Assembly (NCBI GenBank): GCA_017459445.1
Contig: JAFUDJ010000029.1
Span: 1 to 58,151 of the forward strand
Direction: 5' to 3'
From: Prevotella sp.
GTDB lineage: Bacteria > Bacteroidota > Bacteroidia > Bacteroidales > Bacteroidaceae
DNA length: 58,151 bases
Under the pieces are notes generated by a model. The model saw nothing but the letters and a program-made list of their open reading frames with translations, made no database searches and was not told where the DNA came from. Shown piece by piece: positions 1-58,151 of the stretch (position 1 is the first letter of the stretch; every line of letters begins with the position of its first letter). The translations under genes and the position numbers were made by a program.

Positions 1-27
1 ATTATGTGATATGTCGTTAAGCGGGTG

Positions 28-35
28 CAAAGGTA
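28..35 (-). promoter_or_regulatory. Bacteroidetes -7 box for an off-window gene
   Basis: Read on the minus strand this is TACCTTTG, the classic Bacteroidetes -7 element. It points out of the window to the left, divergent from rpmH, so it probably serves a gene whose body is not shown. Confidence 0.6.
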
Positions 36-86
36 CGAAAAAAAGTGAAAACACAAAAGTGAAAAGAGAAAAATTTGCGCTGAAAC

Positions 87-117
87 TTGCACAATTAGAA
101 ATAATTATGTAATTTTG
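87..117 (+). promoter_or_regulatory. rpmH promoter
   Basis: A TTG core at 87-89 and TAATTTTG at 110-117 match the Bacteroidetes -33/-7 arrangement with about 19 nt between them. The expected start lies near 123, leaving a leader of about 40 nt before rpmH. Confidence 0.65.
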
Positions 118-161
118 CAGCCCGAAACTCCGAATCATAATAATAAAAACACAATAGAACT

Positions 162-317
162 ATGAAAAGAACATTTCAGCCGCACAACCGCCGCCGCGTG
201 AACAAGCATGGTTTCCGCGAGCGTATGGCAACTAAGAATGGTCGTCGCGTACTGGCTTCCCGCCGCGCCAAGGGCCGTAAGAAGTTAACTGTATCTGACG
301 AGCATCACGGAAAGTAA
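162..317 (+). CDS. rpmH: 50S ribosomal protein L34
   Basis: A 51-residue, very basic protein starting [18 protein letters not shown] and carrying [19 protein letters not shown], which is the L34 signature over its whole length. L34 is a small structural protein of the large ribosomal subunit that binds 23S rRNA. The length is normal for the family. The end ([12 protein letters not shown]) is typical of Bacteroidetes L34. A good promoter lies just upstream. Confidence 0.97.
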
Positions 318-434
318 AATCCCTTAACTCGGCGATAGGAATTGGGTGTATTTTTAATAAATATATCCAATTTTTTTTGTTGTGTCGATAATTCTTTGTA
401 CTTTTGCTATCGAATCACAATATTCTCATCACAG

Positions 435-1082
435 ATGGACGTAAAAGTTATCTTCCGCAAGGTGTTCAGCAGCTATCTGGTGCTGCATCTGGCAGCCATG
501 GCCGCCGTGGTCGTGTTGCTATGTGTGGCCGTTAAGTTCGGGCTGGACCTGTATACACACCATGGCGAGGGCATCGTGGTGCCGCAACTGAAGGGTATGA
601 GCTACGACAAGGCCTACCTGTTGTTGGAGGAGGCCGGCCTGCGCATAGAGGTGAGCGACTCCGGCTACAACAAGAGGCAGCCAGCCAACAGCATCCTTGC
701 CCAGATGCCTAACAGCGGGCAGAAGGTGAAGCAGGGCCATGTCGTCTATGTGACGGTCAACTCGCCTTCGTCGCCGACCTTTGCCATTCCCGACATTGTC
801 GACAACAGCAGTGTCCGCGAGGCCGAGGCCAAGTTGACGGCCATGGGCTTCCGTCTGCTGCCTGCCCAGCAGGTAGAGGGCGAGAAGGACTGGGTGTATG
901 GCATCATCTGTCGTGGCCGGCGCGTGTCGAACGGCGACCAGGTGTCCATTGAGTACCCGCTGACCCTGTTGGTCGGCAAGGGTGCCTACGACGACACTGA
1001 GGATGTCGAGTATGCCGACCCTACGTATGACGCTACCCAGGAGAGTGAGGTTGATGAGTTCGTGGAAGTGGAAGAACGATGA
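435..1082 (+). CDS. PASTA domain-containing membrane protein
   Basis: A 215-aa protein with an N-terminal membrane segment (LVLHLAAMAAVVVLLCVAVKFG, about residues 15-37) and then two PASTA-type repeats. The clearest motif is VVPQLKGMSYDKAYLLLEEAG followed by SILAQMPNSGQKVKQG. PASTA domains bind peptidoglycan fragments, so the soluble part should sit in the periplasm. I chose ATG 435 because upstream codons extend into AT-rich, leader-like sequence. It precedes rluD and ddl, and ddl makes the D-Ala-D-Ala end of the wall precursor, which fits a wall-related role. The exact function is unknown. Confidence 0.85.
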   Translation: MDVKVIFRKVFSSYLVLHLAAMAAVVVLLCVAVKFGLDLYTHHGEGIVVPQLKGMSYDKAYLLLEEAGLRIEVSDSGYNKRQPANSILAQMPNSGQKVKQGHVVYVTVNSPSSPTFAIPDIVDNSSVREAEAKLTAMGFRLLPAQQVEGEKDWVYGIICRGRRVSNGDQVSIEYPLTLLVGKGAYDDTEDVEYADPTYDATQESEVDEFVEVEER

Positions 1083-1129
1083 AAAAAATTAGAAACTTCA
1101 GAAAGTTGAATTAAAAAATAAGTATTGGG

Positions 1130-2188
1130 GTGGATGATTTGGACGATATAGAGTTGATGGAAGAGGAGTCGGGCGACGGACAACTCTATGAACATCTGCG
1201 CTTGGAGGTGGACCGAGGCCAGGAGGCGGTACGTATTGACAAATACATGTCGGAGCATGTGCCGCACTCGTCGCGCAGCCGTATCCAGAAGGCTGCCGAC
1301 GCAGGTTTCATACAGGTCAACGGCACCCCCGTGAAGAGCAACTACAAGGTACGTCCGGGCGATGTCGTCACGCTGATGCTCGACCGTCCGCACTACGACA
1401 CCAAGATAGAGGCCGAGGACATTCCCCTCGATGTGGTCTACGAGGACGACCAGCTGATGGTCGTCAACAAACCGGCAGGGCTGGTGGTACACCCCGGCGT
1501 GGGCAACTTCCACGGAACGCTGGTCAACGCCGTGGCGTGGCATCTGCGCAACCTGCCTGCCTATGACCCTAACGACCCGTCGGTGGGCCTTATCCACCGC
1601 ATCGACAAGGACACCAGCGGTCTGCTGGTCATCGCCAAGACCCCCGAAGCCAAGATGGAGCTGGGGGCGCAGTTCTTCAACCACGACACGCACCGCAGCT
1701 ACTTAGCCTTGGTGTGGGGCAACTTCACCGAGGATGGCGGGCGCATCGAAGGCAATATTGGCCGCGACCCCCGCGACCGGCAGCGCATGGCGGTATTCCC
1801 GCCGGGCTCCGATACGGGCAAGTCGGCCGTCACCCACTACCGCGTCGTGGAGCGCTATGGCTATACCACGCTGGTGGAATGCCGCTTGGAGACGGGACGA
1901 ACCCATCAGATACGTGCCCACATGAAGCATATCGGCCACCCGCTGTTTGCCGACGAGCGGTACGGCGGCATGGAAATCCTGCGTGGCGAGCGCACGGCGT
2001 CGTATAAAGCCTATATCCAGAACTGTTTCAAACTGTGTCCGCGCCAGGCACTGCATGCCCGGACGCTGGGCTTCGTGCACCCCACGACCCACGAACAGCT
2101 CGACTTCACCAGCACCCTGCCTGCTGACATGGCGGCTCTTATAGAAAAGTGGAGAAATTATCAGCGAGCCATCGGAACATCAAAATAA
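1130..2188 (+). CDS. rluD: RluD-like 23S rRNA pseudouridine synthase
   Basis: A 352-aa RluA-family pseudouridine synthase. An S4 RNA-binding domain covers about residues 33-90 (RIDKYMSEHVPHSSRSRIQK). The catalytic domain carries HRIDKDTSGLLV at 156-167, where Asp159 is the expected nucleophile, and later RTHQIRAHMKHIGHPL. The family converts uridines in 23S rRNA (helix 69 for RluD) to pseudouridine. The longest frame starts with GTG 1130; ATG 1157 would give a slightly shorter protein with a less acidic N-terminus. The last residues (GTSK) lie inside a short tandem repeat that continues downstream. Whether the target is that of RluD or of a sister enzyme cannot be told from sequence alone. 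Confidence 0.9.
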   Translation: MDDLDDIELMEEESGDGQLYEHLRLEVDRGQEAVRIDKYMSEHVPHSSRSRIQKAADAGFIQVNGTPVKSNYKVRPGDVVTLMLDRPHYDTKIEAEDIPLDVVYEDDQLMVVNKPAGLVVHPGVGNFHGTLVNAVAWHLRNLPAYDPNDPSVGLIHRIDKDTSGLLVIAKTPEAKMELGAQFFNHDTHRSYLALVWGNFTEDGGRIEGNIGRDPRDRQRMAVFPPGSDTGKSAVTHYRVVERYGYTTLVECRLETGRTHQIRAHMKHIGHPLFADERYGGMEILRGERTASYKAYIQNCFKLCPRQALHARTLGFVHPTTHEQLDFTSTLPADMAALIEKWRNYQRAIGTSK

Positions 2189-2297
2189 CGGAACATCAAA
2201 ATCTCGAAATCTCGGAATCTCGAAATCTCGGAATCTCGAAATATCGAAGCATCGAGGAATCGAAATATCGGAATATCGAAACATCGAAACATCGAAA
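2180..2297 (+). repeat. 8-9 bp tandem repeat between rluD and ddl
   Basis: The gap between rluD and ddl is almost wholly made of degenerate units of the form AATCTCGA, AATCTCGG, AATATCGA and AACATCGA. They are preceded by two copies of GGAACATCAAAAT, the first of which contains the rluD stop codon. No promoter is visible in the repeat. Confidence 0.85.
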
Positions 2298-2312
2298 AAA
2301 GAAAAAGAATAA

Positions 2313-3302
2313 ATGAAACAACTAAAACGCAACATTGCCATCGTCTGTGGTGGCGACTCTTCGGAGCACGACGTGTCATTGCGCTCCGCACAAGGACTTT
2401 ATTCCTTCTTCGACAAGGAACGCTATAAGGTGTACATCGTAGACATCAAGGGGCAGGACTGGCATGTCGAGCTGCCCGACGGCACGACGGCCAAGATTGA
2501 CCGTAACGACTTCTCCTTTGTAGAGAACGGCAAGGCGCGGCTCTTCGACTATGCCTACATCACCATCCACGGCACACCGGGTGAGAACGGTATCCTGCAG
2601 GGGTATTTTGACCTTGTCGACATTCCCTATTCCACCAGTGGCGTACTGGTGGAAGCCATGACGTTCGACAAGTTCGTGCTCAACCAGTATCTGCGCGGCT
2701 ATGGCGTGGCCGTGGCCGACTCGCTGCTCATCCGTCAGGGCTATGAACAGCTGGTCAGCGACGACGAGATAGAGCGGCGCATCGGCATGCCGTGCTTCGT
2801 GAAGCCGGCCACCGACGGCAGCTCGTTCGGCGTGTCGAAGGTTAAGAACAAGGACCAGCTGGCTCCCGCCATCCGCAAGGCTATGCTGGAGAGCCCGGAG
2901 ATTATGGTCGAGCAGTACTTGGAGGGTACGGAAATCACCGTCGGCATCTATAAGACGCATGAGAAGAGCGTCATCTTCCCCATTACCGAGGTCGTCACCA
3001 GCAACGAGTTCTTCGACTACGACGCCAAGTACAACGGTCAGGTGCAGGAGATTACCCCCGCCCGCATCCCGGAGGGCATCGCCCGCCGTGTCCGCGAAAT
3101 CACCAGTCATATCTACGACATCCTCCACTGCAACGGCATTATCCGCATCGACTATATCGTATCCCCGCAGGGCCGCATCTCCATGCTGGAGGTGAACACT
3201 ACGCCCGGCATGACACCTACCAGCTTCATCCCGCAACAGGTACGGGCTGCCGGACTGGAAATGAAGGACGTGCTGGCCGACATCGTGGAGAACCAGTTCT
3301 AA
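2313..3302 (+). CDS. ddl: D-alanine--D-alanine ligase
   Basis: A 329-aa ATP-grasp ligase that joins two D-alanines for peptidoglycan precursors in the cytoplasm. Visible motifs are the N-terminal GGDSSEHDVSLRSA, HGTPGENGILQGYFD, CFVKPATDGSSFGVSKV, EQYLEGTEITVGI and RIDYIVSPQGRISMLEVNT followed by PGMTPTSF. All are standard Ddl elements and the length is normal. It lies 124 nt after rluD, probably in the same transcript because no terminator is seen between them. Confidence 0.95.
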   Translation: MKQLKRNIAIVCGGDSSEHDVSLRSAQGLYSFFDKERYKVYIVDIKGQDWHVELPDGTTAKIDRNDFSFVENGKARLFDYAYITIHGTPGENGILQGYFDLVDIPYSTSGVLVEAMTFDKFVLNQYLRGYGVAVADSLLIRQGYEQLVSDDEIERRIGMPCFVKPATDGSSFGVSKVKNKDQLAPAIRKAMLESPEIMVEQYLEGTEITVGIYKTHEKSVIFPITEVVTSNEFFDYDAKYNGQVQEITPARIPEGIARRVREITSHIYDILHCNGIIRIDYIVSPQGRISMLEVNTTPGMTPTSFIPQQVRAAGLEMKDVLADIVENQF

Positions 3303-3317
3303 AGCGGGCGATGCCTC

Positions 3318-3349
3318 ATGAATAGTGAACAGTGAATAGTGAACAGTGA
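3318..3349 (+). repeat. Heptamer repeat GTGAAYA before the acyltransferase
   Basis: Four full units (ATGAATA, GTGAACA, GTGAATA, GTGAACA) and a partial GTGA. The last GTG is in frame with the next gene and would make a false upstream start. The same heptamer recurs at 4534, 39514, 13406 and 18458. Confidence 0.9.
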
Positions 3350-3360
3350 TTGCTACCGCT

Positions 3361-4551
3361 ATGGAAGAATACGACATCAAAGAGTTCGACGAGATAAGGC
3401 CGTATGAGCCGTCGGAGATGAAGCAGGCCTTCAACGACCTGTTGAACGACCGCCAGTTCTCACGGATGCTAAAGGGCTTCGTTCCTTGGCTGCCCAAGGG
3501 TGTGCGCAATGGTCTGCTGAAGCTGGGCTTTATAGGTGTGAAGACACCGCTCGACTTCCAGTTGCGCTTTATGAAGCCTATCGTATGGCACATCATTCGC
3601 AAGCATACTGACGGTTGCACATTCGACGACCGCCAGCTGCGTCCCAAAGCCTCAGAGCGCTATACCTTCTTGTCAAATCACCGTGACATTGTGCTCGACT
3701 CGGCATTCCTTGATGTCCTGTTGTACAAGAACCACTATCCCACTACCGTGGAGATAGGCATCGGCGACAACCTGCTCATCTATCCCTGGATTAAGCGGCT
3801 GGTGCGTATGAACAAGGCCTTTACCGTGCGTCGCGGCTTGACGGCCCACGAGATGATGCGCTCTTCACAGCTGATGAGCCGTTACATCCACTATGCCGTC
3901 ACCCGGAAACGGGAAAACATCTGGATAGCCCAGCGCGAGGGACGCGCCAAGGACAGTGACGACCGCACTCAGGACAGCGTCCTCAAGATGCTGGCCATGG
4001 GCGGGCCCAGTGTGGTCAGCGACTCGGCCGCTGACAGCCTCCGCGAACTGAACATCGTCCCCCTCACCATCAGCTATGAGTTCGACCCCTGCGACTACCT
4101 CAAGGCGCAGGAGTTCCAGCAAAAGCGCGACAACCCCGCGTTCAAGAAGAGCCGCCAAGACGACCTTGACAACATGAAGACGGGCATCTTCGGCTACAAA
4201 GGCCGAGTCCGCTATTGTTGCGCCCGTCCTGTCAACACCTGGATAGACGAGCTCAAGGACCTGCCCCGCAAGGAGTTTTTCGCTGCGCTCAGTCAGCGCA
4301 TCGACAGCGAACTGCATCGTAACTACTGCCTGTATCCCTGCAACTATATCGCCCTCGACGAACTTAACGGCAATCAGCAGTATGCCGACCAGTACACCCG
4401 AGAGGACAAGGAGCGCTTCGAGCAGTACCTGCAAGGGCAGTTGGCTAAAATCAAGATTGCCGACAAGGACGAGGCCTACTTGCGCGAGCGCATGCTGACC
4501 ATGTATGCCAACCCGGCAAGGAACTGGATAAGAGTGAATAGTGAAAAGTGA
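3361..4551 (+). CDS. 1-acyl-glycerol-3-phosphate acyltransferase-like protein
   Basis: A 396-aa protein of the LPLAT/PlsC superfamily, which transfers acyl chains to lysophospholipids or related acceptors at the membrane. The HxxxxD catalytic motif is visible in SNHRDIVLDSAF (about residues 105-116), followed by ENIWIAQREGRAKDSDD, an acceptor-side motif. I chose ATG 3361 over the in-frame GTG 3346 because the latter lies in a tandem repeat. The C-terminal residues RVNSEK are encoded by another copy of that heptamer repeat. The substrate is unknown. Confidence 0.75.
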   Translation: MEEYDIKEFDEIRPYEPSEMKQAFNDLLNDRQFSRMLKGFVPWLPKGVRNGLLKLGFIGVKTPLDFQLRFMKPIVWHIIRKHTDGCTFDDRQLRPKASERYTFLSNHRDIVLDSAFLDVLLYKNHYPTTVEIGIGDNLLIYPWIKRLVRMNKAFTVRRGLTAHEMMRSSQLMSRYIHYAVTRKRENIWIAQREGRAKDSDDRTQDSVLKMLAMGGPSVVSDSAADSLRELNIVPLTISYEFDPCDYLKAQEFQQKRDNPAFKKSRQDDLDNMKTGIFGYKGRVRYCCARPVNTWIDELKDLPRKEFFAALSQRIDSELHRNYCLYPCNYIALDELNGNQQYADQYTREDKERFEQYLQGQLAKIKIADKDEAYLRERMLTMYANPARNWIRVNSEK

Positions 4552-4561
4552 AGAGTGAAGA
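4534..4561 (+). repeat. Heptamer repeat at the acyltransferase / NigD-like junction
   Basis: Four GTGAANA units (GTGAATA, GTGAAAA, GTGAAGA, GTGAAGA) run through the stop codon of the upstream gene and end exactly at the ATG of the next gene. The unit length is not a multiple of three, so copy-number change would alter the upstream C-terminus and the spacing. Confidence 0.9.
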
Positions 4562-5233
4562 ATGGGTAAAACAGTTGTTATCATTTACAGTATGTTGTTG
4601 GTCGTAGCGCTGGCTTCTTGTACGACCGACAACTACGACAAGGGCGAGGGGCCGTACTCGGCCATGCATTCCGACTTCTCCGAGCTGTCCACCGATGCCA
4701 ATAAGCAGGCCGTCAGCTTCGTCACCGACGACGGCGACAGCTACCGCCTCTCCACTCCCCTGTCGGCAGCGTGGATAGCGACAGCCGACACCACTTACCG
4801 CACCGTTATATATTATAATAAGGTGGAGGAGGGGAGTGCCCAGGTACTGCAGCTAAGCCTTGTGCCTACGCTGATACCCACTGCGCCGGAAGAGTTTGAG
4901 TGCATGCCGCAGGACCCGGTCGGCTTTGAGAGCATTTGGCTGTCGCGCAGCAAGAAGTACATCAACGTAGGACTGCTGCTGAAGAACGGTCGCGACGAGG
5001 CCGGCAAGGAGGGCGTGCACATCATCGGGCTGGTATGCGACGAGGTTCGACAGAACGCCGACGGCACACATACCGCCTGCTACCGCCTGCTCCACGACCA
5101 GGGCGACGCGCCGCAGTATTATACCAACCGCCACTACATCAGCATCCTGCTGCCCGAAGAGCGTCCCGACAGTGTGCAGCTGACCATCCAGACCTACGAC
5201 GGTGTGGAGGTGCGCACGCTCAGCGTATCTTAG
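4562..5233 (+). CDS. NigD-like lipoprotein
   Basis: A 223-aa predicted lipoprotein: the signal sequence ends in VVALASC, with the lipid-attachment Cys at about residue 20. The rest is soluble and rich in beta strand, with the layout of Bacteroidetes NigD-like proteins (N-terminal OB-like part with a SYRLSTPL segment, C-terminal domain with SIWLSRSKKYINVGLLLK). The function of the family is not established. It follows the acyltransferase with only 10 nt between them, so co-transcription is likely. Its 3' end overlaps the convergent VanZ-like gene by 14 bp. The family call rests on general resemblance. Confidence 0.6.
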   Translation: MGKTVVIIYSMLLVVALASCTTDNYDKGEGPYSAMHSDFSELSTDANKQAVSFVTDDGDSYRLSTPLSAAWIATADTTYRTVIYYNKVEEGSAQVLQLSLVPTLIPTAPEEFECMPQDPVGFESIWLSRSKKYINVGLLLKNGRDEAGKEGVHIIGLVCDEVRQNADGTHTACYRLLHDQGDAPQYYTNRHYISILLPEERPDSVQLTIQTYDGVEVRTLSVS

Positions 5234-5603
5234 TCAGCACCAGTCCCACCAGCGTCCCCGCCAGCACGCCGAGGCTGTCGGCCAGGAAGTCGAGCCATTC
5301 GCCCGACCGTGTTGTCGTGCAATAGGCCTGCATCAGCTCCATCAGTCCGCCGAGTGCCACCATGCCGGCGACGGCAAAGAGCAGCAGGCGGCGGTAGTCG
5401 GGCACGGCATGGGCCCGCAGATGCTCCCACCAGATGACGCTGCACGTGCCGCCGTACATCACCAGGTGTGTCCATTTGTCGATGAACTCGACGCCGTCCA
5501 GCGGCGTCTCAGGGAAAAAGGGGGTCAGCGACAGGACGGCTATCAGCACGATGCACAGCAGTGACAGCGGGTATCTCCTTATAAAACGAGTGGTTTTTGT
5601 CAT
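5220..5603 (-). CDS. VanZ-like membrane protein
   Basis: A 127-aa protein with about four membrane segments. It carries the VanZ-family pattern SLTPFFPETPLDG, then FIDKWTHLVMYGG, then GLMELMQAYCTTTRSGEWLD followed by FLADSLGVLAGTLVG. VanZ-like proteins are small membrane proteins; one gives low-level teicoplanin resistance, but most have unknown roles. I chose the ATG at 5603 because a clear -7 box (TACCTTTG, minus strand) at 5625-5632 overlaps the longer reading frame's start and would put the transcript start between the two. Confidence 0.8.
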   Translation of the reverse strand: MTKTTRFIRRYPLSLLCIVLIAVLSLTPFFPETPLDGVEFIDKWTHLVMYGGTCSVIWWEHLRAHAVPDYRRLLLFAVAGMVALGGLMELMQAYCTTTRSGEWLDFLADSLGVLAGTLVGLVLTKIR

Positions 5604-5624
5604 GTTTGCTTTCAAATTTGCATG

Positions 5625-5632
5625 CAAAGGTA
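5625..5632 (-). promoter_or_regulatory. VanZ-like gene -7 box
   Basis: Minus-strand TACCTTTG about 22 nt before the chosen ATG. It decides the start codon of the VanZ-like gene. Confidence 0.65.
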
Positions 5633-5677
5633 ATAAATAATTTTCATTTTTTATTTCTTATTTCCTATTTTATTTCG

Positions 5678-5685
5678 TACTTTTG
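5678..5685 (+). promoter_or_regulatory. Sodium symporter -7 box
   Basis: TACTTTTG ends only 8 nt before the ATG at 5694. If transcription starts about 6-7 nt downstream, the mRNA would be nearly leaderless. Confidence 0.6.
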
Positions 5686-5693
5686 CAAGCGCT

Positions 5694-7061
5694 ATGACAA
5701 ATAATATTACCGAACGGGCAAGTTTTGGCAGCCGCTTAGGCGTGATACTGGCCACGGCAGGCTCTGCCGTCGGGCTGGGCAACGTGTGGCGCTTTCCCTA
5801 TATGACGGGTGAGAACGGCGGTGCCGTCTTCATCATCATCTATCTGTTGTGTGTGTTGCTGCTGGGTATACCCTGCATGCTCAACGAGTTCATTATCGGC
5901 CGTCACGGACAGGCCAACTCCGCCCGGGCCTTCCGCACGCTGGCCGACGGTTCGCCATGGGGACTCATCGGCTATTTGGGACTGCTGACGGGTTTCCTCA
6001 TCATGGGCTACTATGTCGTCGTCAGCGGCTGGTGCCTGCAGTATATCTGGGCCTCACTGGCAGGCCACCTCAACGGCGACCCCGCCTATGTCCAGAGCTA
6101 TTTTGCCGAATTCACCACCCACCCTGTGAAGCCCCTGCTGTGGGTGCTGGTCATCATGGTCATCAGTTATATCATTATAGAGCACGGCGTCCGCGACGGC
6201 ATTGAGCGCGCCTCCAAGCTCATGATGCCCGTGCTCTTCCTGTTGCTCATCATCATTGTCGTGGCCTCGTGCCTGCTGCCCGATGCCTGGCGGGGCGTCG
6301 AGTTCCTGTTCCGGCCCGACTTCTCGAAGGTGACGGGCGACGTCTTCCTTGGCGCCATGGGGCAGGCCTTCTATTCGCTGAGCATCGGCATGGGCTGCCT
6401 CTGCACCTATGCCAGCTATTTCTCCCGCTCTACCGACCTGGGCAAGTCGGCCACGCACATTGTCATCATCGACAGCATGATAGCCATCCTTGCCGGACTC
6501 ATGATTTTCCCGGCGGCATTCTCCGTGGGCATCAGCCCCGACAGCGGGCCGTCGCTCATCTATATCACGCTGCCCAACGTCTTCTCGCAGGCCTTTGCTG
6601 CCGTGCCCGTGGTGGGCTATGTCGTCTCGGTGCTCTTCTTCCTACTGCTGACGCTGGCCGCCATCACGTCGCTGATGTCGCTCCACGAGGTATGCACGGC
6701 GTTCATTCAGGAAGACCTGCACACCACGCGCCGCCGCGCCGCCCTCATCGTGTCGGTGATGACGGCCGTCATGGGAGCCTTCTGCTCGCTGTCGTTAGGC
6801 GCTGTCGACGGCCTGTCGTGCTTCGGGCGCTCGCTGTTCGACTGGTTCGACTTCCTCACCGGGCAGATTCTGCTGCCGCTCGGCGGCTTCCTCACCTGCC
6901 TCTTCCTGGGTTGGCGCGTGCCGCATAAGGTGGTACGCGACGAGTTCACCAACTGGGGCGAGCTGCGCGGGCGCTTCTTCCACCTCTATATCTTCCTGGT
7001 CAAGTACGTCTGTCCGCTGGCTATCCTCTGCATCTTCCTCCACCAGTTCGGCCTCCTATGA
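5694..7061 (+). CDS. Sodium-dependent transporter, SNF (LeuT-fold) family
   Basis: A 455-aa polytopic membrane protein with about 11-12 membrane segments. The first helix carries the SNF signature GSAVGLGNVWRFPYMTGENG (residues 23-42), with the unwound substrate and sodium site typical of LeuT-fold symporters. Further hallmarks are GMGCLCTYASYFSR and SLMSLHEVCTAFIQED. It should import amino acids or related compounds with sodium; the substrate cannot be read from sequence. The stop codon overlaps the next gene's start by 4 nt (ATGA), so the two are translationally linked. Confidence 0.93.
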   Translation: MTNNITERASFGSRLGVILATAGSAVGLGNVWRFPYMTGENGGAVFIIIYLLCVLLLGIPCMLNEFIIGRHGQANSARAFRTLADGSPWGLIGYLGLLTGFLIMGYYVVVSGWCLQYIWASLAGHLNGDPAYVQSYFAEFTTHPVKPLLWVLVIMVISYIIIEHGVRDGIERASKLMMPVLFLLLIIIVVASCLLPDAWRGVEFLFRPDFSKVTGDVFLGAMGQAFYSLSIGMGCLCTYASYFSRSTDLGKSATHIVIIDSMIAILAGLMIFPAAFSVGISPDSGPSLIYITLPNVFSQAFAAVPVVGYVVSVLFFLLLTLAAITSLMSLHEVCTAFIQEDLHTTRRRAALIVSVMTAVMGAFCSLSLGAVDGLSCFGRSLFDWFDFLTGQILLPLGGFLTCLFLGWRVPHKVVRDEFTNWGELRGRFFHLYIFLVKYVCPLAILCIFLHQFGLL

Positions 7062-7951
7062 ACCGTAACGACCGTCGCATAGCGCTCTCCGTGGCAGTCG
7101 TCGCCGTCGTGGCCTTGGCGGGCCTTTACCTCAGCGGCCTTCCGGCCTTCTGGGGGCATGAGGCTAATGGGTCTAATGGGTCTAATGGGGTCTATGGGTC
7201 TAATGGGTCTAATGGGGTCTATGGGGACCATGAGGCTTATAAACCCTATAAGCCTTATCAGCCCACTCCCCCTCGTGCCCCGGAATCCTTCCCCTTCGAC
7301 CCTAACACCGCCGACTCCACACAGCTGCTGCGCCTCGGCCTGCAGCCCTGGCAGGTGCGCAACATCTATAAATACCGCGCCCACGGCGGCATCTACCGCC
7401 GTAAGGAAGACTTTGCCCGCCTCTATGGACTCACCGTCAAGGACTATCGCCGGCTGGAGCCTTATATCCGCATATCGCCCGACTACCTGCCTGCCGCCAC
7501 CCTCGTCGGCGAGCGGCCGCGCTATGAGCGCGACACGGTGCAGCACCCCGTCAAGCTACAGCCCGGCGCACACGTGGTTCTCAACACTGCCGACACCACG
7601 CAGCTGAAGCGGGTGCCGGGCATCGGCAGCTACTACGCCCGCGAAATTGTGCGCTACGGACAGTGGCTGGGCGGCTATGTCAGCGTCGACCAGCTGGACG
7701 AAATCGACAACTTCCCGTCTGACGCCAAGCAGTATTTCGTCATAGACCGTCCCGCTCCCGAGCGCCTTAACGTCAACCGGCTCTCCCTGCAGCAGCTGCG
7801 CCGCCATCCCTACATCAACTACCATCAGGCCAAGGCCATCGTCGACTACCGTCGGCTGCACGGTCCGCTGACCAGCATCAGCGAGCTGCGGCTTCTCCGC
7901 GACTTCCCGCCGGAGGCCATCAGCCGTCTGGAACCCTATGTCACCTATTGA
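7058..7951 (+). CDS. Helix-hairpin-helix protein with an N-terminal membrane anchor
   Basis: A 297-aa protein with an N-terminal hydrophobic segment (ALSVAVVAVVALAGLYLSGL, residues 9-28), a low-complexity linker, and three helix-hairpin-helix units of ComEA type. These are FDPNTADSTQLLRLGLQPWQ, VLNTADTTQLKRVPGIGSYY and LNVNRLSLQQLRRHPYINYH. HhH units bind DNA non-specifically, and ComEA anchors DNA at the membrane during uptake, so a DNA-handling role at the envelope is plausible. The linker at residues 35-57 is encoded by a 9-bp tandem repeat. It overlaps the symporter gene and precedes the M16 peptidase by 12 nt. Confidence 0.8.
   Translation: MNRNDRRIALSVAVVAVVALAGLYLSGLPAFWGHEANGSNGSNGVYGSNGSNGVYGDHEAYKPYKPYQPTPPRAPESFPFDPNTADSTQLLRLGLQPWQVRNIYKYRAHGGIYRRKEDFARLYGLTVKDYRRLEPYIRISPDYLPAATLVGERPRYERDTVQHPVKLQPGAHVVLNTADTTQLKRVPGIGSYYAREIVRYGQWLGGYVSVDQLDEIDNFPSDAKQYFVIDRPAPERLNVNRLSLQQLRRHPYINYHQAKAIVDYRRLHGPLTSISELRLLRDFPPEAISRLEPYVTY
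7163..7228 (+). repeat. In-frame 9-bp tandem repeat coding for Asn-Gly-Ser units
   Basis: Units of TCTAATGGG with interspersed GTCTATGGG are repeated inside the HhH gene and give an NGSNGSNGVYG linker. Nine is a multiple of three, so copy-number change would keep the frame and only alter linker length. Confidence 0.92.
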
Positions 7952-7963
7952 AAAAGAGAAACG

Positions 7964-9190
7964 ATGAAGACATCCTATAACATCGCAACACTGTCGTGCG
8001 GAATGCGCGTCATCCATATTCCCGCCACGTCGCCCGTCGTCTACTGCGGCATCGCCGTCGCTGCCGGCTCGCGCCACGAGGCGCCCGGCGAGGAGGGCGT
8101 GGCACACTTCTGCGAGCACGTCACCTTCAAGGGAACGCGCCGCCGCTCGGCGCTGCAAATCCTGAACTGCCTGGAGAGCGTCGGCGGCGACCTCAACGCC
8201 TTCACCAACAAGGAGGACACTGTCTACTATGCTGCCATCCAGCGCGAGCACTTCACGAGGGCCGTCGACCTGCTGGCCGACATCGTCTTCTGCAGCGTGT
8301 ATCCGCAGCAGGAGATAGCCCATGAGGTCGACGTCATCTGCGATGAGATAGAGAGCTATAACGACTCGCCGGCCGAACTCATCTACGACGAGTTCGAGAA
8401 CCTGCTGTTCCAAGGACATCCCCTCGGACATAATATATTAGGTACGCGCGAGGGCGTCAGCCGCTTCACCGCCGACCATGCCCGGCGCTTCACGGCCCGC
8501 CACTACCGCCCCGGCCGCGCCGTGTTCTTCGCCTATGGCGACATCAGCTTCACGCAGCTGGTGCGCCGCTTGGAGGCTTTCGAGGGCTATGGCGCCCGTA
8601 GCGGGGCGCCCAGTGCTGACGAAGCCATGCCCGCCGTCGCCTGTCCCCCTGCCGCCCGCCTTGAAGCGGCGCACCATCAGGCGCATGTCATGCTTGGCTG
8701 CCGCACCTTCGGCTACGACGACGCGCGCCGCATGCCGCTCTTCCTGCTCAACAACCTGCTGGGCGGGCCGGGCATGAACGCACGTCTCAACCTGTCGCTG
8801 CGCGAGCGCCACGGATTGGTATATACCGTGGAGAGCACCACGGCAACCTATAGCGACACGGGATGCTGGACGGTGTACTTCGGCTGCGACCACCACGACG
8901 TGAAGCGCTGCCTGCACCTTGTGCGGCGCGAGCTCGACCGCGTCATGCAGCATCCGCTCGGCACCCGCCAGCTCGCCGCTGCCAAGCGCCAGCTGAAGGG
9001 ACAGCTCACCATTGCCTGCGACAACCGCGAACAGTTCGCCCTCGACTCCGCCAAGCACTTCCTGCACTATGGCCGTGAGCGTAGCATCGACGAGCTGCTT
9101 GCACAGATTGACGCCGTCACGGCGCAGCAGCTGCAGGACGTCGCCCAGCAGCTCTTCGCCCCTGACCGCCTCCAACAGCTTTGCCTATAG
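7964..9190 (+). CDS. M16 family zinc peptidase
   Basis: A 408-aa pitrilysin-family metallopeptidase. The inverted zinc motif HxxEH is HFCEH at residues 48-52 (AHFCEHVTFKGT), and the third ligand should lie in the ICDEIESYNDSP region. The C-terminal half-domain with NNLLGGPGMNARLN and LRERHGLVYTVES is also standard. The enzyme cleaves peptides; bacterial members of this size usually work as homodimers or with a partner. There is no obvious signal peptide. It ends the GC-rich left block before the accessory island. Confidence 0.9.
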   Translation: MKTSYNIATLSCGMRVIHIPATSPVVYCGIAVAAGSRHEAPGEEGVAHFCEHVTFKGTRRRSALQILNCLESVGGDLNAFTNKEDTVYYAAIQREHFTRAVDLLADIVFCSVYPQQEIAHEVDVICDEIESYNDSPAELIYDEFENLLFQGHPLGHNILGTREGVSRFTADHARRFTARHYRPGRAVFFAYGDISFTQLVRRLEAFEGYGARSGAPSADEAMPAVACPPAARLEAAHHQAHVMLGCRTFGYDDARRMPLFLLNNLLGGPGMNARLNLSLRERHGLVYTVESTTATYSDTGCWTVYFGCDHHDVKRCLHLVRRELDRVMQHPLGTRQLAAAKRQLKGQLTIACDNREQFALDSAKHFLHYGRERSIDELLAQIDAVTAQQLQDVAQQLFAPDRLQQLCL

Positions 9191-9222
9191 AATTGCGGAT
9201 TAGCCTATCCCTCTATCTCCCA

Positions 9223-9309
9223 CTCGCTTTCAGAAACAAATTCCCACTGCAAACTTAGAGTGGAAATTTGTCTCAAAAAAGAGGTTCGTGGTGATTTGCT
9301 GAATAGTTA
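9223..9309 (+). repeat. Inverted and dispersed repeat at the left edge of the island
   Basis: GAAACAAATTCCCACT and AGTGGAAATTTGTCTC form an imperfect inverted repeat. The right part continues as CAAAAAAGAGGTTCGTG and TTTGCTGAATAGT, which is closely repeated at about 13671-13710. No gene lies in 9191-9316. Confidence 0.7.
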
Positions 9310-9316
9310 CTGAGAA

Positions 9317-10219
9317 TCATTGCCACAGCGGTTCTTCCTCCCATCCATTGGGAAACCCCATTGCATTAGTGTCAATGGATGGGTAAGCGGACAGAAGTAC
9401 ATCAATTTTAGTTTTCATGTCGTTATTAGGCGAAATGATGTTCAGGAAATACTTGATGATGCAAAGGTCAAAGTAAATCCGAAGCGTGTCGGTGGGCCGA
9501 GTTATCCAACTGCCTGCTATGCGATTGGGGAGCATGGGACGAATAGTATTCTGCTTGTTCCATACACGGGCATGGTGACAGCAGGAATTACGGGTTAGGG
9601 TTATAATGGTAAGCCACGATTCAAAAGGTGCCACCTGCAAACCAAATCTCCGAGCAATACTTTTCTTGATTCGGGCGACCTTGATATTGCTAAAAATGTT
9701 GGTAACGACACCGAAGGGCAAGACCTCTGCCAATATCCAGGCTGGAGGGTAGGCATCAGAATAGGTCTGCTTGAAGTGGACAATGAAATCTTCGCGTGAG
9801 CGGTGAAGTTCGGCATCTATCAAGTCCATAGTACGGCGAAACTTTCCTGTATCAATGAAATTGCTGCCATCTGTCATCCAGAAAGGATTGCCAGTCATGT
9901 CACTTCCGATATTGACAATCGCACTTCGCACAGCCACCTCTATTTTTTCTATCTCATTAAAGATGAGCAGGCGAAGTTTCTTGTCGAAACGATAGAGCAT
10001 CATCACTTGGCTAAACGTTGCGCTCGGTTTATAACGGTGTTGCTCCTTTGGCATCTGCAATAAAGGATACATATAGGCAGACAGACGGTAATAGCCTATA
10101 TATTCAAGGTAACTCTCTGCCTTTGCTGTATCTGTAACAGTCAAGCCTCTTGACTGCAAGAGCCTGACAAGGTCGTGTGCACTGGTGTACGGTTTCTGGA
10201 AGGGGATTCTGTTGCTCAT
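9317..10219 (-). CDS. Abi_2 (AbiD/AbiF-like) family protein, copy 1
   Basis: A 300-aa Abi_2 protein. Typical segments are SAHDLVRLLQSRGLTV, AESYLEYIGYYRLSAYMYPL, MMLYRFDKKLRLLIFNEIEKIEVAVRSAI (two overlapping blocks) and NSCCHHARVWN, which resembles the RxxxxH-type motif of the HEPN-like Abi_2 fold. The family gives abortive infection against phage in lactococci, where it is thought to act on RNA. I chose ATG 10219 because the longer frame would start inside a structured leader. A promoter and an RNA hairpin with T-tract lie directly upstream. It shares the ending FPNGWEEEPLW with copy 2 (FVNGWDSEPIW). Anti-phage function here is inferred from family only. Confidence 0.85.
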   Translation of the reverse strand: MSNRIPFQKPYTSAHDLVRLLQSRGLTVTDTAKAESYLEYIGYYRLSAYMYPLLQMPKEQHRYKPSATFSQVMMLYRFDKKLRLLIFNEIEKIEVAVRSAIVNIGSDMTGNPFWMTDGSNFIDTGKFRRTMDLIDAELHRSREDFIVHFKQTYSDAYPPAWILAEVLPFGVVTNIFSNIKVARIKKSIARRFGLQVAPFESWLTIITLTRNSCCHHARVWNKQNTIRPMLPNRIAGSWITRPTDTLRIYFDLCIIKYFLNIISPNNDMKTKIDVLLSAYPSIDTNAMGFPNGWEEEPLWQ

Positions 10220-10224
10220 AGTAT

Positions 10225-10309
10225 AAAAAAAAACGACCCGCACATTTGAGCATCCTTCTTGCATTGGCAAGCGACTGAGGTCGAGCGGAGAGGCTTGGCG
10301 GGTTCTGGT
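10225..10309 (-). ncRNA. Structured leader RNA of Abi copy 1 (abiF-RNA-like)
   Basis: Read on the minus strand, ACCCGC (10303-10298) pairs with GCGGGT (10241-10236), closing a loop of about 56 nt. Nine T residues (10233-10225) follow, and the ATG is only 6 nt further on. The layout looks like an intrinsic terminator placed just before the gene. The blocks CAAGAA, TGCT and GCGGGTC before the T-tract recur in the leader of copy 2. A conserved RNA upstream of Abi_2 genes has been described as the abiF RNA motif; assignment to it here is my inference. Confidence 0.65.
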
Positions 10310-10313
10310 GGTG

Positions 10314-10345
10314 CAAAGGTACTGATTTTATTCGGGTTGGCCAAA
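10314..10345 (-). promoter_or_regulatory. Promoter of Abi copy 1 and its leader RNA
   Basis: Minus-strand TTTGG (10345-10341), 19 nt spacer, TACCTTTG (10321-10314): a full-match Bacteroidetes promoter. Transcription should begin near 10308. Confidence 0.8.
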
Positions 10346-10392
10346 CTTTTTTGAAGAAAAAAGATAAAGGATTCCAATTTTTTCCTATATTG

Positions 10393-10424
10393 TTTGGCTG
10401 TTCGCCAAATTATTTCTAACTTTG
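10393..10424 (+). promoter_or_regulatory. Promoter of surface protein 1
   Basis: TTTGG at 10393-10397 and TAACTTTG at 10417-10424 are spaced 19 nt apart. The promoter diverges from the Abi copy 1 promoter about 50 bp away, leaving a 5' leader of about 130 nt. Confidence 0.8.
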
Positions 10425-10450
10425 CAAACCAGTTTATGAAGGCAGGCCGT

Positions 10451-10472
10451 GGCAGAGCATACCGCCTCTGCC
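10451..10472 (+). promoter_or_regulatory. Hairpin in the 5' leader of surface protein 1
   Basis: GGCAGAG (10451-10457) pairs with CTCTGCC (10466-10472) over an 8-nt loop, well inside the untranslated leader. It could influence mRNA stability or translation. Confidence 0.5.
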
Positions 10473-10558
10473 CACAACGACAGGCAAAGGCCGCCGCAGG
10501 GGAAAACGACCCCACAGGAAAAGAATTGATTGACAGTATTAACTAAATTTTAAACATT

Positions 10559-13516
10559 ATGAAAAAACTATTTTTACTTAAATGCATGCTCCTGCTATGC
10601 GCCCTCGTAGCAGGCAGCGGAAGTGCGTGGGCGCAAGCTACTTTGCCATTCGAGTATGATGGTGGTAAGCCGTCTAATGTGACAGGTTTCACGCATAGTG
10701 GATTAGGAGATAATTATTCGAGTTCTCCTAAAATGAAGTTTGACAATGCAGGTGACTATGCTACATTGTATTTTACAGGGAAACCAGGAAAATTGTCTTT
10801 CACAATAAAACTAAACGGAACCGCAAATGCAAATAATACCTTTACTGTTAGCACATCCTCTAATGGAAGCGATTTTTCTGTATTAAAGACATACAAAGGA
10901 ACTACAGACATTCCGACTTCTAATAAAACCTATACTATTGAAGAAAGCGAATTTCCAAATGGAACTCAATACATAAGGTGGACTTATGTTACAAAGGGAA
11001 GCGGTAATGTCGGTTTGGGCAAGATAAAGCTTGAAGCAGGAACAGCTTCTGGCGAAGCAACTACATTAACTATTGACGCTTCTGGTATTACAAATACGGA
11101 TGTTGCTGCCGGCACAACTGCTGGAACACTTGTCGCAACGGTCAAAGATGACTCAAACGAAGCTATTGAAGGCGCTGTAGTAACATGGAATTCCAGTAAC
11201 GAAGCTGTTGCTACCATTGGAACCTCTACAGGTGTTGTAACACTTGTTGGCAAGGGGAGCACAACGATAACAGCAAATTATGCCGGCGTTGAAGACGAAT
11301 ATCAGCCTTCTTCCAATACTTACACGTTAACCGTTATCAATAGTGACGAGAACGACGGAAGTCTGGAAAGACCTTATACAGCCACAGAGGCTTACGACAT
11401 CATTAATGCGTTTACGAGCTCATCGGCTACAACTGAAAAGTATTACGTAACAGGCAAAATTGTTAGCTTCTATAACACAAATGGCGTCTATTCAGATAAT
11501 TACAAGAGATACTATATTTCAGAAGACGGAACAACCACAAAACAAATTCTTGTCTACAATGGTAAGAATCTGGGTAATAACGCCTTTACCAGCAATGATG
11601 ATTTAGCAGTAGGTGACAATGTTGTTATCTATGGACCATTCCAGAAATATAATGGAGCGGTGGAAATCTCCGCAGGAAACTACATCTACTCTCTGAATGG
11701 TAAGAAGGCTGCCGGCCTCGCTTATGCAACGGCATCGTACAACACTCATCCTAATGCAACATTCGCAACACCAGAGCTGACGAACCCGAACAACCTGACG
11801 GTGAGCTATGCTTCTAACAACACAGAAGTTGCAGAGGTTAACGCCACAACGGGTGCCGTGACTATCAAGGAAGAAGGAACGGCAAAGATTACAGCGACAT
11901 TCGCAGGCAACGACAGCTTTGCGGCTGATGAGGTGTCTTATACGATAACCGTTGCCCGTCAGGCAGCCGGACTTTCCTACTCTCCGACGAGCAGAACCAT
12001 TACCATTGACGACACTTTCACTGCTCCTACTTTCAGCAATCCTAACAACCTTGCTGTAACCTACGCCTCAGACAATACTGATGTGGCAACAGTAGCTGCC
12101 GACGGAACCATCACTTGCAAGAATGTTGCAGGAACCGCAACTATTACTGCCACGTCGGCACAAAACGATGAGTACAAAGCCGGTAGTGCGACGTTTACGC
12201 TGACCGTGAATAAAAAGGTGAACATCCTTACCCTCACAAAGGTAAATTATGAGAATGTGGACGTGACCACGGAACTGGATATAGCAGACCTCTATAGCGC
12301 TACAGACGTAACAGGTGGCGTAACGGTTACTTCCGACCATCCTGAGATAGTAGCCGTTGTAGGTGACAAGCTGAAGACGCTTTCTTTGGGCAAGGCCGTC
12401 ATCACAATCTCCATTGCAGAGTCCGACACTTATAAATCGGTCAGTGACAACGTGAACGTTTGGGTAACCTGCAACACCCCGGCAGCCACTTATGAAGGCA
12501 ATGGAATTGGCAATGGATATTCATTGGTGACAGATGCTTCTACGTTGAGTGCTGGCGACAAGATAATTTTTGTAAATACAACAACAAACGGCACTGGTTA
12601 TGCAATGTCAACAACTCAGAATGGTAACAACCGAGGAACTGCTTCTGTAACTGTGAGCGATAAGGCAATTTCAAGCATTGGCAGCAGTGTTCAAGAGATT
12701 ACTTTGGAAGGTGATGCTGATGGCTGGTATTTTAATACAGGAGCAGGCTATCTTTATGCAGCATCCAATGGCAGTAATCATCTGAAGACACAAGCAACAA
12801 AGAACGATAATGCAAAAGCTACAATTGAAATTGCGGAAAGTGGGAGTGCTGCCACTGTCGTATTCCAAGGGGAGTATACACATAATGAAGTTCGCTTTAA
12901 TGGAACTTTAGTTTCATGCTATTTGTCAACATCTGATATGGCGAAGCCCTACATTTATCGTCTCAACGAAGCTACGGAGTTTGATATTAGCATTACTGAT
13001 GCGGGTTGGCGTACGCTGATTTCTTCCAAAGACGTGTCGCTGCCAGAAGGTGTCAAGGCTTACATTGTCACAGAAAACGACGAGACATCTGCAAAACTGA
13101 CGGAGGTTAGCAGCGTCAAAGCCAATACTCCTTATCTGCTGCAAGGTGCTGAGGGTGACCACACGCTGACCATTATCGACAGTGCCGATGAGCCTGTAGG
13201 CAACCTGCTGCAAATCAGTACCAATACAACGGGTAACGGAGTTTATGTATTGGCCGATGATGAAGACGGAATTGGTTTCTATAAGTACAACCGTGGTTCG
13301 CTGGGTGCAGGCCGTGTCTACCTGCCCGCTCCTTCTTCCGGCTCTGGCGCCCGCTTTATGGCATTTAGCTTCGACGACGAGTCGACGGGTATCAGCGCTT
13401 CGCTAATGAACAGTGAAAGAGTGAATGGTGAAGTTTACAACCTCAACGGTCAGCGCGTGATGAATCCCGTCAAGGGCCTGTACATCGTGAACGGTCGCAA
13501 GGTGGTCGTGAAATAA
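10559..13516 (+). CDS. Secreted Ig-like (BIG2) surface protein with Por-type tail, copy 1
   Basis: A 985-aa protein with a signal peptide (residues 1-25, ending GSAWAQ). After an N-terminal beta-rich domain (about 27-165) come BIG2-type Ig-like domains at about 167-260, 378-466 and 470-552, recognisable by VVTWNSSNEAVATI and VTYASDNTDVATVAADGTIT. An OB-fold-like domain resembling DUF6359 lies at about 262-375 (RPYTATEAYDIINAF). Two further beta-rich domains follow. The last 45 residues (GEVYNLNGQRV, KGLYIVNGRKVVVK) match the type A-like C-terminal sorting tail of Bacteroidetes. No catalytic motif is visible, so adhesion or binding is the best guess. Base composition is AT-richer than the flanking core genes. 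Confidence 0.8.
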   Translation: MKKLFLLKCMLLLCALVAGSGSAWAQATLPFEYDGGKPSNVTGFTHSGLGDNYSSSPKMKFDNAGDYATLYFTGKPGKLSFTIKLNGTANANNTFTVSTSSNGSDFSVLKTYKGTTDIPTSNKTYTIEESEFPNGTQYIRWTYVTKGSGNVGLGKIKLEAGTASGEATTLTIDASGITNTDVAAGTTAGTLVATVKDDSNEAIEGAVVTWNSSNEAVATIGTSTGVVTLVGKGSTTITANYAGVEDEYQPSSNTYTLTVINSDENDGSLERPYTATEAYDIINAFTSSSATTEKYYVTGKIVSFYNTNGVYSDNYKRYYISEDGTTTKQILVYNGKNLGNNAFTSNDDLAVGDNVVIYGPFQKYNGAVEISAGNYIYSLNGKKAAGLAYATASYNTHPNATFATPELTNPNNLTVSYASNNTEVAEVNATTGAVTIKEEGTAKITATFAGNDSFAADEVSYTITVARQAAGLSYSPTSRTITIDDTFTAPTFSNPNNLAVTYASDNTDVATVAADGTITCKNVAGTATITATSAQNDEYKAGSATFTLTVNKKVNILTLTKVNYENVDVTTELDIADLYSATDVTGGVTVTSDHPEIVAVVGDKLKTLSLGKAVITISIAESDTYKSVSDNVNVWVTCNTPAATYEGNGIGNGYSLVTDASTLSAGDKIIFVNTTTNGTGYAMSTTQNGNNRGTASVTVSDKAISSIGSSVQEITLEGDADGWYFNTGAGYLYAASNGSNHLKTQATKNDNAKATIEIAESGSAATVVFQGEYTHNEVRFNGTLVSCYLSTSDMAKPYIYRLNEATEFDISITDAGWRTLISSKDVSLPEGVKAYIVTENDETSAKLTEVSSVKANTPYLLQGAEGDHTLTIIDSADEPVGNLLQISTNTTGNGVYVLADDEDGIGFYKYNRGSLGAGRVYLPAPSSGSGARFMAFSFDDESTGISASLMNSERVNGEVYNLNGQRVMNPVKGLYIVNGRKVVVK

Positions 13517-13532
13517 AGGAATAAAAAAATCG

Positions 13533-13710
13533 TAACTATTCAGCGAATACGCATGAATTATGTCTTCAAAAACAAATTGGCACGAATTGGCACAAATTAC
13601 GGCCACCAAAGTGGCCTGCTCAACAAATATTTATGATAATTTGTGGATAGAATTAGTGATAATTTGCGGGAATTTGTTTCAAAAAAAGAGGCTCGTGACA
13701 ATTCGCTGAA
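13533..13710. repeat. MITE-like inverted repeat after surface protein 1
   Basis: AACTATTCAGCGAAT near 13533 is inverted at about 13697-13710 as ATTCGCTGAATAGT; AACAAATT near 13570 and AATTTGTT near 13672 extend the arms. The centre holds GGCCACCAAAGTGGCC, a short hairpin. The right arm repeats the sequence at 9263-9306. No gene is seen in 13517-13780. Confidence 0.65.
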
Positions 13711-13719
13711 TAGTGAAAA

Positions 13720-13750
13720 ATCCTTTAAATCCTTAAAATCCTTAGACAAA
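13720..13750 (+). promoter_or_regulatory. 9-mer repeat leader before small acidic peptide 1
   Basis: Three 9-nt units (ATCCTTTAA, ATCCTTAAA, ATCCTTAGA) followed by CAAAAAGAAAA stand 30 nt before the peptide ATG. A nearly matching set lies before peptide 2 at 18690-18726. Confidence 0.6.
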
Positions 13751-13780
13751 AAGAAAACCAATTAAAAATAGAAAAGCAAG

Positions 13781-13930
13781 ATGAAAAAGACATATATCAT
13801 TCCTGATGTACAGGAAATCCGCATTGAGACGGTATCGCTAATAGCCGCCTCTATAGAAACAAAAGGAGAATTGAGCAGTAGTGGCAAGCTTCTTGGTCGT
13901 CAAGGCTTCTTCGACGACGAAGAGGACTAA
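13781..13930 (+). CDS. Small acidic peptide, copy 1 (unrecognised family)
   Basis: A 49-aa open frame, ATG to TAA: MKKTYIIPDVQEIRIE at the start, SLIAAS at 19-24, and GRQGFFDDEED at the end. I do not recognise a named family, although I recall hypothetical Prevotella peptides of this shape. It shares MKK-Y--P, an I/L-AAS block, and R-G-FDD with an acidic end with the 52-aa peptide at 18761, and both follow a CTD-tailed surface protein. There is no membrane segment and no classical signal peptide. The AAS block looks like a possible cleavage point between leader and acidic core (inference). A perfect hairpin follows the stop by 11 nt. Confidence 0.75.
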   Translation: MKKTYIIPDVQEIRIETVSLIAASIETKGELSSSGKLLGRQGFFDDEED

Positions 13931-13941
13931 GCATTCCCGGA

Positions 13942-13980
13942 GTTTGGAGCCTCCATTCAAGGCGTTTGGAGGCTCCAAAC
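13942..13980 (+). terminator. Perfect 14-bp hairpin after peptide 1
   Basis: GTTTGGAGCCTCCA (13942-13955) and TGGAGGCTCCAAAC (13967-13980) pair perfectly over an 11-nt loop. There is no T-tract, so it may stabilise the 3' end rather than terminate. A second palindrome (GTTTGCAC, G, GTGCAAAC) follows at 13986-14002. Confidence 0.65.
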
Positions 13981-14033
13981 ACTCCGTTTGCACGGTGCAA
14001 ACTTCCGCAAACCAAGCTCTTTGCTTCCACAAA

Positions 14034-14127
14034 CATAGTACTTACGACTCATAACTATGGCACTTTTGAATGAAAAGTATGGCATTTAACACACGTAAAC
14101 ATGGTACTTAGCAGCGCTAAATACCAT
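14034..14127 (+). repeat. Four-unit 22-nt hairpin array
   Basis: Units start at 14034, 14056, 14078 and 14100, exactly 22 nt apart, each opening YATRGYAYTT. Each unit can fold on itself or with the next (for example CATAGT at 14034 with ACTATG at 14054). The last unit is the stem of an intrinsic terminator. I know no named element with this layout. Confidence 0.7.
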
Positions 14128-14136
14128 CTTTTTTTT
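14101..14136 (+). terminator. Intrinsic terminator ending the hairpin array
   Basis: ATGGTA-C-TTAGC pairs with GCTAA-A-TACCAT over a 3-nt loop and is followed, after one C, by eight T residues. It should stop read-through from the surface protein / peptide unit before the ATPase gene. Confidence 0.8.
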
Positions 14137-14244
14137 GTAATGAAAACTGGGAATTGGTGCAGGTTGGAAGGATGGAAGGATGAAAAAGCTTCACCGTAAG
14201 TCTATACAGCTCAGATTTTCACTGAAAAAATATTTCCGAATCGC

Positions 14245-14275
14245 TTGGCGGTTCGGTTTTTTCTTTCTACCTTTG
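14245..14275 (+). promoter_or_regulatory. Promoter of the AAA ATPase
   Basis: TTGG at 14245-14248, 19 nt spacer, TACCTTTG at 14268-14275. The leader would be about 110 nt and contains the repeats at 14286-14371. The stretch 14137-14244 holds no gene or clear structure. Confidence 0.75.
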
Positions 14276-14285
14276 CAGCCACAAG

Positions 14286-14371
14286 GTGTATTTTAAAGAA
14301 AGCACTTTTGTGAAGAAAGTGTATTTTACGGAGAACACTTTTGATAAGAAAATGTTCTTTAGAGAGAACAT
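14286..14371 (+). repeat. 33-bp direct repeats and palindrome in the ATPase leader
   Basis: Two imperfect 33-bp repeats (14286-14318 and 14319-14351) begin GTGTATTTTA and end TTTTGTGAAGAAA or TTTTGATAAGAAA. They are followed by a 20-nt unit in which ATGTTCT pairs with AGAACAT (14352-14371). Each repeat start is itself weakly self-complementary (GTG...CAC). The array lies between promoter and start codon, so it is part of the mRNA. Confidence 0.75.
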
Positions 14372-14393
14372 GCATTGAATTGGCATAAGGGAT

Positions 14394-15599
14394 ATGGAAA
14401 GACTTTTTGAACGCCACGATGCTGCAATCTCCACGGTATCGATGGAGTATGTGCGCAATATCATGCAACGGATTCACTGGAATTCGCGGTTGATTGCCAT
14501 CAGAGGACCGAAGGGCGTTGGCAAATCAACACTCATGAAGCAATACATCAAGAGCCATTTTGAGCCAGGCGACCGTCATGTGCTCTATTGTTCTGCTGAC
14601 ACCAACTATTTCACTACTCATACTCTATTGGAGGTGGCAGAGAAATTTGTAAAGAGGGGTGGCCAGTGGCTGTTTATCGACGAAGTGCACAAATATCCGG
14701 GATGGAGCCGTGAGATAAAGGAGGTCTACGACCTATATGCTCATCTGCATATAGTGGTCAGCGGCTCGTCGCTCATACAGATTAATGACGGGCAGGCAGA
14801 CCTGTCCCGTCGCCTTATCGTGCATGACATGCCGGGGCTGTCGTTGCGTGAGTTCCTGCGTCTTGACGTAGGCCTGGACTTTGAGCCCATACTGCTGGAC
14901 CAACTGCTGGAAAGGCCAGCGAAGTTCTGCATAGATGTGTGTGCTCAATGTCACCCGTTGGAACATTTCAGCCGTTATCTGCAATATGGCTACTATCCGT
15001 TTTTCTTTGAGGAGAAGCCGGAGTACTACGACAAAGTGGAGGGTGTGGTCAACTATACCATCGACGTGGAACTGACTAAGCACCGCAATATGGAAGTGGG
15101 CAACACCCGTAAAGTGAAGGCCCTGCTGCAAGTCATTTCACAGATGACTCCATACGAAGTGGATATTGCCAAACTGTCCAAAGCCACAGGCATTATGCGC
15201 ACTACGGTTCTGAAGTATATGAGTTATTTGGAGGAGGCCAGCCTTATCCGCCGTCTGTTTACTGACCTGATGAGGATTACTGATTTGCAGAAGCCAGACA
15301 AGATGTATCTGGACAACTCTAATTTGCTCTATGCTCTCTGTCCGCAGAGGCCAGAGATTGGCACAGTAAGAGAAACATTCTTTGCCAACCAGCTGGCATC
15401 GGCAGGCCACAAAGTGGAGTATGCAGGCTACAAGAAGGGTGATTTCCGCATCGATAGGAACATAGTGGTTGAGGTTGGCGGTGAGGACAAAGGTTTCAGC
15501 CAATTGGCCGGGCAGGAACATTCTTTTGTGGCTGCCGATGACATCGAATCGGCCTATGAAAGGAAAATTCCTCTCTGGGCCTTCGGTTTCTTGTATTGA
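14394..15599 (+). CDS. AAA family ATPase with DUF4143-type C-terminus
   Basis: A 401-aa ATPase. The Walker A motif is GPKGVGKST (residues 38-46), Walker B is WLFIDEVHK (92-100), and sensor-like SGSSLIQI follows. The C-terminal part with a winged-helix-like segment (LSKATGIMRTTVLKYMSYLE), then KMYLDNSNLLYAL and VVEVGGEDKG near the end, matches the DUF4143 type. Such ATPases are abundant and mobile in Bacteroidetes; their function is not settled. It has its own promoter and terminator and sits between the two surface-protein modules. Whether it belongs to them or is an independent insertion is open. Confidence 0.85.
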   Translation: MERLFERHDAAISTVSMEYVRNIMQRIHWNSRLIAIRGPKGVGKSTLMKQYIKSHFEPGDRHVLYCSADTNYFTTHTLLEVAEKFVKRGGQWLFIDEVHKYPGWSREIKEVYDLYAHLHIVVSGSSLIQINDGQADLSRRLIVHDMPGLSLREFLRLDVGLDFEPILLDQLLERPAKFCIDVCAQCHPLEHFSRYLQYGYYPFFFEEKPEYYDKVEGVVNYTIDVELTKHRNMEVGNTRKVKALLQVISQMTPYEVDIAKLSKATGIMRTTVLKYMSYLEEASLIRRLFTDLMRITDLQKPDKMYLDNSNLLYALCPQRPEIGTVRETFFANQLASAGHKVEYAGYKKGDFRIDRNIVVEVGGEDKGFSQLAGQEHSFVAADDIESAYERKIPLWAFGFLY

Positions 15600-15668
15600 G
15601 AAATCAAACTTCTTCGTAACGTTTGCAACGTTAACAACTATCATCCTGTCGCAGTTCCTTGGCATTCA

Positions 15669-15710
15669 CATCCGGGGGCTGGCTACTGCTCAGACTCGGA
15701 TGCTTTTTTT
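15669..15710 (+). terminator. Terminator after the ATPase
   Basis: CATCCG (15669-15674) pairs with CGGATG (15697-15702) over a long loop, and seven T residues follow at 15704-15710. The rest of 15600-15837 shows no gene. Confidence 0.55.
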
Positions 15711-15837
15711 CGTGATACAAGGACACTAAGGAGTGAAATTAATAAGTTTCTCCATCCACAAATTATATTAAATGTTCGCGGGGAGGCCATAAAAGCTACA
15801 AATGTGGCCGTAATTTCTGATAATTTCTTTCTAAAAA

Positions 15838-15869
15838 CTTGGTGGTTTCCCAAAATATTATTATCTTTG
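15838..15869 (+). promoter_or_regulatory. Promoter of surface protein 2
   Basis: CTTGG at 15838-15842, 19 nt spacer, TATCTTTG at 15862-15869. The leader is about 85 nt, so the longer in-frame ATG at 15839 lies within the promoter and is not used. Confidence 0.75.
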
Positions 15870-15961
15870 CCCGCGAATTTTGCAAAATAACGGGAGTGCT
15901 TACATGCGGTAAGACTCTCTGCGACAAGATAATACTAACTAAATTTCAAACAAAAACAAAC

Positions 15962-18568
15962 ATGAAACAAAAACTATTTACTTTATTGACGCTACTGCTG
16001 GCGGTGTGCAGCGGGGCGTGGGCTACGGTATATGCAACGTATGCCGTTTCTTTGGAAAGTGCTAACGATGTGACAGCTACCAACACAGACAATTTCTTTA
16101 CGCTGAATACTGGTGGCGGCTTCAACACTAAGTACACAGGAACCTACGGAGGGAAAACCTACACTGCAGGATTGAAGATTAACAGCAGTAGTAGTATTAC
16201 GTTTACCACTGCTGTTAAGTCAGACATTACTATTGTGCAGTCGACTGCCAGCAATGGAACAAATAAATTCAAACTTGGTGGACAATCTGTAGCTCATACT
16301 GCAAGTGGTGCTACTATCACCATCGGCGGAACTGATGTCAGCTATACAATGACAGAGAACTCAACAGACAAAGTTAAAGTGTTCGTGTTTACAGATGTTC
16401 CTGCTACCAATGGATTGGCGATAACTAATGACAAAGAGACGGGGCTTCTTTACGTCAAGGTAGAACTTACAGAACAGAACACTAATCCCACGTTCAATGT
16501 TTCAGTTCCAGACAACAAACTGACCTTGAAGTCTGCCCCAGCACCATTTACACCAACAGCAACAGGTACATTCCAACTCAGTGGTGAGAACCTGACAGCA
16601 GGTACTTACAACTTCACGATTCCCAGTGTTTCGGGTACACTGTCTGTTTCACCAACCCAGATTACCATCCCTGAAGGTGGCACGCTGTCATCAACAACTT
16701 TCACCGTCAGCTATACAGGTCCTGGCACAGATGTGGCAGCTACCGATGTAAATATCACGGCAACAATAGATGAGCAGGTGGTGACTATTCCCGTCAACTA
16801 CCGTGCTATGGCATCCTTAACGTCGCAGACAACCGTTAGTGGCGACATTGAATGGGACTGGGCTAAAGTCAGCGGCTCTGACCGCTCTTCGATTAGCTCT
16901 GCGACGGTTTATGCTAACTATGATGAGTTTACCTTTGGCGAAGGCTTCGATGCCTCTGCGTTGGTAGTAAAGAGCAGCCCAAATATGCTCTCAAATGGTG
17001 CATTCCGTTTGGGGGAAATCAGCTTCACAACAAGCGTTGCTGGTACTGTGACCGTTACTTTCGCGAATACCAGTTCAAGCAATAAAAACCGCTATATTAC
17101 AGTGAAGAATGACAATACTACACAGACTGGTACCGTTGAGGCTGATGGAACTACTAAGCGTACTGAAAGTTTTGAGGTCGTTGCTGGTGAGGTAACCCTT
17201 GGCTCAGACAACAGCTATCTTCAGTTGTATAAGATAGAATTTGTTGCGGATAATGGCAAGACTGATTTGACGAGTTTTGCTTTCAGCGGTGGAACAACTA
17301 CGGTGACTACCGAGACGACTGACGACTTTGTTGCTCCCACCCTGACTGCAATGGCAGGTGAAGATAACGTGACCAGCACTATTGCTTCCAACGTTACTTA
17401 TGCAAGTAATAATACCGACGTGGCAACTGTTGATGCCTCTACCGGTGTCGTTACTCTGACAGGTACAGCGGGTACAGCAACCATCACCGCAACCTTAGCC
17501 GGCAATGACACCTATAAGGACAATACTGCAAGCTATACGATTACGGTAGAGGAGGTCGCTGCTACGGGAATTACGGCGGTTACGAGTAAGACGTGGACAT
17601 TTGGTGCATCAGAATGGAGTGGAATCAGTTCCACAAAAATTGTCGATAACATGGAAGTCATCACAAATACAAGCATTACCAGAAGCAGTGCTGCGGCAAA
17701 GACTTTTGATGACGGAAGTAGTTATTCGTATTATTTGAATACAAAATCAAATGGAATACCTCAATTACATATTAAGGTCGTTCCTTATAGCAAGATTTCT
17801 GTTTATACAGCAAATGGTAACGGACGAACTACAACAGTAAAAGTAGGCGAGAAGTCAGAAAGTGGTGATGTCTTAGTATCAGAAACTGGTGGTAACAATA
17901 ATCCAAAGATTGTTTCTTGTGCCTATACGGAAGAAGAGGATGGAGATATTTATATTTACAATAGCAGTTCATCAACTGGTTTGTATATCTACGCCGTTAA
18001 GGTCGAGCCTCTGCCCTCCGTTACTCTGAACACAAGCGGTTATGGAACATTCAGCTACGGTTCTGATGTTGAGATTGTTGGTGCAGATGCTTACACCGCT
18101 ACACTTGACGTGGACAATGCAAAGATTACCTGCACAAAGATTGCTGATGGCAAGGTGCCTGCCGGTGCTGGTGTGCTGCTCTATGGCGAGGCTTCGGCCA
18201 AGGCTTATCTGTGTCCTGCCTCCAGTGTTGCCGCCCTGTCGAACAACAATCTGAAGGGTACTACGAATGCCAGCGGTGAGACCGTAGAAAAGGGTAGCAA
18301 TACGTACTATGTGCTGAGCGGTGACACGTTCGTGACCTATAATGGTGATGCATTCTCTGCCAACAAGGCTTACTTCGAGGTAAGCAGCGGCACCGTACTG
18401 GCTCGTAACTTCAGCATCGTGTTTGAGGATGAGTCGACGGGCATCAGCGCTTCGCTAATGAATAGTGAAAAAGTAAATAGTGAAGTTTACAACCTCAATG
18501 GCCAGCGCGTGATGAATCCAACTAAGGGCCTGTATATCGTGAATGGTCGTAAGGTCGTGATTAAGTGA
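15962..18568 (+). CDS. Secreted Ig-like (BIG2) surface protein with Por-type tail, copy 2
   Basis: An 868-aa protein with a signal peptide (LLTLLLAVCSGAWA). A beta-rich N-terminal domain (about 22-155), an Ig-like domain (about 160-270), further beta domains and a BIG2 domain at about 435-535 (VTYASNNTDVATVDASTGVV) follow. The C-terminus (SEVYNLNGQRV, KGLYIVNGRKVVIK) is nearly identical to that of surface protein 1. No catalytic motif is seen. Start chosen at 15962 from the signal peptide and promoter. The two copies share their ends and their downstream small gene but not the same domain order, so they look like members of a family rather than a recent duplication. Confidence 0.8.
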   Translation: MKQKLFTLLTLLLAVCSGAWATVYATYAVSLESANDVTATNTDNFFTLNTGGGFNTKYTGTYGGKTYTAGLKINSSSSITFTTAVKSDITIVQSTASNGTNKFKLGGQSVAHTASGATITIGGTDVSYTMTENSTDKVKVFVFTDVPATNGLAITNDKETGLLYVKVELTEQNTNPTFNVSVPDNKLTLKSAPAPFTPTATGTFQLSGENLTAGTYNFTIPSVSGTLSVSPTQITIPEGGTLSSTTFTVSYTGPGTDVAATDVNITATIDEQVVTIPVNYRAMASLTSQTTVSGDIEWDWAKVSGSDRSSISSATVYANYDEFTFGEGFDASALVVKSSPNMLSNGAFRLGEISFTTSVAGTVTVTFANTSSSNKNRYITVKNDNTTQTGTVEADGTTKRTESFEVVAGEVTLGSDNSYLQLYKIEFVADNGKTDLTSFAFSGGTTTVTTETTDDFVAPTLTAMAGEDNVTSTIASNVTYASNNTDVATVDASTGVVTLTGTAGTATITATLAGNDTYKDNTASYTITVEEVAATGITAVTSKTWTFGASEWSGISSTKIVDNMEVITNTSITRSSAAAKTFDDGSSYSYYLNTKSNGIPQLHIKVVPYSKISVYTANGNGRTTTVKVGEKSESGDVLVSETGGNNNPKIVSCAYTEEEDGDIYIYNSSSSTGLYIYAVKVEPLPSVTLNTSGYGTFSYGSDVEIVGADAYTATLDVDNAKITCTKIADGKVPAGAGVLLYGEASAKAYLCPASSVAALSNNNLKGTTNASGETVEKGSNTYYVLSGDTFVTYNGDAFSANKAYFEVSSGTVLARNFSIVFEDESTGISASLMNSEKVNSEVYNLNGQRVMNPTKGLYIVNGRKVVIK

Positions 18569-18640
18569 GAATAAAGCAGAGCTTGCTCATGCTTTATCGA
18601 GCGTGAACGAGCTCAAGCTTTAGCTTAAGGTCGTGATTAA
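18551..18640 (+). repeat. Duplicated 3' gene end around a hairpin insert
   Basis: AAGGTCGTGATTAA, the last codons of surface protein 2, occurs at 18551-18564 and again at 18627-18640. The 62 nt between hold a hairpin (AAAGCAGAGC with GCTC and TGCTTT). This looks like an insertion with a target duplication or a slipped copy of the gene end. Confidence 0.65.
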
Positions 18641-18655
18641 ATAAGGATTGAATAA

Positions 18656-18719
18656 TGTCTAAGGAGTTTAGGAGACAAGGAACTCGAAAATCTCCTTTTA
18701 ATCCTTAATTCCTTAGACA
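18656..18719 (+). promoter_or_regulatory. Hairpin leader before small acidic peptide 2
   Basis: TGTCTAAGGA (18656-18665) pairs with TCCTTAGACA (18710-18719), and AGGAGA (18670-18675) with TCTCCT (18691-18696). The right side holds the same 9-mer repeat (CTCCTTTTA, ATCCTTAAT, TCCTTAGAC) as the leader of peptide 1. Confidence 0.6.
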
Positions 18720-18760
18720 ACAAGAAAAAGTAGAACACTAATAAAAGAGAATAAAACAAA

Positions 18761-18919
18761 ATGAAAAAGATATATAGCAAGCCCTCTTTGGAGGCACATA
18801 AGATTACGGTGAGCGCATTCCTTGCAGCCTCGCCCGACGTGAAGTTTGACCCGACACAGCAATCTTCATCAATGGATGCCCGTCGCGGCTGGTTCGACGA
18901 CGCTGACGACGACGAATAA
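18761..18919 (+). CDS. Small acidic peptide, copy 2 (unrecognised family)
   Basis: A 52-aa open frame: MKKIYSKPSLEAHKIT at the start, FLAAS at 20-24, and RRGWFDDADDDE at the end. It is clearly related in layout to the 49-aa peptide at 13781 (MKK-Y--P, I/L-AAS, R-G-FDD plus acidic end) while the middle differs. It lies 192 nt after a surface protein with the same C-terminal tail. A 13-bp perfect hairpin follows 17 nt after the stop. I cannot assign a function; a precursor, signal or inhibitor peptide are all possible. The repeat occurrence with matching context argues that it is a real gene. Confidence 0.75.
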   Translation: MKKIYSKPSLEAHKITVSAFLAASPDVKFDPTQQSSSMDARRGWFDDADDDE

Positions 18920-18936
18920 GCATGATATTTATTCTT

Positions 18937-18977
18937 ACAACAGCAGCTATGGCCGTAATGACTGTAGCTGCTGTTGT
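18937..18977 (+). terminator. Perfect 13-bp hairpin after peptide 2
   Basis: ACAACAGCAGCTA (18937-18949) pairs perfectly with TAGCTGCTGTTGT (18965-18977) over a 15-nt loop. As with peptide 1 there is no T-tract. Confidence 0.65.
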
Positions 18978-19040
18978 CGTTGTTGACAACATTGCTATAC
19001 ATTGCTGTTAGCAACGTTGAGTCAAAAAATAACAGAAAAG

Positions 19041-19072
19041 TTTGGTAGTTTCAAATAAAATAGTTAACTTTG
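19041..19072 (+). promoter_or_regulatory. Promoter of Abi copy 2 and its leader RNA
   Basis: TTTGG at 19041-19045, 19 nt spacer, TAACTTTG at 19065-19072; the same spacing as Abi copy 1. Transcription should start near 19079. Confidence 0.8.
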
Positions 19073-19078
19073 CAGCAG

Positions 19079-19164
19079 AAAATCTTGGAGCACTGCTCCG
19101 ATTACCGATAAGAGTCCCCGCCGTGCATACCACAAGAACTGCTGGCGGGTCATTTTTTTTATTC
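19079..19164 (+). ncRNA. Structured leader RNA of Abi copy 2 (abiF-RNA-like)
   Basis: A first hairpin GGAGC-ACT-GCTCC (19087-19099) is followed by CCCGCC (19117-19122) pairing with GGCGGG (19144-19149), then TCA and eight T residues (19153-19160), four nt before the ATG. The blocks CAAGAA, TGCT, GCGGGTC and the T-tract match the copy 1 leader on the opposite strand, although the two Abi proteins are quite diverged. This favours a conserved RNA role rather than chance. Confidence 0.7.
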
Positions 19165-20079
19165 ATGGAAAATCAAAAATCACTGTCTATAGCAGAACAG
19201 GTGGCATCTTTGAAAAAGAGGGGTATGTCACTTGACGAAGTTTTCGCTTGCGACCTCTTGAGTAAAATAAGCTATTTCAGACTGAAGCCATATTGGTGGG
19301 ATATGCGAGACTTTGACACTGACGAGGATTTCTTACCTGGTTCAGACTTTTTATTGGCTATTCAGCGCTATGATTTTGACCGTGACATGCGACTCGTCCT
19401 GTTTGAAGCCGTAGAGGGTATTGAAATAGCCTTGCGTACCAAGATGATAAACCATCTTTCGGACAGTAAAGGCAGTCTTTGGTATCTTGATAATTCTCTT
19501 TTTGAGAATAAGGACTTGTTTGTTGAGCATATTTTGGATTTGAAGAAAGAGTTTAATAGGAGTAAAGACCGTGTTGCCATTGAGTTTCGTGAGAGTCATA
19601 ATTGGATTGACTGTGAGTTGGAAGGTGACCATCCTGAGGCATGGGTGATTTTTGAGATGGCAACTTTTGGTACATTATCCAAGATATATAAAAACCTTAA
19701 ACACCAATTACCTGAAAAATCTTCCATAGCCAATGAATTCGGAATGAATTTCAGTAGCGACTTGTCTAACTGGTTCGAGAGTATTTCTGTATTCCGTAAC
19801 ATTATTGCCCATCATTCCCGTCTTTGGAATTTTCGATTGACTAAGACGCCTGTCAAACCAAAGTCCATGCGGGGTCCATGGATAAAAGCAGAACTTTCTC
19901 AAAACCAGAAGAAAGCCCCATACTTCACTATAACGAACATGCTCTATTTGTGTAATGCTGTAAGGCCGGACAATCATGTAAAGGAGCATTTGAAGGTTTT
20001 GTTTGAAAAATACCCTAAGGTGAATCCTTCAAAGTGGGGGTTTGTAAACGGATGGGATAGCGAGCCAATTTGGAGATAA
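19165..20079 (+). CDS. Abi_2 (AbiD/AbiF-like) family protein, copy 2
   Basis: A 304-aa Abi_2 protein. It shows SIAEQVASLKKRGMSL, LLSKISYFRLKPYWWDM, AIQRYDFDRDMRLVLFEAVE, GIEIALRTKMINHLS and RNIIAHHSRLWN, the last matching the family's conserved R-H segment. Start 19165 is chosen because the longer frame begins in the promoter. It is well diverged from copy 1 but keeps the ending GFVNGWDSEPIWR. The composition is AT-rich compared with the DUF2851 gene 15 nt downstream. A defence role is inferred from the family. Confidence 0.85.
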   Translation: MENQKSLSIAEQVASLKKRGMSLDEVFACDLLSKISYFRLKPYWWDMRDFDTDEDFLPGSDFLLAIQRYDFDRDMRLVLFEAVEGIEIALRTKMINHLSDSKGSLWYLDNSLFENKDLFVEHILDLKKEFNRSKDRVAIEFRESHNWIDCELEGDHPEAWVIFEMATFGTLSKIYKNLKHQLPEKSSIANEFGMNFSSDLSNWFESISVFRNIIAHHSRLWNFRLTKTPVKPKSMRGPWIKAELSQNQKKAPYFTITNMLYLCNAVRPDNHVKEHLKVLFEKYPKVNPSKWGFVNGWDSEPIWR

Positions 20080-20094
20080 TACTTTTTTGCAAGG

Positions 20095-21393
20095 ATGGAA
20101 CAACTGCTACACTACTGCTGGAAACACAAGATGTGGCCCATGGAGGGCTTGCAGACTACGGACGGTCGACGGGTGGAGGTGATAGACCCGGGGCTGCACA
20201 ACCGTAACAGCGGGCCGGACTTCTTCAATGCGAAGGTGAAGATAGACGGCACGCTATGGGTGGGCAACGTGGAGATTCACGACCGGGCGAGCGACTGGTA
20301 CCAGCACGGCCACCAGAAGGATGCGCATTATAATAATGTGGTGCTGCACGTGGTGGGCGTGGCCGACCGTGACGTGCAGACGCTGGAGGGTAACTTCGTG
20401 CCGCAACTGTGTCTGACGGTTCCCCCGTCAGTAACTGCTAACTATGCCGAGCTGCTGCGCACCGACAGCTATCCGCCCTGCTACCGCATCATCCCCTCGC
20501 TGACGCGGCTTACCATCCATGCGTGGATGGCTGCCCTGCAGACGGAGCGGCTGGAGCAGAAGACGGTGGCCATCGGCGAGCGTGCGGCACAGGCCGGAGG
20601 CTCGTGGGAGGATGCCTTCTTCGCGACGCTGGCCCGCAACTATGGCTTTGGCATCAATGGCGACGCCTTCGAGGAGTGGGCGCGCCACATTCCGTTGCAG
20701 GCCGTCGGCAAGCACCGCGACGACTTGTTCCAGATAGAAGCCGTCTTCATGGGGCAGGCCGGGCTGCTGGAGACGGCGGCCATCCCTGAGCGCTACCAAG
20801 AGACGGCGCTGAACGAGGGCTATTTTGCGCGGCTGCGTAACGAATACCAGTATCTGGCACATAAGTTCTCGCTGACGCCCATGGATGCCAACCGCTGGCG
20901 CTTCCTGCGGCTGCGCCCGCAGAACTTCCCGCATATCCGCATTGCGCAGCTGGCCAGCCTCTACTACAGTCGGCGGGCATCGCTGTCGGCGCTGGTGGAA
21001 TGCCGTGACATGGTGACGCTGGCCGACATGCTGCAGACGCAGGTGACACCCTACTGGGAGACGCACTACACGTTTGGCTCGGAGAGCATCCGCACGACGA
21101 AGCGCCTGTCGCCGTCGAGCATCAACCTGCTTATCATCAACACCTGCGTGCCCATGCTCTTTGCATACGGTCGTCACAGCATGCGTGAGGAGCTGTGCGA
21201 CCGCGCCTTCGACTTCTTGGAACAGCTGCAGGCGGAGCGCAACCACATCATCCGCATGTGGCAGGAGTGCGGCTTGGAGGTGGCGACAGCCGGCGACTCG
21301 CAGGCACTTATCCAGCTGAAGCGCGAATACTGCGACCGCCGCGACTGTCTGCGATGCCGCATCGGGTATGAGTATTTGCGCGCTTCGCGCTAA
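20095..21393 (+). CDS. DUF2851 family protein
   Basis: A 432-aa protein of DUF2851, a Bacteroidetes family of unknown function. Recognisable segments are LLHYCWKHKMWPMEGLQTTDG, EVIDPGLHNRNSGPDFFNAKV and VGNVEIHDRASDWYQHGHQK, which resemble a nuclease-like fold with conserved D and E residues, although no activity is established. The C-terminus has a cysteine cluster (CDRRDCLRCRIGYEYL). GC content returns to the core level here. It starts 15 nt after the Abi copy 2 gene, so it marks the right edge of the island. Confidence 0.85.
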   Translation: MEQLLHYCWKHKMWPMEGLQTTDGRRVEVIDPGLHNRNSGPDFFNAKVKIDGTLWVGNVEIHDRASDWYQHGHQKDAHYNNVVLHVVGVADRDVQTLEGNFVPQLCLTVPPSVTANYAELLRTDSYPPCYRIIPSLTRLTIHAWMAALQTERLEQKTVAIGERAAQAGGSWEDAFFATLARNYGFGINGDAFEEWARHIPLQAVGKHRDDLFQIEAVFMGQAGLLETAAIPERYQETALNEGYFARLRNEYQYLAHKFSLTPMDANRWRFLRLRPQNFPHIRIAQLASLYYSRRASLSALVECRDMVTLADMLQTQVTPYWETHYTFGSESIRTTKRLSPSSINLLIINTCVPMLFAYGRHSMREELCDRAFDFLEQLQAERNHIIRMWQECGLEVATAGDSQALIQLKREYCDRRDCLRCRIGYEYLRASR

Positions 21394-21466
21394 TTAATTT
21401 ACTATTTGACTATGTACTATTTACGATTTATTGACTAATCAGAAAGTTAAACTATAGATAGGAGAA

Positions 21467-21868
21467 ATGGGAAAATACGTTTTTGAGACGAGGATGGAGG
21501 TGCGCGACTACGAGTGCGACATAGAAGGGATAGTGAACAACGCCAACTATCTGCACTATACGGAGCATACGCGCCACCTGTTCCTCAAGCAGTGCGGGCT
21601 TAGTTTTGCCGACATGCACGAGCGGGGCATTGACGCCGTGGTGGCGCGCATGACGCTACAGTTCAAGAGTCCGCTGCGCTGCGACGACGAATTCATCTCG
21701 CGCCTGTGGTTGGAGAAGCAAGGCATCAAGTACGTCTTCCATCAGGACATCTTCCGTGCCTCCGACGAGGTGCTCTGCTTCCATGGCGACATCACGCTGG
21801 TATGCCTCGTCAACGGGCGCCTCGCAGGCAGCGAGGCCTACGACGAAGCCTTTGCCCCCTACCTGTAG
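21467..21868 (+). CDS. Acyl-CoA thioesterase, 4HBT hotdog family
   Basis: A 133-aa hotdog-fold protein with VRDYECDIEGIVNNANYLHY, the 4-hydroxybenzoyl-CoA thioesterase motif in which the aspartate or the first N positions the catalytic water. Members hydrolyse acyl-CoA or acyl-ACP in the cytoplasm; the substrate here is unknown. The length is normal. It is followed by dprA after 23 nt, so both may share a transcript. Confidence 0.85.
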   Translation: MGKYVFETRMEVRDYECDIEGIVNNANYLHYTEHTRHLFLKQCGLSFADMHERGIDAVVARMTLQFKSPLRCDDEFISRLWLEKQGIKYVFHQDIFRASDEVLCFHGDITLVCLVNGRLAGSEAYDEAFAPYL

Positions 21869-21891
21869 GAGACACAAAAGCAATACATACG

Positions 21892-23001
21892 ATGCAGCAA
21901 GAAGAAATCTACTATACCATGGCGCTGAGCCGCCTGTCGGGCATCAGCCAGGCCGTAGCCCTGCAGCTATACAGCACGCTGGGCAGCGGACAGGCCGTCT
22001 ATGAGCACCGCAACGACCTCGGCGACGTGCTGCCGCAGGCTCCCCGCCGGTTGTGCGCGGCCTTGCAGCAGTGGGACGACGCCCTGCGCCGTGCTGCTGC
22101 CGAGATGGACTTCATGGCGAAAGGCGGCATCCGTGCGCTGACGCTGAACGACGACAGCTACCCGCACCGGCTGCGCAGCTGTCCCGACGCCCCCGTCGTG
22201 CTCTACTACAAAGGCAGCGCAGACTTCAACCAGCGCTATGTCGTCGACATCGTAGGCACCCGCCACTGCACCACCTACGGCCAGGACTTGCTGCGCCGCT
22301 TCATTGGCAGGCTGCGCGAGTTATGTCCGCAGGTGCTCATCGTCAGCGGCCTGGCCTACGGCATCGACGTCTGTGCCCACCGCAACGCCTTGGAACAAGG
22401 TTATGAGACGGTTGGCGTGCTGGCCCACGGACTGGACCAGATATATCCGCAGGCCCACCGCGACACGGCTGTTAGGATGCTGCGGCAGGGCGGTCTGCTG
22501 ACAGAATATATGAGTCAGACGCAGGCGCTGCCCAACAATTTCCGGCAGCGCAACCGCATCGTGGCCGGTGTCAGCGACGCCACGGTGCTCGTAGAGAGTG
22601 CCTATAAGGGCGGCGGGCTCATCACCTGCCGTGTGGCACAGGAGTATGGGCGCGACGTGTTCGCCTTCCCCGGTGCCGTCGGCATGCCATATAGCGAGGG
22701 CTGCAACAAGCTGATTCGCAACAATACCGCAGCCCTCATCACCTCGGCGGACGACTTCGTCGAGGCCATGGGCTGGCAGACGGCCACAGCCAAGCCCGTC
22801 GAACGCCAGCTCTTTCCCGACCTGACGGCCGACGAGCGGCGCGTCGCCGACCTGCTGCTGCAAGTCAACGACCAGCAGCTGAACCAGCTGAGCGTGCGTA
22901 GCGACATACCCGTCAGCCAGCTCGCGGCACTCCTCTTCTCATTGGAGATGAAGGGTGTCGTCAGGCCGTTGGCCGGCGGCACGTACCACCTGCTGGCGTG
23001 A
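21892..23001 (+). CDS. dprA: DNA-processing protein DprA
   Basis: A 369-aa DprA/Smf protein that loads RecA on incoming single strands during transformation. The Rossmann-like core shows VDIVGTRHCTTYG, IVSGLAYGIDVCAH, RNALEQGYETVGVLAHGLDQ, NFRQRNRIVAGVSDATVLVE and GAVGMPYSEGCNKLI. An N-terminal HhH-like part (LSRLSGISQAVALQL) and a C-terminal winged-helix-like part (residues about 305-369) are present. The longer frame from 21706 overlaps the thioesterase gene, so ATG 21892 is chosen. It converges with dsbD 12 nt away. Confidence 0.95.
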   Translation: MQQEEIYYTMALSRLSGISQAVALQLYSTLGSGQAVYEHRNDLGDVLPQAPRRLCAALQQWDDALRRAAAEMDFMAKGGIRALTLNDDSYPHRLRSCPDAPVVLYYKGSADFNQRYVVDIVGTRHCTTYGQDLLRRFIGRLRELCPQVLIVSGLAYGIDVCAHRNALEQGYETVGVLAHGLDQIYPQAHRDTAVRMLRQGGLLTEYMSQTQALPNNFRQRNRIVAGVSDATVLVESAYKGGGLITCRVAQEYGRDVFAFPGAVGMPYSEGCNKLIRNNTAALITSADDFVEAMGWQTATAKPVERQLFPDLTADERRVADLLLQVNDQQLNQLSVRSDIPVSQLAALLFSLEMKGVVRPLAGGTYHLLA

Positions 23002-23013
23002 CGGCGGGGGGTA

Positions 23014-25020
23014 TTATCTTTCCTGATATTTTCGCAGACCCTGTTGCAGGAAGCCGACGTATGCGGCGACGTCCTCGTCGTAGGCACGGCTGCCTGCCAA
23101 GGGATGTCCGTCATTGTCGAGCAACACATAGAAAGGCTGCGCGTTGGCACCGAACTTGGTACGCTGCAGATAGCTCCACTTGTCGCCGACGGTTCGCAGC
23201 GTGCGCTGCTGGCCGTTCTCGGTCACGACGACCGGCTCGGCCAATGGCGTCTTGTCGTCGACGTAGAGCGAGACGAGTACGTAGCGGTTGTTCAGCAGGT
23301 CGGCCACCTGTGGGTCGCTCCATACGGCAGCCTCCATCTTACGGCAGTTGACGCAGCCGAAGCCCGTGAAGTCAATCATGACGGGCTTGCCGGCGGCACG
23401 GGCTGCCGCCATGGCCTGCTCATAGTCGCGGAACTGCGGCTCGGTGACAGTCTTCTGCAGGTTGAAGTCCTGCGTGTTCATAGGCGGGGCAAAGGCCGAG
23501 ATGGCTTTCAGCGGTGCTCCCCAAAGGCCCGGAATCATATACACGGTGAAGGCCAGCGAGGCCATGGCCAGGAAGAACTGCGGCACGTTGGTGCGGCGGT
23601 CGTCATCGTCGTGCGGGAAGCGAATCCATCCTAAGAGGTAGGCCCCCATCAGTCCGAAGATGACTATCCACAGGGCAAGGAACACCTCGCGGTCGAGGAT
23701 GTGCCAGCCATAGGCAAGGTCGGCCACGCTCAGGAACTTCAGCGCGAAGGCCAGCTCAATGAATCCGAGCACCACCTTGACGACGTTCATCCAGCCGCCC
23801 GACTTCGGTGCCGACTTCAGCAGCGAGGGGAACATGGCAAACAGTGTGAAGGGAATGGCCAGCGCTATGGCGAAGCCCAGCATGCCGACGGTGGGCGACA
23901 CGATGCTGCCCTGTGTGGAGACGGCCACCAGCAGGAAGCCGATGATAGGACCCGTGCAGGAGAAGGACACCAATACCAGCGTGAAGGCCATGAGGAAAAT
24001 GCTGAGCAGACCGGTGGTAGACTCCGACTTGGCGTCAATCTTGCTGGACCACGACGCAGGCAGCGTCAGCTCGAAGGCGCCGAAGAACGAGGCGGCGAAG
24101 ACCACCAGCAGCAGGCAGAAGAAGATGTTGAACACGGCGTTCGTGGCCAAGGCGTTCAGCGCGCTGGCCCCGAAGAGCAGCGTGACCGCCAGTCCCAGCA
24201 GCACGTAGATGACAACGATGCTCAGTCCGTAGGTGGTGGCTTCGCGGATGGCCTTCGCGCGTTCCTTGTTTCTCTTGAGGAAGAAGGAGACGGTCATCGG
24301 GATGATGGGCCACACGCAGGGCGTGAAGAGCGCCAGCAGTCCGCCGAGCAATCCTTCGAGGAATATCATCCATAGTGCCAGGTTCTCAGCCGAATGGCTC
24401 TCGCCGTCGAAGGCTTGCAGCTCGTGGATGACAGGCTGCCACAGGGCATCCTCCGTGGCGGGCTGTGCGAGGGCGGCTGAGTCGGATTTGGCAATGGGCG
24501 GGGCCAAGGCCGTGTCCTGCGCTGCGGGCTCCTCCTTCGGAGCCTCCTCCATACCGGCATATTGCGGTGCCTGGCCGCTTTTCTTCAGTTCCACCTGCGA
24601 GGGCGGCATGCACATCTCGTCGTTGCAGGCACCGTATTCCAAGTAGCAGTCGATGGTGTACCGGGGCTTCGTGAAGCGGATTTTCTGTACGAAGGCAGCC
24701 TGATGCTCGAAGAACCGCAGCTCCATGCCGAACATCTTGTCGTACTCCTTGATGACCTTTCCACGTGGTTTCAGCTTGCCCACGGGCTCGGCGCCGTCCA
24801 TCTTCACTGCATTGAACGTGGCGGAGACGGGGCCGTCGTCGCCCATATCGGTGGAGTAGACATGCCAGCCGTCGTCGACCGTGGCGCTGAATATGATTTC
24901 AGCCTCCTCGCCGCCGAGCATTTTCAGTTGTGAGGTGAAGTGTACCGGGTCCATTATCTGGCCACGTGCCGTCAGCCCGACGAGGGCGGCAAGCATGATA
25001 AGCAGGAGTTTGTTCTTCAT
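23014..25020 (-). CDS. dsbD: Thiol:disulfide interchange protein DsbD
   Basis: A 668-aa membrane protein that passes electrons from cytoplasmic thioredoxin to the periplasm. It has a signal sequence (LLLIMLAALVGLTARG), a periplasmic N-terminal domain with a Cys pair in YGACNDEMCMPP, a DsbD-type membrane domain with FTPCVWPIIPM and SFSCTGPIIGF (one conserved Cys each), and a C-terminal thioredoxin domain with GFGCVNCRKME (CVNC redox pair, near residue 555). ATG 25020 is chosen because it begins the signal sequence and lies 36 nt after a good -7 box. Confidence 0.93.
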   Translation of the reverse strand: MKNKLLLIMLAALVGLTARGQIMDPVHFTSQLKMLGGEEAEIIFSATVDDGWHVYSTDMGDDGPVSATFNAVKMDGAEPVGKLKPRGKVIKEYDKMFGMELRFFEHQAAFVQKIRFTKPRYTIDCYLEYGACNDEMCMPPSQVELKKSGQAPQYAGMEEAPKEEPAAQDTALAPPIAKSDSAALAQPATEDALWQPVIHELQAFDGESHSAENLALWMIFLEGLLGGLLALFTPCVWPIIPMTVSFFLKRNKERAKAIREATTYGLSIVVIYVLLGLAVTLLFGASALNALATNAVFNIFFCLLLVVFAASFFGAFELTLPASWSSKIDAKSESTTGLLSIFLMAFTLVLVSFSCTGPIIGFLLVAVSTQGSIVSPTVGMLGFAIALAIPFTLFAMFPSLLKSAPKSGGWMNVVKVVLGFIELAFALKFLSVADLAYGWHILDREVFLALWIVIFGLMGAYLLGWIRFPHDDDDRRTNVPQFFLAMASLAFTVYMIPGLWGAPLKAISAFAPPMNTQDFNLQKTVTEPQFRDYEQAMAAARAAGKPVMIDFTGFGCVNCRKMEAAVWSDPQVADLLNNRYVLVSLYVDDKTPLAEPVVVTENGQQRTLRTVGDKWSYLQRTKFGANAQPFYVLLDNDGHPLAGSRAYDEDVAAYVGFLQQGLRKYQER

Positions 25021-25056
25021 CTTTTTTAGCTTTCTGTTAGTTCTGATAAAGTAGTG

Positions 25057-25064
25057 CAAAGGTA
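25057..25064 (-). promoter_or_regulatory. dsbD -7 box
   Basis: Minus-strand TACCTTTG, about 37 nt before the dsbD ATG, divergent from the mdh promoter. Confidence 0.65.
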
Positions 25065-25213
25065 CAAAATAATCGTAAACCGCCGCCGGAAAAGGCACGA
25101 AAAATGACGCTGAGTTGACATTTTTTGCTATACAGAGTTGGCAAAGCCGCGTCTTTTCAGATTAAATAACATAATAATTTGCAAATCGCAGGCTTCGTTT
25201 CATATTTATTTCG

Positions 25214-25221
25214 TAACTTTG
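25214..25221 (+). promoter_or_regulatory. mdh -7 box
   Basis: TAACTTTG about 43 nt before the mdh ATG. The -33 region is weaker (TTCGTTTC). Confidence 0.6.
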
Positions 25222-25263
25222 TCGGCAGAAGTATCAATGCAAATTTGTAAAACGTAAATTATT

Positions 25264-26256
25264 ATGGCATTCTTAACAAATGAAAAGCTGACCATTGTCG
25301 GTGCTGCCGGCATGATTGGTTCCAACATGGCTCAGACAGCCCTGATGATGGGTCTGACCAGCGAGATTTGTCTCTATGATGTTTTCTCACCCGAGGGTGT
25401 TGCCGAGGAGATGCGCCAGAGCGGCTTCGATAAGGTGAAGATTGTGGCTACCACGAATGCCGAGGAGGCTTTCCGTGGTGCCAAATACATTATTTCGTCG
25501 GGCGGAGCCCCCCGTAAGGCCGGTATGACCCGCGAGGACCTGTTGGCCGGCAACTGCAAGATAGCCGAGGAGCTGGGTCAGAACATCAAGAAGTACTGCC
25601 CCGACGTGAAGCACGTAGTCATCATCTTCAACCCCGCTGACCTCACCGGTCTGGTGACGCTGCTGTACAGCGGTCTGAAGCCCGGACAGGTAACTACGCT
25701 GGCCGGTCTGGACACGACGCGCCTGCAGTCGGCACTGGCCAAGAAGTTCGGCGTCATGCAGAGCGAGATTACCGGTTGCGCCACCTACGGCGGCCACGGT
25801 GAGCAGATGGCCGTCTTTGGCAGCCACGTGGAGATAGCCGGTCGCAAGCTGACCGACATCATCGGCACTGCCGAGTTCCCCGAGGAAGAGTGGGAGCAGA
25901 TGAAGGTCGACGTCACCAAGGGTGGTGCCAAGATTATCGAGCTTCGCGGACGCAGCTCGTTCCAGAGCCCTGCCTATCTGTCGGTGGAGATGATTCGCGC
26001 CGCCATGGGCGGTGAGCCTTTCCGCTTCCCCGTCGGCACGTATGTGAAGACTGACAAGTACGACCACATCATGATGGCCATGAAGACTACCATGGACAAG
26101 GACGGTGCCCACTTCGAGGTGCCCCAGGGCCTGCCCGAGGAGAATGCCAAGCTGGATGCGTCGTATGAGCACCTGTGCAAGATGCGCGACGAGCTGGTGA
26201 CGCTGGACATTGTGCCGCCTATCGCTGAGTGGAACAAGATTAATCCGAACCTGTAA
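25264..26256 (+). CDS. mdh: Malate dehydrogenase
   Basis: A 330-aa NAD-dependent enzyme of the lactate/malate dehydrogenase family, converting malate and oxaloacetate. The N-terminal nucleotide site is TIVGAAGMIGSNMAQ, followed by SSGGAPRKAGMTREDLLAGN (the mobile loop with catalytic-side arginines), IFNPADLTGLVTLL, LAGLDTTRLQSALA and TYGGHGEQM, which carries the active-site histidine. The length and pattern fit the Bacteroidetes malate dehydrogenases. In these anaerobes it feeds the reductive branch towards fumarate and succinate. It is monocistronic: a promoter lies upstream and a strong terminator downstream. Confidence 0.93.
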   Translation: MAFLTNEKLTIVGAAGMIGSNMAQTALMMGLTSEICLYDVFSPEGVAEEMRQSGFDKVKIVATTNAEEAFRGAKYIISSGGAPRKAGMTREDLLAGNCKIAEELGQNIKKYCPDVKHVVIIFNPADLTGLVTLLYSGLKPGQVTTLAGLDTTRLQSALAKKFGVMQSEITGCATYGGHGEQMAVFGSHVEIAGRKLTDIIGTAEFPEEEWEQMKVDVTKGGAKIIELRGRSSFQSPAYLSVEMIRAAMGGEPFRFPVGTYVKTDKYDHIMMAMKTTMDKDGAHFEVPQGLPEENAKLDASYEHLCKMRDELVTLDIVPPIAEWNKINPNL

Positions 26257-26276
26257 GGGCTTTTCGCTATAAGAAT

Positions 26277-26311
26277 CGGGGCGTTCGCTGAAATTATTTG
26301 CGGACGCCCCG
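26277..26311 (+). terminator. mdh terminator
   Basis: A 12-bp stem (26277-26288 with 26300-26311, including CGGGGCGT/ACGCCCCG and one G-T pair) over an 11-nt loop, followed by a T-rich stretch. The loop side holds the -33 box of the small RNA promoter. Confidence 0.75.
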
Positions 26312-26328
26312 GTTTCTGTTTACCTTTG
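26297..26328 (+). promoter_or_regulatory. Promoter of the orphan small RNA
   Basis: TTTG at 26297-26300 and TACCTTTG at 26321-26328, about 20 nt apart. It points along the plus strand into a stretch with no ORF. Confidence 0.75.
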
Positions 26329-26333
26329 CATCG

Positions 26334-26437
26334 AGAAACATGATTAGTTTAGTAGTTAGACAATTTATTTAGGTTAGTAGTTTTTTCATAGTAATTAGAT
26401 TGTTTTGCCCGTCGGGATGACGGGCTTGTTTTTTTGT
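26334..26437 (+). ncRNA. Candidate small RNA between mdh and the DUF5703 gene
   Basis: From the promoter's expected start near 26334 the sequence is AT-rich with repeated TTAG words (GATTAGTTTAGTAGTTAG, GGTTAGTAGTT, GTAATTAG). It ends in a textbook terminator, GCCCGTC-GGGAT-GACGGGC followed by TTG and a T run (26407-26436). There is no open frame, so a free small RNA of about 100 nt is likely. Its target is unknown. Confidence 0.7.
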
Positions 26438-26445
26438 TTCCCGTT

Positions 26446-28689
26446 TCAATAGACGACCTTTCTTTCCGGCGTTACCTTCACGCCGACCACCTTGCCGTCG
26501 CGCAGCTCAGCCTCGACGGTGGTATTGCCGCTGGCATGGAGCTTGAAGCGGACATCCCACTGGCGGGGCCAGGCAGGGAAGAGGTAGAGGGTGTCGCCGA
26601 CTTCCTGCAGCAGCATCTCCTGCATGGCTATCATGCCCGAACCGCCCCAGTTATGGTCGGGCGCCCAGTCGAAGCCCGGTCCCCAGAAGGCGGGGAAGCG
26701 GTGCGGGCCGTCCTTCAGCTTCAGCTGTATCAGGCGTGCCGCCTCGTCGGTGAGGCCGAGGCATGCCGCCCAGATGGCATCCTGCTTCCAGCCGACATGC
26801 GAGCGGAACTTCACGGCCAGCGAGTCATTCTGATAGGTATTGCGGGCGATGTCCAGGCCGGGACGCCCCACGCCATACATGCGCCAGGGGAAGACGGGGT
26901 AGAGCTGCATGGTCTCCGTGTTCTGCACCCGCTCGTAGTGCAGGGCCGGGGCTATCATGCCGTCGCGGATGGTGATGTCGGGAAGACGGTTGAGGAATTG
27001 ATAATTGATAATTGATAATTGATAATTATTGTTTTCCTTCTCATAGTCCATCAGTGACTGCGTCACCGTTCGCAGGGCGGCAATGGTAGAGGTGGCGTTG
27101 TAGGCGCCCTTGTAGGTCTCGCCGCCTGAGCCGGGATAGAGCACCAGCTTGCCGTTGCCGTCGAGCTTCTTGGCTCCCCGCAGGTTGGCCAAGTACTGAT
27201 AGTGCTCGTCGAAGAAGCGCAGGCAGGAGTTAATCATGGGTACGTAGCGGCTGATGTCCATGCCGCAGTAGCGGTGGGCCTCCAAGGCCATCATGCAGAA
27301 CTCCAGGCAGGTGTCCCATTCATATTCCAGCCAGGCGTTACGCTCCATGCCTGGGTCGAAGCCCTCGGGGCGCTTCGTGCCGTATTCTGGGTAGCAGGGC
27401 AGTCCGTAGTTCTCAATCTGTTCCGTCAGGCAGGCGCCTTCATGGCCCCAGTAGAGGCGTGAGCGCTCCTCGGCGTTCTGATAAATGTTCAGGTAGAAGT
27501 CGAGCTGTGGCAGCAGCAGGTCGAAGTCGCCGTTCTTCAGCATCGGCCAGTAGACGAGTCGCTGGTTCTGTGCCGTGTGCACGCCGCCGCCCCAGTTGCG
27601 GTAGTCGGGCGACAGCCGGTACTCCTCACCCTTGGTGACATACTCAGGGTCGAAGGTAAAGAGTCCGCCGTTGAACTTCGTCGGCCACTGGCCACGGCTG
27701 TTGCAGCCCAGCATATACCGGAACAAGGTGTAGTTGCGGACGAGGGGGTGGTGGGCGTTCCCGTCACCCGTTGCCTGGACATAGCTGCGCTGCCAGAATT
27801 GATGCCACCAGTCGCGTGCGGCCTTCCGGTCGCGCTTTAGCGCTATCTGCTGTTCTGTCTGCCGCAGAGCGGCAGACCACGCGACAAGGCTGCCCTGGGT
27901 GGTGGCCATGGTGATGTGGAAGGCATGGTGCTGTGACGCCCGCCGCGAGCGATAGGTCCAGCCTTCGTAGTCGCTGCTGGCGTAGCGCCCTTGCGTCTTT
28001 CCCTTGAAGACCAGCTGGTCGCCGTGCAGCTGTCCGCCGAAGATGAGGTTCTTCAGGGGGTTGTAGAGGCGCTCCTTCACGGCGTCCATGTGCTGCTGGG
28101 TCACCGTGGCATCGAAGATGGTCGTGTCGCTGTTGCGGTGGAAGAACGTCACGCCGTCGTCATGGGGCACGATGCTGTCATGTCGGGTGGCAAGCCCTTT
28201 GGGCGCTGCAAACTTATAGCTGGTCTGGAAGCGCTCGCGCTGGGTGAGCACCAGGTCGCGGGTGCGCCACGACTCGTAGGTCACCTCCACGTCGGTCTTC
28301 TCCTTCTCTGCCGACACCTCCACGTGCACCACGGGCTTGTCGACGTCGGCCCACAGCTGTATCCACTGCCGTCCGTCGGTCACCTGGCAGTAGCCGTCGC
28401 TGAGCACCAGCTGCTGGCGGAACGATGCCATGTTCAGCGGCTTCGACAGGTGGATGCGGAAGCGGCCGAGCTTCAGCAGGGTGTTGTTCTCGTCGAAACA
28501 GCCGCTGCGGCTGAGGTAGAAGAGCACGTCGCCGTCCTCCACCCACACATTCATGCCTACGTCGCCGCCGCCGCACGGCATCGACTCCGACGCGTTGCTG
28601 CTTGGCGATGTCCATTCATAGGTGGCCGGCTGGGCACTGAGGCTCGCCGTGCAAAGAATAAAAAAGCAAAAAAATACGACTTTCTTCAT
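26446..28689 (-). CDS. DUF5703 domain glycoside-hydrolase-like protein
   Basis: A 747-aa secreted protein with a signal peptide (FFCFFILCTASLSA). The N-terminal part (YEWTSPSSNASESMPCGGGD, then VGMNVWVEDGDVLFYLSRSG) matches DUF5703. The large C-terminal part (WAPDHNWGGSGMIAMQEML, LYLFPAWPRQWDVRFKLHA) has the look of an alpha/alpha-toroid glycosidase such as the GH65/GH95 group. Activity is unproven. The start at 28689 is fixed by the signal peptide. Residues about 555-565 (NNNYQLSIINYQF) are encoded by a heptamer repeat that looks inserted. An L-fucose isomerase-like gene lies nearby, so fucosylated glycans are a possible target (inference). Confidence 0.75.
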   Translation of the reverse strand: MKKVVFFCFFILCTASLSAQPATYEWTSPSSNASESMPCGGGDVGMNVWVEDGDVLFYLSRSGCFDENNTLLKLGRFRIHLSKPLNMASFRQQLVLSDGYCQVTDGRQWIQLWADVDKPVVHVEVSAEKEKTDVEVTYESWRTRDLVLTQRERFQTSYKFAAPKGLATRHDSIVPHDDGVTFFHRNSDTTIFDATVTQQHMDAVKERLYNPLKNLIFGGQLHGDQLVFKGKTQGRYASSDYEGWTYRSRRASQHHAFHITMATTQGSLVAWSAALRQTEQQIALKRDRKAARDWWHQFWQRSYVQATGDGNAHHPLVRNYTLFRYMLGCNSRGQWPTKFNGGLFTFDPEYVTKGEEYRLSPDYRNWGGGVHTAQNQRLVYWPMLKNGDFDLLLPQLDFYLNIYQNAEERSRLYWGHEGACLTEQIENYGLPCYPEYGTKRPEGFDPGMERNAWLEYEWDTCLEFCMMALEAHRYCGMDISRYVPMINSCLRFFDEHYQYLANLRGAKKLDGNGKLVLYPGSGGETYKGAYNATSTIAALRTVTQSLMDYEKENNNYQLSIINYQFLNRLPDITIRDGMIAPALHYERVQNTETMQLYPVFPWRMYGVGRPGLDIARNTYQNDSLAVKFRSHVGWKQDAIWAACLGLTDEAARLIQLKLKDGPHRFPAFWGPGFDWAPDHNWGGSGMIAMQEMLLQEVGDTLYLFPAWPRQWDVRFKLHASGNTTVEAELRDGKVVGVKVTPERKVVY
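26996..27027 (-). repeat. In-frame AATTGAT heptamer repeat inside the DUF5703 gene
   Basis: Four full AATTGAT units (plus-strand reading) and a partial one code for NYQLSIINYQF on the minus strand. Seven is not a multiple of three, so losing or gaining one unit would shift the frame in the middle of the gene. Confidence 0.92.
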
Positions 28690-28710
28690 GTATATAAGAC
28701 GAAAAAATCC

Positions 28711-28718
28711 TATCTTTG
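28711..28718 (+). promoter_or_regulatory. Metallophosphoesterase -7 box
   Basis: TATCTTTG ends 8 nt before the ATG at 28727, implying an almost leaderless mRNA. Confidence 0.6.
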
Positions 28719-28726
28719 CACCCACT

Positions 28727-29818
28727 ATGAATATTTGGATGTTGGCTTTCCTGCTGTTGCCCGTGGCGGCAATGGCGTACATCGGCTGGCACGTGTGGTG
28801 CCTGCTGCCTCTTTCGTGGATATGGAAGACGCTGACAGTTGCCCTCATGGCGTCGTCGTTTCTCCTGATGTTTGCAGGCGTCTGGCGCACGACCGACCGT
28901 CTGCCCCTGCCGCTGGCCACCGCCGTCTATGAGGTCGGCACGTCCAGCATCTTCGTCCTGCTCTACCTGTTTATGCTGTTCCTGCTGCTCGACCTGGGGC
29001 GGCTGGTGCGCCTCTTCCCGCGTACCTTATTATATAATAACGGGTGGATGGCGGGCGGCATCCTGGTGGTTATGGTGGCCATCTTCGTCTATGGCAACCT
29101 GCACTACCGCCATAAGTATCGCGAGGAACTGACGCTGACGACCGGCAAACCGCTGGAGAAGCCGGTGAGGCTGGTGATGATGAGCGACCTGCACTTAGGC
29201 TACCACAACCCGAGGAAGGAGCTGGCCCGATGGGTCGACATGATGAACGGCGAGAAGCCTGACCTGATTCTCATTGCCGGCGACATCATCGACGGCTCGA
29301 TGCGGCCGCTGAGGGAGGAGCACATGCACGAGGAGTTCCGCCGGCTGACGGCACCGGTGTATGCCTGTCTGGGCAACCACGAGTATTATAGCGGCGAGCC
29401 GGAGGCCCGCCAGTTCTACCGCGACGCCGGCATACTGCTGCTTAGCGACAGCGCCGTGGTGGTGAACGGCCTCTGCCTGATAGGCCGCGACGACCGCAGC
29501 AACAGGCACCGTAAGTCGCTGGGCGCCATCATGCAGGGCGCCGACCGCTCGCACTACCGCATCCTGCTCGACCATCAGCCCTACCACTTGGAACAGGCCG
29601 AGCGCTGTGGCGTCGATTTCCAGTTCAGTGGGCATACCCATCACGGGCAGGTGTGGCCCATCTCCTGGATAACCGACGCCATCTACGAGTGTGCCTTCGG
29701 CCAGCACCGGCGGGGCGCGACGCGCTATTACATCAGCAGCGGAATGGGTATCTGGGGCGGAAAGTTCCGCATCGGCACCCGCTCGGAATACGTCGTAGCC
29801 ACCGTTAAGCCGGAGTAA
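28727..29818 (+). CDS. Membrane-anchored metallophosphoesterase
   Basis: A 363-aa protein with about four N-terminal membrane segments (residues 1-120) and a calcineurin-like phosphoesterase domain. The metal-binding motifs are all present: SDLHLGYH (D, H), LIAGDIIDGS (GDxxD), CLGNHEYYSG (GNHE), and SGHTHHGQVWP (GHTH). This places it near the YkuE/YaeI group, some of which remove phosphate from lipids; the substrate here is unknown. The start is chosen for its fit with the -7 box. It diverges from the DUF5703 gene, 37 bp away. Confidence 0.88.
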   Translation: MNIWMLAFLLLPVAAMAYIGWHVWCLLPLSWIWKTLTVALMASSFLLMFAGVWRTTDRLPLPLATAVYEVGTSSIFVLLYLFMLFLLLDLGRLVRLFPRTLLYNNGWMAGGILVVMVAIFVYGNLHYRHKYREELTLTTGKPLEKPVRLVMMSDLHLGYHNPRKELARWVDMMNGEKPDLILIAGDIIDGSMRPLREEHMHEEFRRLTAPVYACLGNHEYYSGEPEARQFYRDAGILLLSDSAVVVNGLCLIGRDDRSNRHRKSLGAIMQGADRSHYRILLDHQPYHLEQAERCGVDFQFSGHTHHGQVWPISWITDAIYECAFGQHRRGATRYYISSGMGIWGGKFRIGTRSEYVVATVKPE

Positions 29819-29824
29819 GACAAT

Positions 29825-29885
29825 GTCCGCAACATGCAAACTGGCAGTCCGAACCGTTCGGACTGCCAGTTTGCGCATTGCGGAC
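29825..29885. terminator. 61-bp near-perfect palindrome between convergent genes
   Basis: An inner perfect 18-bp stem (29837-29854 with 29856-29873, one-nt centre) is flanked by a second matching pair, GTCCGCAA (29825-29832) with TTGCGGAC (29878-29885). It sits between the stop codons of two convergent genes and has no T-tract on either side. A bidirectional terminator or a repetitive extragenic palindrome are both possible. Confidence 0.7.
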
Positions 29886-29896
29886 TATGGGTCTGC

Positions 29897-31321
29897 TTAC
29901 TCGTGGACATAGAGGTTCCAGCCGAGATAGGTGTCGATAGCCTCGTTGAGGATGTCGACGACATCGGTGCGGCACATGGCGACGTGGTGCTCGAAGCCGT
30001 TCTTGCAGATGTACTTCATGAGCTTCTGCAGGTTGTCGACCTGCGTCACGGCGATGCAGCCGTCCATGCCGTAGGGGTCGTTGGTTATCTGGCCCTTGCC
30101 GAGGTAGGCCTTGATGCAGCCGCGCGGGTCGTCGGTGGAGATGCGGAAGAAGGTGAAGGGGCCTTCCGACACCTTGGCGTAGACGGCACCGAAGGTGTTA
30201 ATCTTGCCTAACGTACGACCTAACACCCCTAACGGCCCTAACTTCAGGTCGTCGTTGCCGACGAACGACTTGGCATAGTTGCCACAGTGCGTGCAGACGC
30301 ACTTGTTGCGGTCTTCGGCGAAGTTGTTGTTCCAGTCGAGCAGGGCAGAGGCTTTTCCTGAGGCTAAGGTGAGGGCATACATGGACACGGCTCCGGCGAG
30401 GTCGGTCTCGCAGGCGGCGGGGATGAGCTTGTCGGAGAGCATTGACATGGTGACGCAGGGCGCGCAGCCGTAGTTCTGCTCCAAGGAGTCCCAGCACTGG
30501 ATGGCCACGGCCTGCACGTCGTTAGCCTCTATCCAGTTCTCGACGGCCACGCTGAACTTGGCCTGCAGCGACAGCTTTTCACGGTAGCTGTCGGGCACCT
30601 TGGCATAGCAGGCGGTGCGGTTGCACATCTCAATGAACTTCGGGTCGTCGTCCTGAATCTTCTGGGCGGCGAAGAGTATCTCCGACAGGTCGGCAGGCAC
30701 CACGGTGATGCCCGAGCGCTGCAGCAGCTTTTCCGAGGCGCGGCAGGTGTTGAAGCCCAAGGGGCGCGTGCCTATCTGGCCGAGACGGCAGTGGCGCAGG
30801 CCGTTCACCACGCGGCAGATGGCGGCAAAGCGGTCGATGTCCTGGCGGAGCAGCGGGTCGTAGATGGAGTAGGTGTGCAGCGTGGTGTCGGTGAAGGGGA
30901 TGCCGTACTGGTAGAGGTTGTTGCAGACGGAGATTTTACCGCAGAAAGCGTCGCGGCGCGAGTCGAGGTCCACCTTGTCGTTCTCGTCGTCGCAAGCCTG
31001 CACCATGACGGGCACGTTCAGGTCGGCATCGCTGATTGCGTTGATGATGCCAATCTCAAAGCCGAAGTTGGGCAGCGACACGATGATGCCGTCAATCTCG
31101 TCGCGGTGCTGGCGGAACTGCTTCGACACCTTCAGACCGTCCTCGCGGGTCTCAATGCTCGACGAGCCCGTGGGCGTGGCGTCCTCAGGCAGGATGACAT
31201 ACTCGTAGCCACCGTCGTCGAGCGTCTTCAGCAGTTGCTTGCGAACGTCCTTGGCTAACTCAGAATTGAAATAGGCGCGCGTACCGATAATCACGCCGAA
31301 ACATGTCTTTCCGTTTCTCAT
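29897..31321 (-). CDS. L-fucose/L-arabinose isomerase family protein
   Basis: A 474-aa protein of the L-fucose isomerase-like family, which interconverts aldose and ketose sugars using a metal ion. Typical stretches are FGVIIGTRAYFNSELAKDVR, IDGIIVSLPNFGFEIGI, VAIQCWDSLEQNYGCAPCVT and ACETDLAGAVSMYALTLASG, in which the conserved E and D metal ligands of the family should lie. The length is shorter than classic FucI. The substrate cannot be fixed. A short GP-L-GVLG stretch near residues 355-375 is encoded by a CCTAACN-type repeat. The nearest partner for sugar use is the DUF5703 protein. Confidence 0.75.
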   Translation of the reverse strand: MRNGKTCFGVIIGTRAYFNSELAKDVRKQLLKTLDDGGYEYVILPEDATPTGSSSIETREDGLKVSKQFRQHRDEIDGIIVSLPNFGFEIGIINAISDADLNVPVMVQACDDENDKVDLDSRRDAFCGKISVCNNLYQYGIPFTDTTLHTYSIYDPLLRQDIDRFAAICRVVNGLRHCRLGQIGTRPLGFNTCRASEKLLQRSGITVVPADLSEILFAAQKIQDDDPKFIEMCNRTACYAKVPDSYREKLSLQAKFSVAVENWIEANDVQAVAIQCWDSLEQNYGCAPCVTMSMLSDKLIPAACETDLAGAVSMYALTLASGKASALLDWNNNFAEDRNKCVCTHCGNYAKSFVGNDDLKLGPLGVLGRTLGKINTFGAVYAKVSEGPFTFFRISTDDPRGCIKAYLGKGQITNDPYGMDGCIAVTQVDNLQKLMKYICKNGFEHHVAMCRTDVVDILNEAIDTYLGWNLYVHE

Positions 31322-31360
31322 AATGGTATTTGCTTTAGTTTTCAGTTTTTAATGCTCCTA

Positions 31361-31368
31361 CAAAGATA
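31361..31368 (-). promoter_or_regulatory. Isomerase-like gene -7 box
   Basis: Minus-strand TATCTTTG, about 40 nt before the isomerase ATG. Confidence 0.6.
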
Positions 31369-31470
31369 AGGATAATCTCTGAATTATCGAGGCAAGGCCA
31401 ACATCTTTAATATTCTTTAACGCTTCCGTTCCGGAAAGGTTCTCCGAAGGTAGAAAGACCCTGTTTGAAA

Positions 31471-31537
31471 AGTGTGCCAAGCCTTGGCACACTGTGTATC
31501 TGGCCTTGGCACACTGTGTATCTGGCCTTGGCACACT
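31471..31537. repeat. Palindrome with a 22-bp tandem repeat in a divergent promoter region
   Basis: AGTGTGCCAAG (31471-31481) can pair with CTTGGCACACT at 31483-31493, and equally with the copies at the ends of two identical 22-bp repeats (31494-31515 and 31516-31537). The last copy is followed by TTTTAATT. It lies between the promoters of the isomerase and argB. The rest of 31322-31634 shows only the two promoters. Confidence 0.8.
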
Positions 31538-31606
31538 TTTTAATTACGTTAACAATTGGGCTTTAATCGGCATATCAAAGGGGGAGTGGAAATGAAAAAT
31601 ATTTCG

Positions 31607-31614
31607 TACCTTTG
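31607..31614 (+). promoter_or_regulatory. argB -7 box
   Basis: TACCTTTG 20 nt before the argB ATG. No clear TTTG is seen at -33. Confidence 0.6.
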
Positions 31615-31634
31615 CACCACTTAATGCAAAAACT

Positions 31635-32453
31635 ATGAAAGAGAAAGTAACAATTGTGAAGGTGGGCGGTGCCGTCGTCGAGGACGAGGCACAGCTGGCG
31701 CAGCTGCTCACCGACTTTGCAGCCATCGAGGGCCGCAAGGTGTTGGTACACGGTGGCGGGCGCAAGGCCACCAAGACCGCTGAGCGCTTAGGCATTGAGA
31801 CGCAGATGGTAGGCGGGCGCCGCATCACGGACGCTGCCATGCTGGAGGTGGTGACGATGGTGTATGGGGGACTGGTGAACAAGAACATTGTGGCGCGGCT
31901 GCAGGCCTGCGGCATCAATGCCATCGGACTGACGGGTGCCGATGCCGACGTGATACGCAGTCACCGCCGTCCGCCCGTCACGCTGCACGCTCCACAGCCC
32001 GGCAAGGAGGGGCAGGGGGTGGCTGAAATCATCGACTACGGCTATGTCGGCGACGTCGACAACGTGGCCAGCCAGACGCTGGCACAGCTGCTGGAGGCAG
32101 GACTGGTGCCCGTCATGGCGCCGCTGACGCACGACGGTGAAGGCCACGTGCTGAACACCAATGCCGACACCATTGCCTCGGAGACCGCCAAGGCGCTGGC
32201 CGACAAGTACGACGTGACGCTCATCTTCTCGTTTGAGAAACGGGGCGTGCTGAGCCGGCCCGACGATGACGACTCGGTTATCCCCGTCATCACGCGTGCA
32301 TTATTTAATCAATACAAGGCCGACGGCACCATCTCTGGCGGCATGCTGCCGAAGATAGAAAATGCGCTCAGTGCCGTCGAGGCCGGCGTAGGGCGCGTTA
32401 TCATCACCCTGGCTACGGCCATTGACGGGCGCCACGGAACGGTCATCAAATAA
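31635..32453 (+). CDS. argB: Acetylglutamate kinase (or succinylglutamate kinase)
   Basis: A 272-aa amino acid kinase that phosphorylates the gamma-carboxylate of an N-acylated glutamate in arginine synthesis. Motifs include IVKVGGAVVEDE, VLVHGGGRKATKTAERLG, GLTGADADVIRS, HVLNTNADTIASETAKAL and SGGMLPKIENALSAVEAG, all standard for ArgB. Several Bacteroidetes use N-succinyl rather than N-acetyl intermediates, so the natural substrate may be N-succinylglutamate (established for relatives, inferred here). It stands alone without other arg genes. Confidence 0.9.
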   Translation: MKEKVTIVKVGGAVVEDEAQLAQLLTDFAAIEGRKVLVHGGGRKATKTAERLGIETQMVGGRRITDAAMLEVVTMVYGGLVNKNIVARLQACGINAIGLTGADADVIRSHRRPPVTLHAPQPGKEGQGVAEIIDYGYVGDVDNVASQTLAQLLEAGLVPVMAPLTHDGEGHVLNTNADTIASETAKALADKYDVTLIFSFEKRGVLSRPDDDDSVIPVITRALFNQYKADGTISGGMLPKIENALSAVEAGVGRVIITLATAIDGRHGTVIK

Positions 32454-32510
32454 AAAAAATGAGCCACGGGTGTAACTTTCGTTTGCAACAATCGTCATTG
32501 ATATAGAGAG

Positions 32511-33026
32511 GTGAACAAAATCAGTTTCCAAACCGACGTGTTGCCGCTGAAAAACGAGCTTTTCCGGCTGGCACTCCGCATCACCCAGAACAGTGCGGAG
32601 GCGGAGGACGTGGTACAGGAGACGATGATGAAGGTCTGGAACAGGCGCGAACAGTGGAGCCAGATAGAATCCATCGAAGCCTTCTGCCTGACTATCTGCC
32701 GCAACCTCTCGCTCGACAAGATGCGGCGAATGGACAATCAGGCGCAGACGCTCGAACCGGGTAACGACCCCGTCGACCGTAGCTACGGCGCAGACCCTGA
32801 GCAACAGGCGGTGCAGCGCGACCGGGTGGCACTGGTAAGACAGCTGATAGCACGACTGCCGGAGAAGCAACGGACGGCCATGCAGCTGCGCGACATCGAG
32901 GGGAAGTCCTACAGGGACATCGCTACGGTGATGGGCATCACGGAGGAACAGGTGAAAATCAGCATCTTCCGCGCACGCCAAACCATCAAAAAAGAATTTA
33001 AACGACAAGAAGAATATGGACTATAA
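32511..33026 (+). CDS. ECF-type RNA polymerase sigma factor
   Basis: A 171-aa sigma-70 family protein of ECF type. Region 2 carries LFRLALRITQNSAEAEDVVQ and ETMMKVWNRREQW; region 4 has RLPEKQRTAMQLRDIEGKSY and DIATVMGITEEQVKISIFRA, the helix-turn-helix. It starts with GTG. The stop overlaps the next gene by 11 nt, which encodes a membrane protein with the arrangement of an anti-sigma partner. Its target promoters are unknown. Confidence 0.9.
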   Translation: MNKISFQTDVLPLKNELFRLALRITQNSAEAEDVVQETMMKVWNRREQWSQIESIEAFCLTICRNLSLDKMRRMDNQAQTLEPGNDPVDRSYGADPEQQAVQRDRVALVRQLIARLPEKQRTAMQLRDIEGKSYRDIATVMGITEEQVKISIFRARQTIKKEFKRQEEYGL

Positions 33027-33528
33027 GTACATCGAACAACTCTTAGAGCGCTACTTCAATGCAGAGACCTCGCTGGAGGAGGAAAGCATTCTGCGCACCT
33101 TCTTCCGGCAGGAGAACATCCCGGCGGAGATGGAGCCCTGGCGTGCACTCTTCACCGCTGAGGCTGAAGACGTGCGGCAGCTGGGCGATGACTTCGATGC
33201 ACGTATCATGGCCATGATTGCTGACAGCCAGGATGAGGCTGACGAAACGCCACAGACTACCTACAAGGCCCGTGAGATACGCCTGACACAGCGACTGATG
33301 CCGTTGTTCAAGGCCGCTGCCGTCGTTGCCATCATCCTGACCATTGGCGGGGCGCTGCAGGCTCCGTGGGACAAGAGCTGGAACGGCGCACCGGTGGAAT
33401 ATGCTGAGCTGGACGGTGTCGACACCGTATCTGCCGTCATTCCCATACAGGCCGAGAACATCAGCGACATGGGCAAGGACACCACAGCCGTCTTCCTGTC
33501 CGATACGCCGGCGGGCACCGTTAAGTAA
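33016..33528 (+). CDS. Single-span membrane protein, putative anti-sigma partner
   Basis: A 170-aa protein with an acidic, helical N-terminal part (IEQLLERYFNAETSLEEESI) and one membrane segment (FKAAAVVAIILTIGGALQA, about residues 96-114). The C-terminal part would be periplasmic. I recognise no named domain, but it overlaps the ECF sigma gene and has the size and topology of membrane anti-sigma factors in Bacteroidetes. No zinc-binding anti-sigma motif is present. Confidence 0.6.
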   Translation: MDYKYIEQLLERYFNAETSLEEESILRTFFRQENIPAEMEPWRALFTAEAEDVRQLGDDFDARIMAMIADSQDEADETPQTTYKAREIRLTQRLMPLFKAAAVVAIILTIGGALQAPWDKSWNGAPVEYAELDGVDTVSAVIPIQAENISDMGKDTTAVFLSDTPAGTVK

Positions 33529-33634
33529 CTGACACGAATATTTCTATGCTTTCTCTATATGAATCAATGTTTAGTAAAACACCCGTGAAACTGTGAAGTT
33601 TCGTTTCTCTCAAATTTTTACACATGCTAATAGT

Positions 33635-33672
33635 GAACGGGCTGCCCTGAGACATTCAGTGGCAGCCCGTTC
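33635..33672. terminator. Bidirectional terminator hairpin
   Basis: GAACGGGCTGCC (33635-33646) pairs perfectly with GGCAGCCCGTTC (33661-33672); CTGA and TCAG inside the loop extend it. It lies between the convergent anti-sigma-like and DUF3298 genes. Confidence 0.8.
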
Positions 33673-33694
33673 GGCAGTAAGAGCAGGAGGCGTG

Positions 33695-34975
33695 CTATTC
33701 GTAGTAGGTAATCTCGCGCGTCTCCGTACTTTTGTCGCTGCCCACCTTGACGATGCGCTTGGTCCAGTTGCCGTGAGCATCGACTTCTACGAGTTCGTAG
33801 GTCTCGGTGAAAGGCTCCTCGGCGTCCATGCCGCCTTGCTCAACGCGCTTGCTGAGCAGCTTGCCGTCCTCCCAGGTGTAGGTATCCTCCTCGATGGTGT
33901 CGAAGTAGTGGTAGCTGTACGTGGTGATGAGGCCGTCGGCATTGTAGGCATAGTCCTCGCCGTTGCCGTCGGCATCCATGACACCGCTGACAATGCGTCC
34001 CAGCCCGTCGCGCTTGATGCCTGAGGGATAGATTTTCTTCAGGCTCTTGCCGTCGTAGGTGAGCCAAAAGCCCTGCTCGTCGAACGTGCGGGTGAAGGTG
34101 ATGTCCCAGCGGTTGTGGACTTTGCACGACTTGACGGGTCCCTGCAGTTCGAAGAGTCCTAACTCGCCTCTTACCTCGCTGGCAGGCTGCTCGCTGGCGG
34201 CTTCCTCGGCAGACTGCCCGGAAGCGGCATCGTCGGCAGGAGCCGCATCGGTGCAGGGAGCGGCAGTAAACAGCAGCAGGCCTTCTTCTGTGAGGTAGGG
34301 CTCCATGGCCTCGACGGGAATGACGAGCTCCTGGAAGAAGTGGCTGCCGGTAGCCCAGTGCAGACGGACACCCTCCGCGTCGGGCGAGAACTGGTAGCTG
34401 CCGTCCTCGAAGAAGCTGGATTCTTTCTGTTTGTCGGTGCCGTACTTTTTAATCAGTTTCACCACGTTGTCCTGCGTGATGCTAACCAACTCAGACTGCG
34501 TCATGACGTGCCCGTCGCTCTTTCTCACGACAGCATCGTACTCGTAGGGACCGCCGTTGCCGTAGATGCCATCCTGAATATGGAAGCGCACGCACGCAGT
34601 GTTCTGATAGGTGTGTGTGATGTGCAGCATGTATTCAGCTGGGACACCCTCCAGCTCGCCTTTGGCCATACGGTTGGTGAAGGTGGTGCCGTATCGGTCG
34701 CCCACTTCTTGCAGCGTAACCTCGTCTGGCATGCCCAGTTCCCGGGCTATCTCCGAGGCACCTATCAGGCTGCGGATGCCGGAGGCTATGCAGGCTGCCG
34801 TCCCGCCCTCTCCCTGTGGCACGTCGAAGCGTAGCGTGAGGTGGGCGGGTATGCCGTCGGGATTCTGCGCGTCAGCTTCTTTCTCGTATGTTTCAAAAGC
34901 CAGCGGTGAGGATGTGCCCTCACCGCATGCAGCCACCATGATGGCTGTGGCCAATAATAGGAATGTTGTCTTCAT
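33695..34975 (-). CDS. DUF3298 (RsiV-like) lipoprotein
   Basis: A 426-aa lipoprotein with lipobox AIMVAACGE (Cys at about residue 17). The middle (YMLHITHTYQNTACVRFHIQ, then YGNGGPYEYDAVVRKSDG) is the DUF3298/RsiV-like part. RsiV binds lysozyme in Bacillus, but the role in Bacteroidetes is unknown. After an Ala/Glu/Ser-rich linker (residues about 248-280) comes a domain with YDGKSLKKIYPSG and DADGNGEDYAYNADG, similar to antitoxin-component YwqK or RHS-like sequences. Its stop-proximal side faces the ECF pair, but the strands oppose. Confidence 0.7.
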   Translation of the reverse strand: MKTTFLLLATAIMVAACGEGTSSPLAFETYEKEADAQNPDGIPAHLTLRFDVPQGEGGTAACIASGIRSLIGASEIARELGMPDEVTLQEVGDRYGTTFTNRMAKGELEGVPAEYMLHITHTYQNTACVRFHIQDGIYGNGGPYEYDAVVRKSDGHVMTQSELVSITQDNVVKLIKKYGTDKQKESSFFEDGSYQFSPDAEGVRLHWATGSHFFQELVIPVEAMEPYLTEEGLLLFTAAPCTDAAPADDAASGQSAEEAASEQPASEVRGELGLFELQGPVKSCKVHNRWDITFTRTFDEQGFWLTYDGKSLKKIYPSGIKRDGLGRIVSGVMDADGNGEDYAYNADGLITTYSYHYFDTIEEDTYTWEDGKLLSKRVEQGGMDAEEPFTETYELVEVDAHGNWTKRIVKVGSDKSTETREITYYE

Positions 34976-35011
34976 GTCTCGCTTAATTAACGAAACTATA
35001 CATGATGCAGC

Positions 35012-37759
35012 TTATTTCACCATGACCTTGCGAACCTTGCCGTCGGCACCGACGACGATGTTCAGGCCACGCTGCAGCTGCTGCAGGCGGATGCCGTTGA
35101 TGCTGTAGATGCCGGCAACCTTCGAGCGCTGGTCGGCCTTCACCTCGCTGACACCAGCCATGGTGGCCTCGTCGTACTGCTGCGACTTCTCACCATTGTT
35201 CATCAGGTAGAGGTCGTAAATCTGACCGGACGACTTGGCTGCAGTGTGCAGAATGCGGACATATACCTGGTCGTTGCCCTCGTAGCTCAGATGGGTCTTC
35301 TTCCAGCAACGCTTGACGAGCGAGTAGGCGACGTCGCCCACCTTCGTCCAGTTCTCACCGTCGGCCGACACCTCCACCTGCATGGTAGGAATCTCACCGT
35401 CGTTACCATTGCCGGCGTAGATAACAATGTCGAATGGAGCCTGGTACTTGTCAACAGTCTCTAAGCTGGCATTGAACGGACCACCGCTTGGCTGCTTACC
35501 GAAGGTAAGGGCATCGCGGGTGAAGCCCATTTCGTCGTTGACGCCGATGACATCCTCGGCAGCGTCAGGATTGCGGTAGCTGCCGTCGCCAATATTATAC
35601 TTGGTGTCGAGGCTTTCCCAAACCATTACCTGGCCGATAGACTTGATGCGCCAGCCGTCAGCCTCGTAGGTCTCAGGGGCCAAGGTCTTGCTGTAAACCA
35701 TCACAGGCTGGTCTAAGATGTCATTGCCTTCTTCGTCCTTTTCATAAACAGGATTGCCTTCTTCGTCCTTCTTCTGCACCTTATCTGAGGTCTCATCCCA
35801 GTACTGGCCGGCATCCTTACCCCATGTGAAGAAGTAGTTGGCATTGGTGATGTTGCCATCTGCATCAGTCTGTTGACCCTTGCCCTTCCAGTTGTCGGCA
35901 TTGGCGTCGAAGTGAGCCAGGACATCCCAGCGGATAGTGTTCTTGTCGATACCGTTGATGCCAACGAACTGCTGGCCGACCTCAGAGGTCAGGTAGTCAC
36001 CGCCTTTAGCAAAGGCATAGATAGTAGTGGGCTGTGTCAGCACGATAGGCTCTGTGTAGATAACGGACTCGGTGTCCACGGTGCTGCCGGTATAGTTGTA
36101 ATAGACAGTAGCGCCTTCTGATGCACCCGAAATGGTGATGGTCGACTTGCCAGCCTCGCGGGCTACGTCAAACTGCGGGGTAGCAGCCTGCACCATGATG
36201 ATGATGTCCTTCGAGGCAATCTGGCTGTCGTTATAGCCGTCGCCGGTGGCGAAAGCCTTGACGGTAGCCGGTGCGGTGAAGGAAAGGGCCTCCGTGTAGA
36301 CGGTGCTCTCTGTGGTCGGGTCGCTGCCGTCAGTCGTGTAGTAAATCTTCTTGGAGTTAGCAGCAGTGATGGTAACGGTGGTATAGCCGTTCTCCTGTGT
36401 CGGAGTGATGACGGGAGTGCCTACGGCTCTCTCGTCCTGTCTGGTGCTGAGCACTGATTGCAGAACATTGGGAATCAGCGTAGCGATGATGTCCTGATTA
36501 GCTACTGCCATATCCTCAATGGTCAGCGGCAGCAGCATGTAGGCATTGCGCTTGGGATTGTGGATGTGCATGGCAACAGCGTTTCCGGCGATGGCGATGA
36601 CCTCGTCGTCAGCAAAATAGTCGCCTAACTCTACACCGGTGATGCCACCCTCGTTCAGCAGTTCAATACCTTCCGTCGCGTCAAGGCCCTCGAAGACTTC
36701 ATGGGGATTCTCCGGGTCGGGTAATGTCAGGAAAGTGGCCTCGGTGGGTACGGCACTGCCGTAGCCTAATGCCTCGTAGAGGTTGGGGTTCAGGTTGAGC
36801 ACAGGTATGAAGGCCACCAGTTTCTTAATCTCTGCTAAGAAAGGATGGCTGGCACCAATGGTCGGGCTGATGACTACACCCTTGAAGCGGTTGGTCTTTC
36901 CGTCTTCCAATTTTCCACGAAGCGTAGCAGCAGTCTCTTCGGTGGCGTCGACATTGATGTCTTCAAAGGCAAAGCGCTCATCGCCACTCAGGTAAATATG
37001 GGCATAGTCGCTGTCTAAGTCGCCACTGTACAGATAGGCCACGGGCTGGGCCTCTTCAACGGCGGGAGAGTCGCCCTCGTCAATCTGGAACAGATAGAAC
37101 ATGATACCAGCATCTGGTGTCAGCTGGAACTGAACGTCCTGCCTTGTTTCATTGTCTACGTTCGGATTATTTACTATCCATTTGAAGGTATAAGTACCTT
37201 CAGAACCTTCTACACTACCACCGACAAAGATGCAGGCTCCATCTGTTTGTGCAGAGCTCTCGTCGGCCAGGAACTGAATGTAGCTCTGTACAGGAGCGAT
37301 ACCACGGTTGGTGGCAGTGCCATTGGCTGAGCGTCCTTGGATTGTTATCTTCTGTCCGTTCTTCAACTGTGGGAAGGTAATCTTGGTTCCCTTACGGGTC
37401 AGACGGATGTTATTGGCAGCCAAGTGGATACTATTGTCCTTATTCGAGCCAATATCAATCTTTAAGTCCAACAATTCGGGAATCACGTGGCCGTTGGCTT
37501 TCCAGAACTTGCTGGCATCCTGCTTGACAGCGTTTTTCCAGTTGTTCACGTTGCCGTCGGCATCTGTGCCATTGTCTGCCCAGTTTGTTTTGTCGGCAGC
37601 AAGGTTTTCCTTGGTCTCATCGCTGAATCCTTGGGTAAAGTCCCAGGACTTCTTGTAGGTACCGTCGGTCGAGAAGTCATCTCTCAACTCGTCGTCCTGC
37701 GCATAGGCTCCTACGGCAAACGTCAGGAGCAGCGCCATCAAAGATAGAAATTTTTTCAT
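35012..37759 (-). CDS. Secreted CHB_HEX_C-domain surface protein with C-terminal tail
   Basis: A 915-aa protein with a signal peptide (LSLMALLLTFAVGAYAQ). Two chitobiase/beta-hexosaminidase C-terminal-type domains at about residues 440-600 are recognised by YYTTDGSDPTTESTVYTEAL and VYYNYTGSTVDTESVIYTEP. The N-terminal half is beta-rich without a known catalytic site. The end (VAGIYSINGIRLQQLQRGLN, then KVRKVMVK) is a sorting-type tail. It lies last in the PUL run after SusD, where surface glycan-binding proteins are usual, so glycan binding is likely (inference). Confidence 0.75.
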   Translation of the reverse strand: MKKFLSLMALLLTFAVGAYAQDDELRDDFSTDGTYKKSWDFTQGFSDETKENLAADKTNWADNGTDADGNVNNWKNAVKQDASKFWKANGHVIPELLDLKIDIGSNKDNSIHLAANNIRLTRKGTKITFPQLKNGQKITIQGRSANGTATNRGIAPVQSYIQFLADESSAQTDGACIFVGGSVEGSEGTYTFKWIVNNPNVDNETRQDVQFQLTPDAGIMFYLFQIDEGDSPAVEEAQPVAYLYSGDLDSDYAHIYLSGDERFAFEDINVDATEETAATLRGKLEDGKTNRFKGVVISPTIGASHPFLAEIKKLVAFIPVLNLNPNLYEALGYGSAVPTEATFLTLPDPENPHEVFEGLDATEGIELLNEGGITGVELGDYFADDEVIAIAGNAVAMHIHNPKRNAYMLLPLTIEDMAVANQDIIATLIPNVLQSVLSTRQDERAVGTPVITPTQENGYTTVTITAANSKKIYYTTDGSDPTTESTVYTEALSFTAPATVKAFATGDGYNDSQIASKDIIIMVQAATPQFDVAREAGKSTITISGASEGATVYYNYTGSTVDTESVIYTEPIVLTQPTTIYAFAKGGDYLTSEVGQQFVGINGIDKNTIRWDVLAHFDANADNWKGKGQQTDADGNITNANYFFTWGKDAGQYWDETSDKVQKKDEEGNPVYEKDEEGNDILDQPVMVYSKTLAPETYEADGWRIKSIGQVMVWESLDTKYNIGDGSYRNPDAAEDVIGVNDEMGFTRDALTFGKQPSGGPFNASLETVDKYQAPFDIVIYAGNGNDGEIPTMQVEVSADGENWTKVGDVAYSLVKRCWKKTHLSYEGNDQVYVRILHTAAKSSGQIYDLYLMNNGEKSQQYDEATMAGVSEVKADQRSKVAGIYSINGIRLQQLQRGLNIVVGADGKVRKVMVK

Positions 37760-37807
37760 AAGCGTTTCTGTGTTTAATAATTAATATTGAAAAAAAGGTG
37801 TTTTCGC

Positions 37808-39574
37808 TTATTCAACTCCAAGGTTGTAGGGTACCCAGTAGCCTCCGGCCATAATCTTGGCACGAATCTCTCCGTCCGTGCCTACAGCCTCATACTTCGG
37901 GCAGACGCGGTCGGCAATGATTCTCGGGTCGTTGTAGCGTACAGCCATGCGGTTCATCCATGGATAGACCTTACCTTCGCCGGCAAACTCCAGTATGACC
38001 TCGTCGAGCATGGCCATATCGTTGATACGGTAGGTGTTGTTGATGTTGATGCGGTCCATGCTGATTTCGCGTGCTGGCAGGCTGTAGCAGCCACGGACAC
38101 CCATGGAGGGATATTTACGAGTACCCCAGTTTGCTGTTCCTGTCCAGTCGCACAAAGTGGGGTCGTACTTGCTCTCAAAGCCTTCCCACTCTTCCGTGCC
38201 AGCCTTGAAACACTCTTCCAGCTCGCCGGCCTTGACACCGACGTTGAATACACCATTCATGGCATAGAAGCGTCCTAAGTGGTTGAGGGCCTCGGCCAGC
38301 ATCATGTGGTACTGGGTGGCACGATAGAGGAAAATGTGGCAGTCGTCTTCATAGGCATTTGGGCGCACGCTGCTGCCTGTCGTACGGAACTTGGCAAAGT
38401 AGGGTACACCAGATGAAGTGCCGAAACAGGCCTTATAGCGGGTGTCGTTGGTAGAGCTACCTGGATTGAAGTCTTTGTCAAGGAAGCGATTGATGCCAAC
38501 TTCCGACGGACGTAACAGGTACTCGTTGGGGAACTCGTTAGATAAATGCTTCAGCAGGGAGTTGGTCTGATTGTTGGTATAATCGTATATGATGGCACTA
38601 ACGGTATCATAAGGTCCGGGTACCTTTCCGTTATAGTTCCAGTTGGCCGTATAGTGGCCTGGAGTAGCTCCGCCGGGCAGCCAATAGACATTGGAACCCG
38701 GGTCGGCAGTGATGTCAATCTGCTCATTCAGTGCCTTCAGCAGTTCGTCAGCAGCAGTCTTGTAATAGTTCTTGGCATCCTGCTGAGCAGCATCCATGAC
38801 AGCACCCTTCCATAGGCACAACTCGGCATGAAGTCCGGCATAGGGCGGGACGGTATAGGTCCATTTACGGTACTGGCTGCCGGCAACATTAGTCACGTTG
38901 GCAGGGTCGAGCCATGCTATCCAGTCAATTTCATCAGTAGCCTCGGCACCGTCAACGCCCGTTTCCAGCGTGCTCAGGCACTTGTCAACGAGTTCTGGCA
39001 GTTGCATGAGTTGAAACTTGCCATTGCCCTTGATATCGGCGATGCCGGACACGGGGTCGTCGAACCAGACGGCCTGGCCGTAAATTTCAGCCAGTGTCTT
39101 GTAGGCCCATATCTTGATGCGGACGGCTGAAGCCACCAATGGCTTGTAGACTTCGTCGGTGACAACGGGGTTCGAACGGAACTCCTTCATCTTCTCGATA
39201 TAGTCGTTGCAGGCAATGATAACCTCGTAGTAGCCTGCCGGGTTAGCGTAGGGGTTGCCCTGCAGGTTCGGTTCGTAGTTGTAGACGGCCTGCAGCTCGG
39301 GTGTTGGGTTGTCGGTTACTTCAATGAGTTCGCCACGGGTCTCGGTGAGCAGGATTTCCTTGTCGCCTACAGCCTGCATCTTGGTCATGATACCCAAGAA
39401 GCCCGTATACATTTCCGTTTGGCTGGAGATATACTCGTCACCTGCCAGTTCGTCGTCCGTCGACGGGTCGAAGAAGTCGCTGCAGGAAACAAGGAGCGCT
39501 ACGCTAATTAATAGTGGAAAGTGAATAGTGAATAGTGCTTTCGTCCACTTTCTTTTGCTTATATTGAATTTCAT
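37808..39574 (-). CDS. SusD/RagB-like lipoprotein, pair 1
   Basis: A 588-aa outer-membrane lipoprotein. The signal ends VALLVSC (Cys at about residue 31). The SusD-type TPR-rich pattern is visible in TEMYTGFLGIMTKMQ, EVIIACNDYIEKMKEF, VRIKIWAYKTLAEIYGQAVW and TQYHMMLAEALNHLGRF. SusD forms a lid over the SusC barrel and captures oligosaccharides. Part of the signal (LFTIHFPLLI) is encoded by the GTGAATA heptamer repeat. I chose the second in-frame ATG at 39574. SusC1 lies 54 nt upstream. Confidence 0.92.
   Translation of the reverse strand: MKFNISKRKWTKALFTIHFPLLISVALLVSCSDFFDPSTDDELAGDEYISSQTEMYTGFLGIMTKMQAVGDKEILLTETRGELIEVTDNPTPELQAVYNYEPNLQGNPYANPAGYYEVIIACNDYIEKMKEFRSNPVVTDEVYKPLVASAVRIKIWAYKTLAEIYGQAVWFDDPVSGIADIKGNGKFQLMQLPELVDKCLSTLETGVDGAEATDEIDWIAWLDPANVTNVAGSQYRKWTYTVPPYAGLHAELCLWKGAVMDAAQQDAKNYYKTAADELLKALNEQIDITADPGSNVYWLPGGATPGHYTANWNYNGKVPGPYDTVSAIIYDYTNNQTNSLLKHLSNEFPNEYLLRPSEVGINRFLDKDFNPGSSTNDTRYKACFGTSSGVPYFAKFRTTGSSVRPNAYEDDCHIFLYRATQYHMMLAEALNHLGRFYAMNGVFNVGVKAGELEECFKAGTEEWEGFESKYDPTLCDWTGTANWGTRKYPSMGVRGCYSLPAREISMDRININNTYRINDMAMLDEVILEFAGEGKVYPWMNRMAVRYNDPRIIADRVCPKYEAVGTDGEIRAKIMAGGYWVPYNLGVE
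39514..39541 (-). repeat. Heptamer repeat coding for the SusD1 signal peptide
   Basis: GTGGAAA, GTGAATA, GTGAATA and GTGCTTT on the plus strand. On the minus strand they code for ALFTIHFPLL, the hydrophobic stretch of the lipoprotein signal. Confidence 0.88.
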
Positions 39575-39628
39575 AATTATCATTATTAATTATTCATTAT
39601 TAATTATTCAAATAGTGCGAAGCCCGCA

Positions 39629-42600
39629 TCAGAATCTCAGGTTCACACCAACCTTGAAGGCGCGGGGAGCAGTGGCCTTGGCATAGTCGACACCCTGCAT
39701 CAGCGAACTGTAGCTATAGGAGAACTCGGGGTCAAGACCCAGATACTTGGTGAAGCAGATGAGGTTCTGCCCGGTTACGAATACGGTGCCGCCCTGCAGG
39801 AAGTTGAACAGGGGCTTGTTCCAGGTATAGCTCAGCGTCACGTCGCGCAGCTTGAGGTAGCCGGCATCTTCTATCCAGCGGTCGCTGAAGGCGTTGTTGC
39901 CTACCAAATCGTTGAAGCGGACACGGGGAATATCGGTCTGCTGACCCTCCATCGACCAACGGCGCAGCATGGCTGTGCTTTGGTTGGTGAAGTTGTTCCC
40001 CGACTCGGTGACGCGGCGTACAGCATTGTATGCCTTGTTACCGACGGAGTAGGCGAACGTCATGTCAAGGGCGAAGTTCTTGTACTCGAAGCGGGTGAAG
40101 AAGGAACCGAAGAAGTCGGGAGTGGCAGAGCCTAACACCTCGCGGTCGTTGTCGTCGATGACACCATCGTTATTCTTGTCGAGGTAGTGTACATCGCCAG
40201 CCTGGAACTGTTGGCCGTTGGCTGTCAGGTTGGAATAGGTGTCGGTCTCGGCATCGTAGTGGGCATTCTCTGCCTCTGCCGTCGTACTGAACACACCGAG
40301 TGAGCGGTAGCCGTAGAAAGCATACGGGTCTTCACCGACACGGGTGATGATTTGGGCATCGTCGTCAAGGGTGGTAACCAGCTCGTTCAGCGTGCCTAAC
40401 GACTTGACGCGGTTCTTCAGGGTCGTGATGTTGCCACCGACCATCCAGCGGAAGTCCTTCAAGGCAATGGGCATCACGGAAAGTGACAGTTCCAGACCCT
40501 TTGACTCCAGTTCGGCGTCGTTGTTATAGTACAGACTGGTGCCGAGTGCCGAGGAGCGTGTGCCGGTCATGAGCACGTTGGTAGCCTGGGTGTTGTAGTA
40601 GCCGAGGCCAATCTGCAGACGGTTGCGCAGCAGTGAGGTCTCCAAGCCAACGTTGAAGGTACGGTCGCGCTCAGGCTCCAAGGTTGTGTTGGGTACGTTG
40701 GCACGGACGATACCGGCAATGGTCTGGTAGGGCTGCGACGTGTAGTAGTACTTGCCAAACTTCGACTCGTAGCGGCTGTTGCCCGTGAAGGTCAGGTTGG
40801 CATAGACATTCAGCTTATCGAGCCATGAGGCCTGCGACAAGCCCGGCAGGTTCTTGGCCATCAGCACAGCATCGAAGGCAGGGTAGAAAAACATGCGGGA
40901 AGCATCCTTTCCCGTGGCCGACGAGCCGTCGAGCGATGCCGTCATGCCTACCTTGACCAAGTTGTTGTAGGTGTAGTCGGCATGGGCAAAGATATTCATC
41001 CAGTTCCACTTGTTGTTGTAGCCGGTGAAGTACTTACCGATGGTCTGTGTCTTACCCATTGTCTTATAGAAGTCGTTACCCGTGTTGCGGCCGAAAGCGG
41101 CATCATACTCGTAGTTGGTGAGCAGCGACTGCCAGCCGAGGTTGAAATTCAGCTTATGGCGTTCACCCAGGTTCAGCTTGTAGGCTCCGTTTACGTTGAA
41201 GAAGAGGTTGAAGGTGTGGTTAGTACCGACGCGGACGGAGTTCTTGATTTCACCGTACTGGTCGAACTGTGGCACGACGTCCTCGTTGTCAATACCGGGA
41301 ACGAAGGTTTCTTCCTGGTTGTAGTTGTAGTACATGCCTACGATGCCGTTGAGCGTCAGATTACGGATGGGTGAATAGATAAGGTGGATTTTGGCATTCA
41401 TGTCGTACTGGCGGTTCGTGGCTGTCAGCGTGTTGACCATTGACACGGGGTTGCTGACCCAGAAGTCGCTGTTTTCAATAGCGCCGAAGCGGTAGCTGGC
41501 ATAGCGGCTGATGAGGTTGCCGTACATATCGCTCTGCATGGGGTTCAGCAACGGGGCGCGGCGGTAGGCAGCCAACATGGGGTTGGTCTCTAAGCTCATG
41601 CCCTGTTCCTGGTATTGTCCTTTCAGGTAGGCCATGTTGATATTGGCGCGTATCTCGAACTGCTTGCTGACCAGCACAGAGGCATTAATCTGTGCGTTGT
41701 AGCGGTCAGTGAAAGTCTCGCGGATGGTACCGTTGTCACCCATATAGCCTAACGAGATGTTGTACTTGGCGATGTTGTCACCACCCTCCACACGGAACAG
41801 GTAGTCCATGGTGGAGCTGTTGTGGTAGATTTCGTCCTGCCAGTTGGTGTCGTACTGGTAGAGGTACGACATGTTGGCATCGGGGTTGCTCAGGAAGGTG
41901 AAGTCCTTGAAGAAGGCCTCCTGATTGGCATAATAGGTCAAACCAATATCCGACAGATAGCTCTTATACTGCGAGGCATTCATCAGAGGTATGCGCTTTT
42001 TGTTCCAGTTCATGCCGGCAATGGCGGAGAACGAGATGCGGGTGTTCATGTTGGTGGTGCTGGCCTGGTCGGTCTCTATCATCAGCACACCATTGCTACC
42101 CATCGAACCGTAGGCGGCAGCATCAGCTCCTTTCAGCAGCGTGATGTTGCGGATGTCCTGACCGTTAAAAGCCTGGAACCAGGAGCGTGAGTAGCCCTTG
42201 ATAATCTGGCTGATGTTGGCATCAGGCATGTAGGGCACACCATTGATGACGACAAGTGGTGCATTGTCGGCTACCAAGGAGCGTACGCCACGGAACTGCA
42301 TCATGGCACCTTCGCCCGTCATACCGCTCTTGTTGGTGACCTGCAGTCCGGCCAGTTCGCCTTTCAAGGCGTTGTCAACCGACAGGGCGCCGAGGGCGAA
42401 GTCCTTGCGGTTAAGGTTGGCATTGCTGCCTGCTACCGGGTTGCCCTGGACGTCACCGAAGGGGGTAATCTGGGTCTCGTTGTAACGGCTGCGGTTCTCC
42501 TCGATGAGGTAGACATGAAGGTCGTTGGCCTGATTGTCCAACAGGTAGACGACCTTGTTGAAGAAACCGTCGTGCCATACGTTGAGCGGCTGTCCTTCCT

Positions 42601-42784
42601 TCACGCCGTTGATGGTGAAGCTACCGTCATTGCCCGACCGTACGCTTTCGCATCCCTGACTGGAGATGACGGCGTCGGCAACGGGCTTGTTGTCAGATGT
42701 AAAGACGTATCCGCTAACTTTCTGTGCATAGATACTGACGGCAAAGGCTACGGGGAGCGACATGCTCAGTATCAGTCTTTTCAT
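39629..42784 (-). CDS. SusC/RagA-like TonB-dependent receptor, pair 1
   Basis: A 1051-aa outer-membrane importer with a signal peptide (LSMSLPVAFAVSIYA), a carboxypeptidase-regulatory-like domain (residues about 25-85), a plug domain (LKGELAGLQVTNKSG, MMQFRGVRSLVADNAPLVVI, then NGVPYMP and LLKGADAAAYGSMGSNGVL) and a beta barrel ending FKVGVNLRF. It transports oligosaccharides with SusD1 and TonB energy. ATG 42784 is preferred because it starts the signal; 42796 is possible. Confidence 0.92.
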   Translation of the reverse strand: MKRLILSMSLPVAFAVSIYAQKVSGYVFTSDNKPVADAVISSQGCESVRSGNDGSFTINGVKEGQPLNVWHDGFFNKVVYLLDNQANDLHVYLIEENRSRYNETQITPFGDVQGNPVAGSNANLNRKDFALGALSVDNALKGELAGLQVTNKSGMTGEGAMMQFRGVRSLVADNAPLVVINGVPYMPDANISQIIKGYSRSWFQAFNGQDIRNITLLKGADAAAYGSMGSNGVLMIETDQASTTNMNTRISFSAIAGMNWNKKRIPLMNASQYKSYLSDIGLTYYANQEAFFKDFTFLSNPDANMSYLYQYDTNWQDEIYHNSSTMDYLFRVEGGDNIAKYNISLGYMGDNGTIRETFTDRYNAQINASVLVSKQFEIRANINMAYLKGQYQEQGMSLETNPMLAAYRRAPLLNPMQSDMYGNLISRYASYRFGAIENSDFWVSNPVSMVNTLTATNRQYDMNAKIHLIYSPIRNLTLNGIVGMYYNYNQEETFVPGIDNEDVVPQFDQYGEIKNSVRVGTNHTFNLFFNVNGAYKLNLGERHKLNFNLGWQSLLTNYEYDAAFGRNTGNDFYKTMGKTQTIGKYFTGYNNKWNWMNIFAHADYTYNNLVKVGMTASLDGSSATGKDASRMFFYPAFDAVLMAKNLPGLSQASWLDKLNVYANLTFTGNSRYESKFGKYYYTSQPYQTIAGIVRANVPNTTLEPERDRTFNVGLETSLLRNRLQIGLGYYNTQATNVLMTGTRSSALGTSLYYNNDAELESKGLELSLSVMPIALKDFRWMVGGNITTLKNRVKSLGTLNELVTTLDDDAQIITRVGEDPYAFYGYRSLGVFSTTAEAENAHYDAETDTYSNLTANGQQFQAGDVHYLDKNNDGVIDDNDREVLGSATPDFFGSFFTRFEYKNFALDMTFAYSVGNKAYNAVRRVTESGNNFTNQSTAMLRRWSMEGQQTDIPRVRFNDLVGNNAFSDRWIEDAGYLKLRDVTLSYTWNKPLFNFLQGGTVFVTGQNLICFTKYLGLDPEFSYSYSSLMQGVDYAKATAPRAFKVGVNLRF

Positions 42785-42823
42785 ATTATTAGTCATAATT
42801 ATATTTCGGTTAGTGTTCTATGA

Positions 42824-44527
42824 TTATCTGTTGAACGGTATGGGACGCAGGCACCAGTGGTTGAGCTTGACGTTAGTCTTGGTGTTCCAGTTGTTGCAGT
42901 TAATGCGGAATACAACGTTGACAGCAGAACCGTCGCCATTGGCATCGGGGATGCTCAGCTCGTCAATCATGAGGCCTCCGTCAGTGTCGTAGTTATCGGC
43001 ACGGCTGTTTCCTCCAATCTCGCGGACAAGGGTCGAGTTGTAGCCTTCCGGATGGCGATAGGGCAGCGTAGTGCCTCGGTCGTAGTGATAGGCCGTGGTC
43101 GTTCCCCATGTAATGACATTCGACTTGGCCACCTCCTGGCCATTGACAAGAACGGCCACAGTAACGTCAAGATTCTGGTTCTGGACAGAACCCATGGCCA
43201 GACGATAGGAGCCGGGGGGTATCAAGAAGGGCGACACCGTACCGTCATCATTGCGCTTGATGGGCGTAAAGTCCAGTGTCCATCCGTCTTCATCAGAAAC
43301 TTCTGATGGCTTGTCGAAGCGAAGCACACGGTTCTCGTGCAGCGGCCATACGCCAGACAGTGGTGTCCAGGCCGCCACTTCTGTATCGCAGCTCTTGAAG
43401 TTTAGGTTGGTGGTTTTAAAGTATGCAGCCTTTTGCTCGTCGGTGCAGTTCTCGTAATAATAGAATTCGTCCTTCAGTCGATAAATCAGCACGTTATGTG
43501 GCAAAGTGAGTTTGTTTACTTTGTAGACAATACCGTTGGACAGAGTCTCTGCATTAGCAACATCAACTTGCTGCTCTTGTGTATCCCAGTCTTTGCTGAA
43601 GATACTGGTCAGCGGCTCTTCACTATTTGTCAACTCCTCTGCGGTGAACTGTTTCTTGAAGAAAGCCACTTTCAAAATCCAGTCCTTCATCAGACTGTCC
43701 TTGCGCTCCAGTCCCCATTTGTTGAGTCGCTCGTGGGCATCGGCCAAAGCGTTGTTAATAACATCGTTCGAGAAAAGCAGCATAGTAGCGGTCAGTGACT
43801 CGGAGTTCATGTCGAAGCCTTGATTCTCGAAGAACGTGTTGGTATAGATAAACACGGAGTCGTAGACAGTGTTACCTTCGTCATTGATGCCGATAGCCTT
43901 GGAGTTGGCGCGGTCGAATACCTTGCCGCCAGAGGCGTTGACCAGTTCCTTGAAGATGGAGTAGTCGTCGCCGAGATTGTCAATATAGTCGCGTAGCGAT
44001 GTCGGCGTGTTTATCATCTCGTCAATCACGTAGATGTAGCCGTTGCTGGTCTTGATGACTTCCTTGACATGGGCGTTGTTGAACATGAGATGGTCAATGA
44101 TATTGCCTTCCTGCCCCTGTTCGTCCAAACTGACGTTGACATACTTGCCGTGCCACATCATCAGACGGTCGCCGTCGTGAAGGTTGGCTGGCGACACCGA
44201 CATGTCGCTGACGTGGGAGCGGGTGACGAAACGCACGTCTTCCGTAGGCATGGTGAAATGGTCGTCGGTCACAATGAGCATGGTGCTGAGCTGACCTTTC
44301 TGATGCAGCTCGTCGAAGACGCCTTCGCTGGCAAACAGTTCTTTCATGCCCGTCATGTCAGAACGACTGGCGACATAGGCTTCAGAAGTCTCTTTGACTA
44401 TCTTCAGCTCTGCATTGGTGATGGGCGTGTCGGCGGAGTCGTAATGCTCGTCGTTTTTCAGCTCAGAGCAGGCAAATGTCAATCCCGCTGTGAGCAACAA
44501 TATAATGAAATTCTTCATAGTCTTCAT
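42824..44527 (-). CDS. Fasciclin-like (FAS1) lipoprotein, 567 aa
   Basis: A 567-aa lipoprotein (lipobox AGLTFACSE). Segments such as HLMFNNAHVKEVIKTSNGYI and YVIDEMINTPTSLRDYIDNL have the FAS1 layout, in which a conserved hydrophobic-NG-Y-I-D motif precedes the next helix. The C-terminal part (DFTPIKRNDDGTVSPFLIPP, GSYRLAMGS) looks like a beta-sandwich binding domain. FAS1 domains act in adhesion. It lies 39 nt before SusC1, 9 nt after the next FAS1 gene, and in the same run. Confidence 0.65.
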   Translation of the reverse strand: MKTMKNFIILLLTAGLTFACSELKNDEHYDSADTPITNAELKIVKETSEAYVASRSDMTGMKELFASEGVFDELHQKGQLSTMLIVTDDHFTMPTEDVRFVTRSHVSDMSVSPANLHDGDRLMMWHGKYVNVSLDEQGQEGNIIDHLMFNNAHVKEVIKTSNGYIYVIDEMINTPTSLRDYIDNLGDDYSIFKELVNASGGKVFDRANSKAIGINDEGNTVYDSVFIYTNTFFENQGFDMNSESLTATMLLFSNDVINNALADAHERLNKWGLERKDSLMKDWILKVAFFKKQFTAEELTNSEEPLTSIFSKDWDTQEQQVDVANAETLSNGIVYKVNKLTLPHNVLIYRLKDEFYYYENCTDEQKAAYFKTTNLNFKSCDTEVAAWTPLSGVWPLHENRVLRFDKPSEVSDEDGWTLDFTPIKRNDDGTVSPFLIPPGSYRLAMGSVQNQNLDVTVAVLVNGQEVAKSNVITWGTTTAYHYDRGTTLPYRHPEGYNSTLVREIGGNSRADNYDTDGGLMIDELSIPDANGDGSAVNVVFRINCNNWNTKTNVKLNHWCLRPIPFNR

Positions 44528-44536
44528 AATCTTTGC

Positions 44537-46282
44537 TTATTGAATAGGGATGAACTTGATGGTGTCGAACTGAACGCTGAAGTTGCTGTTGGTGCTGGCA
44601 GCAGGGTCAAGAACGACAAAACTGAAGGTATGGGCTGCTGTCTCCGGGAATTCTATCTCGTCGTAGATAGTTGACGTGTAGATGCCGGGCAGGGCGCTGG
44701 GTACCTTGGTGTAAGGCGATACGAAACGGGTGTAATCCTCGTTGTCGTCGAAAGTCATGCGAAGCATACCGCCGTTACCGTCGCTCATGGTGCGCATAAA
44801 ATTGTGGTTAGTCGTATAGACAATGTTCAGTTCTACGCGGTACTTACCTGCTACCAAAACCGGTGTTCTCATGGAAACACTGCCCATATAGCCTAAGTTG
44901 AAGACGACACGGTCGTTGTTGTTGGCATAAGTCTTGGGGACTACTTCCTTGGTTCCTTCACGGTAGGTATAGGTCTTCTGAGTGGCTACATAGCTGATAT
45001 ATCCATAGCTGTTGTTCCTTGTTCCAGACTCACCTACTTCATAGGTAAAGCAGGCAGCGTTGAAGACGGAGAACTTCTGGTCGTTAGCCACAGGTTCGGC
45101 GGGCTGATAGTATTCCGGGTCAACCATGTTCTTGATTTCCGAATAGTCGCCCATATCCCAGATGACAGTGGCCTGTTCCGGTTCCCAAACGGGCATCCAG
45201 TTGTCCAGTTCGTGGACATAGCCATTCTTAGCCAGCACGTTTGACGATGCCGTGACGAAATGTACCGGAAGGCTGGAGGCATTCAGCACGTAAGTGTCTT
45301 CCTCTGTGGCGGCCTCTTCGTTATAGGTGACGGTAAACACCTGATTGTCGGCAGAGGTTCCCCAGATACGGGTAGTCTCGGAACCGCTCATAGCTCCCAG
45401 GTCTTCTGTCTTATAGGAGTTTTGCAGGATGTGGTAGCCTACGTATTCGCGGAGCAGGGAGTCGGTGGTCAGCCCTCTGTCGTCATCGGCCTGCAGACGG
45501 GCTATCAGTCCGTCTACACTGTTGATGCCGGACGCAGCGAAAGTTTCATCGGTCACGTTCAGCACCGTGTAGTAATAGTGGGTGATGATGCGATTGCGGT
45601 TTTCGTCATACGTCGTGTCAACAATCATCGTCAGCCGCTCGTCCCAGCCTGTCTGTTGGAAGGCCTGCGTTAAAATGGCCGACTGGCCTGCCTCGACGAT
45701 ACGGTCATAGACCGTCTCTACCAGGGGCGTCATGGCGCGTGAGAGGGTATAGATGGCACCGTTGAAGGCGCTGTCGCCCATCTCAATGATTTTTCCTTCA
45801 CCATTGAGCGTGGCCTCACCGGCATTCTCCGTGTCAATCTCTACGGAGAGATTGTCGTTGCTCAGATTCTGGAGTGTGGTCTTCTTGATGAAATCTTCCG
45901 GGTAGATTTGCCCCTTAACAGTATGATAGAGCATAAAGGCGCGGGCATAAGCCGGTGTCAGCTGCTCTACAGAAGAGATTCCGCGTCGCTGGTAGAACTC
46001 CGCCATGGCCTCGTTGTTGGGGACGAAAGCGGTGAAGGTCGTACCGTCGGACGACTGGTTAAGGGCATTGAACATACCGGAGTAGTTCAACAACTTGACG
46101 TATTCTGAGAATTCCTCGCGTTCTGAAAGGATGGTGGATATCGGCATCAGCGTGGCAGGCTTGTACACACCGCCCTTGTTTGAGTCGTTGCCGAAGTCGA
46201 ACACATCCTTGTCGCAGGCTGTCAGCAACATGGCGGCAGCAGCAAGGACTATGACTTTCTGATATATGCTGTAAATCTTCAT
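44537..46282 (-). CDS. Fasciclin (FAS1) domain lipoprotein, 581 aa
   Basis: A 581-aa lipoprotein (lipobox AMLLTACDK). The first FAS1 domain (residues about 45-200) shows FSEYVKLLNYSGMFNAL, TTFTAFVPNNEAMAEF and AFMLYHTVKGQIYPEDF, with GAIYTLSRAMTPL at its end. A second FAS1-like part (about 200-360) and a C-terminal beta-sandwich (GKYRVELNIVYTTNHNF, TFSFVVLDPA) follow. It lies between SusD2 and the 567-aa FAS1 gene in one run, so it is probably surface-exposed and part of the PUL's glycan capture. Confidence 0.85.
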   Translation of the reverse strand: MKIYSIYQKVIVLAAAAMLLTACDKDVFDFGNDSNKGGVYKPATLMPISTILSEREEFSEYVKLLNYSGMFNALNQSSDGTTFTAFVPNNEAMAEFYQRRGISSVEQLTPAYARAFMLYHTVKGQIYPEDFIKKTTLQNLSNDNLSVEIDTENAGEATLNGEGKIIEMGDSAFNGAIYTLSRAMTPLVETVYDRIVEAGQSAILTQAFQQTGWDERLTMIVDTTYDENRNRIITHYYYTVLNVTDETFAASGINSVDGLIARLQADDDRGLTTDSLLREYVGYHILQNSYKTEDLGAMSGSETTRIWGTSADNQVFTVTYNEEAATEEDTYVLNASSLPVHFVTASSNVLAKNGYVHELDNWMPVWEPEQATVIWDMGDYSEIKNMVDPEYYQPAEPVANDQKFSVFNAACFTYEVGESGTRNNSYGYISYVATQKTYTYREGTKEVVPKTYANNNDRVVFNLGYMGSVSMRTPVLVAGKYRVELNIVYTTNHNFMRTMSDGNGGMLRMTFDDNEDYTRFVSPYTKVPSALPGIYTSTIYDEIEFPETAAHTFSFVVLDPAASTNSNFSVQFDTIKFIPIQ

Positions 46283-46301
46283 AATGATATGCTCCTTTCG
46301 G

Positions 46302-47897
46302 TTACTTAGAATAATATGGGTTCTGTTCCAGCAGCTTGTTATGCTCTATGTCGGCTTCAGGAAGTGGCATGTACCAGGCATTTTCATCCTGTAACACGGA
46401 TTCTATCCATGCCTGATTAGTAGTCTGGTTGCCTTCGAGGACCTTGGCTACGAACTCGTTCTTGTAACGTCCGCCAGCAACACGGCCTAACCATAGCACG
46501 TCGTACCAGCGTTTACCTTCTGCCATCAGTTCCAGTTCCTTCTGTTCTAAAACTTCTTCTAAGAGAGTTTGCTCGTTCAACTGAACTACAACGTCAGCAA
46601 TATAGGCTTCATTGCCGCCATAGTTGTCAAGGCCGGCACGATTGCGAATGCGGTTCACCAGCTCTACGGCTTCTGCCCAGTATCCTTGTCCCTTCATCGT
46701 CAGGGCCTGCGCCTTCATTAACATGATTTCGGCTACACGGTAGATGATGAAGTTGGCATCCGTATGAGCGCGGACACCACCGACAATGTCGGGAACGTCA
46801 GTACCATAGTATTTCCAGATGTAAAGGCGCTGAGCTGTCGGCCATGTGTTGACGACAGAACCTTCAGGTACGAAGGTGCAGAGTAACATGCGTCCCATGC
46901 GACCATCCTCCGTCATACCCTTAACCTTTAGAGCCAGTGTCTCGGCTTTCAAAAGTTCGACGGCAGCCGTGGTTGGCTGTAAGGGCGAACTGGCTGTTGT
47001 CGTGAAAAGGTTGGAGAAATTGTTGTTAATAGCATTCAGCGAATAATCCCAGTTCAGTTCAAAAATGGACTCATTGCTGTTGCCGGGGTAGAACATGGTG
47101 TACCAGTCGGAGGTGTTTGACATGAAGGCCGGACGGAACGTGTCGGTGGCATTGAGAATCATGTCACAATATTCAATGCACTGGTCGTAGTCCTCACTCC
47201 ATAGGCAGACATCGGCTCCCAAGGCATAGAGCGCCCACTTGGTGACACGTCCCTTGGTGGCCCACTCTTCCTCATAGGTACCCTTGGCAGCGCCTGTGGC
47301 CAGTGCAGTCCGGACGTCGCTTTTGATTTGGGCTATGATGTCAGCCTCTGACGACTTGGCCTTGTCGAAGTTGGCTTGGTCGTTGACATAGGCTTCTAAT
47401 ATCAAAGGTACTTCCTTGAAGTTCTTTACCAAAATGAGATAGCAGTAGGCCCGAAGGAAATACGCCTCGGCCAGATGCGAGTTGCGGATAGAGGGATAAT
47501 ACGTGTTGTCTTCAACACTTGGTGCGTACAGGATGACAGAGTTGGCCATGCCAATCACCTTATAGAGCGTTTCCCACTTACACAAGGAATTGGAAGACAG
47601 GATATTGAAGTCCTGTAGCTTGGCGTCGTTTGTACTATTTGTGTAGAGGGCACCGCCGCGCAGCTCTCCCCATTTGATGAGTGTAGGCACACACTGTCGG
47701 AGGTAGGAATAGCCGGCGCTGATGACGGACTCTACATCCTCTTTGGATTGCCAGTAATTGTCGGTCACCTGCTCGTTGTTTGGCAGGATGTCAAGCCACT
47801 TGTTGCAGGAAGTAAACAAAGGTAAAAAGGTAAAAAGGTAAAAAGGTAAAACCCATTTGCCCAACATCTTTACCTTGCTGAATATTGTTGCTTTCAT
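46302..47897 (-). CDS. SusD/RagB-like lipoprotein, pair 2
   Basis: A 531-aa SusD protein. The signal ends FLPLFTSC (Cys at about residue 31). Typical stretches are NNEQVTDNYWQSKEDVESVI, NSHLAEAYFLRAYCYLILVK, YRVAEIMLMKAQALTMKGQG, LVNRIRNRAGLDNYGG and ELELMAEGKRWYDVLWLGR, the classical SusD set. It should cap the SusC2 barrel. The signal's LPFYLFTFLP is encoded by a GGTAAAAA repeat. It follows SusC2 by 34 nt. Confidence 0.95.
   Translation of the reverse strand: MKATIFSKVKMLGKWVLPFYLFTFLPLFTSCNKWLDILPNNEQVTDNYWQSKEDVESVISAGYSYLRQCVPTLIKWGELRGGALYTNSTNDAKLQDFNILSSNSLCKWETLYKVIGMANSVILYAPSVEDNTYYPSIRNSHLAEAYFLRAYCYLILVKNFKEVPLILEAYVNDQANFDKAKSSEADIIAQIKSDVRTALATGAAKGTYEEEWATKGRVTKWALYALGADVCLWSEDYDQCIEYCDMILNATDTFRPAFMSNTSDWYTMFYPGNSNESIFELNWDYSLNAINNNFSNLFTTTASSPLQPTTAAVELLKAETLALKVKGMTEDGRMGRMLLCTFVPEGSVVNTWPTAQRLYIWKYYGTDVPDIVGGVRAHTDANFIIYRVAEIMLMKAQALTMKGQGYWAEAVELVNRIRNRAGLDNYGGNEAYIADVVVQLNEQTLLEEVLEQKELELMAEGKRWYDVLWLGRVAGGRYKNEFVAKVLEGNQTTNQAWIESVLQDENAWYMPLPEADIEHNKLLEQNPYYSK
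47821..47851 (-). repeat. 8-bp GGTAAAAA repeat coding for the SusD2 signal peptide
   Basis: Three full GGTAAAAA units and one of 7 nt, coding on the minus strand for FYLFTFLPLF. A related but degenerate string (AGGTAAAAAAGTAAG) lies in the gap to SusC2 at 47901-47934. One unit gained or lost would shift the frame right after the start of the gene. Confidence 0.9.
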
Positions 47898-47931
47898 ATC
47901 TTTACTTTTTTATTATCTTACTTTTTTACCT

Positions 47932-50900
47932 TTAGAAGTCGAGGTTGATACCGAATGCGAAACGCTTGGAGACAGGTGTCGTAGCACCGTCCATGACCAA
48001 GGCTGTAGAAGCACTGGGCAGCTTGACCTCCGGGTCTTGTCCCTTGTACTTGGTCCAGGTGAAGAGGTCGTAACCCGTGATGAAGGCGTTCAGTTTGGTG
48101 ATGCCCCACTTCTTCAGCCATTTCTTCGGGAAGTTGTAGCTCAGCGACAGGGTCTTCAGGCGGATGAACGAAGCATCCTCCACGAAGCGGTCGCTACCCA
48201 AGTAGTTGTAACCCATGCCATAGAGGGCGCGGGGGACGTCGGTCTGGTCGCCCTCGGCGCGCCAGCGGTGCAGTACGGCAGTCGACTGGTTGCCGGTGCC
48301 ATACATGCTCTCCAGGTTCATACGGGCGCTGTTGATGACTTTCTGACCGTAGCGTCCATAGAAGAAGGTGGTCAGCGTCAGCTGCTTCCAGCGTACTTGG
48401 AAACCGCCACCGCCGATGAGCTTCGGGTTGGAGTTGCCCAAGTAGACAATATCGTTCTCGTTGATGACACCGTCGTGGTTGACGTCCTCGTACTTGGCAT
48501 CGCCGGGGAAGGTCAAAGTGGTACCATTACGCATGGTGATGGGCTGACCGTTGTAGTCGTACATCACCTTGCCGCTGGCATCGCGGGCATAGGTGTCGTT
48601 GGTGTTCTGATAGACACCGAGGTAGCGATAGCCGTAGAACGAACCGACGGGAGAGCCCTCGACGACACGCTGGGCATACTTGCCATTGCCGAAGGAGTAT
48701 TGGTCCTGTACCCATGTGTTGGGAATCTCTTCCACCTTATTAATATTACGCGAGACGTTGGCATTGACCGATACCGTCCAGTCCTTGTTCTTCAGTACGG
48801 TGTAGTCGAAGCGAAGCTCGAAACCCTTGTTGCTCATGCGGCCGGAGTTGATGAACTTTACGGATGAGTAACCGGTAGTTGTCGGCAGAGCCGGGGTCTT
48901 AATCAGCATGTCCTTGGTGCGCTTGTCGTAGTAGTCGAACGTGATGTTCAGACGGTCGAACAGGCGTAGGTCGATACCGAAGTCAACTTCGCGGGTTGTC
49001 TCCCACTTCAGATTGTCCAACTGCATGCGGTCGGGTTCGATGGCAGGCATGTTCATGTAGTCATACTGACTGTTCATACGCTTATAGGCACCGAGATAGA
49101 CGGAAGCACCGGAAGGTGACGTTCCCGACCATCCTAAGCCGAAGCGCAGCTTGGCCTCGGTCAGCCATTTCCTGATGCCTTCGCCCCAGAAGTGTTCCTG
49201 CTCGATGTTCCAGGCGGCACCGAAGGCGGGGAAGGTTCCCCAGCGCGTTTCCTTACCCATGGAGGAGTTACCCTCGTGGTTGATGGTGGCGCGGAGTACG
49301 TAACGGTTGTCGAATGAGTACACGGCCTGACCTATCAGCGAGACGGTACGGCGCTCGGAATTATCAGAACCCGCTGAGGCCACCACGCTGCCTACAACAG
49401 GGTCGCTCAAGTTAGGCGAAGCATTGCCGTAGGTGATGTTCGAGCTGCTGAAGCTCTGTGTGTCGCTGGTCTTGAAGACGGCGGTGGCAATCAGCTTGTG
49501 CTTCTCGGCAAAGGTGTTGTTGTAGATAAGCTTGTTCTCGGTCTGCAAAGAGAAAGCATCAGAGGTAGCGTCAGTACTCTGGTTAGCGAAGGGGTTGGTC
49601 CACAGCACACCCGTTGCTTCCTGAGGCAGGAACTTCTTGTTCTTGGTGGTACGCATATTCAGCGACACCCAGCCCTGATACTGCAAGTGGAAGGGGAAAT
49701 CGTAGCCCAAGGTGATGGTCATCTTGCCGTCACGCTGGGTCGTCTTGTTATAGCCTTCATTAACCAGAGCCACAGGGTTGAAGTTGGACGACCCCTTATT
49801 GCTGCTGATACTGGTAAAGGCACCTTGGAAGTCGCTCTCCGGCGTGAAGTAGACACCTGTGGACTGCTTGGTGACGTCGTCAATCCAGTAGGGGCTCAGG
49901 TTCGGCATCTTCTGCTGAGCCATGGCACGGGCATTGTCTAAGACGTTGGCGTCCCTATTGGTGTTTGTGAATGCAAAGTCGGTATGGACACGCAGGCGGT
50001 CACTGAAGTTATAGGTAATCTTCATGCCGGCCGACAGGCGCTGTACGCCCGTGCCTTTGGTGGTACCCTGCTCGTTGTAGTAGCCGAGGTTGAGTTTGTA
50101 GACGGCCTTCTCACCACCACCCGTCATCGAGAAGTTGTTATCAGTGATGATGGCGTTCTGCTTGACGGCGTCCACCCAGTCGGTGTCTACGTTGTATTCA
50201 TCGTAGTAACGGTAGTCAGGGTCGAACATCAGTTCCTTGTTGTTGAACAGCATGTTCAGCTCATTAGCGGCACTGGACACGCCCTTGGCGTTGGCTGCGT
50301 TCCAGATTTCGTCCTGCATCAGTGCGACGTACTGCGAACCGTTCAGCAGGGGGATGGACTTCGGCTCATACTTAAACGTCAACTTCGACGAGAAGGAGAA
50401 CTTGGTCTTACCCATTGCGCCGCGCTTGGTGTTGATGAGAAGCACACCGTTGGCACCCTTCGTACCATAGATGGCGGTAGCCGACGCATCCTTCAGCACC
50501 TCGATGCTCTCAATGTTGGCGGGTGCAATGTTCAGCAAGGCACCGAAGTCCTCGGCATTAGCCGTTGAGAAGTCGAAGTCGTCGTTGATGTCGACATCCT
50601 GCGGCACACCGTCGATGACAATAAGCGGCTCGTTGCTGCCGTTCAGCGAACTGGTACCACGGATACGGATGGTATTGCTGGCACCCGGGTCACCGCCGAG
50701 TGAGATGTCCAAACCGGAAATCTGACCCTGCAAGGCTTCCTCGACAGAGGTGACAGGGGTATTGTCCACGATGTCGCTCAGGTTCAGCTTCTGCACCGAT
50801 GAGGTCTGTTCCATACGTGAGATACCCATCAGGTCGCGGGCACCACGGTTACCCGTTACCGTTACCTCACCCAGCGTGGTAGCACTCTCCAAGGTGAAGT

Positions 50901-51201
50901 CCAGATGTGTCTGTCCGCTGAAGTTAACGGTCTGTGTCTTCATACCGATATAGCTGACACGTACCTTCAGGTTCTTGGCATTGTCAGGTACTTGCAGGTT
51001 GTAGTTACCGTCCATGTCGGTCACGACACCCTTGACGTAGCGGTTCTGGTTGTTCACCAGCACTACGTTGGCACCCATGATAGGTTCTAAGGAGTCGCCG
51101 AACTTCTCGGTGACCTTACCTGAAATCACATGGTTCTGAGCCATCATGCCCACTGAGCAAAACAGCATCAGGATAAGGATATATATTCTATTTTGTTTCA
51201 T
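47932..51201 (-). CDS. SusC/RagA-like TonB-dependent receptor, pair 2
   Basis: A 1089-aa importer with a signal peptide (ILILMLFCSVGMMAQ), a carboxypeptidase-regulatory-like domain (ISGKVTEKFGDSLEPIMGAN), a plug with VEEALQGQISGLDISLGGDP, TIRIRGTSSLNGSNEPLIVI, DGVPQDV and VLKDASATAIYGTKGANGVL, and a barrel ending FAFGINLDF. The order matches SusC. It works with SusD2. It is the second gene of the PUL run, 11 nt after the FAS1 gene. Confidence 0.95.
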   Translation of the reverse strand: MKQNRIYILILMLFCSVGMMAQNHVISGKVTEKFGDSLEPIMGANVVLVNNQNRYVKGVVTDMDGNYNLQVPDNAKNLKVRVSYIGMKTQTVNFSGQTHLDFTLESATTLGEVTVTGNRGARDLMGISRMEQTSSVQKLNLSDIVDNTPVTSVEEALQGQISGLDISLGGDPGASNTIRIRGTSSLNGSNEPLIVIDGVPQDVDINDDFDFSTANAEDFGALLNIAPANIESIEVLKDASATAIYGTKGANGVLLINTKRGAMGKTKFSFSSKLTFKYEPKSIPLLNGSQYVALMQDEIWNAANAKGVSSAANELNMLFNNKELMFDPDYRYYDEYNVDTDWVDAVKQNAIITDNNFSMTGGGEKAVYKLNLGYYNEQGTTKGTGVQRLSAGMKITYNFSDRLRVHTDFAFTNTNRDANVLDNARAMAQQKMPNLSPYWIDDVTKQSTGVYFTPESDFQGAFTSISSNKGSSNFNPVALVNEGYNKTTQRDGKMTITLGYDFPFHLQYQGWVSLNMRTTKNKKFLPQEATGVLWTNPFANQSTDATSDAFSLQTENKLIYNNTFAEKHKLIATAVFKTSDTQSFSSSNITYGNASPNLSDPVVGSVVASAGSDNSERRTVSLIGQAVYSFDNRYVLRATINHEGNSSMGKETRWGTFPAFGAAWNIEQEHFWGEGIRKWLTEAKLRFGLGWSGTSPSGASVYLGAYKRMNSQYDYMNMPAIEPDRMQLDNLKWETTREVDFGIDLRLFDRLNITFDYYDKRTKDMLIKTPALPTTTGYSSVKFINSGRMSNKGFELRFDYTVLKNKDWTVSVNANVSRNINKVEEIPNTWVQDQYSFGNGKYAQRVVEGSPVGSFYGYRYLGVYQNTNDTYARDASGKVMYDYNGQPITMRNGTTLTFPGDAKYEDVNHDGVINENDIVYLGNSNPKLIGGGGFQVRWKQLTLTTFFYGRYGQKVINSARMNLESMYGTGNQSTAVLHRWRAEGDQTDVPRALYGMGYNYLGSDRFVEDASFIRLKTLSLSYNFPKKWLKKWGITKLNAFITGYDLFTWTKYKGQDPEVKLPSASTALVMDGATTPVSKRFAFGINLDF

Positions 51202-51212
51202 GGCTGTCTGGT

Positions 51213-53513
51213 TTATTCAATGATTCCGTCAATCAGTTGCATACATCCGTCTGAGAAGGCAAAGGGCAGGCCAAAGTACTTGGTGCTGACCGGTATGGCA
51301 TTGGCTCCGTCTTTTTGGATGGAGAAAGTCTCGCCGTTGTCAATGATACTCAAGTTCTCGCCGCTCATACTTAGGAAGGTACCCTTGCAGTCAGAGCCGG
51401 GGTAGGGATAGCTGGTAAACGAGTTCATCAGCGACGAGATGAAGTATTGGCGCAGGTAGTTGGCCAACAGCGTCTTGTTGTTGGATGAAAGCGTTCCTGT
51501 TACCGTATAGTCGCTGGCAATCTTCAGACTTCCGCAGCCGGGAATCTTGGCAATGTTCTGGCTGATGGCCTCGTTGGTAGGAACGAAAGCTATCAGGCGC
51601 AGGCCAACGGCGGCTAATGAAGGCATCAGTCCGGTTTTGGTGTCAACCAGGCCGGATTTCTGCAGCAGCTGTGAGAAGAGGTAATATTCGTAGGTCTTAT
51701 CGTTACCTACGGCTAAGAGGTGCTCCAAGCCGTCTCCCGAGGCTTCGGCGAACAGCATGGGTGCATCGTAGCTATAGGAACGGCCGTTGTCCCAAGCCTC
51801 GCCACTGTTCTGAATCTCGTGGAAGTCGACAAAGGGCGAACCCGTATATCCGGGACGTAGTTGCTCGTTGAACAGGGCGTTGGTCGTGATTTGTCCATCG
51901 CGCACGTACCAATAATTAAAAGTAGCATTGGTAGGTACTACTTGAAGACCGGACGTCTTCAGCTCATTGACGTTCTGGGCGGTGTGGATGTTGACGATGC
52001 TTTGCTTACGTCCACGGCCCATGCTTACGAAGTTGCCGTCCTGGGCGCTGTACTCTTCCAGAATACTACCCTGTGTCGTCACGTTCAGTCGCATGGCCGG
52101 GTCGTTGTTCTCAAACTGTTCGTTGGAGGGAATCAGCGTGACGAACTCTGACTTGTTGGATGCCAACGACAGGATGTACTCACTGCCGTCCAAGGCATAG
52201 AGGTAGTCGATGTAGTTCTTGTCCTTGAAAGCAGGGCCGACAACCGACGAGAAGATGGCCGGAGCCTTCATGTCGTCCATGCCGTAGAGGACGCCGTTGA
52301 CGCACATCTTGCGGTCGGTCACTTGGTCAGGCTCTACATTGATGGGTGTACCGTAGTAGGTCTGCACCTTCTCGTTCTTGATTTCCTCGGGGAATACCAA
52401 CTCGTTGGCCTGGGCAAACGACTGCATGATGAAGTATTCTAAAATCAGCGGGTCAAGGTCGCTCAGCTGGCTATAACCGCTCTCTGCCGTCCAGTAGTCG
52501 GTGAAGAAACGGTCCATGGCGGCATTGGTGGGAGCGAAGATGCTATAGCCTACGCTCTCCAGCTGTGCCATCTGGCGGTAGTTGTTCACCGGCCACTCGC
52601 AGGAAATCCTCGGCAGACGGCCGTGGGTGCGGATATATGCGGTGTAGCCTAAGTTGTCGTTGGTTTCTTGGTCAGCCTCCTCATAGGTGGCATAGCTGTC
52701 GTAGAGGCTGAGGAAGTCGCTGTAGTCGGGATTCTTTCTCAACTCATTATAGATAGTCTCCATGGGGCGAATGACCTGATTGATATGGTACAGGTATCCG
52801 TTGTCAGTGATGACGGCATTGCCATCCGTCACGCTGGCATTGGCCACGTTGAAGCCGTTCGAGCCGCCCGTCCATTGGCTGTTGGGGAAGAAGTACTCAT
52901 AGTTGTAGGCGGCATCAATACCCTTGGTCTCGAAGAGCTTGTTCGACAGTACGGGCAGGAAGCGCTCGTAGTGGTAGATTTTCAGGTCGGTCAGCTCCGT
53001 TGCCGTAGGAGTAAGCTTGACGCTGACCTCTTCAATGTCGTCACGGCTGCGGGTACGGTGCTTGTAATACAGGCCGGCATTGACCTGCTTCTGCTCCTCC
53101 GTGGCACCGTCGCCGTCGGTAGGACGGAAGTTCACCAGCTTGTTCCAGTCGTATGCATAGTACATGAGGTGGAACCCGATAGTGTTCTTCAGCAGGGTTG
53201 GGTCTTGGGCATACATGTCCTCTACCGAGGAGTAGCCATACTCTTGCAGGAAACTTGTGAATGCCTGGTTGTTGGGAGCCATCACGGTCATGATGCTCTT
53301 ACCGTCGACAATCGGCCGGTAGCCTGACAGTTCAATGCCCCTTAGGAACATGGAGTAGTTTCCCTCACCCTCCAGCACCTGATAGGCATTGCCCTTGACG
53401 TTGTCTGGAATGCGATACTGGTCGCTGTCTTCCAAACTTTCTTGGCAGGACACGGCAAAAGCGGCAGCCATAAACAGGCCGCACACCATAGATAAACCTT
53501 TGAATTTTGCCAT
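51213..53513 (-). CDS. Fasciclin (FAS1) multi-domain lipoprotein, 766 aa
   Basis: A 766-aa lipoprotein (lipobox AAFAVSCQE). At least three FAS1-type domains are visible: residues about 40-135 (MFLRGIELSGYRPIVDG, IMTVMAPNNQAFTSFLQE), about 255-420 (YLYHINQVIRPMETI, YSIFAPTNAAMDRFF), and about 600-766 (YYLFSQLLQKSGL, LRLIAFVPTNEAISQN). It starts the minus-strand PUL run and diverges from the pectate lyase. FAS1 proteins in PULs are likely surface adhesion or binding proteins; the ligand is unknown. Confidence 0.85.
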   Translation of the reverse strand: MAKFKGLSMVCGLFMAAAFAVSCQESLEDSDQYRIPDNVKGNAYQVLEGEGNYSMFLRGIELSGYRPIVDGKSIMTVMAPNNQAFTSFLQEYGYSSVEDMYAQDPTLLKNTIGFHLMYYAYDWNKLVNFRPTDGDGATEEQKQVNAGLYYKHRTRSRDDIEEVSVKLTPTATELTDLKIYHYERFLPVLSNKLFETKGIDAAYNYEYFFPNSQWTGGSNGFNVANASVTDGNAVITDNGYLYHINQVIRPMETIYNELRKNPDYSDFLSLYDSYATYEEADQETNDNLGYTAYIRTHGRLPRISCEWPVNNYRQMAQLESVGYSIFAPTNAAMDRFFTDYWTAESGYSQLSDLDPLILEYFIMQSFAQANELVFPEEIKNEKVQTYYGTPINVEPDQVTDRKMCVNGVLYGMDDMKAPAIFSSVVGPAFKDKNYIDYLYALDGSEYILSLASNKSEFVTLIPSNEQFENNDPAMRLNVTTQGSILEEYSAQDGNFVSMGRGRKQSIVNIHTAQNVNELKTSGLQVVPTNATFNYWYVRDGQITTNALFNEQLRPGYTGSPFVDFHEIQNSGEAWDNGRSYSYDAPMLFAEASGDGLEHLLAVGNDKTYEYYLFSQLLQKSGLVDTKTGLMPSLAAVGLRLIAFVPTNEAISQNIAKIPGCGSLKIASDYTVTGTLSSNNKTLLANYLRQYFISSLMNSFTSYPYPGSDCKGTFLSMSGENLSIIDNGETFSIQKDGANAIPVSTKYFGLPFAFSDGCMQLIDGIIE

Positions 53514-53577
53514 TATACTACGTAGTTCGTTATTAGTTTTTTTATTTCTTAATAGTTTGTTAGCAATAGATTGACTG

Positions 53578-53585
53578 CAAATTTA
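53578..53585 (-). promoter_or_regulatory. PUL operon -7 box
   Basis: Minus-strand TAAATTTG, about 65 nt before the first gene of the run. Confidence 0.5.
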
Positions 53586-53659
53586 CAATATTTTACTTAT
53601 TTAATAAACGTTTATCTTTAATCGTTATGATTAATTAACACTTCAAGAGAGCTCAATTC

Positions 53660-53691
53660 TTGGGCTATTCCATGAAAAAAGCGTAACTTTG
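53660..53691 (+). promoter_or_regulatory. Pectate lyase promoter
   Basis: TTGG at 53660-53663 and TAACTTTG at 53684-53691, 20 nt apart; the leader is about 45 nt. Confidence 0.7.
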
Positions 53692-53742
53692 TCCCCGAAT
53701 AGCAAACTACAAAGCGAATAAACTAACGAATCAGAAACCATC

Positions 53743-56700
53743 ATGAAGACAAGATTTACTATGATTGTAGCCATGCTGACGCTCTGCATCAGCATGAGTG
53801 CACAACAGTTGGCATTCCCAGAGGCGCAAGGATGGGGGCGCTTTGCTGTCGGCGGGCGTAACGGAAGCGTCTACCATGTGACCAATCTCAACGACACAGG
53901 AGCGGGTTCCCTGCGCGATGCCGTCAGCAAGCCGAACCGCATCGTCGTGTTCGATGTGGCCGGTGTCATCAATATCAGCAGCCGCATGGTGTTCAGCAAC
54001 AACCTCTACGTGGCCGGGCAGACGGCACCGGGTGAGGGCATCACCGTCTATGGCAATGGCGTCAGCTTCTCGGGGGCCTCTAATATCATTGTCCGCTACA
54101 TGCGCTTCCGCATGGGCCACAAGGGTGACAGTGGCAAGGACTGTGCCGGTATTGCCAACGGCGCCAACATGATTTTCGACCACTGCTCCTTTGCCTGGGG
54201 ACTGGATGAAACCTTCTCCATCAATCCCGACGGCAAGGGAACGACTCCGCAGAACATCACGCTGCAGAACTGTGTCATCGGACAAGGCCTGATGACTCAC
54301 TCTGCCGGAGGACTGATGCAGGCCGACTACATCTCGCTGGTAGGCAACTTCTACTGCGACAACTCTACCCGTAACAACAAAATCAAGGGTATCAACCAGT
54401 ATGCTAACAATATCGTCTATAACTGGTCAAACGGTGCCTATATCATGGGTGGCGACTCGGAGGGCTCGTCGTATGTCAATATCCAGTCGAACCTCTTCAT
54501 CAACGGCCCGGCCAAGGGTGGGGCAGCCTTCACAGGCGGTAATGCCGATTTCCACTGCTACGGCGTTGACAACTGGCAGGACCGCAACATGGACGGTGTG
54601 TTCGACCCGCAGGAAATCACCGACTACAATGCGGCAACCCGCGAGTCGGAGCCTTACGACTATCCTGCCTTGAAGCTGAATCCCGGTAATGATTTGCTCA
54701 AGACCAACCTGCCTACCGTGGGCGCCTCGCTGCCTTACCGCGACCCTGTGGACTACTACATGGTTGACGAGGTGATGTCTTATGGTACGAAGGGTGCACT
54801 CATCTCCAATGAGGAGACGCTGATTTACGGTGCTCCCTCTACGTGGAAAGTCTACGCCGGTGTCAAGAAGCAGGATACCGACGGCGACGGTATGCCCGAT
54901 GAATGGGAAATCGACCACATGACTGACCCGAACAAGGATGACGCCATGGAGATAGACGCTTCTAACGGCTATACCAATATCGAGAACTATATCAATGACA
55001 TCACCGTTGAAGACCGCGACTTCTTCCTCCGCATCCCTGTCGGCCTGACCTTGGAGAAAGCCACGACCCAGACCTTGAACATCAGCTGGCGCGACTATAC
55101 CTATGAGGAAGACGGCTTCGCCATCGAGCTCAAGAAAGACGGCGATTTCGCGGAGATAGCCCGCACGAGTGCCAACAGAACCAGCTACACTATCGCCGAC
55201 TTGGAGCCCGGAACGAAATATACGGTACGAATCCGTGCCTTCAAAGGCAGCGACAAATACTCAGAATACACTGCTGAGGCTGCCATGTCGACACGGCCGT
55301 TGGAGGCTGACATGGTCGACATCGACAGCTACCAGCCCGATTACACTTGGACCGACGGTGACTTTGACAAGGCACAGGCCGACGGCAAGAACGTGCTGCT
55401 GGCTCCCGTTGCCGACAATGAGCTGACGCTTACCGAGACTACCGAGCCTGCTGCCGTGGTCTTCATGGAGCCTGTCAACCTGACCGTCAGCGGAACAGGG
55501 GCTTTCGGCGGTGCCACGTCAGTCAACAAGGCCGGCAACGGTACGCTGACGCTGAACAATACCAACAGCTATACCGGAGCCACCGTGGTGCACGACGGCG
55601 TGTTGGAGTTTAACTCGCTGAAGAACGGCGGCGAGCCAAGCGCCATCGGCAGCAGTGTGGAGTTCGCCCAGAGCTGGGTCTTCGACGGCGGCACCTATCG
55701 CTATACCGGCGGTAACACGACCACCAACCGCTCTGCCAAGCTTTCGCAGACCTCTGCATTCGACATCAAGTCGGCCACCGTCACCATGAACGGTGTGATA
55801 GAAGGAGCCGATGCCACCAGCGACTTCATCATCGACGGCGGCGGCCAGCTTACCGTCGGTACCACCCAGTTCTTTGGCTATAAGGGCGCTACCATTCTGA
55901 AGGGCAGTAAGCTCTACCTGAGTACGACCGACATATCCAAGGCCGGCATCGGCTCTTCGTCCAAGCTGGTATTTGCTGGCGGACACCTGCAGACCAAAGG
56001 CGAGTCAAACGGCTACGAGACTTATTCCTTCCCCATAGAGGTCCTTGAGGAGACCACTTCGCAGTTCTCGCCCAACCGTAACTGCTACATCAACAACAAG
56101 GTGTCCGGCAGCGGTACGCTGCAGCTGAACATTCCCTATCTGCGCGAATATGTGCAGGGCGACTGGAGCGGGTTCAGCGGCCGGCTCATTGCCAACGGCG
56201 TGTCTTCCGACAGTCGTGGCTCACTGCTCTTATTAGATAAGTCGCCCGCCCTCGACAAGACCATCATCGAACTGAAGGGCAACGCCAACCTCTGTTATTG
56301 GAGCACTACTGGCAACTTGACTATCGGCGGTCTCTCCGGCAGCAGCACAACATTCGTTAACGGCTCCAGCAAGCAGACCGACAACTTCACCTGCACATGG
56401 ACTATCGGCAGCGCCAATTCCGACGAGACCTTCGCCGGTAAAATCAACAACTGGTCAGCCTCAGGCAGCGGTCATCAGGGTACCGTCAACATCGTCAAGA
56501 CCGGTACAGGTCTGTGGCGACTGACAGGTAGCAGCGACTATAAGGGAACTACCATGGTGAACAGCGGTATGCTTATCATCAACGGCAGCAAGACCGGAAC
56601 CGGCGCCGTCACCGTCAAAGCCGATGCCACGCTGGCCGGTACGGGTAGTGTGTCGGGTGCCGTCACGCTTAACAATGGTGCTACGCTGATGGTCGGCGAC

Positions 56701-57648
56701 GAACTGGCTTCCGACCATGGCCTGACCTTCAAGGGGAACCTGACCCTGAAGGAAGGTGCCGTCCTCCAGCTGAACGATGCCATGATGAGTGCTGCGCACT
56801 ACAAAGATGACGAGATACAGGCATTCACCTGCTCAGGCACTGTCACCGGCACCTTCACCGAGATAATCCCTGCCACGCCAGGTGAAGACCAGGCATGGGA
56901 CACCAGCAGGCTCTATACCGATGGTATTCTGAAGGTTGTCGGCGGCGACGAGAAGCCCGACCAGCCCGGCCCCGGCCCTGATGAGCCGCAGAGCGAGACG
57001 AAGAAGGTCTGCTTGGCATGGGGCAATATGACACGCCTTCCTGACAAAGATGCCTGCACGCGGCTGGAAGGTTCCGAGGCTGACCCCTCGAACAACATCG
57101 GCTTCAGCATGTACTACACCACCGCTACCGACAAGACCTTCGGCCAGGGTGTCAAGATGACCTACGACTTCGACGGCGTACAGCGTACCGGCATCAAGCT
57201 CTCCAATGGCGCACAGACGGCTATCGGCATTCCTGTAGGCTACAAGGTGACGAAGATGACCCTTTGGAGCATCGTAGGCACCAACGCCTCTGACCGCACC
57301 AGCTACTGGAAGGAAGTGGCAGGCAACAGCTATACCGAAGCCGACAGCCAGATACTTGACCTGACAGCCACCGCCAGCGCCCCCAACAAGGCTGAGTTCA
57401 CGCTGAACAACGTGCAGAACGAGCTGACCTTCACCAATGCCGGCGAGCAGCAGAGCGTCGTCATCGTCCTGGAGTACCACACGGGCGGTTCTTCCAGTGG
57501 CATTGAGACGCTGAGCGTGGGCGAGACCCTGCGCATGGAGTACTATACGCTGGCCGGCGAGCGTGTCGCCACACCGGGCAAGGGCATGTATATCATGCGG
57601 ACCACCATGCGCGACGGCCGTACCGTCAGTCGCAAGGTCGTGCTATAG
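53743..57648 (+). CDS. Pectate lyase-like (PL1-type) protein with FN3, PATR repeats and C-terminal tail
   Basis: A 1301-aa secreted protein. After the signal peptide comes a parallel beta-helix (residues about 24-370) with GWGRFAVGGRNGSVYHVTNL, DTGAGSLRDAVSKPNRIVVF, VAGQTAPGEGITVYG and IIVRYMRFRMG, typical of polysaccharide lyase family 1. A calcium-type TDGDGMPDEWE repeat lies near 380. An FN3 domain (about 430-530), autotransporter-associated PATR strands (GNGTLTLNNTNSYTGATVVH; KTGTGLWRLTGSSDYKGTTM) and a sorting tail (YTLAGERV, KGMYIMRTTMRDGR) follow. It should cleave polygalacturonate outside the cell, supplying the PUL. The catalytic Arg has not been located with certainty. Confidence 0.85.
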   Translation: MKTRFTMIVAMLTLCISMSAQQLAFPEAQGWGRFAVGGRNGSVYHVTNLNDTGAGSLRDAVSKPNRIVVFDVAGVINISSRMVFSNNLYVAGQTAPGEGITVYGNGVSFSGASNIIVRYMRFRMGHKGDSGKDCAGIANGANMIFDHCSFAWGLDETFSINPDGKGTTPQNITLQNCVIGQGLMTHSAGGLMQADYISLVGNFYCDNSTRNNKIKGINQYANNIVYNWSNGAYIMGGDSEGSSYVNIQSNLFINGPAKGGAAFTGGNADFHCYGVDNWQDRNMDGVFDPQEITDYNAATRESEPYDYPALKLNPGNDLLKTNLPTVGASLPYRDPVDYYMVDEVMSYGTKGALISNEETLIYGAPSTWKVYAGVKKQDTDGDGMPDEWEIDHMTDPNKDDAMEIDASNGYTNIENYINDITVEDRDFFLRIPVGLTLEKATTQTLNISWRDYTYEEDGFAIELKKDGDFAEIARTSANRTSYTIADLEPGTKYTVRIRAFKGSDKYSEYTAEAAMSTRPLEADMVDIDSYQPDYTWTDGDFDKAQADGKNVLLAPVADNELTLTETTEPAAVVFMEPVNLTVSGTGAFGGATSVNKAGNGTLTLNNTNSYTGATVVHDGVLEFNSLKNGGEPSAIGSSVEFAQSWVFDGGTYRYTGGNTTTNRSAKLSQTSAFDIKSATVTMNGVIEGADATSDFIIDGGGQLTVGTTQFFGYKGATILKGSKLYLSTTDISKAGIGSSSKLVFAGGHLQTKGESNGYETYSFPIEVLEETTSQFSPNRNCYINNKVSGSGTLQLNIPYLREYVQGDWSGFSGRLIANGVSSDSRGSLLLLDKSPALDKTIIELKGNANLCYWSTTGNLTIGGLSGSSTTFVNGSSKQTDNFTCTWTIGSANSDETFAGKINNWSASGSGHQGTVNIVKTGTGLWRLTGSSDYKGTTMVNSGMLIINGSKTGTGAVTVKADATLAGTGSVSGAVTLNNGATLMVGDELASDHGLTFKGNLTLKEGAVLQLNDAMMSAAHYKDDEIQAFTCSGTVTGTFTEIIPATPGEDQAWDTSRLYTDGILKVVGGDEKPDQPGPGPDEPQSETKKVCLAWGNMTRLPDKDACTRLEGSEADPSNNIGFSMYYTTATDKTFGQGVKMTYDFDGVQRTGIKLSNGAQTAIGIPVGYKVTKMTLWSIVGTNASDRTSYWKEVAGNSYTEADSQILDLTATASAPNKAEFTLNNVQNELTFTNAGEQQSVVIVLEYHTGGSSSGIETLSVGETLRMEYYTLAGERVATPGKGMYIMRTTMRDGRTVSRKVVL

Positions 57649-57664
57649 CAGCACGACCTTGCGA
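57630..57664 (+). terminator. 15-bp hairpin overlapping the lyase stop codon
   Basis: TCGCAAGGTCGTGCT (57630-57644) pairs perfectly with AGCACGACCTTGCGA (57650-57664); the stop codon lies in and beside the 5-nt loop. The left arm codes for the end of the C-terminal tail. Confidence 0.75.
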
Positions 57665-57689
57665 ACGGGGTGTGTCATGAAGGTCACGA

Positions 57690-57816
57690 TGTCATGAGTG
57701 TCATTAAGGTTTTTCAGTCGGAGGGGTGATTTCCGGCTCATAATAAATATAAATTTTAATTTATATATTATTATGCGGACTTCCGCACTCCGAAATGCTT
57801 AATGACACTCATGACA
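57690..57816. repeat. MITE-like palindromic element
   Basis: Perfect 19-bp inverted arms (TGTCATGAGTGTCATTAAG at 57690-57708; its complement at 57798-57816) surround an AT-rich palindrome (57739-57775, CATAATAAATATAAATT with a near-complement). The right arm is followed by a further degenerate copy (ATGACACTCGTGACATG). No gene is inside. The element would form a long stem of about 127 nt. Confidence 0.75.
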
Positions 57817-57858
57817 CATGACACTCGTGACATGCCGGTTAAGGGTTAAAGTACCTTT

Positions 57859-57990
57859 GCCGTCGCATTTAAGATGCAAACGGCAATTGATGAGGGAAGG
57901 GGCTATGAAGCGAGAACCGTCCAAGCTGCCCCGGAGAACGGTTCAATTAGGCGGATTGCACCGTTCTTCCTTCAGGAAACCAATTCTGGG
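57859..57990 (+). ncRNA. Candidate structured RNA with alternative pairing
   Basis: GCCGT and ACGGC enclose GCAT-ATGC (57859-57884). GGGGC (57899-57903) pairs with GCCCC (57928-57932). GAACCGT in that loop (57914-57920) can pair with ACGGTTC (57938-57944), making a pseudoknot. The same ACGGTTC can instead join a hairpin with ACCGTT (57960-57965) and CAAT/ATTG. TACCTTTG lies at 57852-57859, but without a clear -33 box, and the opposite strand also has a promoter. Function and strand are open; I recognise no known riboswitch. Confidence 0.4.
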
Positions 57991-58093
57991 AACCAAGGGA
58001 CTGTGATTATTTTTCTTTGTTCATGATTTCAGTATTACTCCGTAAGAGACATATCTGTCGTGGCATGTGCTGATTCTTTCTTGTTAGACAGTG

Positions 58094-58125
58094 CAAATAT
58101 AGTAACATTTTCTTGAAACAACAAA
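58094..58125 (-). promoter_or_regulatory. Minus-strand promoter near the right edge
   Basis: Minus-strand TTTG (58125-58122) and TATATTTG (58101-58094) with about 20 nt between. The transcript would begin near 58087 and run into the gene-free region 57650-58090, where no minus-strand gene is visible. Confidence 0.55.
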
Positions 58126-58151
58126 ATAATACCTTTAAAAATGACCACAGA

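Follow-up and report, generated by a model that had tools for sequence, protein, structure and literature searches.

In Prevotella, a small gene encoding a peptide with a YxxP leader recurrently follows the gene of a secreted surface protein that ends in a conserved tail. We consider it probable that these small genes are dispersed RiPP precursors resembling those of the linear polyphosphorylated peptides (LPP), that they are matured in trans by one operon, and that they are coupled to surface proteins of the T9SS type.

Two protein-peptide units in one contig

The window, meaning the whole stretch of 58,151 nt that was analysed, is contig JAFUDJ010000029.1 of a Prevotella sp. MAG that is 55% complete. 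It carries two units, both on the forward strand. In the first, a secreted surface protein of 985 aa (10559..13516) has a signal peptide-like start, as judged by eye, and Big_2 domains (Pfam). Its C-terminal region consists of a pre-tail domain (PTD; 12989..13363, profile E 6.5e-40, with this sequence in the training set) and a tail, VYNLNGQRV..KGLYIVNGRKVVVK (13364..13513). The peptide that follows has 49 aa (13781..13930), with a YxxP leader, a predicted core from A-A-S at residue 22 (nt 13844) and an acidic FFDDEED end. In the second unit, a secreted surface protein of 868 aa (15962..18568) matches CBM77 near its N-terminus (Pfam) and also ends in a PTD (18020..18418, E 1.6e-31, again a training sequence) and a tail (18416..18565). 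Its peptide has 52 aa (18761..18919), with a YxxP leader, A-A-S at residues 22-24 and a ARRGWFDDADDDE end. Over their final 50 aa the two proteins share 86% identity, whereas the peptides are 35% identical. The two protein-then-peptide modules and the shared tail described by the first-pass annotation are thus both present, but of the BIG2 domains that it assigned to both proteins only those of protein 1 are upheld, Pfam detecting no Big_2 in protein 2.

Other elements had been counted as parts of the module. No promoter stands out, with 14 sigma-70-like sites against 14.8 in shuffles, under a model whose coverage does not extend to Bacteroidetes promoters. The first spacer (13530..13750) carries dispersed genomic repeats, including AAATCCTT(A/T) copies, recognised by repeat matches across the genome, and the spacer before peptide 2 holds an imperfect inverted repeat, GTCTAAGGA..TCCTTAGAC (18656..18719), which is also a dispersed element. 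Perfect inverted repeats lie 3′ of both peptides: one of 14 nt at 13942..13980 (arms 13942-13955 and 13967-13980), which has a near-identical copy 3′ of the L012 peptide and is absent from other units, and one of 13 nt at 18937..18977 (arms 18937-18949 and 18965-18977), which is not a regular component of the units. Spacer DNA matches the genome in some 20 additional rows, which fall on both strands and in part away from peptides, and the stop-to-start gap is just 18-34 nt in 8 of the 19 pairs of this genome. The AAATCCTTA-like 9-mer repeats and the hairpins therefore exist but are incidental and lie outside the unit. A mir-194 match at 18923-18990 scores below the cut-off and is the hairpin.

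Loci exchange their 3′ ends (tail, spacer and peptide start), as in the stretch 13400-13799, which is 89% identical over 400 nt to a unit on another contig. The view that the two units are not one recent duplication applies to the proteins, not to these exchanged 3′ ends.

Extent of the pairing

The pairing holds up and extends far beyond the two copies, with 19 protein-peptide units in the window's genome: of 19 peptide matches at E<=1e-3, 18 lie directly 3′ of a same-strand tail-bearing gene, and the 19th pair was spotted by reading the loci. At least one peptide occurs in 257 of 299 genomes sampled from the genus. Homologues mainly without surface-protein neighbours had been set as the outcome speaking against the idea, and the opposite was found: in ten other genomes, 63 of the 72 peptide matches (all matches at the thresholds used) sit behind a secreted protein with tail or PTD, 35 with a PTD and 28 more with a tail directly upstream. 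Three surveys of best-match loci gave such a secreted neighbour in 26 of 26 readable, 11 of 12 named and 21 of 24 readable loci; the first of them read 26 of 27 loci (L268 later) and the third 24 of 29 (L075 being from the window's genome), and a further survey read 20 of 25 (two from that genome). Diverged units in a second family retain the linkage. At the gene level this supports the suggested cooperation of peptide and surface protein, through the genus and in a second family; their joint function we infer.

The linkage has exceptions on both sides. For some peptides there is no accompanying tail gene (L069, L072, L080, L101, L104, L105, L110, L300, L310, L311, L312, L326 and L328). Among the 37 PTD-less peptides of other genomes, by reading, 28 have an upstream tail and six have no such neighbour; the remaining loci are L334, where the protein has a dockerin-like end, and L298 and L299, which run into contig edges. 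A dockerin-like end, likewise judged by eye, was also seen in the protein of L094. Most tail proteins of the window's genome have no peptide (25 of the 44 tail genes read, which are the 42 best of 81 tail matches plus the two in the window).

The PTD, a domain of about 135 aa just before the tail in the secreted partner proteins, has no relatives in the PDB at E<=1. It predicts a downstream peptide, which follows 30 of 50 non-training PTD matches as against 0 of 20 PTD-less tails (hand-picked from the listed tail matches, 14 from G007 and six from G022). Outside these 20 controls, the PTD-less tail G022:C24:144, which lies at the edge of its contig, does have a peptide. Over all 60 PTD loci, ten of them in the training set, a peptide follows in 40 by strict pattern and in 42 by eye (an earlier pattern also gave 42, counting the chance ORF no. 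59 but overlooking the genuine no. 34); these 60 are the 75 matches outside the window's genome minus six tandem ones in one protein and nine weaker ones. Looking upstream from the peptides, a PTD at E<=1e-6 lies within 1.2 kb of 51 out of 91 (16/19 in the window's genome, 35/72 in others), the 91 being all peptide matches in the 11 PTD-searched genomes that have any. Searching the neighbour alone revealed a weak PTD (E 6e-9 to 3e-6) in six of the 37 PTD-less loci. The two-by-two count of PTD and peptide in the window's genome (17/2/2/23, P 4e-8) is circular, as most of these PTDs trained the model. The idea that the peptide is confined to PTD proteins was dropped, as only about half of the peptides (35/72) have a recognisable PTD.

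The tail matches neither PF18962 nor TIGR04183, nor any other Pfam or NCBIfam model, which sets it apart from the T9SS type A CTD substrates. Like these, the proteins are secreted and have a short, conserved, basic C-terminal tail, and the SprA translocon is present: SprA_N was found in 37 of 40 genomes, including that of the window. G010, which is 99% complete and without SprA, has no tail at E<=1e-8. The tail is probably a T9SS sorting signal.

Leader, junction and selection in the peptides

The peptides open with a YxxP leader of constant length. Beyond an A-x-S junction comes a variable middle, and the end is acidic and aromatic; net charge past the junction averages about -6. In the 15 peptides of the window's genome from the first profile search, M1, K2, K3, Y5, P8 and S24 are invariant. 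The wider collection has 66 peptides (67 rows minus one false row). In 44 of 55 non-redundant peptides, a set in which Y and P were chosen by the search pattern and the junction was loosely constrained, a Ser stands exactly 19 residues past the Tyr, often as A-[AG]-S; most of the other 11 have a Ser one residue off. Alignment information in this set is 1-2.5 bits, dropping to about 0.3-0.5 after the junction Ser. Among 21 new loci picked on the Y..P start alone, the Ser is found in all 21 and A-x-S in 19. The pooled pS of 0.51 and pN of 0.17, from 21 non-independent pairs, show that the peptide genes are under purifying selection.

No Pfam or NCBIfam model provides a family label for the peptides, and no Sec-type signal is visible by eye. 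Family scans gave single weak matches only, including a lasso model at E 0.03. No prevotellin-2 sequence was found for comparison.

A candidate maturation operon

Elsewhere in the window's genome (G000:C35), genes for a discrete PqqD-type RRE, an archaeal-type signal-peptidase-like protease, an HprK-like kinase and an MsbA-like ABC exporter are adjacent, as they are in G129. RRE, kinase and protease also occur together in G007, G008, G010, G012, G016 and G022. By reading, an exporter-like ORF is also present in the G007:C2 cluster, and no MsbA-like exporter was seen adjoining the trio in G008, G016 and G022. The machinery genes are intact: a Ser/His/Asp set matching the LppS triad is invariant in 10 of 10 aligned proteases, and the P-loop and NDD are found in 11 of 11 kinases. 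Against the PDB, the RRE profile matches the lasso RRE TfuB1 (E 4e-4), PbaB1 (0.023) and LppB (0.71).

No precursor of this kind adjoins the operon in the window's genome. Precursor-like peptides lie beside RRE genes only in G007 and G004, with other cores. In G007, MEVKKKFEKPQM[EK]VVKLKPA.. peptides are found in two clusters that also contain RREs, kinase and protease; one of these clusters has a radical SAM/SPASM maturase (Pfam and NCBIfam) and the other an ORF that is alike. A leader HMM built from the unit peptides ranks these two G007 peptides and the G004 peptide 1-3 among 1830 small ORFs at 12 RRE loci, nested starts counted, at modest E-values of 0.02-0.3.

As the operon is far from the 19 precursors, it is tied to them by resemblance and co-occurrence. 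The kinase was found in 20 of the 23 genomes with peptides and in 4 of the 11 without; within the genus this hardly discriminates, and kinship confounds any comparison with other families. In the first survey G004, G013 and G016 had a kinase without peptides, and G013 gains one match in the genus survey. The kinase was not found in the peptide-bearing G001 (12 peptides), G023 and G298, which genome incompleteness could explain, about 3.7 misses being expected over the 23 genomes from their summed completeness.

Resemblance to known peptide systems

The closest parallel is LPP, described in 2026 from Bacillota (lppA/K/B/S/D/N of Paenibacillus alginolyticus; PMC13381572). LppA has a YxxP motif and an A-Q-S core whose S3, 18 residues past the Tyr, is the sole phosphorylation site, and the describers state that the biological role is unknown. 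Both systems have the YxxP leader, A-x-S at about equal distance from the Tyr, a variable C-terminal part, and one operon with a PqqD-like RRE, a Ser/His/Asp protease, an HprK-like kinase and an MsbA-like exporter (the exporter in the window's genome and G129). The peptides here differ in coming from Bacteroidales rather than Bacillota, with 19 dispersed precursor genes in a 55% complete genome rather than 1-3 inside the cluster; most stand behind a secreted tail-bearing protein, and the peptides end in Trp/Phe plus Asp/Glu. We noticed no NTP transferase among the operon-neighbour ORFs read, few of which the family scans covered. Because the precursor genes lie outside the cluster, we class the peptides as LPP-like, not as LPP members.

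Lasso precursors with YxxPxL leaders and B1 RREs (TfuB1, PbaB1) share the type of recognition motif and the RRE family, but their conserved Gly1 is absent here and, by reading, no lasso cyclase or B2 protease was noticed in the operons. Among the open-licence PMC papers listed in our searches, we saw no report joining T9SS cargo with such peptides, nor LPP with Bacteroidota.

Discussion

We propose that each small gene would encode an LPP-like RiPP precursor, as the second cistron after the gene of a T9SS-type surface protein, and that one operon located elsewhere would act in trans on all of these precursors. The RRE would hold the YxxP leader, and the kinase would phosphorylate the Ser conserved in the A-x-S junction. 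The protease would cut the leader off just before A-x-S, leaving an acidic core (28-47 residues or so in the window's genome) for the exporter to release. Outside the cell, the core may act together with the surface protein encoded in the same operon, probably at that protein's C-terminal region on the PTD or tail side. Of the roles first guessed for the peptide, the best fit is a precursor, here one of the RiPP type that is processed in trans; the guess of a maturation or sorting helper does not fit.

A bolder version, which we hold only tentatively and think rather doubtful, is that many adhesin-like T9SS cargo genes have their own RiPP precursor, share one enzyme set, and have the mature phosphopeptide dock on the cargo C-terminal region as a dedicated cofactor, ligand or cell-surface linker. 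As no PTD is recognisable for 37 of the 72 peptides, the case for contact with the PTD is weakened; this makes docking slightly less likely, and slightly more likely an independent role, as a signal or antimicrobial, for a peptide matured by the RRE operon, the surface proteins being merely co-regulated. The variable core, the peptides that lack a tail gene and the diversity of the partners, half of them without a recognisable PTD, suit such a role, which nevertheless strikes us as somewhat unlikely given that 63 of 72 peptides keep the upstream protein and that the PTD predicts the peptide. We regard as unlikely a role before Sec export in which the peptide stays unprocessed in the cytoplasm and serves its co-transcribed surface protein as escort, chaperone or translational partner, its acidic end binding the basic tail. 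The short spacers (often 11-35 nt, or overlapping genes), the opposite charges of peptide end and tail, the lack of a visible Sec-type signal and the tails on most partners would agree with this; most of the tail proteins read in the window's genome, however, have no peptide, nor do the 20 PTD-less ones taken from G007 and G022, and it would be odd for a chaperone to have a constant leader that runs through A-x-S into a variable stretch.

The unit might also be a mere 3′-end exchange cassette, in which tail, C-terminal domain and peptide spread by recombination and the peptide's function is untied to the protein. The near-identical 3′ ends and the dispersed repeats in the spacers are what this predicts, but purifying selection on the peptide and the linkage retained in the diverged units of the second family make it quite improbable. 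Export by a double-glycine peptidase-containing transporter (PCAT), as for other Bacteroidales RiPPs and bacteriocins, was rejected as very improbable. The [AG]-S after two hydrophobic residues gives the junction a loose likeness to a double-glycine site, and according to PMC10352776 PCATs accompany GG precursors in Bacteroidales, which are also small genes but differ in their leader. The C39 peptidase domain PF03412 was found only in G003, G010 and G020; its absence from the other 11 of 14 genomes, some of them incomplete but including the peptide-bearing G007, G008, G012, G022 and G129, largely refutes this route.

If the proposal of LPP-like precursors matured in trans is true, LPP-type phosphopeptide RiPPs would extend to Bacteroidales, where many precursors would be unannotated because they follow surface-protein genes instead of lying in biosynthetic clusters. 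The recurring partner protein would offer a direct handle on the biological role of LPP. A small-gene family without a Pfam or NCBIfam match and an uncharacterised secreted-protein domain, in a widespread gut genus, would gain a likely function. Should docking also prove true, this would be a RiPP class with a large repertoire per genome that works within the cell surface, as opposed to a free natural product.

Surface proteins and their peptides

The first-pass annotation claimed two units of a surface protein and a small acidic peptide, and both are present in the window. In unit 1 the secreted protein lies at 10559-13516 and a 49-aa peptide gene at 13781-13930; in unit 2 the protein lies at 15962-18568 and a 52-aa peptide gene at 18761-18919. 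The source genome, with the window as contig C11, is a MAG of 1.97 Mb in 46 contigs, 55% complete. A profile of 15 peptides finds 19 matches in it at E<=1e-3, 18 of them immediately downstream of, and on the same strand as, a gene whose product ends in a C-terminal tail like those of the two window proteins; the exception, at C3:72906, is an ORF of 26 aa. One further pair came from reading 44 of the 81 tail proteins, giving 19 in all. The spacers measure 18-34 nt in 8 of the 19 pairs and at most 272 nt in the others. Several of the long spacers consist of repeat elements. The spacer elements that had been counted as parts of the unit are incidental.

The stretch at 13530-13715 is a dispersed, partly palindromic intergenic repeat; searching the genome with it gives about 20 additional match rows, some on each strand. 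Abi_2 genes lie on both sides of the units (9317-10316, reverse strand; 19042-20079, forward strand), the first with an abiF RNA (RF03085) at 10236-10302 (38.1 bits, cut-off 37).

The pairing itself, also proposed earlier, is real and general. An unselected count covered 91 peptide matches in 11 peptide-bearing genomes from the searches of relatives and of the order. In the window's own genome, 16 of 19 matches neighbour a protein with a pre-tail domain (PTD, described below) and two more a tail. Across the ten other genomes a PTD lies within 1.2 kb upstream of 35/72 matches; the remaining 37, by reading, comprise 28 with an upstream tail-bearing protein, one with a dockerin-like end, two at contig edges and six without such a neighbour, including both matches of G010, a genome without SprA. 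A tail or PTD protein is thus upstream of 63/72. Among best-match loci, the peptide directly follows a tail in 21 of the 24 readable ones from relatives (L069 and L072 have other ORFs; L080 has no clear tail), in 11 of 12 named loci (all but the dockerin-like L094), in 15 of 20 readable order-search loci (two being from the own genome; L122 is dockerin-like, and L101, L104, L105 and L110 lack a tail) and in all 26 readable genus-search loci, 21 of them new.

Some arrangements vary. By eye, the secreted partners at L094 and L122 (the same place as L334) end in dockerin-like repeats, without the tail. At L329 and L331 (G129:C28) two different peptides follow one tail protein in tandem. The peptide ORFs of L294 (2479-3501, genome G350) and L295 (G416) continue in frame into a signal-peptide-like stretch, followed in L294 by a DNA/RNA non-specific endonuclease (PF01223, E 5.5e-27); L295 looks similar.

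Peptides are widespread in the genus: 257 of 299 sampled genomes hold at least one at E<=1e-4, and the richest at least 22 each. In the order sample, matches occur in 8/294 genomes, own genome included; three genomes of family f106 hold 24 of the 32 copies outside the own genome, and four others have 1-4 weak matches each. Among 40 relatives from 17 genera, matches are confined to one genus. The 12 named loci are from Bacteroidaceae (7), Prevotella (2), Prevotellaceae, Bacteroidales and Tidjanibacter (1 each), with ruminant guts as the main source.

The pre-tail domain and the tail

No peptide follows 25 of the 44 tail proteins read in the own genome. The paired proteins there have about 135 residues in common before the tail, the PTD, and their T, S, N and G content tends to be higher (0.29-0.42 vs 0.25-0.36). 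A PTD search of 14 genomes gave 94 matches at E<=1e-6. Peptides accompany 17/19 matches in the own genome and 42/60 of those read elsewhere (27 of the best 30). Under a strict pattern the latter count is 40/60, or 30/50 after dropping ten that trained the model, against 0/20 in a hand-picked control of PTD-less tail proteins from genomes G007 and G022 (same pattern; Fisher P 8.5e-7). Because of this difference the PTD is a good predictor of the peptide. It is not a requirement: one PTD-less G022 tail beyond the control has a peptide. No PTD relative was found in the PDB at E<=1. One 1614-aa open frame (G001:C4:37893-40667) carries seven tandem PTD matches and is followed by a peptide (L183).

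SprA_N, of the type IX secretion system (T9SS) translocon, occurs in 37 of 40 genomes, own included, and a SprA-less congener, 99% complete, has no tail at E<=1e-8. The tails are therefore probably T9SS signals, despite finding no match to the T9SS type A models. Comparison of the tails of L093, L087, L056 and L081 with those of the window reveals two kinds, which share a pair of motifs and differ in which of them comes first: YNLNGQRV..KGLYIVNGKKVVIK and GKFIENGKLVIVKNGVKYNAAGAKLY.

Peptide anatomy and selection

The peptides are under selection. Over 21 related pairs, which are not independent, pooled pS is 0.51 and pN 0.17; three pairs are saturated. Fifteen of the 18 computable ratios fall at 0.04-0.33, one is 0.49, and the two above 1 rest on one synonymous change each. 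In 55 non-redundant peptides, collected by a pattern that includes the Y and P, the start reads K-K-x-Y-x-x-P, then alternating hydrophobic positions, two hydrophobic residues and often A-[AG]-S. Ser stands at +19 from the Tyr in 44/55. After this junction a variable stretch of 21-62 residues runs to the peptide end, where Trp/Phe, Asp and Glu abound. At 21 new loci chosen on the Y..P start only, the Ser is present in 21/21 and A-x-S in 19/21.

A candidate maturation machinery

YxxP is the motif recognised by PqqD-type RiPP recognition elements (RREs) of lasso peptides (PMC12710340, PMC10368454). Popov and colleagues describe linear polyphosphorylated peptides (LPPs), whose precursors carry YxxPxVLxHQxIxFETxxS, with a discrete RRE (LppB), an MsbA-like exporter and an NTP transferase (LppN); the HprK-like kinase LppK phosphorylates S3 of the core AQS.., and the archaeal-type signal-peptidase-like LppS (S29, H68, D93) cuts before A1 with the help of LppB (PMC13381572). 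Both precursor types share YxxP, and the A-x-S of our peptides resembles the AQS.. core. In contrast to our Bacteroidales peptides, LPPs are stated in that account to be restricted to Bacillota, their role unknown (PMC13381572).

Similar machinery is present in the own genome, where contig C35 encodes in turn an HprK-like kinase (TIGR00679, E 3.5e-4; HprK-related kinase A, E 0.002), a signal-peptidase-like protease (TIGR02228, archaeal type, E 8e-5), an RRE (lasso PqqD models, E 5e-6) and an ABC exporter (MsbA_rel, E 3e-67). As these NCBIfam matches score under the curated cut-offs, they indicate what sort of protein is encoded but not its exact family. The four genes recur in G129, a genome of family f106. 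Protease Ser31, His69 and Asp84 are kept in 10/10 aligned sequences, and the kinase P-loop and NDD in 11/11. In the RRE profile search, lasso RREs with solved structures match, and LppB does so only weakly. PF05402 is above cut-off in 10 of 14 genomes, with one copy in nine and five in G007.

In G007, peptides of the form MEVKKKFEKPQM[EK]VVKLKPA.. occur in two clusters that also encode RREs, kinase and protease. Within the same genus, this connects such a leader with this enzyme set. Under an HMM built from the leaders of our peptides, these G007 peptides and one from G004 rank 1-3 of 1830 small ORFs (E 0.02-0.3). These clusters (L240, L241) each hold two RREs, an HprK-like kinase, a signal-peptidase-like protease and small Cys-bearing precursors; in L240 a family search also identifies a radical SAM/SPASM maturase, and L241 has a similar ORF.

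The weakest link of the argument is co-occurrence. The kinase is found in 20/23 peptide-bearing vs 4/11 peptide-free genomes (P 0.005, kinship ignored), with little discrimination inside the genus, and the matches in G004, G021, G031 and G224 are divergent or partial.

The likeliest account is that the peptide genes encode dispersed LPP-like precursors, whose products would be matured in trans, exported and then act with the surface protein of their own operon. Of this account, the analysis shows the pairing, the selection and that the machinery genes are present, and the other steps are inferred from these. The best reading sees in the units a novel form of a RiPP type that was described very recently, here linked to surface proteins.
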